This document shows, piece after piece, positions 1 to 64,000 of a stretch of DNA of 64,000 nucleotides (position 1 is the first letter of the stretch; each line of letters opens with the position of its first letter). Below the pieces are notes generated by a model. The model made no database searches. It was not told where the DNA came from and saw only the letters and a program-made list of their open reading frames with translations. Origin of the DNA: Tubulanus polymorphus. Its lineage: Eukaryota; Nemertea; Palaeonemertea; Tubulaniformes; Tubulanidae. The stretch lies in contig NC_134025.1 in assembly GCF_964204645.1 (NCBI RefSeq), forward strand, positions 25,202,001 to 25,266,000. Direction: 5' to 3'. Position numbers and translations under genes: made by a program.

Positions 1-1835
1 GAAAGACATCAGTCAATGTAGTTTAATGTCTTCCTATCGAAGGAACCTGTCGAAAAGATCAGCGTTCAATCAATTCAACAAATGGCTGTTAAGTTTAACA
101 AGCACCGTATGAAAAATAGAACGAAGGGAAATGATCAGCGATGTAGAGGTTAGCGTACAAGCTCGTTTGATTGTGTTACACATTCACTTATTTCAGTTAC
201 TAATTTCGATGTCGTATTGATCGACACCTCACAACTGTACGTGTATTCGTGTCCATCCATAACATTCTGTGATTTTCTACCGATATTGATCGATAGTAAG
301 TTCGAGCATCATCATCGTGAGTCATTACATATTAGATACAACCACGGCGAACTGTGTTTGTACTGAAGGGAATTGTGATCGTTATGACACTAGTTCGCGT
401 GTGACCACCACCGATATATTGAAAGCGCCGTGCGCGCTCCGTCATTCAATTTGTTTGTCTCTTGTGGGTAACATCGTTGTGAAGTGGATGCGTAAACAGA
501 TATCGAGAGCCGGCGAAAAAAAATGTTCGATGATTATTTACTTTTTCACAGGTGCTACCGAATCAAACAAGAATGCCGATGTTTGAGCAAAACAAGGCCC
601 GATGTGTTCATCATGTATCTATTTGGTTTAGAAACCCCCACGTCATTTATCGAACGGCTAACTGCAAACAGAAAAAGCCATCAGCATCCGAAAAAATTAA
701 TTACTCAATTAATAGCCGCAGATCATTTCTTATTATCGCAATAACGACCCTATTACTGCATTCTGGACATGACAATGATCTAATAAGAAATAAATCTTGC
801 GTCGCGCAGATGGCCCATTCGAAGTAAAGTAACGATTAACATGTATACACTATACGCCTTCAATCCCATGCATTATTAATCCCACTCGAAGAACGGAAAC
901 ATGATCGAAATCGAGGCAATGTCATGGATGGAATGAGTGTTTAATGAAATGGACAGGATGGATGATGGTGGTTTCGCTTCAAAATTACGCACACCCGTTC
1001 CACGATAACTCATCATAGGACGTCCATCATCGGATATCAACCGATCATTTATATATGACATGTGCGTTTTCGAGATCGAAGAGAAGTTATCATAAGGTAC
1101 ATGATCAAATACGAAAGCAAGTATCCGCTAAAACTCATATGAGGAATGCTGATACATACAATGTAGAGCATTGAATATGTACAATTTCAGTTCGTCTAGA
1201 TAGTACTTGGCTGGAGGTCAAAACCTCCTCACAAAAGTCAGGATTCACCCAGATATGAGGGCTTTCAGATAGTTAATTACGATAAATTAGGCGATCATTA
1301 CAATAAACTACTAAATAATCATGTCAACAGCCTAGAACAATTATACAACCAGATACAAATGCATAGATAGCATCTAATATTCATAAATGCCCACGTTTCG
1401 GACATCTCATTTTCATTACGAAATATTGTGTTTTATTTCCCTAAAATTTAGGCCGACAGTTGTATGACGAGAAAGATATGAATTACAATTAAAAATGTTT
1501 TTTTTAACAGCTTGATGGAATAAATCAATTCAACATATGGTAAATAGCAACGTCACTGGTTTCAGGAACTTCTCAACAATCATTGCTTACAGGCTCGTCG
1601 CATGACTTATTTTAGGGGCAGTTCGTTTTCCTTACGACCCGGACCTTCCAGGTGGACCTTTTTGAAATGGCGTTCGTAATATGCTCACTGGTCGTTCTGG
1701 GGTTCAATGCCAGTCCTCAAGTACCCATAGGCCTATTGGACCGGGAGTACATAGGACAAGCCCAAGATTTTATTCAATTTTTGAAATGTGGACCTTTTTG
1801 CAGAATATGGGCAGTTTGTCCTAACCCCCTCTTAC

Positions 1836-4800
1836 CTCGCCATGTGCTCATCTCTATAGTTCTCGGCCACTCGAACGGCTTCATCCGTTTTCTTGATTTT
1901 CTCTTCGAGTTTCTCCATTTCGATTCCCAACTCGTGCAGACTCTCATCCAGACGCGTCGCTTGTTTCTCGTACAATTCGAAGAAACCGACCATACCCTCC
2001 AAAAGGTTTCCATCGAGGGTGTTCGGCACTTGAACTTGATAAGGTTTCGTCTCCTTGATTGAGAAATAATGAATAAGAAAGAAATTTATTTCAACTAGCC
2101 ACAAACTGGATTTAATAATGAATTCAATAATCAACTTTTTCAGGACCCACACTTGGTTTTATCTAGGATGTTATCGCGCACTTTAGCGAGAATTCATTAA
2201 GAAATGTCTTTGAATGTGAGTCTGGATGTACTGTAAGAATCCTCTCATCAACAATTCAACCAACAAGTGCGAATGAATCATTCAAGTTATATACGCTACT
2301 CTCCTGATTAAAGCAAGTCTGTTATTAGAAATTCAGTAATTAAACCCTAGGGTTTATTCTAATCAATGAGAACCCTGTCTCAATTGGTTCACTATAATGA
2401 AGCAGCATAGATATATTCAGTTCAAGTTTACTATTACTTTTCAAAGCATCTCCGGCTTGACAAATTAACTTTCTATATTTGTAGAGAAAATTAAAAATGT
2501 TCACTTTAAAAGATGAATTTGTTATTGTTATATGGTATTTTTTTGAATGAATAAGATACAGATTTGAAAGAACAAAAAGATATCTGTTGAATATCTTTGA
2601 ATCCGAGGAGCTGGTTTGGCATTCTATATCGAAAGGTTGGTATCCAAATGAAAGATTCATTATTTCAAACATGATTCTAAAATTTCCAATTAAATTCATT
2701 TCGAAAAAGCTGGTTGAACGCTCATTCCTTATTCCATAAAGATAAAGATAAGGTGTGAATACTACTTGAAGGTATCAATCAATCTAACACTGATAAGATC
2801 CGTACCAGACAGTGACTGAAAATCTTGCCCCAGCGGGACCCATTCATGTTCGTACTAAGCTCACGGAACTGTGAAGTCTTTATTAAGCCAATCTCGGCAT
2901 TTGCATTCCCGGGATAACGCGGAAGACACAAGTCGAACCACGGTTGATCAATCGTTAAGACAGTTCACCGTGATGAAACATCTCAATGGAATAACAGCAT
3001 CTCGCAACCTTGCCAAGAGACCTTCCTTCCCCATAAGAACATCCTCCAGATATTTGATTAGAAATTTAAATTGGGAAAATGATTACGATCTTCTCGGATT
3101 ATATCGAAAAATCTAATTCGCAAGGTGTAGGCGCGTAGGCAAGTTTTTTCCCGAGGAAAATTCAACTGACAAGAGAATGGTTCATTTTTTATACCATTAA
3201 CGGCAAACATCACCATGGTAACTATCTGTTGACCGTTATAGCGATTTCCTCAAAAATTAATGCCCGTATCAGTGAACGTATATTAACGGCAAGCCTACCG
3301 CTGGATCATTAGCATAATCACACCCCAGGGTTCCTCACTGAATACCAACACGGTAAACATCATACATCAGCATGAATGATAGTTTCATTCGTCGTGTCCT
3401 ACAACTGGGTACCGAGAAAGTAAAAATTGACCGATTTAGTCTAACCTATCTCTCAGAAAAAGTTTCGTGGCTTTAGAATTGAAAAACTCAATGATGTCAC
3501 TTAAGATATATATGTTGTTATCCTCGTTTCTATAATGCGCTTTAGAACTTATGGTAATGAGTTTAGTTTCCAAGTATAGAAAAGAGTCTATTCTTATAGA
3601 GGTACGTTATTCGTTGCCTTTATAAGACTTGTTTTCTATCAATTTTACCTTAAAAGCAATACATTAGTGAAAGCGATGAACTAGATATTCTGTATGTATG
3701 AGAACTACTTGTGAATATACACGGTTAGCATTTGACGACAAAAAAAAATCGCAACAAGTTGTGTGTATTACATATACACGATAATGTAGTGGGGGAAAAT
3801 CAATCTCATAAACCCGAGATATAAAATGCTTCAGGCTAAACTTTCACGATATTAAACATACATCAACTCCCTAGGTTACTACATGTATGATTTGTATTTC
3901 AAATCGATAGCATGGCTCCGACAAGTTTATGATGACAAAATAAGAATTTGAAAGATCAGCAGAAAATGTCTCTTAATGTCGAACAGATGTCGATTATGTG
4001 AAATCAAATTGTCTTCATCTAAAATGAAGGAGCCAGCGATGTCTGCGACAATCCTGCTGTTGATCACTGTGGCTCATCTGTGCCAGTGCAAAAAACATGA
4101 ACATCGATGGAAGTTATGCAAGGGTCTGAATTATTCCCTTTGACATGAGATTTATAGAGAGATCTAATTTCATTTGCCAGGAATCTGTTCTTTCTGTCTC
4201 ACAATTTATTTATCAATGATCAAAGTTGATTAAAATTTCAACACACTTCAGACTGTCACCATGGTGATGTTGACGTGAAGTTTTTCCATTCGAATCTTTT
4301 CCAGAATTAAATTATTTCATTTCATCGGTAAAAATAACATTCCGAGATCAATTGAAAATTCTTCAGTTCAACGGCGAACGTCAATAGATCAAAAAACCAT
4401 TATTAATTTACCTGGGGATGAAAGATCAATGGATCAATTTCAGTTACACGGGTGATTGGCTATCAAAAATTAATACGCAGAGAAGGAAATGACAAGATGT
4501 TATCGCGTATGAATCCTAGTCTGTCATCTGGTCGGTCGGATATTAAAATAATTCACGACAGACAAAATCCCCAGAGTACCGCCGAGTATTATATCCTTAC
4601 CGTGTCGGGTTTCTCTTTCTTATCTTCAGAGGGTGGCTTGAGTAGATTATCAGCGAACCCATCGAGGACCTCGCGTTGTTTAAGTAGCCTACTCTTCCTA
4701 GCTTCCATGGCTTCCTTATTTTTTCTGAGGCCGTGCAATTTTTCAACCAAATCGGAATGGCGTTGTTCGGCCTCATCTTCCTCATCAGTCAGGGGTTTAC

Positions 4801-5855
4801 AGTGATAGATCACTTCAAGGATCGTAGCAGGCCCCTTACCTTCAACCCTGAAAATTACACACGGAATCCTTTAAATCTAATATGACTCATTAATGAAGGC
4901 AATCTATCTAGACAATTTTGATAAGCTCAAAACAAATTCCTTTGCAACATTTATTTCAGGCAAATAAGAGGTTCACAAAAAGTTCATGAAGTTGACCATA
5001 AACACAATATCAAAGTGATAATTTGATACAGTCTTTGACCTTATTTGGATATTTCATGTGTATCATTCAAGTGCAAATGTACCTTAGATTTGAAGAACCA
5101 GAATTTGGATGAATATAATTGATCTGGTATAATTTTATAAATATTTTGATGATCATATGCCTAACCAGGTTTTAAATCTATAGGCATATGATATATCTGA
5201 AGTATTTTATCAACTCAAAAAAACTTCACATAGGCCTATGCCATGCATGTTCTTTTGTAATAATTGGCAATAATCTATCCATTTTATTTGAGTATTACCA
5301 TCCACCAAAGTGTACAACTTTTTCAACAACCAAATTATTGAGATTTCAAATCAGCAGAGCAACCGTTTCATCATTCATCTTTAATGTATCAAAAATTTTA
5401 CAGGTATAAATTCTATTTAGAATATTACCGAAGACAAGGTATCGATAGTATTTTTATGATATATAAAAATAGTGACACATTGTAAATAATTAGGTTATTT
5501 TCATTATCGTAGACTGTAATTCCACCACCTCCCATGTACAGCGTAAAATAGGCGTCGCCCACCGTTGTAATAATAAACATGCTCACCGTATCGAATCCCT
5601 ATCGACGCTCGGCGACAGTTTTTTCACGATTAATTCATTCTCTCCCTTCCGCAATCGGGCCTTAATTAGCCTGCACACCTCTGCCCTGTCCAGATATACA
5701 ATTACATATTCTACCGGACACCGGGTAGCATCGTAGACGCTCTTGGCATCAACCAAATCCATCGTTTGTTCCTCGGTGTACGATTCCTCTTCAGCCAGTG
5801 TCGCCATTTTGATGCTATCCAACTGCTCAGTGAAAGAACGAGGAGACCAAGGCAT
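1836..5855 (-). CDS. F37C4.5-like DUF4140/DUF4139 protein, 5' part (gene continues past left edge)
   Basis: Three consecutive coding exons on the minus strand: 5587-5855, 4601-4847 and 1836-2053. Their phases match (2, 0, then ending in phase 2), so at least one more exon lies to the left, and I see none in 1-1835. Exon 1 carries the N-terminal DUF4140 signature (VIVYLDRAEVCR, then KGENELIV and SPSVDRDSIR), as in C. elegans F37C4.5 and bacterial mucoidy-inhibitor A proteins. Exons 2-3 are charged and coiled-coil-like (repeated E/K heptads, LDESLHELGIEMEKLEEK). The C-terminal DUF4139 domain is not in this window. The first ATG is at 5855; a second in-frame ATG near 5805 has a better context (aaaATGG) and could be the true start. 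The biochemical function of the family is not established. The family call is firm, the 3' end is unknown. Confidence 0.82.
4024..4143 (+). CDS. possible small secreted peptide ORF inside an intron
   Basis: A 39-codon ATG-to-stop ORF on the plus strand within the 2.5-kb second intron of the minus-strand DUF4139-type gene. Its N-terminus looks like a signal peptide: MKEPAMSA, then the hydrophobic run TILLLITVAHL, then CQC, a plausible cleavage site. The remainder is short, basic and His/Lys-rich (KKHEHRWKLCKG). It could be a complete mini-peptide or the first exon of a secreted protein, but I find no convincing donor or continuation. Chance occurrence is quite possible. Confidence 0.2.
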   Translation: MKEPAMSATILLLITVAHLCQCKKHEHRWKLCKGLNYSL

Positions 5856-6939
5856 CGTTTTCGCAAGATATTATAATAGCATCATTTGCATGAAAAACGC
5901 TCAACAGGGGAGCTGCGCGCCGCATCTATAATATCATTACATCACAGGCACGTGACGTAATGTGATGATGATGTTGGTGGTTGCTGAAGCAGTGACAGCG
6001 GTATCGAAATTCAGGACAGACTGGTCAGATAAATCCATTTCAAATAATACAATAATAATCATAGATTTTCAAATCATGACTTTCGCCTTTATTTTTTTTT
6101 CTACAAAATATTCTTTTTTCGGGATTTAATTACAAAATATTGTACAAAACCACACATGGGATAGAATGCTTAATTACAACACATTATATTCATATATGAC
6201 AATTAATTCATCAATTTGAACTAGATCTTTTCAAAACTAATTCAATGGTTGGATCTAATTTATTGCAATGTAACCTTGTTGGGACCCAATTCCACAGAAC
6301 TGGGTAAGAATTTTCAGACTTATGAGTGTCAAATTTTAGTGTTCAAATCAACTCATAAATGTGGAACTTGATCCAGTTTGAGTCTTAACATTTTCTGCGA
6401 GGACAAATGTTTATTCCTTCATTCATTCATTTTCAGCTGATGAGTTCTAGAATTTTTTTAAATTCAAATGAAATATTGAATAACTACTAAATAGTCATAA
6501 TTTACAATTCCAAAATGAATACAGCAGTATCCCTTTAATGAACCTCAAGTAAAAGATTACAATTTTACAAAGGCGTTGTATTATGATATCTTTTCACATG
6601 ACCAACTGATCAGTCCACAAAGTTTATATGATTGTTCATTTATTCATACTCATTCAGTTTTAATTCACAAGAGGTAATCACTTTTTACAACATTCAATTT
6701 TAGCTTGCATCAAATAAGTGCCCATAATCTAAATATTACTATTATTCAAATTATTCAAATAATAATAATGAACATATATCATAAATGCTCATCAGATCAT
6801 AAGGTATTAAAACTCAGGACTCTGTATAACATATTGATAACACAGGTACGCGTACAGAGTACAACACCTAGAAATCGATACAGATTCTATTGGCTTTACA
6901 TAAATCTTACCAGGTCCTTTCAAATACTCAGGAAATAGT
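5856..6939. other. intergenic: LSD1 3' region and upstream region of the DUF4139-type gene
   Basis: No credible coding exon. The LSD1 3' untranslated region should occupy the right part; a minus-strand AATAAA lies at 6088-6093. The left part is the promoter side of the DUF4139-type gene. Confidence 0.6.
5949..5960. promoter_or_regulatory. overlapping E-box/CRE-like site upstream of the DUF4139-type gene
   Basis: CACGTG (5949-5954) overlaps TGACGTAA (5953-5960) about 95 bp upstream of the minus-strand start at 5855. This gives a combined bHLH (USF/MiT-type) and ATF/CREB-like element. The position suits a proximal promoter; binding is inferred. Confidence 0.4.
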
Positions 6940-9900
6940 TCAAGGCATATGTGTAGCCAATGGTGCCCTTTGAGGCATAGCATATGGAGCACCAAGAAAC
7001 TGATCAGCTATTCGCCCAGCCTCGCGTAGTCCGCTTAACAATGCACCATGTACAGTTGCAGGGTAGTTTCTGATAGTGTGCTCCCCCGCAAAAAACAGTC
7101 TAGGCATATGAGCTGAAGTTGTAGGTTGTCCTGGAATAGGCGGATTTGAGGAAACAGGGCTAGCCATCAGGTCATAGTCATTACCTATAAAATATCAACA
7201 ACGCGTACAGTTTATTCAAGTCGAAAGAATTGCAGGGCCAAAGGAATTCTATTGTATGAAGTAGGACTGATAAGTTTTACCTGAAGAGCCAGCTGCTACA
7301 TAAGAATATGAACCTCTAGACCATGGGTCAGCTCTCCATCTTGTAACAACTGTTTCTTTTGGCTGAAAACGATTAAAATCCAAGAAATGCAATACAGAAG
7401 ATGCTCAGAGAACAAGAACTTGATACCAAAATTATACTTGTTTATCTTGGATTGTTAAGAATTCTGACCTGTGGAACTGCATTATTTCCAAATATTCCTT
7501 TCAGTACGGCCAGGGAACGACCAACAATTACATCATCGCTAACATTCTCCATTATGGCAGCTGCTTCTCCTGCCACAAGAGCCAATAATACGGGAGCCTT
7601 GTATAGGTTCCAGAACAAAAACAGTTCGCCTCTACTAGCTGTTGTACTACCAACATGACCAAACAGGTTAGCATTAGGGTCCCAAAATACTCGATCAAAG
7701 CATAAAACAACCTATAAAACACAAAATAAGAGTTCAAGTTATAAGTATAGGTGTATAAAATGTATTTCCAAGAAGCCAGCAATCTCATTATCTACCAGGC
7801 AATCTTTTTTGCTAAATAGATACGTACAAATTAATGAGTATCAAGTTATGAAAAACATTTACCTTATTGAGATTCCCAAAACCCATTCTCTGAACGGCTG
7901 ATGTTTTCCACTCGGGTAAAGGAGGAATGAACTGCACTGCATTTACTCCATTGCCGCGTAGGGTTTCCTTCAACACGCCGAGAGGTAGTGTACACAATAC
8001 TGCATCGCCTTTATAGGAGATCGCGTTCGTGTTACTTCGGGAATGAGTGCAAACAACTTCAACAACTGCAATGATAACAACTGAAATTTGTATTCTGCTG
8101 CACTTTATCCTCAAATCCTATCCATCATTACCCCTTCATAGAGCTCCTATTCTCATCGATATAGGGGTTTTAAGACTCACCGTTTCCGTGATAGATGACT
8201 TGTCGCACAGCGGTGTTTAACTTGATATCGAGACCTTCGGATAGTGCGACCGGTACGCAGGAATAACCATTTCTCACTAGATATTCAAACAAAATATATT
8301 TCCAAATTGTCAACATGAATTTTACGAACGCAATTGAAAACTGGAGATACGATACCTGTTAGATGACTTCCAGAAAACTCGAAATCATCATCTTGATCCC
8401 AGTGTTTCAATGACAGTGTTGATAAAGGTGTGGCATTAGCGAATTCCAAATTAGCAAAATGCCAGTCCAGTATTTGGCGGTCCCTTGATGACAAGTACAC
8501 ATCACTGAAATCATGAGCATTTATTCAAAATTTCAGCCATTTCAACAGAATGAGCTAATATTACTACAGATTCCATTCTCACCTCGGAGGCGAATCTTCT
8601 AATTCCTTCAATTTTCCTTCTATTTCCTTCTGTTTTTCAACCAAGATGTCAAATTCCTGGAAAGAATTTTATCATTGATTAAATGCGTGAAAATGCTGTA
8701 TGCTTGAAAATTAATCAGAGTGTAGCAGACCTTTCTGAACTTGATACTGATTAGGTCGTCATAAAATATCAAATAAGGTTGAAATTTTCAGTGTAAAACG
8801 AATAACAAAACAATATGGAAGAATTTAATGGCAAAATCTACTGTATCCTATATTTTCCCCAAAATGACGAAATTACCTTGCATTCAACATTGAGATCCCG
8901 GAGTTTACTACGAACGAGGAATTCTGCTGTGATGTCACGAGGCTGTTTTACATCTTTTGCTTCTTGATATTGTTTCTTTAACTCATTGATTTTCTCTCGA
9001 CGTGTGACCATCTGAAAAACAATCATTTCATGTCTCCTGACAATCGACATTCAAATCAGATTCAATCGAATGTAAGAATCAAATTATAAACGTACCTCAT
9101 CTTGACAAGATTTCAGTTTTTCTTGCATTTCGATTATGCTTTTCTGATATTCGATCTGTTTTTCTTTAACATGTTTTTCTTGTAATCTACAGAATTATCG
9201 ATATTCACTTTAAAATACCATCGACTACGCAACGCAATACTGACTCTATAGAACCGATATTTTACATACTTAATGACTAGCTCCAGGGACTGCCCTAAAG
9301 TGACTGGTTTACTGCAGATGAAGTTGAAATCCATTTGATGAGACATATATGACGTTGATTCTAATAATCGATTGAATTCGCGTTCGACCATTTCATCTTT
9401 GTCTTTTGGTACTGTGTTTCCATTAGATTCATAGAGGGGACATTTCTGTTTAATCTTATGCAGAACCATATTCACTTGTTTGCTCAATACGGTTATAGGA
9501 TTTCCACCTGTGAATGATTTTGTGAGAAAATGATTATTTTCTCTTAATTTCTTAAAACTAAAAACGCAGTCAATGCGACAAGGCAATTTTACCTAATCCC
9601 GTCACAACCATGGCCCCTAGATCAGCTATGTAGTTATCTTTCCTAAACGTTGCCACTCGACCGCCTACCCTGTCCTGAAATACAAGTATAAACTTGAACA
9701 CTTCTGAAATTTATGGACAATGCATGAATGGCTATGTTTTTACAAGTGGATCAAAAATCAGAAATGGTTACAATCCGATCGCTAGACTGATCAACTGAAG
9801 GTAATGTGGTACTTACCCTCGCTTCAAGTATCACAACTTCCATTCCAAATGACGTTAATTGCCGAGCAGCTTCAAGTCCTGACACTCCTGCTCCAATGAT

Positions 9901-11356
9901 AATCACTTTACCCATCTTCTTAACTAATCAATAAAAAATTTTGGGTTACGATTTTGGCAAACCGGTAGCTCCAAGTACTAAGTAAACATCATCATCCCCT
10001 CGGCAGAGATCCCCTCTGATGACATCGAGACTGACACAGAGTGCAGTGATGCCGTCAGATTCGAATCCCAGCCAAGGGAAGACGAGTTAATATTAGCATC
10101 ATTAATGAATTCAAATATCCCTACTCACCTGGTATTGGCTTCAAACGTTTGAATACTCCAAAATTGATATAGCCGTGACGATCAAGGAAAGCATGTAATC
10201 TCATCACTAATGGACCATCACCTGATAATACATATACCACATATACCAATGATTTTATTAAACGTGTTAATGCATTAAGTTGTATAACACCTTTTCCAAG
10301 AGGTGAATAAAATTTTTCTTATGACATCATACGAGTGTGGTTTCTGGGATTTCTCAAAAACTATTGAAACAATAGAATATAACTGAATATCTCATAGATT
10401 TAGAAGTACTTTTGATAGTAATTTGCTCGAATGCCGGTACTTACTATTATATGGAGGATCAATGTTTGGTAATGTGTTTTCTATGATCAGCTGTTGCATG
10501 GGATTTTCCAACCACAATTGTAACTGTAAGATAAAATTCGAAATGATCATAGCATCGAATATAGGCCTATACATCATACATCGGCCTATACATAGAATTC
10601 TCAAACCTTCAAATGTATGAGTGGCTTCAAATACGACTTACAATGCGATTTCTGATGTAGAGGAATACTTGTTGAGTTTGTGGGGAACCTTGTGCAATAT
10701 CAGGGAAAAACGAGGCCTCTTGCGAAGTGAGTTTGTCATGAGGTAATCGGCTTTGAAAAGCAGCTCCTTCTAAACCTGAAAAGATTCCTTTTTTAAACAA
10801 ATACAACCAGGACCAGTTTCCACCATTTAAGGTAGGTTTGTAGGTTTTTATGTTTACCAGTAAGTAATGTATTCATAGGATCATCATTTTCACTTTCAAC
10901 TGGATCCTCAGCAACAGGCGGTGCAACTGGGGTTGGTTTTTCCTCTTTTACAGGCTTTTCTAAAACAGGCTTCGATTTTTTCTCTCCATCCGAGTTTTCC
11001 GCTGCATCATCCGATATGTTGGCATATTCCATAATCTCCTTATACTCGACCTGCAAATGTAACGCGTTAAAGATATCGCAAACATTTTATTTACTGGATC
11101 AAGAAAAGACAATAGCGGTTAAGTATAGGTCTTAAAAAACTTTAAAAACCTTCGCCTTTTTTCTCTTGCTTCTTCTACTTTGGGCATCAGCATCGTTTCC
11201 ATCACTGACACTGCTTTGGCTGTCAGCGTCAGGACTCAGCCTTTTACCGGCAGGTTGTTGCTGCATTTTCTTGGCCTCTTCTTCCTTGTTATTAGACCCG
11301 GCATTATTTTGATTAGAACTGGAAGTGGGGCGTGAAATCGGAACGCTGTTCGACAT
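6940..11356 (-). CDS. KDM1A: lysine-specific histone demethylase 1 (LSD1/KDM1A)
   Basis: Nuclear FAD-dependent amine oxidase that removes methyl groups from H3K4me1/me2 in CoREST-type complexes. Seventeen exons: 11150-11356, 10858-11050, 10642-10775, 10445-10523, 10129-10221, 9817-9923, 9593-9674, 9270-9507, 9096-9186, 8877-9011, 8583-8656, 8356-8504, 8181-8276, 7863-8065, 7469-7711, 7281-7362, 6940-7184. The product is 816 aa (human 852). Order: disordered N-terminus with an SKRKKAK nuclear-signal-like stretch; SWIRM domain about 136-228; FAD Rossmann motif IIIGAGVSG near 245; Tower coiled coil about 375-480; substrate/FAD half with the catalytic-site lysine in FGNLNK (Lys627, equivalent to human Lys661); FAD-binding [17 protein letters not shown] near 767. 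Relative to human, a few residues are inserted before [12 protein letters not shown]. No exon matching the vertebrate neuronal 8a micro-exon was seen. Exon 1 uses a weak donor (AAG|GTTTTT). Confidence 0.97.
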
Positions 11357-11775
11357 TCGGAGTTATGGGAATAATTTCGCGTGAAAGTAGGAAAAGTAGG
11401 AGGCTAACAAAAGATGAAGCCAGTTTTTGTTGCAGCTTGCCGAAGTAACCACAATAGAAAATCGTCAAAATGAAATGTCGAAGAGTATCGGCGATTATTA
11501 AACCTATTTCAAAGTGATTTTCAATAATTAATGTTATACTTAAATAGTGTAAAATATAGAAAAAATATCATAAATAAATGTTTACATGTATCATTACATA
11601 TCTATCAAATCATAGAATTTCGTTTCGTTTTTACGTCTATGACTAGTAGTGAACGCTATTATTGAATTGGATTGAATCGTCCGCTTATTTTCCGACGTAA
11701 ATTACTTCCTGGTGCGGAATTATTCGATAAAACTTGATTTTGTCGCCGTTCTTAACTCAGGATAATCCAGAAAAC
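11357..11775. promoter_or_regulatory. bidirectional promoter region between KDM1A and TRAPPC3
   Basis: The two start codons face away from each other across 419 bp. The TRAPPC3-proximal half contains an ATF-like GACGTAA and an ETS-like ACTTCCTGG near 11693-11712. No TATA box is evident. A shared housekeeping promoter is inferred from the arrangement. Confidence 0.55.
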
Positions 11776-12934
<1,159 letters not shown>

Positions 12935-13499
12935 AAAATTATCATTCCTTTGTACTGGATTTTTCTATTAACTGCATATGTTGTATGCATAATGCAAACT
13001 AGTCACCTAATAATTCTGTAACTCAACATCATGAGTGCTATCACAGATTAGTGTTGGACCGATTTGGACAACAGTGGGCTCCTTAAGTTTAGAATTAATT
13101 TGAGCCTGCTTTAAATGAATGTATTATCGTCATCGATATCATTGATGGAAGCCTGGTAGGGGTCTATTGGTGTCCGGCTCGTTTGGTGATAAATATCTGT
13201 AGGTGACAGGGTTTCTATAAAAACTCTCTCATCAGATTGATACCAATTTCATTAGGAATAATTGATACTTTTTCGATTTATAAAAGTTTAGATTGTGTAT
13301 AGTTTTAGTTGAATTTTATAATAAAAATCTTATCAGTGATAATTTGAATTAAGCATTTTAGGCACAATTGAATTGATTACTAGCCTTTTTTAGATTTCAC
13401 TAAAAGAAAAGAATTTTTGTTTGTCCTCATGAATTTTGATTATCACCTCTAAGTCGGATATGATGCATTATCTACTATATTTGTGATATAATTATGTTA

Positions 13500-13505
13500 A
13501 ATAAA
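13500..13505 (+). terminator. TRAPPC3 polyadenylation signal
   Basis: AATAAA 566 bp after the TRAPPC3 stop codon, in an AT-rich stretch with a T-run after it. It is the first good hexamer downstream. Confidence 0.55.
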
Positions 13506-13887
13506 AACTGTTTTATAGAAAATTTACTATTGTTTTTTTAATTGAGTGCGTTGTGGTGCTTATAATTTGACATCCATCATCATGACATAATGACAAATGA
13601 CATAAAGATGAAGTAATTTGGAGGATCATTCAGCAAGACACAAGCTGTTTATTATTAGTAGCAATCATGAATTTAACGCAAGTAACAGGAGCCAATAACG
13701 TGTCCGTGCATAATTTTCTCGGCTAATTTATTCTCAAAAAGGATTCAATGATTTTATAAGAAAGTAACAATTTGTAAAGACTTGCACTGGTGAGACCAAA
13801 AAATATACTTTGTATAAATAAATTGTGTCGGGCTCGATTGTTGTTTCTGTCGCGCAACATGAAAGGGTTCCGCTTTTCCTAGAATGC

Positions 13888-14045
13888 TACGTCACCGATA
13901 TTCTGACGTCATTGCTTACGTCAGGTTGAAGCATTCTGATTGGTGGTTATTTATTGTCGCGATGTTTATTGGCGTCGAAAATCACGTGCTGTTGCTAAAT
14001 TTAGAAACATGACCTCATCATTCGGTGACTCATTCGGTATATAAG
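13888..14045 (+). promoter_or_regulatory. FOS proximal promoter: CREs, CCAAT, E-box, MEF2/CArG-like, AP-1 and TATA
   Basis: Ordered known motifs in 160 bp: half-CRE TACGTCA (13888-13894), palindromic CRE TGACGTCA (13904-13911), TTACGTCA (13916-13923), inverted CCAAT box ATTGG (13939-13943), E-box CACGTG (13983-13988), MEF2-consensus CTAAATTTAG (13995-14004), AP-1 TGACTCA (14026-14032) and TATA box TATATAAG (14038-14045). Transcription should start near 14070, followed by about 150 nt of 5' UTR that contains a further AP-1 site, TGAGTCA (14141-14147). This arrangement fits an inducible immediate-early gene. Confidence 0.75.
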
Positions 14046-14217
14046 GGACATCGAGAGGTATTCCCTCAAAACGTTCAGGAGAGAATCTCTGTATTTCCTA
14101 GCACTGCGCAACAAAAGCCGACTCGAACCGTACCAGCGCGTGAGTCATCGTTAGGACTTTCCTGACTAAGTCAACTACTGAACCCAATACTCCAACATAA
14201 TATCAGGAACCGTCACG

Positions 14218-15792
14218 ATGTACAGTTCGCAGAGCAACCATCAAGAAATGAGCGATTCGAAATACACGGTCGCTGATATTTTATCGTCTATGGCCAGTGG
14301 TGTAGATCCGTCTCCTACAGCGGTAAGAGCTGCCTATCCCATCTCTTCTTTATTTCAGCGTTGTTACTTAAACATGGCGTCAGTAGTGTGCAGGCATTTG
14401 CCGCTTCTTGCTTATTGCGGTTTAGTCTTGATCACATGACCTAGAGAGATAGAGAGAATCAGACTATTGCCTGATATACAATTACTACAAGTTGGTCTAA
14501 TGTTGCATTAGAAAATAATGTATATTACATTTTAATTCCTAATAGGCTAAGCTATAATCTGGCTTTAGCCTAAAGCTAGTTTTTCTGAATTGCTTCATTT
14601 TGATTTTATTTATTTTGCAGTACACCGCTGCGAGTTACGTATCCGGAATAACGTCTCTGACGACTCCCACACTTACGCCGACAACTCTTTCGAATATTGA
14701 GCAAACATTTTTAGAGCTCCAGTCTGGTCAGAATTTACAAGATCGCCACATGCAAAGTGGGTTCGTACCACCGCATGTAGAGCCTCATGGCGTCAAACGT
14801 GAACTGAAGAAAGACGATCCAGACTGGTTCCCTTCATCAAGTACCAGTTCGACCAGTTCTACACCAGCGAAAAAGTTTAAAGGTCGAGATTTGTTGAGAG
14901 AAGAAGATATTTATACTCCCGGTTACCTTTCAACCAGTCGTCGACCGCCTAAACGTCAAAAAGATGATGATCTTCAAGGGGTAGGTTTCTTTCGAATAAG
15001 CAAATTGTTGCAAAATGTATTACATTGGATGCAAAGATTTTATGTTGCAATTCCTGTTTTAGTTGCCGGTTGAAGAGAAGGAACGCCGACTTCAGAGAAG
15101 AGAACGAAATAAACTTGCTGCTGCAAAATGCAGACAAAGAAGAGTCGACCATACTAACCAATTAGTTCAGGTAAATTATTTTTCATATGCCTAGAAAAAT
15201 TTGTTTTCGTCACTTAGATATCAAAGTTCAATAGAAAAATGCTGTTCGGACTTGAACTTTAACCAGCGTCTCAACATTGGAATGTGAATGAATTTCAACT
15301 TTGATCACCAAGAAATGCATGACATCTAAATCATTAACTAACGTTCTGTTCTATTTCTGTGTTCTACAGGAGACAGAAGCTTTGGAAAGTGAAAAATCTG
15401 ATTTGGAAAACGAAATACAAGGCCTCCAACAACAGAAAGAGCAGCTAGAATTCCTTCTGCAGGCTCACAAACCGTTGTGTAAAATCACATCGCAAACTGT
15501 TTCAGGTGTTACTATAAAACGCGAAAATGCTGATGAATCTTCTCTGTGTAGCGGTAATATAAACACCCGACCGATGTCGCTGCCTCTGCAAAAAACAAAC
15601 AATGCCGGCGATTTGGGCGTACCAATATCGACGCCATCAAATGGAATATTTTCATTCGGTTTGGACTCGATCGTCGATGGACACACCGGTTTGACACCGT
15701 TGATAACGACGTCTTGCGCCGGTCAACTTACGAAAAACTCCGAGCACATATCGTCGGATCCGTTGAATTCACCGACTTTGATTTCGCTTTAA
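14218..15792 (+). CDS. FOS: Fos-family bZIP transcription factor (c-Fos/Fra homologue)
   Basis: Nuclear DNA-binding partner of Jun in the AP-1 dimer. Four exons: 14218-14322, 14621-14980, 15063-15170, 15370-15792; the product is 331 aa. The bZIP starts in exon 3 with the Fos-type basic region (RRERNKLAAAKCRQRR) and continues in exon 4 with the zipper (LESEKSDLENEIQGL), ending at LEFLLQAHKP. The 108-nt basic-region exon and its boundaries match vertebrate fos genes. The last residues, DPLNSPTLISL, match the conserved Fos/Fra C-terminal degron-like tail (DPLxSPTLLAL). Exon 2 has a Ser/Thr-rich stretch and a KRQK basic patch. Invertebrates usually have a single fos/fra gene, so c-Fos versus Fra is not resolvable. 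The start codon follows the TATA box by about 170 bp. Confidence 0.95.
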
Positions 15793-17345
15793 TTAAAATC
15801 AGTATGAACTGCGTATTTTCGCGCGTTGAAAATACGACTAAACATCCATGATGCATTTCGTTTGATCTCGTCAGAAAACTGGTTGTCGATGTAAGAGCCT
15901 GCCGGGCCAGATGTCAAACATTCGCAAGATCTTTCTGCATTAGCCTTATATATATGAAATTGTTATTATTGAAAAAACAGACTAGTACTCGATGTGCAAT
16001 GACTGAAAAAAACACCAGCTTTTAGATGTATATTTCACAGTTATTAAAATCCTTCAACTGAAAAGTATAGTAAAATCTCAGAAAATGAAGCTGATTTAGA
16101 GAATCAATATCTATAAAATCACAGCGGGTTAGATTTCTATTGCCATCTGGGATTTTGCTTGTGCTTAGTGCTATAGTGTCTTCCAAGATGTAAAATGCTC
16201 TGATATTTCATAAGATTTTCTCTTGATTAACATGATGTATAACATAACGCCAAATGTCATTGTTTATGTGTACATAATCTGCTGAAATATGTATTAATGA
16301 TTTGAGTGAATTGGAAGTTATTTTATAATATCGCATTCAGGTAATTCGAATTTCAAATGATTTTCAATCGGTTCATCAAACCATCAAACTAGTAAAATAG
16401 CCTGCGAAATGGTATATGCAATTAATTGTGCTTTTTATATCCTCAATTTTTAACACGTCATGAATTTCATCGCGCCGTTGTAGCAATAGAATTTGATTGT
16501 CAAGTAATCAAAAAAATGGGAAAAGCAAACATGTATGATATCTAAGATCATAGATTATTAAGACTTAAAACGTCTGTGCTATGATTTTTGCCTGCACTGA
16601 TTTTGATATTTGATGAAAAAACTGTGCTTCCCTTGATTTGTACATAAAGTATATGTATAGGCAATTGTTTTATATACATACATACATATATATATTATTT
16701 GTTGAGATTTTTTCAATTTTTTTTTCGAAGTCAGTGTATTCGTTGTCTTGTTTAATCTTCTAGAAAGCCGTGTCCTGACATTCTCCCAGGACGACGAACA
16801 AATCGCAGTATATTTCCAATTTATGCTGGGCATTATAATTGGTATATATGCTGGAGACTAATTGATGTATATGTACATGTATTATTCCTTAGAACTTTGA
16901 GTGTTCATTTACAATGATCACCGCGACAAGATGTATTTTTCATAGGATATTTTATACACATTTATACTGCCATGCTCATTGGTGACATTTTTGTAGGCGT
17001 TCAATCAGAAAACACACTGAAGCATTTTGAAATACAAAAAAACAAAGAAAAAAAATTGTATCATCGCATTTTATTATTGTAATTTATTTTTGCAAGTGAA
17101 TGAACTTCTTGCCTTAGCTCATTTGCACATATCTACCGATTCGGTATGTATTTCATAAATGTATGGATATTATGCAATATAGGATTTGTAGCCTAGTGCA
17201 TATTTTTGTAATAGAACATTCTGCCATTCCAAAACATGAAGGATAAAAAATCTCATCATCTTTCTTTTTTCTTGCTTCATATTAAGGAAAAAGTTGAAAA
17301 GTTACTGTTACAGCTAGCAAAAAAATTACACGCATCGTACTGATA

Positions 17346-17501
17346 CAGTAACCGCGCCTTACTCGGATAAGGCCAACTCGGATTTTCGACCAACTCGGGA
17401 CAAAAACCAAATGATTTTTCTGACTTCTTAATGTATTTTCGATGGATAACTCGCACCAATTTTACCGGTCCCAGTTTGTCCGAGTTTGGTGAGGATTACT
17501 G
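17346..17501. mobile_element. pogo/Tigger-type MITE
   Basis: A 156-bp element flanked by TA dinucleotides (17344-17345 and 17502-17503). It has imperfect terminal inverted repeats that start CAGTAA; both arms also contain ACTCGG about 20 bp in. There is no internal coding sequence. Size, TA target duplication and CAGTAA ends fit non-autonomous Tc1/mariner-pogo elements. Confidence 0.6.
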
Positions 17502-18696
17502 TATATAATTTCGATTTGAGCCTTTGATCAAATCTTCACTTTCTTCAGGACATCGTACATCAATGTCCCCTAGACTGATATCGATTTCCAATAAAGGCTT
17601 TTCGTAACAAGGAAACTATTCTCCAATTGCAGAGTATTGGGCAACTGACTGTATGATAGCTTTTACGCCCCCATTCTTAATCAATAGAAACTGACTGATA
17701 CTTTTGCTCTCGTACTACTATTAAAAGAGGAATTATGCATTTTTCGATGGATCCATTTTTTGAATATTTACTGCCATTCCTTGTGATATGGATGAAAATA
17801 TCATGATGATGAAATACTGACTATTAAAGCATGCATTTTTTATACCGATACAAATTATTTTTGCATAAGTTTTCTACACACACTACGAGAATTATTTTTG
17901 AAATGGTATGTTCTTTGCTGTATACATATTATAACATATGGACCTATTGTCTATATTTACCCAAACCGCGTATTGTATTGAACACCCACGCTCCATTAGA
18001 TTGTACCTGTGCATAGTTAGGATTCCTGTGACGTTTCTTTAACCTTTCAAGACTTTTCCGAGAAACCCTTCAATTTCTGTGGTCTTATTTCGCAATCCCA
18101 AATTTCGATAATGTAAAGTACATCGATATAAATCACGAAATTGATTGTCAATAGCAGTTAAGATTTTCTTTTAATATCATTAGTTTAAGAATTACTTAAA
18201 ATTGATTACATTGTGATTAACTTTTTGCCAATAATTTACCTTATTGTGATTTAATGATTATGAATTAGTATATTTATTTCTTGAATAGATTTTATCGGTT
18301 ACGTTAGTTTCTGAATATTATGATAAACACGTATTTATAATGAATGTTTAAGTAATGAATATTTCCGGGTGTATAAAATCGGTAGTCTTTCTATTTATTG
18401 CATGCTTCCTACGACGCTGTTTTTTGAACTCGTATTACTTCCGCCATTACATGAAATAATGTGTGCAACGATGATTGTGTAATAATGCTGGCTCACTAGA
18501 AACCCTCCGATCTTGTGTCTGGTATCATTTTCATATATGTATTATCGTAAAAGAAAGCATCGATCGCGTTCTAGATGCTGGATGTCATTTTATGCAAGTT
18601 TATTACATTATTTTTGTACATATTGATATATATGTATATGTAACACATACATAAATCATACAGTTCATGTCATTTTAATTTAGGCATTTTTGTGAG

Positions 18697-18702
18697 AATA
18701 AA
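18697..18702 (+). terminator. candidate distal FOS polyadenylation signal
   Basis: AATAAA at the end of a long AU-rich region with no competing gene. It is a plausible distal 3' end for FOS; the signal at 17590 is a shorter alternative. Confidence 0.35.
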
Positions 18703-18720
18703 GTATTGGAAAATGTAGAA

Positions 18721-20274
18721 CGTTTTTAGTTCCAGTTGTTTCTATAGTTTGGATGGAAATTTGATAGCGGATTGAACATGAGGAGTCTCACTGAAAGTAG
18801 ACAAAATACATCAGTATTTTGCAACCCGAAACAGCACCGCACTCGGAAAGGGTTATGCGCCTATTAACTTTTTCGAAGCAAATCGCACGAATTTTCCATT
18901 AGCACAATACGTGTACACTGCTCATGGAATGAACGACATGCAATATTCAACCGATTGGACCATGTTCTACTAAATCTTGATTGTTTAAGTAAGCAAAATC
19001 CCACACCGAAATGTTTCCTAGAGTCAATAGTTGATTCAATGTTTCGACTTAATCTTAATAGTCATTTCCAGGAGCATTTCCTTGAGCTGTTAATTCATTC
19101 AACGTTTCGACTATATCCTAATAATCATCTACAGTATTCTTGAAGGTGACTTTATCAGAGTATACAGTCGAAACATTGCATAAACTTTTAACAAAGAAAC
19201 ATTTCGGACTTCATTTGCTCATGATTAGTGTGGGATTTTATACATTATCGTCACAGCAAGGACACTAGTGCTTTCTTGATTGTTAATTTCGAAAAGAACC
19301 CTGCAGCTCGAAAATCACATAACATTAGTTTACTAACGTTTTGTGCATGCATACGCATTTGTTAGAAAAAGAACTATATGAAAAAATCCCAACTTGCTAG
19401 ATATTTTTCCATAACTTACTGGTTTGACACGAACGAAGCTTTTGGCGTAAACAACGATATATATGCGCATTTCGTTTAGTTCGACTTGTTTTTGTTTTTT
19501 TCCACTACGATGTTGAAAAGGTATCAACGATAACGTTGAAATCATTATTTCAAATGCGACTCAAGCAGTTGTTTGGGTCTTGCCAACAAAAATCCCGATA
19601 TAAAATCTCTCGGAAGACCCAAAAGATCGTTATGTATTATAACTCGGTCTAGTTTTTTGATTCTCGATCTGTAAATCAACGGTTTAATTCATGATTTAAA
19701 CTATTAAAGCTCGAGGGTGATAATTATCTAGTTCCGAGTGTAGTACTGTAAGGTTGTCGTCACCAAGCGACACGATATACCAGTACAATAAGCGACGCTT
19801 CACTTCAATGATTACATACAGGTCGTTCGACAACATTCGTGACACGCTGTTTTATGTTTCTCGGGGCCCGGTTATAAATGTTTTAATTATTCGCCTGTAA
19901 TAGCCAACGCGAAGTCTTGTAAACTATACATATAACGGGAGCGTTTTGAAATGTAATGCGGCGAAGAAGGAAGCGCGTCGGAAGCAACAAGGTGATCACA
20001 GTCGTTTTAGCGCTCGAGGAGAAGCTTTCGGATTATCAGCTGAAGTTGACATAGCAACTAGTGAAGCGATAAGCGAACATTTCCGTACGTAGGCTCGCGC
20101 GATACCAGCAACAACAGGGATATATCGTTTCAATTATTCAAAAGGGATGTTTCCATACGAGTGAACAAGAAGGTTACGTCAGTTTGGCGGTTTTTTTCTG
20201 TGAACATAAGTCCGACCGCAGACGATGTATCAAAACGGAACATTCGCTCCGTGCAACAAGTATTTGGCGCGAAA
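18721..20274. other. intergenic region upstream of the CFAP97-annexin gene
   Basis: No supported exon. It contains a nested foldback sequence (18995-19239). The last few hundred bases (about 19900-20274) should hold the promoter and 5' UTR of the following gene; I see no clear TATA box. Confidence 0.5.
18995..19239. repeat. nested foldback (inverted-repeat) element
   Basis: The outer arms are 18995-19017 and two split blocks on the right (19196-19207 and 19228-19239), sharing CCGAAATGTTTC and AAAATCCCACAC in inverse orientation. The inner arms CAATGTTTCGACT (19037-19049) and its complement (19166-19178) form a second perfect 13-bp pair. A diverged direct copy, CAACGTTTCGACT, lies at 19100-19112. 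The pattern suggests a decayed foldback or MITE; no family is assigned. Confidence 0.45.
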
Positions 20275-23200
20275 ATGGCACGAACACCAATTGAAGAAAC
20301 ACACTCACAGGGTAAGAAGGACAAGTATTTTCAATATTGCGCATATTCTTTTAAGAGCTATAAATATCAGTCACGGGATTCTATATGTCGGGTACATCTG
20401 TCGAATTTTACAATTTGGTAAAAGTATTTGATGATTATTGTGACATATGTCCGGCATCCTATTTTTCTGGCCAGCTGGCCTAAAAAAAACCTTGGACATA
20501 TTTCATTTTCATTGGTACAAGCGTTGTCGTCGTCGTCGTCGTTATATAAGCTATTTTTTGTATTCGCTATGTTATAGCGAGATTGTTTCCTTCAGAAATA
20601 TTCTTCAAGCGGAAAAAGCTATATTTCTAGAAGTCGCTTTGAGCCGGTTTTTCATGCATTTACAATAGTAAAATAGGTTAAATGCTATTGAGCCGTGGGG
20701 TTATAGAGATTAAGGATAAAAATAAGCAATCTTCGGAACAAGCTATCGATGGAATTAAATATTCCCCCATTTTCCATTTCTACTTTTAATACTCATTTGT
20801 TCTTTCTTTCCTGTTTTTCTATACGATATGATCGATAATCTTTGTTTAAGATTCGCCATGTGAAAGGCTCTTTAGACATGAGTCCCCCGAAGCGATATCC
20901 ACATTTAGAAATGAGACTGAAAAAAATTCAGGTAAGACCAGCCGAATTAATACCAGCCGATCAGTACCATACCAGTAGTTACATAGAGCAGATAGTACAA
21001 TATATAAAATAATCACGTAAAGTACTACTGCCAGTAGATCATAATTTATCCAACAGATATTTCAGGCATTTGTTTAATAAGATCATTAATCGATGGTGAA
21101 TATACAAACACTGCCGTATTCAATATGGAAATATCAACATTTCATTTGACTATTGCAATCCTGTGGCATAAACCCGGCAAATAATGGTGACATTATACAT
21201 CGTAAAAACAAATATTGGAATCCAGTCACCAAACGGTATAGTCTATTATGAACAGCCCTGAGTGAATGGAGACATAATAATGTGATGAAAGAGATCCTCT
21301 CATTCGATTCACGACGTAATAAAACCACTAGTAATGAATCTGCATTTTTTTTCTCATAGATGGAAGAAGACAGACAGGCCCTAGTCGAAAAACATAACAA
21401 GCTACTTTTGCATAAATTGACAGATATAATGAGAAAACCAGCTAGAATTGATCACTGGAATGACTATCAGCAGAAAAGGTAGAAAAGCAAGAATATGATA
21501 AGTTGAGGATATTGGTGATGGGCGATCTTCCTACCCACACACTCCTCTATTCGTGGTTTCGTGGGGGTCAGTTCGTTGTCCAAATCTCTAAAAATGTTGA
21601 AGTTGAATAACAAGTACATAAGTTGTCCCTCTTTTTTGTCTATCGAAGTCAATGAACGGAATGATTGCTATATGATTAATCACATCAAACATTTTTCTTC
21701 ATTTTCCCCGTGTGGAACTAAGTTCATAATTGATAGAGTTCCTAATCAACGCGTAACGAAACGGTGAAAGCACCGATATTGTAATTAAGGACTCCTTGGT
21801 GTTATTTCTGACAACTTTTCTCGTTTTTAGACGACATTCAATTGATGTCCCGGCGTACAGGTAATACAGAATCTCATGTATATACGTATTATACATACAC
21901 GCCTTCTATACTATTGTATATATCACTTTTTTACATGTATTCACTGCCGCAAAATGTAGCAAATCAACGCTTTTTACTGTTCGACATTATTCATTAATAT
22001 TTCATTGAAAAGATTTTCGTTATCTGCAAAGCAACTAGTCTATGGGGCAATATTGTTCTTGCTTTTTCTTAATCTGCCTAGCCGCTTTCAATGAACTTAA
22101 GAATTAGTAGAAAATATATCCCTTTCCAAAAACCTTCTTACTGTAGACCCTCGTTAATACGAATCATCTGGCGGGCATCGTATTATCCAAATCTGGACTG
22201 ATATGAATATGTTAGCTGGGACATGCTGGGAATCATCGTAATAAACGAGTTTCGTTTTTAAAAGAATCGTCTTAACGAGGTGCAACTGTACAAATGTATG
22301 GAATAAATCAGCTTTTGTCACAAATAGATATATTATGAATATCAACAGAAACGCGTGTGGATAGAACTTGCATAATTGCGGAATTCCATACATAATATGG
22401 TTATTTGATATATTCTTACAGTTTAAACCAACCGGCCAGACAAAAAGCGCTCGAGAAAATTGTTTCCGAAAATCAACGACTTGCCTTTAAATTAGAAAAT
22501 GCGAAACCCATTATCAACAGGAAGGAAATGGTAGGTTTTTTCGTATATTTCAATCGACCCTTAAAAATCCGATATGATGTATGTTACTTTCAGTAGCGAT
22601 ACCGTGATGTAGCTATAGCGACGAAGCTATAAATAAGTACTGAATGTGTTTGTCCCCCTGATGTGAAGAGGTTTTTAAAGTGAATGACTTGCTATCGAAA
22701 ACATGTCAAACACCGAATTGATTAAAAATCTTTAAGCGTTGAATATGTATCGAGTTTCATTTCGTTTGCAGGAAAAATCTTTTAAAAAACATATGAAAGT
22801 GAAGAGAATGCTTGCAACAGGGGATAAAGACTTCCCTACAACTCACCAGCCAATCAGCTATCACGATTATTGTAACAGAAGGGATGGGAATTACAGCGAT
22901 AGTTGGGAGGTAAAAGAGCATTACAATCTGAAGAGTTTACTGGGGGCAAATTTACTGAATTTTTGCGCGGTGGAAATTATTTTTTTCAAAATTAACAGCA
23001 GATTTGGGGCTTGACATGAACGGTATTAAAAGCGAAATGACTCAATTTGAACATATCACGGTTATTTTTGTTTTACGGTCTATGACGGAAATTCGATCTT
23101 CCATTTTCAAGTTGGAAATTTGATACCAACTACACACAAAAAGAGGAAATTGAACGTGTGAAAGTTGTGCCAACCAGGAAACAGTCATGAATATTTATTC

Positions 23201-26200
23201 AATCCATGATTCAACCACCGACGAACTGAGCCCAGAATTGTAGTAACTGTATATCCTTGGCAACTAATGCTCGTGGGCAAAATATTGTGAAGTCTAAATA
23301 GTGGATCTATTTTCAGTCTTTGAGTGAGGATGAAGATGCTGGGAGGCAGAGAACTGATCGTTCACGTTCACCAAGCCCAGTGTCAGAATATGCAGGATCT
23401 CAAGATCTTAAAACAAAACAGGTAGCAATGACCCGTGTTTCCAGGTTTTTGGAACTTCCTGCTGCTGATTGTGCTAATTCTTTTGATCGTATTTAGGATA
23501 AGACGGGGACCAATCGAAATGCTAACGTACCGAGGTTTCCTCAAATCAAAGAAAAACCAGCGAAAGCAGTTAAGGTGAGTTTTGATCGAGGCTTAATAAA
23601 AAGCTTAGAAGATTTTTTTCGGAGCTATCGTCTGCCGAGACGCGCGCTATACTGATTTCAGAATTAATGGCGTATTAACCGTTTACAGGACGAGAAGAAA
23701 ACGCAAGCTGATTTGGATGCAAAACAGCTATTCAGAGCAGTGAAACATTTAGGTAAGTGCTAGTCGGCAAGAGCGACAAGGAAATGAAGATTGATAGGTT
23801 TATCCATGGACTCTAAAGCAAAACGTCATATTAGAGTCCATGCTTTTTCCAATAAAATGCGTCACGCCGCTGATATATATCCCTTCAACATTTCATACAA
23901 TTATCGTCTTACCCAAATGAAATGAACTGCGGTATACATAACTTTTTCGAGGTATCTATTATATATCACTTTATTATTCTATCGACAGCCGATCCCGAGG
24001 AGACATTACTGAAACACTTTGCCAAACGATCCTACATTCAACGAATGCAGATATCTGACAAGTTTGAATATTTATATGACCTGGTAAGGGAAGTGACAAT
24101 TCCGTATTGTCAAAGCAAAAATGTGTAAGCACACACATATACATTGAAAATCAACTATTGCCTAATAAAATGACACTCGACATTTGATCAATGTTTTTTT
24201 TAGGAATTAGGGGAAGAATTGAAAGAATGTTTAGGAAGTAAATATTTTGCGCTGATAGATGCTTTACTGCAAGAAAGTAACAGTAAATCACATTTGGAAA
24301 CAGCAGAAAAGCTGAATACTGCTATTGAGGTCGGTATCTAAATTCTTTTAGAGAATGATCCCTCGAATACTGATACATTTACGATCTTTGTTTCGTGGTT
24401 GTAGACTGAGAAAATTGATGAAGTCATCGGCGTTGTAATAGCAGAAGGGAAACACGATTTATTATCCTTGAAAAATGTGTATAAACGAGGTATGAAATAT
24501 TTAATTGATTTATGCGTGAGACTGTTTGTTGTTTTCTTCATTCGGAAGTTATTTTTGATGCAGAATTCAAGCACACAGTGGAAGAAGATGTGAAAGAATA
24601 TATCAAAAATGAAGATATCAGAAATCTGTTGTTAGTACTCGTTCAGGTAAAAAGTGCGCATGTAAATAGAAATATATAATATATCTTTATCACTATGATA
24701 TACAAGATCCATTTGGCGAATCCTCGTCTGAATTATATAAAATACTTGATTTGTTGATGAAGTCGTCATGCGGAACATTTTGCAGAAAGACGTAAGCAGT
24801 ACCGATCCAGATCCGATCCTTGCTGAGAAAGATGCGAAGGAATTGTATGAGGTAACTTACATATAGTTGTGGCCTGAAAATTAGTCATTCTTAACTTTAT
24901 GTATTTGTAAACATGAAACAATTTTCATACATTTTTAGGGAGATGAGGACTGTTGGTATTCGGAATCTGGCACGTTCTTGAAAGTGGTAAAATTAAGAAG
25001 CTATATGCAAATATTGTTGACCTTTGAAACGTACCAAGATGTAAGTTGGACTTAAGTTCAGTTTCAGTTAGCGGTTGATATTCGTCGATGGTGTTCAATA
25101 AAACAAAACTATGATTACGCACTTCAGTATTTTGGATTTTCTTTCGGAGTGAAGTTTCGAATTTTAACCCGTATTTGTTTGAATCTTCCAAAAAGGTTTC
25201 CGATGGACACGCGATAGCTGATACAGTGGCCGCTGAATGCTCAGAGGAGTACGCAACAGCCGTCAGCAGTTTAGGTAATACTTCTCCATGAATAGAAATA
25301 TCTGAAATATCTACATTTATGCAAATTCTTCTATTTCTGCTATTTGCATCATTTATCTGGAATGTTATTGTTTATTTACGACAGGAACCCAAATAAAGGC
25401 CAGTAACCATGGTAAAGCCGAAAACTTGTTCAAAGCGGCCAATAAACCAGATGGCGGGAAGCTTTTCATCACCTTACTTTTGCAAGCATCAGAGGTTAGC
25501 AAAATCACTGGTCGAGTACATCCATTCTTTCCAGAAATTATCTGAAACCTATGGTGGCTGATTCGGATTACGCTGATATTTTTCAAACATTAAATAAATC
25601 TGAAAACAAATTTGATAGCGATAAAACATATTGACACGAGAATAAATATTCCCGAATCAGCCACCATAGAAATTCCCATCTAAAATTTGCATTTCATTTT
25701 AGGGTGATATGCCTGCGGTAAAACAAGCGTATCGCGAGAAGTATAAAGTGGAACTGACCGATACGATAATTGCAACTTTCAAATCACAGCTCGGACGAAT
25801 TTTGATAGAAATTGTTCACAGGTCCGGAAAAACTGCAACTCACAAAAAGGTAATTATAGAAGTTTTTACTTTTTGCGGAAGATTTTATTTGATAACTTAA
25901 AATTTTTCTATTCAGCAGCAGGGTCCGAGAAGACTTGGCGGCATGACTATAAATCCACCTAAACAACAAAAACCGCTAGCAAAACCAAGACAACAGTATG
26001 CACAAAAAGATCTACACCACCCCCTAAATCAACCAGTTAAAAAGAAATCAAACGCGACAAAAGATGCTAATCGATTGGATGATACGTATGGTGAAGCGGA
26101 CACGGCTGTTAGGAGATTTGGTAAATATCGTTTATACATAAACCATGCAGTTGATATATTAATTTTACAGATACGTAGCTGATGACCGCTAATGATGTGG

Positions 26201-27729
26201 TCGAAACGGCGTTGTTTTCAAAATATATATTCTATATAATTTCTACTTCAAATAATTCAAATTTTTCTTTGTGCTTTTTGTTATCATACACTCTTAACGC
26301 ATCCGGTCTATGAAATCTGAAGTTTCTATTTTGATGTTACGTATTTGCCATAGCTGAAAATGAGAAGATAATCGAAGAGACGCCTGAAGAGGAAATACCT
26401 GATGACGACTGTAAGAGAATATACGATGCGATGCAAGGTCTGGGGATAGATGAAGATATGATTGGAGAAATTCTCACCACGAAAAACTCAAAAGAACGCA
26501 TGGAACTTAAAATGATCTACAAAGATAGATACAATCAGGTTTCACTATCACCAAGTTTTATTCATTCAACGTAGATTTTATCATTTCTTACACATTTAAC
26601 TTCTTTCAATATTCATTTCGCTCAGGATTTATTGGAAGACCTGAAAGCTGAACTTCCGAATAATTATGCAGAGTTGCTGACTGGATTACTAACAGAATCC
26701 GACCGGTATATAATAAAAACTATCCATGATGAATTACGCGATGAGACTCAACTAATTGGAATCCTTTGCTCAAAAACATCCCAAGTAAGTAGACTAACCA
26801 AAAAAACCTTATTCGAAACTTTGACAATACTTACACCTTTTTCTAAAGCTATCGATGCATTTTCATCATTTCAGAGGTTGAAAGTACTTATCAATAAATA
26901 CAATGAACAATTCAAAACAGATTTACTGAGTGATGTCAATAGAAATTCAAGTAAACTGTTAAGTAGCTTGTTAAGCAGTTGCATAGATTTCGGTGTAAAG
27001 TCTCGGTTTGATGAGGAAAAAGCAGAAAAAGACGCCGAAGAAATTTACGAGGTAAAATTCGAGCTTTATTAGAAGAATGTAAATTTTCATTTCGGTGACT
27101 CAGGAATGAAACATTATTCCAATCGTCGATTGATTTATCTCCCACGATTTATCGTTTTTTGATTTTCCCCTGATAGGAACTGATGGAGGAAAATGTTGAT
27201 ACTATCGCTAAAGTGCTATCCAGTCATAACGCCGAACAAGTAAAGGCGACATCTAACGCTTATGAAAACCTCACTGGCAACAGTATCGCTGATGAATTAG
27301 AAAAGACTTTCAATTCTTCTGAGAAGTCAGCATACGTAACTGTCCGTAAGTTATGCCGTTAAGGCCACAATTCATTTTTTCCTTGACAGATTACGGAAAA
27401 AGCAGCTCATCTATTTTTAGTCGAACTGATCGAAAACCAAAACGATTTCTTCGCCGATCAACTACATAGTGCTATACAGGAAGTTGGAAGCAAGCAAAGA
27501 TTTGTACAAACAATAATCCAACACATGGATGTAAGTTAAGAAAAAGTAGTAAATGAAAAATAGTCCTTTCGATTCCTTGACTTGATTGTCACTCGAATCT
27601 TTTTAGACTGATTTGTCCGCCATCGCAAGAAAATATGAAGAGAAATATGGCGAATCACTGAAGTCAGCAATAGGCGATGAAATAAACGGAGATTACGGCA
27701 AGATGCTGACAAGACTAATACAGAAATAA
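20275..27729 (+). CDS. CFAP97 (hemingway) domain fused to eight annexin repeats
   Basis: Twenty-four exons: 20275-20311, 20876-20931, 21360-21478, 22422-22530, 22772-22909, 23317-23421, 23497-23574, 23689-23752, 23989-24083, 24204-24329, 24405-24489, 24564-24646, 24786-24851, 24939-25040, 25196-25274, 25385-25494, 25703-25849, 25916-26120, 26354-26538, 26626-26784, 26875-27051, 27177-27335, 27390-27530, 27607-27729. Phases close throughout, giving 915 aa. Residues about 18-115 are a CFAP97/hemingway domain (PHLEMRLKKIQMEEDR, LTDIMRK, SLNQPARQKALEKI), a family of sperm and ciliary axoneme proteins. A disordered Ser/Pro/Lys linker (about 150-215) leads to annexin repeats 1-4 (about 222-527), a basic Pro/Gln linker (about 530-610), then repeats 5-8 (about 613-912). 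The 8-repeat core resembles annexin A6 in layout. Only repeat 5 keeps a near-canonical loop (MQGLGID plus a downstream acidic residue). The start is the first in-frame ATG. The exon 1 join and the acceptor of exon 18 (tandem CAGCAG) are the least certain points. Confidence 0.88.
22141..22288. mobile_element. second TA-flanked MITE, intron 3 of the CFAP97-annexin gene
   Basis: A 148-bp element between TA dinucleotides (22139-22140 and 22289-22290). Its imperfect terminal inverted repeats share ACCTCGTTAA/CCCTCGTTAA followed by an ACGA block. It is non-coding, like the element at 17346 in size and target site but different in sequence. Confidence 0.5.
23805..23842 (+). repeat. perfect 12-bp hairpin in an intron
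   Basis: CATGGACTCTAA (23805-23816) and its exact complement (23831-23842) flank a 14-nt loop in intron 8 of the CFAP97-annexin gene. No function is assigned. Confidence 0.5.
25549..25669. repeat. perfect 18-bp inverted repeat in an intron
   Basis: CTATGGTGGCTGATTCGG (25549-25566) is exactly complementary to 25652-25669, with 85 bp between, inside intron 16 of the CFAP97-annexin gene. It is most likely a very short MITE or foldback. The pairing outside the 18 bp is weak. Confidence 0.6.
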
Positions 27730-28475
27730 CTTTTTGCCAACTCAATCCTGATATACGTTTTATGCTTGACTCAATTCGCTTTTGTACGAATTGTTGCAAT
27801 TCATATGCGCAATTGCGAGTTGCTTGTTATCGGTATAGGATAACACGTTATATTGTAAACAAACAGAAGTGCCAAAGTATAAGAAGATAAGTTTGTGTCA
27901 AAGTTGTTGCATATATTCGTTATACAAGTTTTATTCTAATTTGTTCACCGGACAAGCCTTGTTATGCCAGAGACTGGACCAATATTTTGCTACGCATTCA
28001 GTTTGTAATGTAGTTTTATTTTCATGAAGATCTCAGATGCATAATATGAGATTTCTACAATAAATTGAACTGAAATTTCAGCACATTTTGCAATTAATTC
28101 ATTTTGCTGTTACATCGAGAACATTTGCAAAGTATCAGGTATTTATCAATGTCGATATTATCATGTCACGAACATCATGGACTATGTGAAATGGTTTAAT
28201 TCTGCATTCTGGCAGTATCCTCTCAATTGGCTCTCCTAACCCCAAATACAGTATCCTCTTGTCACTGAACGTCAAGAAAAAAGGAACAACGAACTTAAAT
28301 TTTATATATCATTATAAAATAAGAAGAAATTTTATTCACACTAATTCACCTAAAAGAATAGAAAATATAATAAGCTTATAGATTTTTATGAAAATAATTG
28401 GAATAATCAAACTGGGTTTTACTAGTTCTCATTAATTTCAAGCACCATTATACGTATGTTACTATGGATTGCAGC
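27730..28475. other. convergent intergenic region, 3' UTRs of the CFAP97-annexin gene and BDH2
   Basis: It holds only presumed 3' UTR sequence from both sides: a plus-strand AATAAA at 28059-28064 and a minus-strand AATAAA (TTTATT on plus) at 28331-28336. No exon was seen. Confidence 0.6.
28059..28064 (+). terminator. CFAP97-annexin polyadenylation signal
   Basis: AATAAA 330 bp after the stop codon, before the convergent BDH2 3' end. Confidence 0.5.
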
Positions 28476-30519
<2,044 letters not shown>

Positions 30520-31542
30520 TCTTATAGTCCGTTCCTTTCAGTGACAACACTTTCCCGCGTCGTACCTGACTTTTTTTCTGAGGTATTCTAGTTCCTGGCA
30601 AAGTTATCCAGCTCTTATCTCGCGCTATTCCTGGTCATATGACGATAATTTGGGGCCAAGTTCCAAAACACCCAGAGTGAAACGAGCAGCCTGCGCTGCC
30701 GGAAGCGAAACCAGGAAGTAAATTTTCCGGTTAAATCCCATCCAGCATAGCCACAGTACTGTTGGTTCGAGCCCGGTGATATGCAATTTCTAAATTTTTT
30801 ATATTCATTATATACAGTAATACATGATATGCGTAAATGATATACAGATTTTTAAATTCATGATATACAGTTAATGATTAGGGCATTTAATATTGGATGT
30901 TCCATTGAATGTAAGGTACTTTTTCGCTATTTCTATTCATTAGCCGAATCGACCAGAATCACTCAGCCTTCATCATTTTAGTTTTACAACTCACTGATTT
31001 CGAATACCCGTCGCACCGATCGCTTACTTCAAAAGAGAATCGACTTCATTTATTCAAGCATTCGCAAATAAAAGAGATGCATGTAAGACCGGTAGTTCTC
31101 TGGCTAACGATGTCTCAATCTTGCTAATTAGTCGGCTTAATTTGTAAAATTGACTGCAGTACCGAAACATGCATTAATGTTTTACACCAATACTGATCCC
31201 AGAACACAATTACCAACAACTACTGTTCATTCTGCAATCACTTAGGGTAATAAATATTAATTTAGCTAGATCATCATTCATCGATTGATAATGCCAGTAC
31301 TCGGGTTATTGACGTGGTACCGCATTGAAATCATTGCCTTTCCAGAAGGTAGTGAGGGAGTGATCGCTACCGCAAGAGATTTATTTAACGGTAACTGTCA
31401 TCGCAATCAACACGTTTCGCGCAGAAGGTGCTTGACTTTCAAATTATACGCGTAACCAGACGGACGGGGACCTTCGCGAAAGTAGTTTTATTCCTTCTGA
31501 TCTCTCTCTGAACTCGCACGACGGACACCTATCAAATCCACG
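30520..31542. other. divergent intergenic region between BDH2 and TH
   Basis: About 1 kb separates two outward-facing starts and should hold both promoters. A CRE-like TGACGTGG lies near 31310. No clear TATA box precedes TH. No coding exon is supported. Confidence 0.45.
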
Positions 31543-34500
31543 ATGTCGGCAATTGAACAAACCGAAGTAGAAACGGAAAAGAGGCGATTGACATTCCAAA
31601 AAAGCTTCAGTTTAGAGGTAATTATTAAAAGTATACATTGCAACGAAGAATTTAAGAAGCAATGTAAATGAAGGCTATAATTATAAGTAAATGCATCACT
31701 TTTTATAACTTTTCTTTCTATCTTTTCAACATCATTTAAACTTGCTTTTAAGCATTTAAACTTACTGTTTTCATTGTTTTGCAATTCTTGAGCGTGTTTT
31801 GAGTTTTAGTTTTAGAAGTCAGCGCACATTTTTCTCTGCACATTCTCTGTAAAAGCGAACGCGCTAGTTTATATCAGAATTGCTGTTTTAAACGTAAACT
31901 TGGACGCATAACTATGGAATGAAGCTCTGTTGGCCACAACCTTCACACAAAGCATAATTAAGACGTACAATCTCACAATATTAAATTGACTAAAATATTT
32001 ATTAAAGAATTTATTAAAGATATTTCGGGTGCTTATTACCATCTCTCTTCACTCTAGTGAAATAGATAGAGAGTGAATATGAGATTAGACACGAATCACC
32101 GCACAATACAAGCTGCAAGTTCAGCTGTAGACATATTTTCGAATAAATTTTTTGTAAAATTACTATTTTGTGATTTTACGCCTTATTACAACATTAACAT
32201 CGCGGATATTGCGAATTAAGTGATCCCAGAGCGCATTGGCATTCTAATTAATGTTTCAATAAAAAGCGCAGCAATTTATCACTGTTTATGGTGACAAAAA
32301 TGTCAGCCAGAATTTATCATTTTAATTCGGCGGATATTTTCCACCGAAAATGTGTACAGTAAAACAACAACCAAAATACACATTGCACGTTTTTACGTTT
32401 TCCACTCAACAAATCATCGGATGAAAGCCACTATTCGAGCTTTCGGTCAACAAATAGAACATATTGTTCCCTTCACGAGACAAAACTACGTTGATTCATT
32501 TGCCCATTTTGCGGGGGAAAACGGCGCGCGCACTTTTTACGCGTATTCATTTCGCGTTTATACTAAAGATTAATTTCCACGCCGTGGATAGAAATAACCA
32601 TATCGATACGTGGCCATGGTTACACACTATTCAAATCTTCTTAAATCCACTTAAATCTTATGAGTTAAGATTAGAAATAGGATTGATGTGTTGCTTTTAC
32701 GATTATCCGCATTTGTGTATCACATTATGGTGTCAAAAGGCAAATTAAGCCGATACGTAAAATGAAGCTTCCGTCTTCTTAGAGGTACTCAGTTAACTGC
32801 CATATCCCACGATATAGAATGGTGTTCATTGAATATATACATCAACAACTCCCCAAATTCGGTGATAAATTCTATCAAAGGGTGGGCAACAAAAATAGGT
32901 TCATGTAATTCCATCAAAAATACATTAAAAGTTCATGTTGAACATTGGGAATTCCTCAACGCATAAACGTTTTGATACGCATTATCAATATTGTTTCCAC
33001 AACCATTTCAATGGATCTGTGGTTAATTAAGTTGTGGTAGATAGATTAAAAGCATTTTATCATCCTTTCTAATATTCATTACGTTCAATTCGGACAGAAA
33101 TTGATGACATACGACGTCGTAAAAAATGTAATCATTTTCGGCTCCACGTGAAGGTATGCTAACGAACAAAATATAAGACCCCATTTTTCATCGATATGCA
33201 GCCCGTGGAGAGACCGACGACAGTTTCCTCCGAATAGAATAAATACCCAGTGACGTTTCGGAAATTAAGTCTCTTGTTATCGACGCACGGACTTCACAAC
33301 TCCCTTCAAGTTCAAACACAGCTCAGCCGGGGTAAACGTGTGACGGCACTGCGTCTAATTAATGCGTGTAATAGCCCAGATAAGAGAAACCATTTACAAT
33401 TTGCGACACCGTCGGCTGTCGTAAAATCGTACGAAATTTAAATGCCTTCGGGTGCGACAATTTTATATGAACGACCGATTAATATCATTAAGGCAGCGCG
33501 AAGAGACGAATATAGCTATGAATTTGTTATTTTCTAAGACTTAAGCTTAATATTCTTAGCCAGATTATCTGTATATTCCTTGATACATCTTTTTACAAAA
33601 GAAAGAAATGAGGGGAAATGGTGGCTTATATTCTTATCAAGTTCCCCATGTGTGTATTGCAAAAGTCTATTGAAGAAGACAACATTGTTTCCAGCTGGAT
33701 TCCAGAATTTAACCGTCTTCGATGACAAATGTAATAAATTCTCGGGTGAAAAGGGTACTTCATTTCAATTTTCCAATAAATTCAACGCGCGTAAACCTAA
33801 CAGCAGACCACCTGTTCAGAAATAAATGCCACCGTAGCTTCATATTTCATTAGTAACATTTGAAGTAGAAAACATATTCCGCAAAGACGTTATATCTATC
33901 TTATGAATCAAGATAAATTTTATAAATGAAAATCTATTTACAATGTAGAGCATTTTCAAATGATTTTTGGTATTACGTGGCTACAGTGATAAGAATTTGT
34001 TTGGTAATCTTGTCTTTCATAAATATCCAGTATCCATGATGTGTTGAAACACATATGACCACAGTTCCTCCACAGCAGGGGAAAGGTTTCCTAAATTTCC
34101 TAAAAGAATCGAAGTTGTTCACCTTTATGTAGAAGTTGTATACATGCGAGTACAGTTTCTCTAATCTGGATTTAACACTCCGCCCTCATCTTACTCCGCT
34201 CGGGCTACTATACGCCTTTTCCGTTTATGGCATTATTGTATTGGAAGTACTAGCAAAATCATTTTAAGATGAACGAATATATCGTCAAGTTCTGTTTGTT
34301 CTGTTTCATAAAGAAATTTGGCTCTGATGAAGCTATAGCAGAAAATCGGCGAGTTTTATTAAGAAGCACGCCGATTTTTCTTATCCCGCTTAACACGAAT
34401 ACTTAATGCATTCAAGTATCCGCGCAGAATATCCTGAAGCGAATTCTGTCTAATTAGCGGACGAAAAGGTTTTTTATTATGAGTATAAGTGAGTCGTACT

Positions 34501-37500
34501 GGTTGCCAAGTCACGGGGAAGAGGGCAAATCTGTTTTCACCTTTATTAATATCCTTTCAATGTCGGTTGGACGAGACGCCGTCTCCATTATATTTACCAA
34601 ACCATACAGCAATATCCACTTACTATCCGTCAATTAACTGAAACTTTACGTAACATCGTCTTTTTTCGTTTAAACATTGCCTTCATAATGGATCGTTCTA
34701 TCATAAATTATTAAGCTAGAAATCGAATTTTGATAAGATTTTCTTATAAAAAGAACGGAAAACCGCTGCTGAAGTCATCGGTTTTTTTTCGATGAAAATG
34801 ACGGATTAAGCATAGTATAACGGATTCCATCACGACATCAATGTATCCGCGGCTATTGACGAGTGGGATAAGTCTTAACAACTTATACTTTCGACACTAG
34901 TGAACGTTCGGTCATTTGGGAGCGAGTTGAATGATATATTTGCAAGAAGTTAATGGAATCTCAGATATGAGTGTACTCACACTATTTACAGAGCGGGGTA
35001 CCATTTGCTTTCCATTTATGCTCTGATAATTGTCAAGAATAAATGATGAAACTATGGTCTCGTGTATGCGGGATGAAAATGCATAGACACGGTGACAAAA
35101 TGAGCGTGTTACTGCAAATAACTAGATGGGCTTGTAAATAGTGTTATTTAAGATGTGATATGTATTCGTATCCAATGCTCCTTAGTTATATACACAATTC
35201 TTACTAATTTAATGAAACAATGTTATGGTTCTTTTATGAACTGCTTTTAAAAGCTATTAATAAGATTTGATAGAGTTAGTTACCAATGAATCGTTTGACA
35301 AAACAACAACGCGTGTAGATTGGAAAAAAACTTGAATGATATTCAACGGTTTTGCCCATAGCGTTTCACGAATTTTCAATGATAAATGAAAATGTAGAAA
35401 TAATAAAAGCCAAAGTTTTAGACTTTATTTTTAAACTATTACAGCATGCTCAGCAATTCAAACACCGAAGTTTGATCGACGATGCAAAACTCGAAACAGC
35501 GTCGAATGTGGAATTCGAAAAATTGGAGCATCTTAGCATGTTCACGAAATCCCCGAGCTTCACGAAATCTCCGACGCTCTCGATATCGGAAGAAGGATCT
35601 CAATGGCCTCTGCAAACCGAGGACATAGCCGATGACGATATATTCTGGGGCAAGAGTAAAGACGAGGAAATAAAGACGTGTAACTTAGTCGTTGGTCTCA
35701 AGGAGGGAATGCAAGTACTTCTTAAGGTGCTGAAGGAATTCGAGGTAAGATATATGTGACAATTCCATTGGTAAAGCTTTCATGGCGTGGGTGTAGGAAG
35801 ATCTGAACACTTGCTTTGACCATAACTGTTTCAATAAGGTATCTATGTTAATCGATGTTACATATTTATACAAATGGAAAACTATTTAATAATTCAATAT
35901 TGGAATGGCTGTTATATTATCCCCAATCTGAACTAGGCTATGCATTATTGCATGAGCTGATGTGTTAATGACCAGCAAAATATAGTAACTTTTTTCTTTC
36001 CATCTCCTCAACTGTATCGTTTACGCGTTTAATGAAAATTGTTGGCGACATGAATTCGCTTCTAGGCGCATCGAACGAAGGAAGTGACGTCACAAGGAAT
36101 TTCTGATTGCTTGTAGTACATTATTGTGATGGCTGATTGATCGAATCGTAGTTTGCTGGAACAGCAACTTTAATAGAAATAGTATAAATAGAATTTCTGT
36201 GTGACTAGTAAAGCATTTATTCATACCCAACATGAAAGGCCACTTCCATACTTCCGTCCATATTCAGCTATGAGCGTGTAGTACTAAATAGATTATTTTT
36301 CCGATTTAGGACATTAAATTTTTACGTTAATTTATGCTATGGTTTTATATAGATGTATAAATCTATAAGATATAATAAGATCCCGAGCTAATCCTTTATA
36401 GCTTTCGTTCATTTTCCCGATTTAGATTGATAAAATAGAAAAAAATTAAACAAACGTTTCTTTGACAAATACAAGGTCTACAATTTTAGACTATGAGTGA
36501 CAAAAATATTAAAATATATACAAAGTAACATAGCGGCGAATACCGAATATTTTAGCGATGTTTAACGTAGATTTCAACAATCTAATATTTGGAAAGGATC
36601 GCCCGTCATGTTGTTGAAACCTACGGAATGCAGAATGTTTTTTACGTTTTTCATTCATTCAGAATTTGTAACACGTATGCCGTTAGTGTAAAAGGGTCCC
36701 AAAGCTGATTTGTATAATCCGAATTAATTTCAGTCACCGTCGTACAAGTTACACCACGTGGAATCGAGAAAGTGTCGTGATGACGAACATAATTTCGAGG
36801 TGTTTATCCAGTTTGATTCGACGAAGTCAGATCTGATCGCGCTGTTGAACAAATTGCGTCGAAGTTCGGCATTATCACACGTTACTCTGCTTCCAGATTC
36901 TGAAACGGAATCAGAAGTACCCAAAGGTAAAGCAGGAGGAGATCTAGATGAAATGAAAAATGATTGCTAACGGGGTTTAATTTGGTTGCTCCATGAAATA
37001 TTTCGTGATACGGCACAATGACCACAGTGAAAGCGATGGTGGTGAATTCGAGCTCCTAAACACTGAGCATTATGAATAAGAATATAACATAATTATGCAA
37101 TCATGAAATATGTAGAATAATGGACAACTTTTGATTTTATTTCCATCATAATGTTATTTGAATATTTCCAAATGCCTGAATTTCAGACATAATGTCATTG
37201 AAATAGAAGTCGTAGTTAACATCATGTCACGTCACACAATAGCGAAAGTTAATCTAGAAATTCCAGTTACATAAACGGCATTCATCAATTATATACTTAT
37301 GAATATTATGCCGTAGATTCGAATGATGGCGTTCATTGTCCACTAATGAAACGTTATTCATTAAAGCTACTACCACATTCATTGTGTGAGACCAGCATAA
37401 ATTGTCAATCACTTCTGATTATGGCGCTTGACGGGAGCATTAGATTTATAGGGATTATAAAAACATCATATAAATAGTCAATAATCGTATCGCTAATGTT

Positions 37501-39330
37501 TCCTTACTGATACATGGAAATATATCATCTACGCCAAGTTTGATTTAGCTAATGGGTGTATTCTTCAATTTGTGTTTTTAGAACATTGGTTTCCAAAATA
37601 CATAGCCGATTTAGACGACTGCGTTCATCTTATTACAAAATTCGAACCGGAACTAGATACAGACCATCCGGTATGTGGCGATGTCTAAGCTCTATGTTTC
37701 GTGTTTTTTTATTTTCTAGTGAACTGATAAAAATGAGTACTCGTTTGAATTCTTATTGCAGGGATTCTGCGATCAAGAATACAGAAAGAGAAGAAAAGAA
37801 ATTGCCGACATCGCATTTTGTTACAAATAGTAAGTCAAATTGGGGACACTGTGGCGTTCACTTGGAAGTGCATGAAGTTTTTGGGTAATAGTTATGATCC
37901 GAATTATCTTCATTTTGTCAATTTCAGTGGGCTTCCAATTCCATCAACTACGTACGCACCAGATGAGATTGATACATGGTATGTGACGTGTATTATGCAT
38001 TGCATAAATATTTCTTACTTTCATTGAAAACTTGCATTTAAAAATATCTCATCATTGCTCTAGGGGACGCGTGTACAGAAAGCTTGTTTCCTTATTTCCT
38101 ACCCATGCCTGTAAAGAACATATCGAGGTTTTCGAGCTGTTAGAAAAAGAATGTGGCTACAGCCCAGACAACATTCCGCAATTAGAGACTGTGTCAAACT
38201 TTCTCAAGAGTAAGTGCCCGATTCTTGACAAATTTAACCCTAATGTCACAGACCGTTTTTCTTTACCTCTTCCCGCTTACTTATTTCAGAAAGAACTGGA
38301 TTTCAACTACGTCCGGTTTCGGGATTATTATCAGCCCGAGATTTCTTAGCCAGCCTCGCATTTAGGGTGTTCCAATGTACGCAATATGTGCGCCACAGTT
38401 CTAGGCCATTCCATTCACCAGAACCGTACGTTCAGTAATATCCTTTCTTCAAATGTTTCCAACGAATAGAAATCAACAACATTTCATTCTATCGTCACTC
38501 ATTTTGCAGAGACTGCGTTCATGAATTACTTGGGCATATTCCTCTCTTAGCCGTTCCTAGTTTTGCCGAATTTTCCCAAGAGTTAGGTCTTGCCAGCCTT
38601 GGGGTATCGGACGAGGATATCGAAAAGTTCTCTACCGTAAGTTTATAAAAAAAAGAATATTCCAGCTTTCACGAGGGGTTTTTTCGTCGTTTTGAATTTC
38701 ATTCTTGATGATTTCCAGCTGTATTGGTTCACCGTAGAATTCGGCCTCTGTAAACAAAATGGCGAAACACGGGCAATAGGGGCTGGTCTCCTATCATCGT
38801 TTGGTGAACTGGAGCACGCCCTCTCCGGGGTACCGGAAATAAAACCATTCGATCCAGTCACCACAGCAGTCCAAGAATACCAAGATCTCACTTATCAACC
38901 CATATACTTCCTAGCTGAATCATTTGATTCGATGAAACAAAAGATGAGGTACGTATCTAGGAAGTACACACATGTGTATATAAAAAACATCTTTGTTTCC
39001 TGAGTTGTCTATTGTAAAATAACACATCTATTCCCAAGAATCGGAATATTTAGGATTTGAGTTAATTTTGAATGGATTCTTAGAGATTAGTTACATTGGT
39101 ATGCATTTCTTTCTAGGGATTACGCCCAGTCCATCAACCGACCGTTTGAGGTGAGTTACGACCCGTTTACGCAGACGATTACCGTTCTATCGAATGAGCA
39201 GATCATTTCGCAGACGTTGGAAAAACTGCAAAAAGAAACCGGTCATTTGCGAAGAGTGATCGAACGTATGTCTTTGTTGTCACACGACAAAATCGTCGAA
39301 ACGCATTCGAAAGTTGTGAATACAACATAA
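31543..39330 (+). CDS. TH: tyrosine 3-monooxygenase (tyrosine hydroxylase)
   Basis: Cytosolic, iron- and tetrahydrobiopterin-dependent enzyme making L-DOPA, rate-limiting for catecholamines. Eleven exons: 31543-31617, 35445-35744, 36734-36926, 37582-37670, 37762-37829, 37928-37978, 38064-38209, 38290-38425, 38510-38636, 38719-38948, 39117-39330; 542 aa. The N-terminus carries [12 protein letters not shown], equivalent to the vertebrate Ser40 PKA site (Ser34 here). An ACT-like regulatory domain spans about 108-175. The catalytic domain has [36 protein letters not shown], the iron ligands His357 and His362 (HELLGH) and Glu402 ([12 protein letters not shown]), with the same 5 and 45 residue spacing as in human TH. 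A C-terminal tetramerisation helix follows. TH is favoured over tryptophan or phenylalanine hydroxylase by SEPDC-like [24 protein letters not shown] and YQPIYF. Intron 1 is 3.8 kb. Confidence 0.97.
31618..35444 (+). other. large first intron of TH
   Basis: 3.8 kb with no credible exon on either strand. It contains short open stretches only by chance and a palindrome ACGACGTCGT near 33112. It could hold neural enhancers; nothing specific is recognisable. Confidence 0.5.
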
Positions 39331-40746
39331 ACGTAGATTTCTTACGGGCGAAATATCAAATATCATTTGCCAAGAAAAAATCATCCAAGCGTTAAGTGAT
39401 GTATAAAAGAGACAAATTTCAAACCTTCCTCTTTTTTTCTTTTTCTATACCAAATCTATGCGCATTCTGGAGCAATCGACCGAAAGGTAATATAGTTTTG
39501 ACCTCACGAGGCTAAACTTTACCAGATTGATAGCTCTAGCGTGCGTAGGTAGCTTATTATCAGTATGATCCGGTCCTGTTTTCAGTTTTCAAGTATTTTC
39601 TCTCAGGAGAAAATGGGTTAGGATTTAGGTAACGGGTTTTTGTTTCCTCGATTTGTTTTTGTAGACAGTTTTATTATGTACATGTATTTCATTTTCAAAA
39701 AAGAAATTCTTTATCATATTAGAAGTACCGTAATATAATCGATCGATATCCCAGTTGTTAAAAAAAACTGCGAACAATTTCAAGTGACTAGTTGGTTGAA
39801 ATATACTTTTTTTATTTTCAAAAAGAGTGTTTCATATACTATCAACATAACTTTCGCTGATGAACAAGAGAAGATTACTTATACAAATACGAAATATACA
39901 TGAAACAGTAAATTGTATACCTTTCTGTTAGATCTAGAATTTCAAATGTGTTGATATATACATGTTAAGAACTGTCCTTGTATTAGTTTCATCCATGTGT
40001 AGCAATATAATGCCAAACAATTACTACTGTCCTAGATATTTAATTATCATACGGAATTAGAAAAGAAAAAATACTTCATTAAATGTTAAGCATTGATGTA
40101 TCACGTGATAATCATTTGTTCAATAAACAATTACGAAAAATACTCATGGTCAATAATGTTGTTTCTATGGGAATATCTGTCACCAAGACCAACTTTAATC
40201 GTAACATTCCATCTCCAGAGGCTATGGGGCAATCCGAGAAGAAATGTTGGCTGTCTTAAAAACAACAAAAACAATCCAGAGATTGTGGCGATAGGCAGGA
40301 CATGCAGACCACTTGCACGCTACACATTTTTAACACAAGGTGGCATCCTATTGACAGGTTTCTTTAATATTTCCGATGAGCATAGTTACGTATTGCACAA
40401 AATACATTGCCCGACTTTCCACAGCCATCGATATCACACAAAGCAACCTCGTACTGTAAAACCAATTTAAATGAAATATTCTTGATAACTTGATATTCCA
40501 ACAATAGAATTTCATTATTTCAAATACACTTATCCCAAGAAATGTTATTTAAAATTGGATTAAAGTTTATCTACAACACAGAATATACAAGAAAAATGGG
40601 CATAACTCATCATTTTCCGAATACATATACCGGTATACATATATCAGTCTGGCATGCTTGAGATTTGTCATTCATGAATTCCAATGAGGAAGAAATTATT
40701 ACCATGCATAAATATTATCTTACTTCCAAATCATACAATCCATATT
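39331..40746. other. convergent intergenic region between TH and the ankyrin/SOCS gene
   Basis: Presumed 3' UTRs. A plus-strand open stretch of 125 codons near 40093-40470 has no recognisable domain and lies antisense to the likely 3' UTR of the ankyrin gene, so I do not call it a gene. Confidence 0.5.
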
Positions 40747-42942
40747 TCACATTTCAAATGCAAGATAATCTTTCAATTTTGAAGGCAATGTCAATCGTGA
40801 AATATTAGCTTCAATATTTCCACAATTCGTATACATCTGCTGGCGTAGTTTGATTCTCACCAACGCTTGTAAACTCAGCGGTTCTTCCAACGCGACATCT
40901 ACAACCGCAGCTTGAGAATTGTTCACCAATTTCCTGACCTGATTAACGAGACCGCAATTTTTCAGCAATAATAAAACATCTTTTCCGAAGTCTTCGTCGC
41001 ACAAAAATCCGAGATCAATACTAACATCAGGATCCAACAGTCCGCATAGTTTCTTTCCGACATGCGTACCTAAATACGGATTATGACGCCAAGAATTTAC
41101 GAGGATATTGAAATTTTCGATAATTCCTGGCAGTTCGGATTGCTTACCGAACTTAACGACCTTTTCGAAAACGATATCGATAAAGTTCATGTAATCGAGC
41201 GAAGTCCATCCGGTTTCAGCGTCGAGTGAGTGAATATCTTTCAGGACGCCGAGCATGTTCGATATTTCGCAAGGCGACGTATCGGGTACGCTGTCGAATA
41301 AACACTTCACTAAAGGTAGTTCGAATTGACGCCACGCTTTTCCCGCGTATCCAAGATTGAAGAAATCGTAAACATCCGTGATTTCATTTACGTCCTGGTT
41401 AAATATACTGCCTAAGCTATTGTCGGCATTCTTCGTAGGTTCCACTGTGGTGAACCCATCCATGATGACGTGACTGAACTCGTAATGAAAACTTTCACCT
41501 TCACGAAGCCCGGCTTCGATGATGAGTTTCATTATTTCTACTTGTCTCGATTGGTCGTAGTAATTATCGGCTTTCAAATGTTGGAAAGCGGCCAACAACG
41601 GAGAATTGTAACCGAATAAATTGAAATCTTTTAAACACGGATCAGCACCTTTCGACAAGAGATACCTTACAACGTCTAAATCACCTTTTGAACACGCGTT
41701 AGATAACGGTGACTGCCCATGACAGTCTAACACATTGATTTTCGCTCCTAGTTCTAAGAGCGTACTGACAATCTGCAAGCTATTTCCTTTCAGTAGAGTT
41801 GCGAAATGTAAAGCAGTTTTCCGATTGCCATCGGCAAAGTTTACATCGACGCCGAGTTGTTGAATATAAAGTACGTTTTCTAATTTTCCACCGATAACGG
41901 CCGAATGCATCAACGCTTTACCAGTCTGCGCTTTGGCTATCGAAACAATAGTTTGTGGCCAGTAACTTAGCAATAATTCCATCATATGTTTATCGGAACT
42001 ACGAGCGGCTACACTAAACACCGTAGATAACAAATTCATCATCTCTTCACCATCGATGAGCAATGACTCGAGTAGAATTCGAACGATTTCTAGATACCCG
42101 TTCTCAACCGCGTCGCGCACCAACGGAACGATATCAGTGGCCGTTTTCAAAGACTTCGATGGTAAGGCAACTTGAACGATACCTCGATGTCCTAATATAC
42201 ACGCCGTATACAGAAAATTCCTACACAGTTCTCCGGTAATGTTATTCACGAGGAAAACCTTCGCGACATCCGGTTTACACGACGGCCATTTCTGGCACAT
42301 CAGTTTGATTTGCTCCGTCGGAACGATACCCTTCAGTTTATCATGCGTTAAGATGATTTTGCACAATTCAGCGTTACCAGTTCTATACGCGTGTAACAAT
42401 AATAAACTAAGCGTTGTACGTGGAAAATCGATAGGGTAAGAGCGTTCATTATCGGCTATGAAATGCGCTAAATCACTATTTTGTTGTTCAAATGCAGATT
42501 TCAGGCACAGAGTCCAATGTAGATCGACTTCATATTCATCAAGAATTGTCAATACATTGATTTCATCATCAGATAATTTGTTAGATTTGCAGCGCATAAC
42601 GCATCGAATTTGATCGTCATGAAAAAGTTGATTTCCGACTGGTGGAACATAGTTCTCCACTAGGCTTAGATGGTTGAACAATAGTCTTAGCATTGACCAG
42701 TGTGATTGGTCAATTGCGAGATTGAGAAGTCTCGACCAATATTCATCATTTGCCGAAAATGATGCGTGCCGCAAAAATGATTCAACGATATCACAATTTC
42801 CTGATCGTACGGCAAAATAAGCCGCAGATTCGCAGTAAGAGTTCAATGGTCGACAGATATCGATTCCAGGCCGAGTTAACAGTTCCCGTACTTTCGTTAC
42901 ATCAGATGCCTCCACGGCTAAATAAAGAGCTCCAAGATCCAT
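40747..42942 (-). CDS. ankyrin-repeat protein with C-terminal SOCS box (ASB-like E3 substrate receptor)
   Basis: A single uninterrupted 731-codon coding exon. Clear ankyrin repeats lie about 370-480 (KTALHFATLLKGNSLQIV, LELGAKINVLDCHGQSPLSNAC, DLDVVRYLLSKGADP), with weaker helical repeats through the N-terminal half (CDIVESFLRH, AELCKIILTH, YLEIVRILLES). The C-terminus matches a SOCS box: PLSLQALVRIKLRQQM (elongin BC box; the usual Cys is Val), then LTLPSKLKDYLAFE (Cul5-box region of ASB proteins). ASB proteins recruit substrates to elongin B/C-cullin-5 ubiquitin ligases. The exact ASB orthologue is not assigned. A splice-acceptor-like TTTCAG ends 8 bp upstream of the ATG, so an intron probably interrupts the 5' UTR. 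The gene is head-to-head with NADSYN1. Confidence 0.85.
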   Translation of the reverse strand: MDLGALYLAVEASDVTKVRELLTRPGIDICRPLNSYCESAAYFAVRSGNCDIVESFLRHASFSANDEYWSRLLNLAIDQSHWSMLRLLFNHLSLVENYVPPVGNQLFHDDQIRCVMRCKSNKLSDDEINVLTILDEYEVDLHWTLCLKSAFEQQNSDLAHFIADNERSYPIDFPRTTLSLLLLHAYRTGNAELCKIILTHDKLKGIVPTEQIKLMCQKWPSCKPDVAKVFLVNNITGELCRNFLYTACILGHRGIVQVALPSKSLKTATDIVPLVRDAVENGYLEIVRILLESLLIDGEEMMNLLSTVFSVAARSSDKHMMELLLSYWPQTIVSIAKAQTGKALMHSAVIGGKLENVLYIQQLGVDVNFADGNRKTALHFATLLKGNSLQIVSTLLELGAKINVLDCHGQSPLSNACSKGDLDVVRYLLSKGADPCLKDFNLFGYNSPLLAAFQHLKADNYYDQSRQVEIMKLIIEAGLREGESFHYEFSHVIMDGFTTVEPTKNADNSLGSIFNQDVNEITDVYDFFNLGYAGKAWRQFELPLVKCLFDSVPDTSPCEISNMLGVLKDIHSLDAETGWTSLDYMNFIDIVFEKVVKFGKQSELPGIIENFNILVNSWRHNPYLGTHVGKKLCGLLDPDVSIDLGFLCDEDFGKDVLLLLKNCGLVNQVRKLVNNSQAAVVDVALEEPLSLQALVRIKLRQQMYTNCGNIEANISRLTLPSKLKDYLAFEM

Positions 42943-43350
42943 TTAGAATCTGAAATGAACATTGAAAGTAAAATAACTCGATTAGTTTAAGATCGTTTAC
43001 TTTCATTAATTAGTTGAACTAAAATCAACAATATTCATTCATTTCAAAATTACTTGCGAACAATCACAGAAAATAGAAACCAAGGGTGAAGAGAGCAACA
43101 TTTGTGAAATAGCTAACATTTATCAAGCAATCTATCACTTACTAATTAATTGAAAGCTTTTTAATTAAATGTTCAGATTTTTTTGGTGAGCTTTTACATC
43201 GCAACGACCTTGAGAAATGTCGCGCGCAATAGAATGAGTTTTACCCTGCGTTCTACTAGTGGCGCTGAATGTTCCTATTTCTACTAGTACTACTGTCATA
43301 GGCGATCAGGACACAGGACACAGAGCTCAACAGGGCAGAACTTCGAGGAG
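42943..43350. promoter_or_regulatory. bidirectional promoter region between the ankyrin/SOCS gene and NADSYN1
   Basis: A 408-bp interval between opposed start codons. On the minus strand it contains an acceptor at 42950-42951 and a possible 5' UTR donor near 43136 (GTAAGTG). No TATA box was seen. Confidence 0.45.
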
Positions 43351-46300
43351 ATGGGGCGTAAAGTAACTTTAGCAACATGTTCACTGAACCAGTGGGCTAT
43401 GGACTTTGATGGAAATAAAAGAAGAATTCTGAAAAGTACTGAACAAACAACAAAAGTTTATATCTTTTACCCTCCAGCCCGGCTGAAGTGAATGAGTGAG
43501 AAAGCCACTTACAAAATTACTCATTGATTCACTCTTCGTCACCAATATTTACGCCTTAAAGATAACAACAAGAGCGTTGATATTGTCATATTTTTGGTAT
43601 TGTTTTATAGGCATCGAAGAAGCAAAATTGCAAGGTGCAGCATATCGATTGGGGCCCGAACTAGAAATTACGTAGGTTTGATCCTAGTTAGTTACCTGAT
43701 TAACTTTTCAGGAATCTGACCATTTTTGTACTTTATCTTAGTTTTTATTATCAGGCCTATTGTGGGATTCTCTATGCAATATTATCGCAACACGGATACA
43801 GTTTTTTTATGAATGGTTAGCATACCTTGTCCCCTCCGACCTGGGCTGATTAAGGCATCATTCATTTATTACGTACGCATAAAATTTGAAATTTTCAACC
43901 CCCTCTGTATGCAAAATCTACCATTTTTTCGTATACATTAAGCATTACAATACGCAATTGCACTGATCCCTCCCCATCCCCCCCTAATGTGACGTAATAA
44001 ATGAATGACCCCTAAGCTCTGTCGGTCAGGCCTCTGACACTTAATTAATGCTGCTATATTAATTTAGACATGTGGACCTCACTGATGTCAAGTCCTCACT
44101 GATATGAGTTAAACTTGTTCATGTTTTATAGTGGATACAGTTGTGAAGATCACTTCTTCGAGAATGACACATTTTTCCATTCTTTCCAAGTTCTTGCCGA
44201 TCTTGTTAAACACCCATTTTGCCAGGGAATCATGGTAGATGTTGGCATGTAAGCATCCATATTATTTTGGTACCCCAGAAATAAAACTTCTATGAAATTT
44301 TCAAACACCTTCTATGGTTTCTACTTTATTTATTTATAGGCCTGTTATGCACAAGAATGTTGCCTACAATTGTCGAGTGATATTCTTAAATAAGTAAGTG
44401 TCTTCAGCATTGAAAAATTGAACCTTTTATAAAGCAGAATGTTTGGATTTTTTATGTTCTTTTTGTTACAGAAAGATTTTGCTGATCCGTCCAAAACTTG
44501 CATTAGCAGATGCCGGTAACTATCGAGAGCCACGATGGTTCTGCGGTTGGCAGAAGAGAAAACAGATTGAAGATTTTTATCTTCCCAGAATGATTCAAGA
44601 AATCACTGGACAGGTTAAGTTGCCTTAGCGAAAGAATACAAAATCTTGACTTAGATTGAAAGAAATGTTCTAAACTAAATTTACCCTTGCAGAAAACAGT
44701 CCCATTTGGCGAAGCTGTAATAGCCACAATTGATACTTGTATAGGGGTGGAAACTTGTGAAGAACTTTTTATATCAAGAGGGTAGTACTATGCCTATTTC
44801 AAAGATTATATTGCGCTGTCAATCATTGTTATTTATTATGCTGTTAACGAATTCTGATATATGTTTTGAAATTACACATACAATTCCTCAAGTAATGAAT
44901 TGTGAAAATGTGTAATCCATAAATGAGCCGTGCCTGAATTGATGATGTGCTTTATTGGTGCAACCATCTTGTTCTGGTATATAAAAGGCTATAGCACCAT
45001 TTAACAGTTTTATTTCTATTCTAGTCCACATATTGATATGAGTGCTGATGGAGTTGAGATATTTACGAATGGTAGTGGCAGTCACCATCAACTTCGCAAA
45101 CTCAATTATCGAATAGACACTATTACATCTGCTACTGTTAAGGTAGGCAAAATCAGAGATTTCTCCTAAAATATTCATATATTGATATAAGAAGGAAGAA
45201 TTTTCGTATTTTCAGTGTGGAGGTATCTATATGTATGCTAACCAGAAGGGCTGTGATGGATCAAGGCTTTATTTTGATGGTTCCTCTAATATCGCGATTA
45301 ATGGTGAATTTGTGGCCCATGGATCGCAATTTTCACTCTCAGAAGTGGTAAATATACAATGCATCTCACATCCTTGTTTGCCAAAAAATGCATCCTTTGA
45401 TAATTCATACCGTAATTTGATTTCACATTTTGCTTAGGAAGTTGTAACGGCTGTTGTTGACTTGGAGGATGTTCGAATGTATCGAAATTCAATGCGTGGA
45501 CGATCTCTGGAAGTATGTTTGAACGAGTAATTGAATATGAATGAGTGTAGGCCTAGTTGAAATCAGTAGTGTCAGGTTGGAAAATTTGGATATCTGGTGC
45601 TAGTCATGAAAATTTAGTCAAAGAGATCAACATCAAATAAATCTCATTATGTTAATGTGGCTAAACGGTTTATAGGTCTATACTAGTAAGTAGAAAATTT
45701 ATTGTTTTTTTTTCAGGCAACAAAATCAGAGGCCTACCCACGCATCAGGGTTGAATATTCCTTGTCTAATGATGATGATATTGACTTAGCACCAACTGAG
45801 CCTATACAGTGGAACCTTCACACTGCGGAAGAAGAAATTGAGTGAGTAAATGAATGATTCTAGAACACCATCAAATCGTCTATGAAACAGTTAAAAGTTC
45901 AACTATAATGTTTCTTAGAATGGGACCTGCCTGTTGGCTTTGGGATTACATCAGAAGGAGTGGACAAGGCGGATACTTTCTACCACTAAGTGGAGGAATC
46001 GATAGTTCTAGCTCTGCTTGTATTGTTTCTTCAATGTGTAGACTTGTTTGTGAAGCAGCGCGAAATGGAGGTAAATGATAATATAGTATTGTATTCATAT
46101 GCCTTTACCTCAGATATGTGATATTGACACTTGAAGTTTTATTGATGATTTTGACTCTTTAGATGAAGATGTGATCGCTGATGCTCAGCGACTGGTTGGA
46201 GATGTGAACTACATTCCGACCGAACCTAAAGAACTAGCCAGTCAACTGTTCACTACTTGCTACATGGGGTCAGCAAATAGTTCCGAGGATACTCGTTCAA

Positions 46301-48512
46301 GAGCATCAGAATTAGCCGAGGAAATCGGTAGTTTTCATATGAACGTCAACATTGATTCGGCAGTGAAGGCAGTTATAGGAATATTTACATTAGCATTCAA
46401 TGTTATGCCTAAGTTCAAAGCTCACGGTGGCGGATTACGGGAGAATCTAGCCTTACAGAATGTACAGGTACACTTAATGATTTCTTCGTTTGGCATGCTT
46501 CATATGTGAAGTAGTAAACTGTTCTATGATTTATCTTCTGTTTAGGCCAGAGTTAGAATGATTTTAGCATACCTGTTCGCCCAATTGACATTATGGGCAA
46601 GAGGAAGAGCTGGTGGACTTTTAGTGCTTGGATCTGCGAATGTTGATGAAGGGTATGTAAGTAGAGATTGGCACTATAACTCTTCATGTTGACAATGCTT
46701 AGCCCTAATTCATTATCTAATTGTTCTATGTTTTCAACAGTTTGAGGGGATACATGACAAAATATGACTGTTCTAGTGCTGATATAAATCCTATCGGTGG
46801 CATTAGTAAGACGGATCTTCGAGCATTCATACATCATTGTATTGAGAAATTTGGATTCAAGTCTTTAGAAAGGTTACTTATTAAGTTACCATGTTTATCT
46901 TTAATTTTGATAGATTCCGATGAAGAAGCTTTTAAATTTCTTAGGTATATGTTTTAGGATATTTGCAGCAACTCCTTCAGCTGAACTAGAACCTCTTGTT
47001 CAAGGACAGGTTGCTCAAACTGATGAAGTAAGTTTATGCTGCCCTCTAGTAAGCAATTTGATAACTATTTTCTCTAGCAGACAAATCACTTACTGGTTTG
47101 TGAAAATTTTGTCAATTTACCACTGTATTTTTATATATCATGAATTAGGATGACATGGGTATGACTTATGAGGAACTTTCAACTTACGGGCGCTTGAGAA
47201 AACAAGCCTGCTGTGGACCCTACAGTATGTTCTGTAAACTCATTCATAAATGGAAACAATTTTCTCCGAAAGAGGTGATTACATGTCGTTAAATAACATC
47301 AATTTGTTCAAGTTTTTATCCACAAATTTGTAGTCCAAATTAAAAGCAAAAAAATTTCTATTGGTTTGTATTGTTGTTAGGAAAATCTGGTCCTAATCAG
47401 ACGCAACACTATCCCGCCACCCCCTCCCATCGCCAAAGTATGTCAGACTGAAGCTAAAAATCAATGGTGACAGATGCCACCGTCATTTTAGATAGAAACA
47501 TTTCACTGAATTAACTTTCGTTTTTGAAATTGGGTACTGAATTTGTATTGGAAATACTGTATGATCTGGCCTGATGCCAGTAACTGATGCTATATCTGAT
47601 TTTATGAATGAAATTTACCAAGACAGGTGTCCAAATCTGAAGCTAAAATTGTCAGTCAATGGGTATATGCTGTAAACAATGATTGGTTCACCCATAAAAA
47701 CTGGTATATTTTTGTTTTCTTCAACAGGTGGCGGAGAAAGTCAAGTTTTTCTTCCGAAATTACTCGATTAATCGACATAAAATGACGACGATAACTCCGG
47801 CTTATCATGCCGAATCCTACAGTCCGGATGATAACAGATTTGATCTACGTCAGTTTTTATATAACGTTCGTTGGCCCTGGCAATTCAGAGAGATCGATGC
47901 CGTGGTACGTTATATCCACAACAAACCCCAGAATTATCGACAAAAAAATCAAAAGCTTGAATGAGAGAAAATGAGTCGTTCTCTGGAAAATTAATTTTGC
48001 CCGATATTTGAAATTTTGAAAATGTATTATGACAACATTCGTCAACAATGAAATTAACGATTTAATAATTATATTTGATCAGATTTGTGAAAGAGAAATG
48101 ATGTTCTATCTTTCTCTTACAGGTCACTAAATTAGAGAATAAAGAGAAAACCACTACGCGTGGATATGTGAAAGAAACAAATATTGAACTCGCTCGAAAA
48201 ATGTCACAGCAAAACAATGCGAGCACTGCCGCTCAACAATCGAACCCGACTTCACAAACCTCTATGTCTACGAAGAATTCAGAACCCGTTGGGGTTTTAG
48301 TCGCCAAAGATTTGGCTCTCAAGGAAAATTTGAAACCGCATAAGACAGACAATCAATTCATAAACAATTTCACCACCCGTGGCAGCATGGACAACAATAC
48401 CTCTATCGAAACTATGGATATGGATGATGCAAACCATGGACTCGAACCTTTACTCGATGCTCCTCGGATTGAAACTTCAAAACGAAGGAAAATGACTTAT
48501 GCGTTCGTTTGA
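43351..48512 (+). CDS. NADSYN1: glutamine-dependent NAD(+) synthetase
   Basis: Cytosolic enzyme that amidates nicotinic acid adenine dinucleotide to NAD using glutamine and ATP. Eighteen exons: 43351-43435, 43611-43671, 44132-44248, 44340-44393, 44472-44613, 44693-44781, 45025-45142, 45216-45347, 45438-45512, 45717-45841, 45919-46070, 46163-46467, 46546-46652, 46741-46872, 46958-47027, 47149-47274, 47728-47904, 48123-48512; 818 aa. The N-terminal nitrilase-type glutaminase domain has the triad Glu45 (LGPELEI), Lys114 (LIRPKLAL) and Cys175 (ETCEELF), at the same numbers as in human. The C-terminal synthetase domain has the ATP PP-loop LSGGIDSSS (about 356-364), [25 protein letters not shown] and [27 protein letters not shown]. 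The last exon adds about 110 residues beyond the human end, Asn/Gln/Ser/Thr-rich, finishing in SKRRKM. Confidence 0.97.
43850..44015. mobile_element. MITE with about 24-bp terminal inverted repeats in NADSYN1 intron 2
   Basis: The left arm starts TTAAGGCATCATTCATTTAT. The right arm ends ATAAATGAATGACCCCTAA. They are inverse copies with few mismatches, separated by about 118 bp of C-rich and AT-rich non-coding sequence. The whole is 166 bp. The superfamily is not determined. Confidence 0.65.
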
Positions 48513-48832
48513 TCAAAGGATTCGTTCAATTTCGAGTCCATGGTTGGATTTATGAAGTATTTTGTACTTCAACGTTATACGCTGATCGATTATATTTGCA
48601 GCAGTCAATTATCGAATGAAACCATGTGGTTCAGATTTCTTTTCTTATTGTGTGACATATGTTTATGTTTGTGGGAACATGTGGTAGAGGAGATTCTGAA
48701 AAATCGTTATATTTACAGATTTAGTGTTTAGCATATATGCCAGTATACAGAATTTTTGGTATTAGACTTTTTGTAGATTCAGATTTGTGATTTTCATCGG
48801 AAAACTTGTATTTATACCATCTATAATGTATG

Positions 48833-48838
48833 AATAAA
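48833..48838 (+). terminator. NADSYN1 polyadenylation signal
   Basis: AATAAA 321 bp after the NADSYN1 stop codon, the first downstream hexamer. Confidence 0.55.
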
Positions 48839-51800
48839 ATTGCGATAAAACATATTATATAAGTTGTATTTTTATTTGCAACCATGGAAGCGGATTCATG
48901 AAAATTGGAAGTCCAGGGTCCGATTGAAAGAAAAGGCATTACTCTTGATAAAACAACCATGTCAAAGGCCACAAGCGGGGTCCCACCCTAAAAAGATGCA
49001 AATTCCAAGCATGAGTATCAAATTTGCAGGTTTTAACTACATCCGTTTTGACGAAAAGGGTAAACTCTGAGACCGCCCCCTAAATCTGCCCCTATAAATA
49101 GGTAAACAACATCCTGAGGACTGATGGACCGCGGACTGCGGGTCCAAAAACTAATTGGTACAACTACAGTGTTGTCACATATGTTGCGGATTTACATAGA
49201 ACAACCTATCTACATAGATATAACATTCAGCTGTTTTCATTTTAAGCTGATGCTTACATTAGAAATCACAGTCCGCTAACAACAAGTTCAGAGGCGTATC
49301 TAAACTACGTATTTCGATTAGGAGAGACCGAAAATCTAATTTTGATGACTTGGGAAGAGTCTTCCATTTTACCATAAATCACCCTAAGCTGTCGATACAT
49401 TTTTAATATGCTGTAATCTCAAATGGAAATTTCTCTTTCCTGAACAGTAAGTCTCTTCACCTTACTGCTATTTGCCCTTGCGTTTCGTTTTCCACACCAA
49501 AAACAACGCAAGTGTGACGGGTTTCAGACTGAGGTCAACGATTCAACCTCATATATCTAATCTGTTATGGTTTTTATTATCTTTTGATAAAAACTTAACA
49601 CAATTATCTATGGTTCGATAAACATGTTTTTGTCTAGGCTACATTAACCATCAAAACAAAATTATCGAAGAAACGTTATCACGGTCTATGAATTGTCTAC
49701 AAATTAATATCCTAGTTAATCTATAATACCGAATGCGTACGAGGATCTTCTACACGATGTAACCGTACACCTCTACCTGGGGCAATTGTCTGCATCATCA
49801 AAGGAAAGTTCTTGCGCAGTAAAAATTCGAGTAAGTTTCATCGAAAAGATGATACCTCTGTAAGTTCAAGAAAGGTTCTTCCAAGGGCAAAGATGTCTTA
49901 CGTATATATCGAAGTTGTATTGTATAACGCGATGAAAAAAATCTTGATAGTCAACAAGTGCCAGTTTTGCTACAAACCCAGCATGCCTTATTCTCAGGCT
50001 ATGGTAAATAATACCTTAAAAAACTCCGCCGTAATTCTTTTCTCAAGGCTGTATTGTATGTAACGACTCGAAAATACTGCCATTTTATCGATTCTAAGAA
50101 AACGATTGTTGAGTGATATTGTTATGAATATAAATAATGACGTAAAAACAGGTTTTCAACATAAGAAAGTGGTAGGCAGGTTTACACTGCTGGAAAAACT
50201 TGCTAATGCTGGCCGGGTAAATTGTAGTTAGTTTCAATCGTTGGACAATGATAAGCTTATATAATCGGATGGCCTTGTGGTTTGCGAATATCCGATCATG
50301 AAACTTAAGTACAGAGACAGCTTGACTACAGGGTAAATGCAGAAGACCATATTCAGTAAATACAGCATTTTGTCCTAGCCACTAAAGAATTGTTATTGCT
50401 GAACTGTATTTTTTCATTCTAAAATATTTCTAGCCCATGCGACCAAAACTTATTACTTGATATATACGTTAATAGCACACAGTTGATATAAATCGGTAGA
50501 TCACACATGGAGGGCTGTTTATGATAATATATATGCCAAATACATGATAAATCAGGCCTCTTTTGGGCTTATTGATTCTAGATTTATGGGGGACTACACA
50601 TAACTCAGTCCATTGTCATATGGTCCACATCTAAACATACAAATTGACAGCAATTTTATTTGCTGTGTGTGTATACTGTACTTCGTACTACAAAGATACA
50701 ATAAAATGAAATGAAATGTAAACATCCAGGCTGGTATATATACATATAGCTGTAGGAAATTTAAGCGTTTTGATCAATGACTGCAACAGCTGATATAACA
50801 CGCAGTCTCGTTATTACAATAATCAGCTCAGATTATCAGCTGCAACAGATTTTCGTTGGAGTTGGTACTGCCACACTGGTAATTGACCCCAAGATGGATA
50901 AAACCTCTTTAGTCAATCATGCCTATCCACCTGAGGAGTCAATCCAAATTCAATACCGAGTGAAATATACATCCTCTCCTCCAGAAGCTCAACAAAAATT
51001 CTTTGAATGACACTTATGACAACTTTGAAATAACGAAAACAATGAAATAGGGTTTTCAAAATATTTTTATTCCATTTGAAACTCAAATTTTGACAAGAGT
51101 TTCTGAAAGAACTCGCATCGCAAAAGAAACAGAGTTCTTTTCAACGTTCCACGTTTTGGAACCACCATTTCAACAAAATGGTATATTCATTTTCAGCACC
51201 AAAGCGGGGCTTTAGTTTTGCACCATGTTAGTTACTGTAGTCTCCTGACCTACCTCGGACATATACGTGTTTAGACTCACTCACTTAAATTGGTTTGTTA
51301 TTACATTATATTACAGACTTAGCCAGAAGTATCAGTGCAATCAACTAGCTAAATCATTAATCTAAATACATTATTTCAGGAGTATTTTGTGTACAAATTC
51401 CATTGAAATAATAACACTACAGTGACAATACACATGTAATGTAAGGAAGACCCATCTTAAATATAATTTTCAGGGTTAACCTCACTCGACTGATTTTCAA
51501 TGCCACAACTTCAATTTACAATGCAATAGCCTCAGTAAGAAATGAACTACTGTTTGAGATATAACATTACTACAACTACATATAAGGTAAAGTATATCAC
51601 ATTGCGATCACATTTACAGGGAATGTGATTATTGCCTCATATTATTATTATGATTTTTCATTCAAAATAAAACATTCGGTAAATCAAGTAAGCGAATGAA
51701 AATAGAATAGGTGTGAAATATGATGCAATAGGTTACGAATACCAACTTAGCTTCGCTGTCACGGGTAAAACACAACATATTATGACAGTGAGTTAACATG

Positions 51801-53145
51801 AAAGACACATTTTGATTCTAGAATCATAAGTACCTTCATTTAGCGATTAACAAAATACAAGTTAAAATGTGTAGTTAGCATTACCCCTGACTTTCATTCT
51901 TCATTATGAATTCATACGCAAGTGTAAATGCATGCACAATTTGAAAACTGTTAAATGCCCAAATTAGCTCAGATCGGAATCCCGCTTTTGGACCACATAT
52001 ATTTATCATTTTTCATTTCTTCATACTCGCACATGTTTACCGTATTTACAAAGAGATCCAATTTTGGGATGAAAAAGTACGGAGCATTTTTAATCATAGC
52101 ATTACAACGTAATACTATCTTAATTATTGAAGATACATTTGAAATATCAAATTCATATCTTACAATCAGCATTCAAAAGTGAGGTTTTCATTTCCACCCC
52201 AGTGTACATTATAGTAAGCATAGTAAGCATAAGAGAAAGCAATTTCCCTTTGCCCTAGTTTACTTTAAGTGTATATAATCATTTGGATGACCAAAAGCAT
52301 GTATAACAAATTAATACAAATGGAATTGATGATCCAGCGAAGTAAATAATTGTGAAAAAAACTGAAATTTTTTTTAGAAACCAACTATTTCTAACAAACA
52401 AACGATGATGAAGATAATGACGATGAAACGAATTGTGATGAGGAGATGTAATGATTATAATTGAGGTTATACCCATAGTTCCATTGTGAATAAGGGAACA
52501 TAACATGACAATAGTCAGACGGATGAAACTCTTTATTTCTCCGATCGAGAACTACTGAAATACTTTAAGACTAATATCATAATATGTTGAATACCCATAC
52601 GTTTATATAATGAATATCTTCTAAATGCAAGAAGCACTTCCATCAGTTAGGACATAATAAATTGATCATTTTCTAGACAGCAGTTGACCTCGATGATGTT
52701 AACAAACAAAATCGGCCCCAAAATTTATATCAGATGTATTTAAAGATACGACAGATTTACAGCCGAATTCACCTAGCAATTTCAAGTACCTTCCAATCAT
52801 GTGTCTGTTTGACCTAGACACGAGTACACAGCCACTAGCGCTATCTCGTTGAACTTATGAATAAGAGTCTATATGTCCATTTAAGGCATATGCACATTCT
52901 CTTGTTTAGACACAGTGTTTAAGAGTCCTATCTCTTTCATGTTATCATGATCGGTCATCTATAATTTGAACTTTTCTCTGCGCAAATCGATGTCAATAAT
53001 GACACGCGCACGCGCGTCATCATTCTGATAAATATGCTTTTCTTGGTCATTCCGCGGTACTTGAAATATACACTCGTGCGACGACTCCGCGAGTCACTGC
53101 TGATCAGACGTATCACGAGAGTTCAGATCTTATCCGATGAGGAGT
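48839..53145. other. 4.3-kb intergenic region between NADSYN1 and the uncoupling protein gene
   Basis: No confident gene. Noted: a TATA-like CCCCTATAAATAG near 49091, a short direct repeat TAGTAAGCA around 52212, and the presumed 3' UTR of the minus-strand uncoupling protein gene with a possible signal (TTTATT on plus) at 52532-52537. A weak 77-codon ORF at 50777 is listed separately. Confidence 0.5.
50777..51010 (+). CDS. weak hypothetical ORF, 77 aa, unrecognised
   Basis: ATG-to-stop ORF in otherwise empty sequence. Its composition is fairly protein-like (ITIISSDYQLQQ, YPPEESIQIQYRVKY), but I recognise no family, see no splice partners, and cannot exclude chance or a decayed exon or transposon fragment. 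Confidence 0.12.
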   Translation: MTATADITRSLVITIISSDYQLQQIFVGVGTATLVIDPKMDKTSLVNHAYPPEESIQIQYRVKYTSSPPEAQQKFFE

Positions 53146-54542
53146 TTACGAATACATTACTTCACCACCCGTATTGCTATTGCTGTCGCTCGTGTAGTGC
53201 GACATGCCTCGTTTCAGTTGTTCGAAAAGAACGAACGTAAGTATGTTCCACGAACCGAGTCTCATGTAATTTGGGACAAATCTGCAAAAACAAAAGTGAC
53301 AATTATTATCAGACGACCACAAAATTGCTAGTCCTTAGTGCAGCGTAGTTTTTTTGTCGATAAACTATACTATTATCGGTCTCTATTTACCCTTTGTAAA
53401 AGGCTGCAAGACCGCCTTCTTTGAACATCTTAAGGGCACAATCAATAGCGCCGTTGTAGACTCCTGGTCCCGAATTCATAAATCTTGTCTTGACAACATC
53501 TACTGGCGACGCAAAACACGTTGTAATGAAGCCGGCGCAGAATGCGGATGTGAAGTGACAAGGTAAAGTGTCGTGCATTAGGTTTCTGTGTAGAATGAAT
53601 TCTTTAACAAGATCGTAAGACACCAGTTCAGCTGCGTTAACAACTGCATTACGCGTGATGTTCGGGATCGCTCCTTAATGAACAGAAATAAACAAATTAC
53701 AGAAAACATATTTAAAGTATATCTCCAATAGGGACCAGTTGGGAAATCATCTATAAATATCGATATTCAAATATTTCAGCTACCTTTCCACAAGCCTTTG
53801 AGACCTTCCTTTTTGGCAATGCAACGATAGGCATCCATACATCCGGCGTAGCGTTGTTTTCCACCAGGCGCTTGGAATCGCACTTTTACGACATCGGTAG
53901 GTTGAGCGACCACGACTGCCAGGCCGCCAGTGGTAATACCTGCCGCGATTCTTAGTGGGATGTTAGTATGATGGGATGTTTCACCTGAAGTTAAGACGAG
54001 CACAGCATCAAGCACACAGTGTGGAGCATGTTCATCAGGCTTTCTGATCGAGAATTTGGTTGAACTTTTACAGAATTAAATTAAACTCACCTCCGAACAC
54101 GCTTGAATATGCGCCTTTAACCGTATCATAAAGACCTATTCGAACTGAAGCAAAGCACATTTGCCTCTGAAGACCAGGTACGATACCATTATACAACGCA
54201 AAAAAGCCTTCTTCTTTCGCTATAGTGGCAATTGTACCTAACATGCCACGATATTTCACTTTGGCTGCTGCTGATTCAAGCGCGGCTGCACCATTCTCAA
54301 CAGCTACATTGGACACACAGCCCTCTCCTTGGATCTGAAAAAGCAAGGAAATTTCGTTAGTTATACGATGCAAGCAATTCCATAAATATCTGTAAGCGTC
54401 TGTTATAAACACTAACCTGTAGACGAACTTTAGCAACGTCGAGGGGAAACGTAAATAAATCGGCAGTACTGGCAGCAATACCAGCACTGAAAAATTTCAC
54501 AGTTATGGTAGGCTCCTCAGTTAGAGGCTTGAATCCAACCAT
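53146..54542 (-). CDS. UCP: mitochondrial uncoupling protein (UCP1/2/3-type carrier)
   Basis: Inner-membrane SLC25 carrier related to UCP1-3. Five coding exons: 54417-54542, 54091-54334, 53784-53984, 53391-53673, 53146-53281; 329 aa. The three mitochondrial-carrier repeats each carry their signature: [20 protein letters not shown] and [11 protein letters not shown]. Other UCP2/3-like blocks are [60 protein letters not shown] and, in the last exon, [18 protein letters not shown]. The extra loop after repeat 1 ([17 protein letters not shown]) and the Ser/Asn-rich tail differ from vertebrates. UCP4/5 are excluded by these motifs; closeness to UCP1 versus 2 versus 3 is not meaningful outside vertebrates. 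A 5' UTR intron is likely, because a CRE/CCAAT cluster lies about 1.4 kb upstream. Confidence 0.95.
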
Positions 54543-57500
54543 TTTGATGTTTTGTACTTAATAACAAATAACTTAAACAATGGGCTTCAAATGGAACTCG
54601 ATGGGTATTAAAAATAGATAAATATGACGTAATCTGAAAAGATACAAAATAAAGTTAAAATTAGATCACAGCTGAATTATGGATAGAAATTCAAATCATG
54701 GTGGCCGAAGTGGCTACGAATATTGTCCATACCTTTCAACTTTGCATAACACTGGCCAGCAGTATTACTATAACGACAGGATACTCTTATTATTCGAACA
54801 GTTCGTAAAATCCGTAAAACGTTCACTCAATTCAGCGAATACACACTGAGTATCCATATCACAATTACTACTAATAATACTGCGACTAGTCCTTGAGCAC
54901 TGGTTTGATAGGAAACCAACAGATCTGTTACACCGTTGATTCATGCTCCGTTCAGCGGCCATCTATTCTTTCAAACCTATATCGAAATAAAGACCATATT
55001 ACATATACAAAACGCCGGCTAACAATTGATTATTTCCAATGCTAGCGCTTCATTGACCCGATCCCAGTGGTGTTCTACTCGATGGCTGTCAATGTTGCCA
55101 TAACTACTAGAACAATGGTTAAAACTGCAGAACGACCAGGTGCCATTGTTCTTATCAATTTATTGACCCCTTCCTGGTGAACCTAACCATTGACATTATT
55201 ACTTGACCATACAGTAGCCAGGCAAACTAGAGGTAGGCCTAACGTTAACATTAGTGATTTATTAATATCAGTTTTCTCAAAAGTCAAGAGGGCGACCTAA
55301 CAACATTTCATCAAAAGCAATGTTGCACCAGCATAATATCCACTAATTCTTAGATAAATACTATTTAATACAAACTAAAGTCAACAACTCTACAGTTCTC
55401 ATCACCAGCACAAGGTGCCTATATGGCTATATGGCAGCAATTTTTTGAGTACCCAGCCCAGAAAACTTTGAAAATTTGCTATTTTTGTAGGTGGTGACTG
55501 AAAACATTAGATTGGAAAATACACAAAATAAATTGCAAAATTGAGTTGTTAAGAATGTAGTTGAGGGGCATAAGACACATAGACACATGCTGCATGGGAT
55601 GGGGGATATAGGGAGCAGCTCAGCTGTAACACGTCAATAGTCAATCATCAAGTTACAGATAAATTCATCATTTCAGCTCAAGTATTCGACAATTAACTTA
55701 AATAATAAGTTCTATACGTATTCACAAATATCAAATAAAACTCTAAACGTATTCAACATCAAGCAAAGCGATCAAAAACTTTAAAAAAGTAGCGAAAAGT
55801 TGTGGATTTACGAACCTGATCAATTTGTGGAAAATTTCCGTGAGAATGCGTCACTGAATCGATCAGCTGACGCAATCCGGCCAAGGTTATCATGTGACGA
55901 GAATGAGTCCCATGATTGGCTCATGGCTATTGACGTCATTTCGGGATTTCACTAAGGAATCCCTAATGTCAAAAATAGCGTGGTTGTGGGTCAATTCAAT
56001 ACGCAATAGACTAGCGACTATAATCAAATCGTTGGTGGTAGTTTTGAGAATCTGATAGGATTGTGTCAATATCCAATCTTAAAACTATATCATACATAGA
56101 GTCAGATTACTGACAATATGCGCATTATTCCAGATATTTAATTTTCATTTTAGTAGAAAAATTAAATCTGTCAAAATCGATAGTAAAAGACAAAAAGTCG
56201 TCACATCCGACATCCTTTTTAAACGCGGCAACTCTTTTCTTCCATTGCAAAACTATAGATTTTAAATTCATGCAGTCTCTATATATTTATATTTGACATT
56301 GTCAGAGTCCATTTTGGAACATTTCGACTCGTATCAATACGCTGGCTATAAGTGAGTGTGTGGAAGTCAATTTCCAACAATATAGAAAAGGCTATAACCG
56401 AGTAGGTAGAGAAAACCCCAGTTTTGGGCCTACGATTGAAAAATAATCATCAAAAGTCTCAATAGACTTACCTCCATGGTTGCATCTTTCTTACTAGCGA
56501 AGTCCCACGATGTGTTGTGACTATAAAAACACAACAGCTGCGCCGACACACCTCCGACATAGGCAAATATACACCAATGAAATTGCTAGAAACGAAGGCG
56601 TGAGCGGTTTTACCTCCGTTGATTGGTCAAACCCCTCGTATCGACGAAGGTCATGGCGACGACTTGGCCACGATCCAAAATCATAAGTTCAAACTTTTGA
56701 CTTATTTTACAAAGCTAAGTGAAAAAACACGTGTCATGAACTGTGACAATTTATTAGGATTGCATAGATAATTATTTTCACACAGAAAATACACAAAGTT
56801 TTAATCGATAATTCTCACATATGCGATGCTATAAATTTTTGAATTATCAACTAGAATAGAAGGAAGAATTTTCGTTTTTGAGCAATCATTGATCATCGGA
56901 TAGCTTTAAACTGGCAAAAACCTAAAACACTACACGCTGAACAAACCATCTGCCCTTCCCCTCAAAGAAATATAGAGGCTGAGATTTTTTTCTTTTCGAG
57001 AAGAGAAACACGTACATTTGCCACTACAAAAAAAATACAATCTAGAAAGAAAAATGCTTAATTTTCAGAAGAATTGATTAAGGTTAAAGGTTTTGATTGA
57101 TAGTCATTGATCGATTTTATATAACAGTCACCAGAAGAATAATAAATATCTGGTATAAACTAAAAACAATACATTTTGTATATTCATCAATAAAATCTAG
57201 CACCATTTATATATAATACATATGTTTTGAATCAAGCCACATTTTTATTTTCATTTTTATTTATAAACAAAGTGAAATCACTATCAGTCACAATTACACA
57301 GATCTCAAATCAAACCAAATCATACGTTTAAAAGTTACTGAAAAATTAAACCCGTTGCAATTACACTCTAAATAAAGGTCTTTGATTCTATTCAGCTAGA
57401 ATTACGAAATCCCCGACACTTGTGGAACATGTCTCACAAAGGTAGACGGAATTAACAAAAATATTTGAAATTTCAAAATTCGAATAGGTGGGAATTTCCT

Positions 57501-58584
57501 TGTACATGTATGTGCACTACAAAAGGAGTTAAGTATGTTCTATATGTGAAACATTGCAAAAATCCCATTACTGTAAAGATTGCACAATACTGATAAGAAA
57601 GCAAAATCTCATTACTATACAGATTGCACAACAGTGATCAGAAAGCGAAAGTAAATCGATATAACTGACTTTGATTGATTGATGATTTAAATGGAAGAAA
57701 TACTTTGTTAGGAAGACATGCATCAAATGATTCATAGATAGATATCACAACGATTTCATATACATAACCGGTACATACTGTATAATATTTTGTATAATGT
57801 CATGTAAATCTACTATAATAATATTTACTGTGCTTAACTATAATTTTTTTTGGGCAATCAAATTTGCCATAGCTCACTTATTCTTCTGATTTGATAAGGT
57901 TACTTCTATACTAATCACATAAAATATGAGCGTGGCAACAATCTGATTAATTCAAGATAATATGGAAAAGTCTATTTTCACATGATGGCATACAACTCGA
58001 GTAAAACTTATGACAAGTATAAATTTTGTGTATAATCTCATGTAAATTTACAATAATATCTACTGTGCTTAACTGAATAGTTCGTAAGCCTAAAGACACG
58101 GAAAAGTCTCATTACGACTCCTTGTGTAAAACTTTTGACAAAATATCATTTTTATAAAAATACACATTGCAATCTATACTGTAATCATTGAGCGATAAAT
58201 CGAATTGAACGTTTTGATTTCATATCATTCTCATTTTAAAGCAAAAACACAGGGCTGGAAATGAGTTCTTTCATTTCAAAGCAATACGTTTGATTTATTT
58301 ATGAGTAATCTCTGATGCAAATCGGTGTCTAATGCAATTTAGATGAGACAATTAACAATATTAAGAGTTTAATATGGTATTGCCCGTATAAAACACATGA
58401 CTAAATTCTAAATCCTCTTGGATCAACAAGAAAAGAAAATACATTAAATAGATTGACTCTGAATGCAAAACCGGTATTTGCAGAAGCGATGACTTCGATA
58501 CGATTTTACTGGCAGTATCAGAGGGCTCATCCTGACTGTTACATTGTTCTGAGACATAGAACGCAGATAGGGAGATCTCATTCG
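54543..58584. other. upstream region of the uncoupling protein gene and 3' region of the glycosyltransferase
   Basis: The left part should contain 5' UTR exon(s) and the promoter of the minus-strand carrier gene. Candidate donors on minus are GATCAG|GTTCGT near 55815 and CATGGAG|GTAAGT near 56471. The right part is the 3' UTR of the glycosyltransferase (minus-strand AATAAA at 58294-58299). No other coding exon is supported. Confidence 0.45.
55854..55940 (-). promoter_or_regulatory. CRE/CCAAT cluster, probable uncoupling protein promoter
   Basis: In under 100 bp: TGACGCAA-type site near 55868, ATTGG (inverted CCAAT) at 55915-55919 and a perfect palindromic CRE TGACGTCA at 55931-55938. The nearest gene start facing this way is the carrier at 54542, which would require a 5' UTR intron. 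Confidence 0.45.
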
Positions 58585-61500
58585 TCACACGTCTTTTTCA
58601 TTGATTTCCACTTTAATCAACGTATATAATTTTTTGTATTCTGTGGCTACGACTTTGTATTTTAGACTTGATAAACCATCCGTCGAAAAGCGTGTGAATG
58701 CTCTTTGCAGCAGTGACCATCTAGAACGAAACGGTGATTTAACTCAAATGTGGTATAAAAAAAAGAATGAAATGGAGGGAACAATTATTTCTTTTTTATC
58801 AATTCAGACGTACTTAATCTTAACCTGACATTCTAAATGAACTCATTCATTTCTCTCTGGTTTTATCTAATCACGTTTAAGATATCAATTGAATTGTTTA
58901 TCTAAAGTAAAAGTCATATCATCCATTGTCTTTCAGGTTTAAACAATATATATATTGTTTGCATATATTATATGGATTCTCTGTAAACTGGTGCAAAATC
59001 ACTGTTCCTTCAAATTGGTTCACCTATGTACTTACAGTACATTTCTATTGAGTGCCCACTAATTTAAGGCATGAATGAATAGCATATGACTTTCAGTATC
59101 ATACGACTATTCACCAGTTCAAATAAACGTCACACAACAACAAGTTTGAAATTGTCAACTGGTCAAACGGGGCTTTTGACCCCTGTAAGATGATATGTAC
59201 CTGTCTGACCTGGGTTGGATAGTCAAAGGGAATTTGATCACATAATTTTCTGAGGAACACATGATTTCATGTATTAAAACTCAACTATCATGCCAATATG
59301 ACAGAAATACATTTTCTTGTTGTAACATGAAGTTCCATCTAATTTTAAGTACGTTGCGTACAAGAATGAAAACACAAACAAACCTTTTAGGATTTGCAAT
59401 ACCGCCTTTATGAGAAACCATCTTATAACGAGCAATATTGACAGGATATCTTTTTATTTTCAAGCCTGCGTGTTTAACCCTACAAAAAGTTTACCAAAAT
59501 ATATGATAAAGAAATGAGGATAGATTAATTTTAGTGCGATTTTTGGCCAACAGTGGCAGCACAATCTACTAATGCTTATAAGCGAGCTCGGTGGTCTAGT
59601 GGTATGATGCTGCTTATTACCTGTAGGCCAAATCATCGTCTTCACCTCCCCATCCCCAATACTTGTTTGAAAATCCATTGATCTTGGAAAAGTGCACCTT
59701 GCTAAGGGTGCATGCTCCCCCGAATATGTCCGTGTAAGGCAGTCTAAAATATGAAATGAAAAGAACAAAAGCAATCAGCTTTGGGTTAATACCTGATGAA
59801 TAGAGGGTTTATACCTGGTAAGTCAAAATAATGAGGTTGCTATTGACACATAAATTGTTACATGACTATGTATATTTTCATAAATACCTGTAATTAAATT
59901 TGTCGATAGCAACTGATAAATGCCGTGGCTGCTCTGGACATGAGTAAATATTACGATCATCTTCAGGAAGAAGATCAACATCATGAAAAACGTAACATTG
60001 GAAGTCATAGACTTTATTTGCCTCTACGTATCCAATGTTCATCAACATTGCCCGGTTGAATTTAATGCCTGGCATCTGAAAAAGTTGTATACACGTACTG
60101 TATTCATTTTAATTGAGACATGAAACATGTTTTATATATACAATCCCTAGCAGTTTACACAATTACAAAGTAATGAAATGAAAGTTTTAGCGAATCAACA
60201 AAATAAGATTTATCATCCATTGCCATTCTATTTGAAAAAGAACGTATTTACACCAGTTACTGCCTTGATATGGGCATTGGTACATTTTTTAAGATCATTT
60301 GTTATTTACAAATATTTTCATATTTTATACACGTGTATTTTATTGCATAGAAAAATCAGAATGTTTTTCAGAAAGGGATGGTTAGCACTGTACTCACCTC
60401 CTCAATAACAAATATTTGATAATCCAGCTGTTGTTTCTGAAGAAATGGATGCATATGACTAAGAAACATCCGAAGGTGTTCATGGCGATCTCTAAACGGT
60501 ATGATTATTGCTACACGATGCCTCGATATACAAGCTGTTGGTTTCCAGTGGCCACCAGGTTGCAACTCTTGATGTTTATTCTCCAAGTCAAGAAAGCTTG
60601 GTTTATCCAATTTGACGCGTATTCTACCAACTACAAACAATGATAACGTACAAAAATATAGCATGCATTAATTGAACTCTGTTGTATAAATGCTCTAACG
60701 ATTTATTTACACTTTTGTCTGGTCCCCATTAATCAAAATTACTAACTTATTCACTGGGAGTAAAGTGATTATATTCATAATAACAGTAAGAAATTCTATG
60801 GAAATCATTTCAAGGTTCAGGAAAAAATATAATTCTAAGTTCCACGATAATCAGAAAGCCAAAAAGTTAAAATATCGAAACAATAAAATTTATCTTAAAA
60901 TCCGAGTTTTCGGTTGTTCAAAAAATAGAAAAAAGTTATCAAGGAATAAAAAGCGAAAAACCAAAAAATTCAGATTTTAAAATGAATTTCATTGTTTCGA
61001 TATCTTAACTTTATCGGCATTCTGATTGTGGGACTGTGGCACACCACAAGGTTCTACCTACCGGTAGTCAGGAATAATCATCACTTAGCGAATATAAACA
61101 AGTTTACGTTAACACATGAATCAGCTTACCTAGATTAGGTGGTAACATTGGACATTGAGAAATACCAGTTGTATTTTCTGCAGGTGACTACAAAGAAATT
61201 TAATAATTCAATGGCGTTTATAGACAATGCTCTCAAATCATCTTGTTTCCAATACAAAATCCATTGTATACAAATTAACATATTTTCCATAATTCTAACA
61301 ATTTAATAAGCAAGTGGATATTTTGCCAATGCGGCATTATCTTAGTAAACGCTATTTTACCAATGGCTATATATAATAAGATATACTTATAACATATAAC
61401 AATAAAATCATTATATTGGGTTTAGGATTAGGGTTTCGTTAGGGTTAGGGTCTTGAGGGTCCAGAGGGTTAGGATGCGGTTTAGGGTCCGTTTTTTATCC

Positions 61501-62278
61501 CTAGGGATAGGGCTAGGATAAGGTGAGGTTATATGTAGTTAAAACTTACGGCAGAACAGCAGTGAGCCCGATGGTCCGATGGAAAGACGTTAAACTAGTA
61601 ATCTGCTGGTCGGGGTTCGAATCCCGCTCTATGCTCCTATTTTCTCTAACTCTGTTCTCGACACTTTCCTTGAATTTCTTAAGTCGCCCACCTTAGTGCC
61701 AGGCGCGGCGTCAATTAGCCGATCAGAACGTGCCATTGGCAATATAGCGTTAACAGGAATAATGCCACATTGGCAAAATATCACTTGCCATTTAATAAAC
61801 CCACATTTTAACCAATACTATACATGTTATTTTCATAGGAGCCAGTCATAGATAACTTGACTCGCAATATATCTATCATCTTTGACTATGAAATTCCCCT
61901 GACGTACTGAATGCCCCCTGATATTTATCCATAGAGGATACATCAGGTGGCGTAGCCCCTATTTTTAAAGGATAACACCGATATACATACATGTATTGAA
62001 GCCCTGTTCCTCGTCAGATCTTGGGTCACCATTTTTGTACTGTATCCTATGCTGCCATTGAAGTTCCGAAGAGAAGCGTCATTTCGGCCTCGGGAGGTTT
62101 GTTGATTCCAAAACCGATTGATATTCAGGTGCGATGACAAACTAGTGAACGGCGATCGAGTCTTAAATATGAATAGATTTACTCCATACTGCAGAAGTAT
62201 AAGCGTCAGAACGACGATGATAACAAAACGTAATCTCCTTTCATAAAAACAGTTCATGCAGCAACTGAGACCAACCAT
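58585..62278 (-). CDS. beta-1,4-galactosyltransferase-family enzyme, probably beta-1,4-GalNAc transferase
   Basis: Golgi type II membrane glycosyltransferase (GT7). Seven exons: 61991-62278, 61130-61187, 60398-60630, 59888-60075, 59621-59743, 59384-59479, 58585-58720; 373 aa. A short cytoplasmic tail and signal anchor (FVIIVVLTLILLQYGVNLFIF) precede a stem. The catalytic domain shows CPMLPPNLVGRI, HRVAIIIPFRDRHEHL, the metal-binding DVD (225-227, VFHDVDLLPEDD), QPRHLSVAIDKF, PYTDIFGGACTLSK, WGWGGEDDD, and the C-terminal DGLSSLKYKVV with KKLYTLIKVEI. Bovine B4GALT1 has Tyr289 before FGG, where this protein has Ile262. Invertebrate members with Ile/Leu there transfer GalNAc. The exon 1 donor is uncertain: CAT|GTATGT at 61991 is used, and ATG|GTGACC at 62030 is also in phase. 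Confidence 0.92.
61416..61530 (+). repeat. degenerate telomere-like (TTAGGG) tract
   Basis: Irregular copies of TTAGGG and variants (GGGTTTAGG, TTAGGGTTAGGG, GAGGGT, GGTTAGG, TTTAGGG, TAGGG) across about 115 bp in intron 1 of the glycosyltransferase gene. It resembles a decayed interstitial telomeric repeat; the variants are too many for a recent insertion. Confidence 0.6.
61564..61636 (+). pseudogene. tRNA-like relic (SINE head or tRNA pseudogene)
   Basis: A box-like TGGTCCGATGG (61572-61582) and a perfect B box GGTTCGAATCC (61614-61624) are spaced as in a tRNA. An AGT (Thr) triplet sits where the anticodon would be. The anticodon stem does not pair, the T stem has two mismatches, and only GAGC/GCTC supports an acceptor stem, so a functional tRNA is unlikely. 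Confidence 0.5.
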
Positions 62279-64000
62279 TTTTCATCATTCGATGTTCGAT
62301 GAACACTGCAGTTGGACATCAGGTGCAGTGGAATACTGCAAGACAAATTTTCATTACACTATTATGCATTTTAGATATATCGTAGAATGCGTACACAGCT
62401 TGAATTTTTTTAAATTGCATTCACCTGAAAGGTAAATAAAAATGATAACGGCGAACAAATTTACATTTCAAGTGTGCAAATATAATAAGCATTATTACAA
62501 GAAACTGTTGTTCAATACAGTGTTTTCAAATTTGGGCAAAATTGTACTACACCATTAAATGTATAAAGAAAGAGTTAAATATAAGTCCCACAGTCATGAA
62601 ACCGAAAAGTTAGAATTCATCTTTAAAATTCCAAATTTTCATATTTTCACCTACCTGGTATCTATCCTGTACATAACTTTTTTAAAATCATGATCTTAAG
62701 TTAAGAAAGTGGATGGCCTAGTTCACTTAGCATATTGAGAAATTAAACTAGATCGCCAAATCAATAATGATTGGAACAGTTTTCTTACACAGTATAAGTA
62801 AATTTCAGTAAATTAGCTTTTCCGAATCATGTCCTAGACCTCACCCTTCGTACGGCAAAAAGGTCCTTCAAACTGTGTCCAAATATCATGAAAAAAGCAT
62901 GTAAATACATTCCCCTAGTCCCAAATATATATATATGTGTAATCAATCGAAAAGAATACAAATAGGCCCACGAATCTTCATTATACTCCATCCAAGGAAA
63001 AACAGTATTAACAATTATTTAAAGAAACAGGAAATAAAAGTATTTTAAAACATAACATATGTTATTTACAACATACTATTTACATATTACCAGAGGGATC
63101 TATACACATCCAGACCGAATTTGATAAATTTAGCCAGTTAAAAAGTTGGATTTTTAAAACATCAAATTGTATATAAACTCCCCCTGGTGGGGAGACAAAA
63201 AGCTGGGTTATGCGAGATACATTCTTACTATATTAGCACTTAAAGCAATTTACTATAGGAGACAAAGCGATGGATTGAGGGTTTTTATGCAAGTTACAAT
63301 AACATTGAGGTTGCCAGTCACACGATTAATTGATGCATGTCCGAGGGAGTATACTGGATTAGTACTCATTTCATGATTTTCTTAAATTCTTTAAAACAAG
63401 TTGATAGCAAGAGATAAATGTTGTAACAGCATTGGAAAGGAAATCAATTTCTACCATCTCCTTGCGACGGGCCTATATTGGTAATGACTTATTTAAAATG
63501 TTTAAGTCTGTATCAAATACACAGCTGATATAGTACTACCGGTATATAAGGCTATTTCCAAATGAAAGCAACCCTAAGTTTGGTGTCAATAGTCCTACAA
63601 TAATGGGTGGCTACGTCGTAACCTAACCATGTACCGGTATGTGATTCGACCCTGGGCTTCACCCAGTCCTTAAAGTGGCCGATTCACAGGCTCCATGTAC
63701 TAAAGAGCTCACGTGAACCACATGGGATGTGATATTGATTTACCACTGACAGTGACACTTTTAGGTTCTCAGTGAACACGCCACACATATAGCTGATAGC
63801 ATAGAGATAACCTCAAAATAAACACTAAATTATGAAAAATTACTTTCTTTCATTCCTACAAAAAGAGCACATGCTTAATTTCGATCACATGTATCATTCA
63901 TGCTGGTGTGTGTGTGCACTGTATTGTATAGGGAGTTAATGAGGCGTTACACATGACATTAATGACATCACGCCTCATTGGAATGGATTTTATATATACT
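62279..64000. other. upstream region of the glycosyltransferase gene, otherwise empty
   Basis: Presumed promoter side of the minus-strand glycosyltransferase. I see only AT-rich sequence, a (TA)n run near 62925, and near the right edge an inverted repeat, AATGAGGCGT (63938-63947) with ACGCCTCATT (63970-63979). No exon is supported. Confidence 0.5.

Follow-up and report, generated by a model that had tools for sequence, protein, structure and literature searches.

Mammalian CFAP97D1 is a sperm-specific protein of the outer surface of the doublets that is lost together with TSSK6 and EFCAB3 (PMC13066092, PMC13406575), and its loss impairs fertility (PMC13066092, PMC7444823, PMC13406575). In the fly, CFAP97D1 is located in chordotonal cilia, and sperm flagella need Hemingway (PMC10425847). 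Annexins have also been placed in axonemes: those of diplomonads lie along the outer doublets and are tubulin-associated (PMC4863580). A 2014 survey stated that additional domains in eukaryotic annexins had not been described so far (PMC3894181), and the fusion of an axonemal domain to annexin repeats would therefore be a new annexin architecture.

The 64-kb stretch of DNA analyzed here (the window) contains such an arrangement. As an earlier note on this DNA had proposed, a CFAP97 domain and two annexin tetrads are encoded in one 24-exon frame. We estimate a probability of about two in three that one gene encodes a chimeric protein of the axoneme, docked by its CFAP97 domain, a domain that binds microtubules in sperm tails and cilia, and with an octad of annexin repeats as a mostly calcium-independent scaffold. 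The note knew of no described protein with this order of domains, and a search of the open-access literature likewise found no CFAP97 domain joined to an annexin; the three papers containing both words dealt with extracellular vesicles and breast cancer cells. It may well be that annotated genomes already contain the architecture without its having been noticed. Within the genome itself (268 Mb, 77 contigs), several other CFAP97-type loci (on C5, C6 and C9) and nine other annexin genes were detected, and no second copy of the fusion was found.

Gene model

The features of the locus are as follows, with exon numbers referring to coding exons, exon 1 being the one that contains position 20878.

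19759-19771 (+): motif resembling an X-box (RFX), GTCACC-A-AGCGAC, in front of the gene, possibly a chance match
20275-20311 (+): putative first exon, whose ATG opens a 51-codon frame apart from the main frame
20878-20931 (+): coding exon 1, main start codon and beginning of the CFAP97 domain; the exon itself starts at 20851
21360-21478 (+): coding exon 2, 119 nt, CFAP97 domain, with length and phases as in two CFAP97 paralogs
21831-21860 (+): coding exon 3, 30 nt, doubtful, placing 10 extra aa at a junction conserved in CFAP97 genes
22422-22530 (+): coding exon 4, end of the CFAP97 domain
22772-22909 (+): coding exon 5, C-terminal extension of CFAP97, free of stops up to its donor; the next in-frame stop, at 23012, is in the intron
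23317-23421, 23497-23574 and 23689-23752 (+): coding exons 6 to 8, linker without methionine; helix A of annexin repeat 1 is in exon 8
23989-25849 (+): coding exons 9 to 17, annexin tetrad 1 (which begins in exon 8), its nine internal introns placed as in canonical annexins
25916-26120 (+): coding exon 18, basic inter-tetrad linker rich in Pro, Lys and Gln
26354-26538, 26626-26784 and 26875-27051 (+): coding exons 19 to 21, annexin tetrad 2
27177-27335, 27390-27530 and 27607-27729 (+): coding exons 22 to 24, annexin tetrad 2, with the stop codon at 27727

Spliced together, the 24 coding exons from 20878 to 27729 form a single open frame of 2739 nt that encodes 912 aa and ends with a TAA stop codon at 27727-27729. 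The length of 915 aa given previously has to be corrected because the frame continues into exon 23 only if exon 22 ends at 27335 (AC|gtaact); an exon 22 extended to 27345, before gtaagt, was rejected because it breaks the exon 23 frame. The start codon also differs from the one in the original model. The ATG at 20275 is out of the main frame when the donor at 20311 is joined to the acceptor at 20851, and the frame that it opens closes in exon 2 after about 51 codons. For this reason we interpret the exon at 20275-20311 as 5' UTR carrying a short upstream frame, or else as another or wrong leader. Upstream of exon 1 the main frame soon closes, and the first ATG in it is the one at 20878.

The 30-nt exon 3 of the original model is doubtful. 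CFAP97 sequences from mammals and sea urchin, aligned to the window with introns allowed, pass it over and continue from exon 2 straight into exon 4. The codon score of exon 3 is neutral. Lacking both homology support and a coding signal in the codon statistics, it is probably a cassette or a false exon, and the protein would be 902 aa long if it were left out.

Strict X-box matches occur twice in the 64-kb window and five times in 63.7 kb of other loci, and the upstream RFX motif was discounted as support because of this similar rate. Other genes are recognizable elsewhere in the window: a single-exon open frame of 731 aa with ankyrin repeats and a C-terminal SOCS box (40747-42942, minus strand), exons of a biopterin-dependent aromatic amino acid hydroxylase (38008-39003, plus strand), and an exon of a flavin amine oxidase that is LSD1-like by eye (7812-8117, minus strand).

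Two halves and the join between them

The profile searches that the earlier note had suggested for the translated model detected both families. Residues 2-92 of the full model match Hmw_CFAP97 (PF13879) with an E value of 2.6e-15 and 57.4 bits, against a Pfam cut-off of 25.6 bits, and cover profile positions 15-99 of 100. Good matches to the first 150 residues in the Protein Data Bank are exclusively CFAP97-type chains, the CFAP97/CFAP97D1 chains 8snb_4T, 9v10_Aa and 8otz_Z matching the N terminus with E values of 7e-11 to 4e-10. The gene structure is also that of the family. The 119-nt exon 2 is common to the fusion and the CFAP97 paralogs on C6 and C9, and it is joined directly to the SLN exon, as in both of these CFAP97D-like paralogs, provided that exon 3 is skipped. 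The C6 gene has a stop codon shortly past the domain; the fusion does not have that stop, and its exon 5 is open up to a strong donor (score 10.3). The two paralogs (L027, C6:6.974M; L028, C9:14.266M) are well conserved and 62 to 70% identical to a sea urchin sperm protein, and another match to CFAP97, on C5, could be the Hemingway gene. The CFAP97 part of the fusion has diverged to 34 to 36% identity with its relatives.

For the annexin half, the full model matches the Annexin profile (PF00191) with an E value of 9.7e-50 and 167 bits, and six repeats are significant alone. Tested apart, the tetrads score 63.5 bits (tetrad 1) and 122.6 bits (tetrad 2), both above the annexin cut-off, and each aligns over nearly its whole length with solved four-repeat annexins. 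The best solved match to the annexin part in the Protein Data Bank, extending over both tetrads, is annexin A6 (E value 6e-53). Using a spliced protein-to-DNA aligner written for this analysis, we modeled the nine other annexin genes of the genome, on C2, C4 and C6. All nine internal introns of tetrad 1 match introns of these genes in both alignment column and phase, those at columns 62, 104, 134 and 265 being found in nine of nine genes and that at column 30 in eight; in tetrad 2, two of five internal introns are held in common. The genome's annexins include a tandem cluster of at least four genes (C4:23346300-23392300, L021-L024), two of which encode proteins 92% identical, suggesting a recent duplication. 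There is also a second degenerate annexin (C2:23034000-23038000, L025) with four repeats, a canonical calcium site in repeat 4 only, and a long branch.

The exon-intron organization of the parent family is thus retained in each half of the fusion, and the halves look like members of two gene families that were joined at the DNA level together with their introns, which is the origin that we infer. A duplicated CFAP97 gene would have lost its stop codon, and the stop-less copy would then have been spliced onto a downstream annexin gene, or onto two. The annexin tree cannot tell which annexin gave rise to the tetrads because both evolve very fast, with branches of 6.7 and 4.4 changes per column compared with a median of 0.6. 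The tetrads do not group with the halves of annexin A6, and on such long branches their placement is unsure, with no supported grouping. Branches of this length would also be expected of a decaying, functionless gene fusion; against that explanation stand 2.7 kb of coding sequence in 24 exons free of stops, with good splice sites throughout, and a true frame scoring well above its alternatives in nearly all domain exons. We regard decay as very improbable.

The single-gene reading depends on the join between exons 5 and 9. Exons 6 to 8 contain no methionine, as the note had correctly observed, and in-frame methionines are absent as well from the upstream extensions of these three exons. Neither family gives support for exons 6 and 7. 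The codon use of the linker exons resembles that of coding sequence: exon 6 scores above 97%, exon 7 above 93% and exon 8 above all of the open intron segments, although for exon 7 another open frame has a slightly higher score. The phase 0 acceptor of exon 8, which lies immediately before repeat 1, is matched by one in some of the canonical annexins, whose own start codons are in earlier exons. Among ATGs from 22900 to 23985, none with a donor score of at least 5 splices in frame to exons 6 to 9; one candidate appears at a donor score of at least 2 and 13 at a score of at least 0, and alternative annexin first exons in this interval were rejected as weak-donor candidates only. Unspliced extension of exon 9 upstream to the ATG at 23922 would lose exon 8 and hence the first helix of repeat 1. 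A separate gene for the second tetrad was rejected too, since the intron between the tetrads, from exon 17 to exon 18, is 66 bp long and leaves hardly any room for a gene boundary.

The claim that the annexin part has no obvious start of its own therefore holds for an intact annexin starting between the halves, but not further upstream, where two methionines of exon 5 and an ATG at 22745 in intron 4 are in frame. These starts make it conceivable that the locus gives two overlapping products, a CFAP97-only protein from retention of the intron after exon 5 and an annexin-only protein from an internal promoter, with the full fusion made rarely or never. The annexin-only product would start at a methionine in exon 5 or at 22745, and would carry the CFAP97 tail without the CFAP97 domain. 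The 407-bp intron after exon 5 has its in-frame stop at 23012, followed by ATTAAA at 23025; however, ATTAAA or AATAAA occurs every few hundred bases in the window, so that the hexamer is no proof of a 3' end, and the exon 5 donor is strong. Beyond exon 5 there is no usable start for an intact annexin, and any such annexin would begin at or inside CFAP97 coding sequence. A scan of the gap for promoters and terminators of bacterial type, which is unsuited to an animal gene, was at chance level. We consider two overlapping products unlikely and the production of a fusion transcript highly probable. Homology, conserved introns and the lack of a usable annexin start between the halves favor the domain order and the single gene that had been proposed, and on this sequence evidence the join is supported, not proven.

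Calcium sites and proposed role

A type II calcium site was defined as a GxGT loop with an acidic residue about 39 residues on. By this definition none of the four sites of tetrad 1 is kept, and in tetrad 2 there is a near-canonical site in repeat 5 (QGLGI with the acidic partner E) and a partial one in repeat 8 (EVGS with E). In repeats 1-4, 6 and 7 the GxGT loop, its acidic partner or the two together are missing, and the canonical site is absent from seven of the eight repeats. The annexin half is an annexin by fold but probably not a normal calcium-dependent membrane switch by function. Loss of type II sites may be compatible with other calcium or membrane binding.

The role first suggested for the protein was to tether an annexin scaffold to cilia or the sperm tail, or to link the axoneme to the membrane. 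Axoneme docking by the CFAP97 domain can fairly be inferred, because CFAP97D1 has been solved on sperm doublets as a protein of their outer surface. The membrane link is weakened by the absence of the canonical calcium site in seven of the eight repeats. Calcium-regulated tethering of the axoneme to the flagellar membrane would be in keeping with the complete annexin fold of both tetrads and with what repeats 5 and 8 retain; against it, the remaining six repeats have lost their sites, both tetrads are acidic (pI 5.3 and 4.7), and most of the nine other annexins of the genome, unlike the fusion, keep all four sites as judged by eye from the same table. Such a tether seems to us improbable.

In the chimeric axonemal protein that we favor, the N-terminal CFAP97 domain would dock the protein on the outer surface of the axonemal doublets of sperm or cilia, both the site and the partners being predicted. 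Binding by this diverged domain may be altered. Having lost most of its normal capacity to bind calcium, the annexin octad would serve as a scaffold contacting other axonemal proteins, and the near-canonical site of repeat 5 would permit at most weak calcium-regulated binding. Only tentatively do we extend this to a conserved protein in which a largely calcium-independent annexin octad is a structural part of the axoneme, anchored by CFAP97 on the outer doublet surface. If the model is correct, the protein would provide a direct handle on annexin function in flagella, with the CFAP97 part predicting its position on the doublet, and the locus would represent a fast-evolving sperm or cilium gene built from two duplicated gene families.

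Comparison with known CFAP97 proteins and annexins

The fusion has the whole domain and the family exon structure in common with CFAP97D1, CFAP97, and Drosophila Hemingway and CG14551. Its CFAP97 part is about 35% identical to sea urchin and mammalian members, and the two other CFAP97D-like genes of the genome have diverged less. The CFAP97 relatives that were retrieved, such as the mammalian CFAP97D1 chains of 164 residues, are without annexin repeats.

Annexin A6 (PDB 1avc, 1m9i) likewise has two tetrads in one chain. The fusion differs from it by the N-terminal CFAP97 domain, the long basic linker between the tetrads and the loss of most type II sites. The nine other annexins of the genome have four repeats and mostly intact calcium sites, and their intron positions and phases are like those of tetrad 1. 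Eight of them are 43 to 92% identical to one another, whereas the tetrads of the fusion are 18 to 28% identical to the nine. The closest precedent for the proposed role is provided by the flagellar annexins of diplomonads, the alpha-giardins and Spironucleus annexin 3, which are axonemal and associated with tubulin (PMC4863580). A CFAP97 domain is not mentioned for these proteins (PMC4863580), and the likeness is an analogy of role, not of descent.
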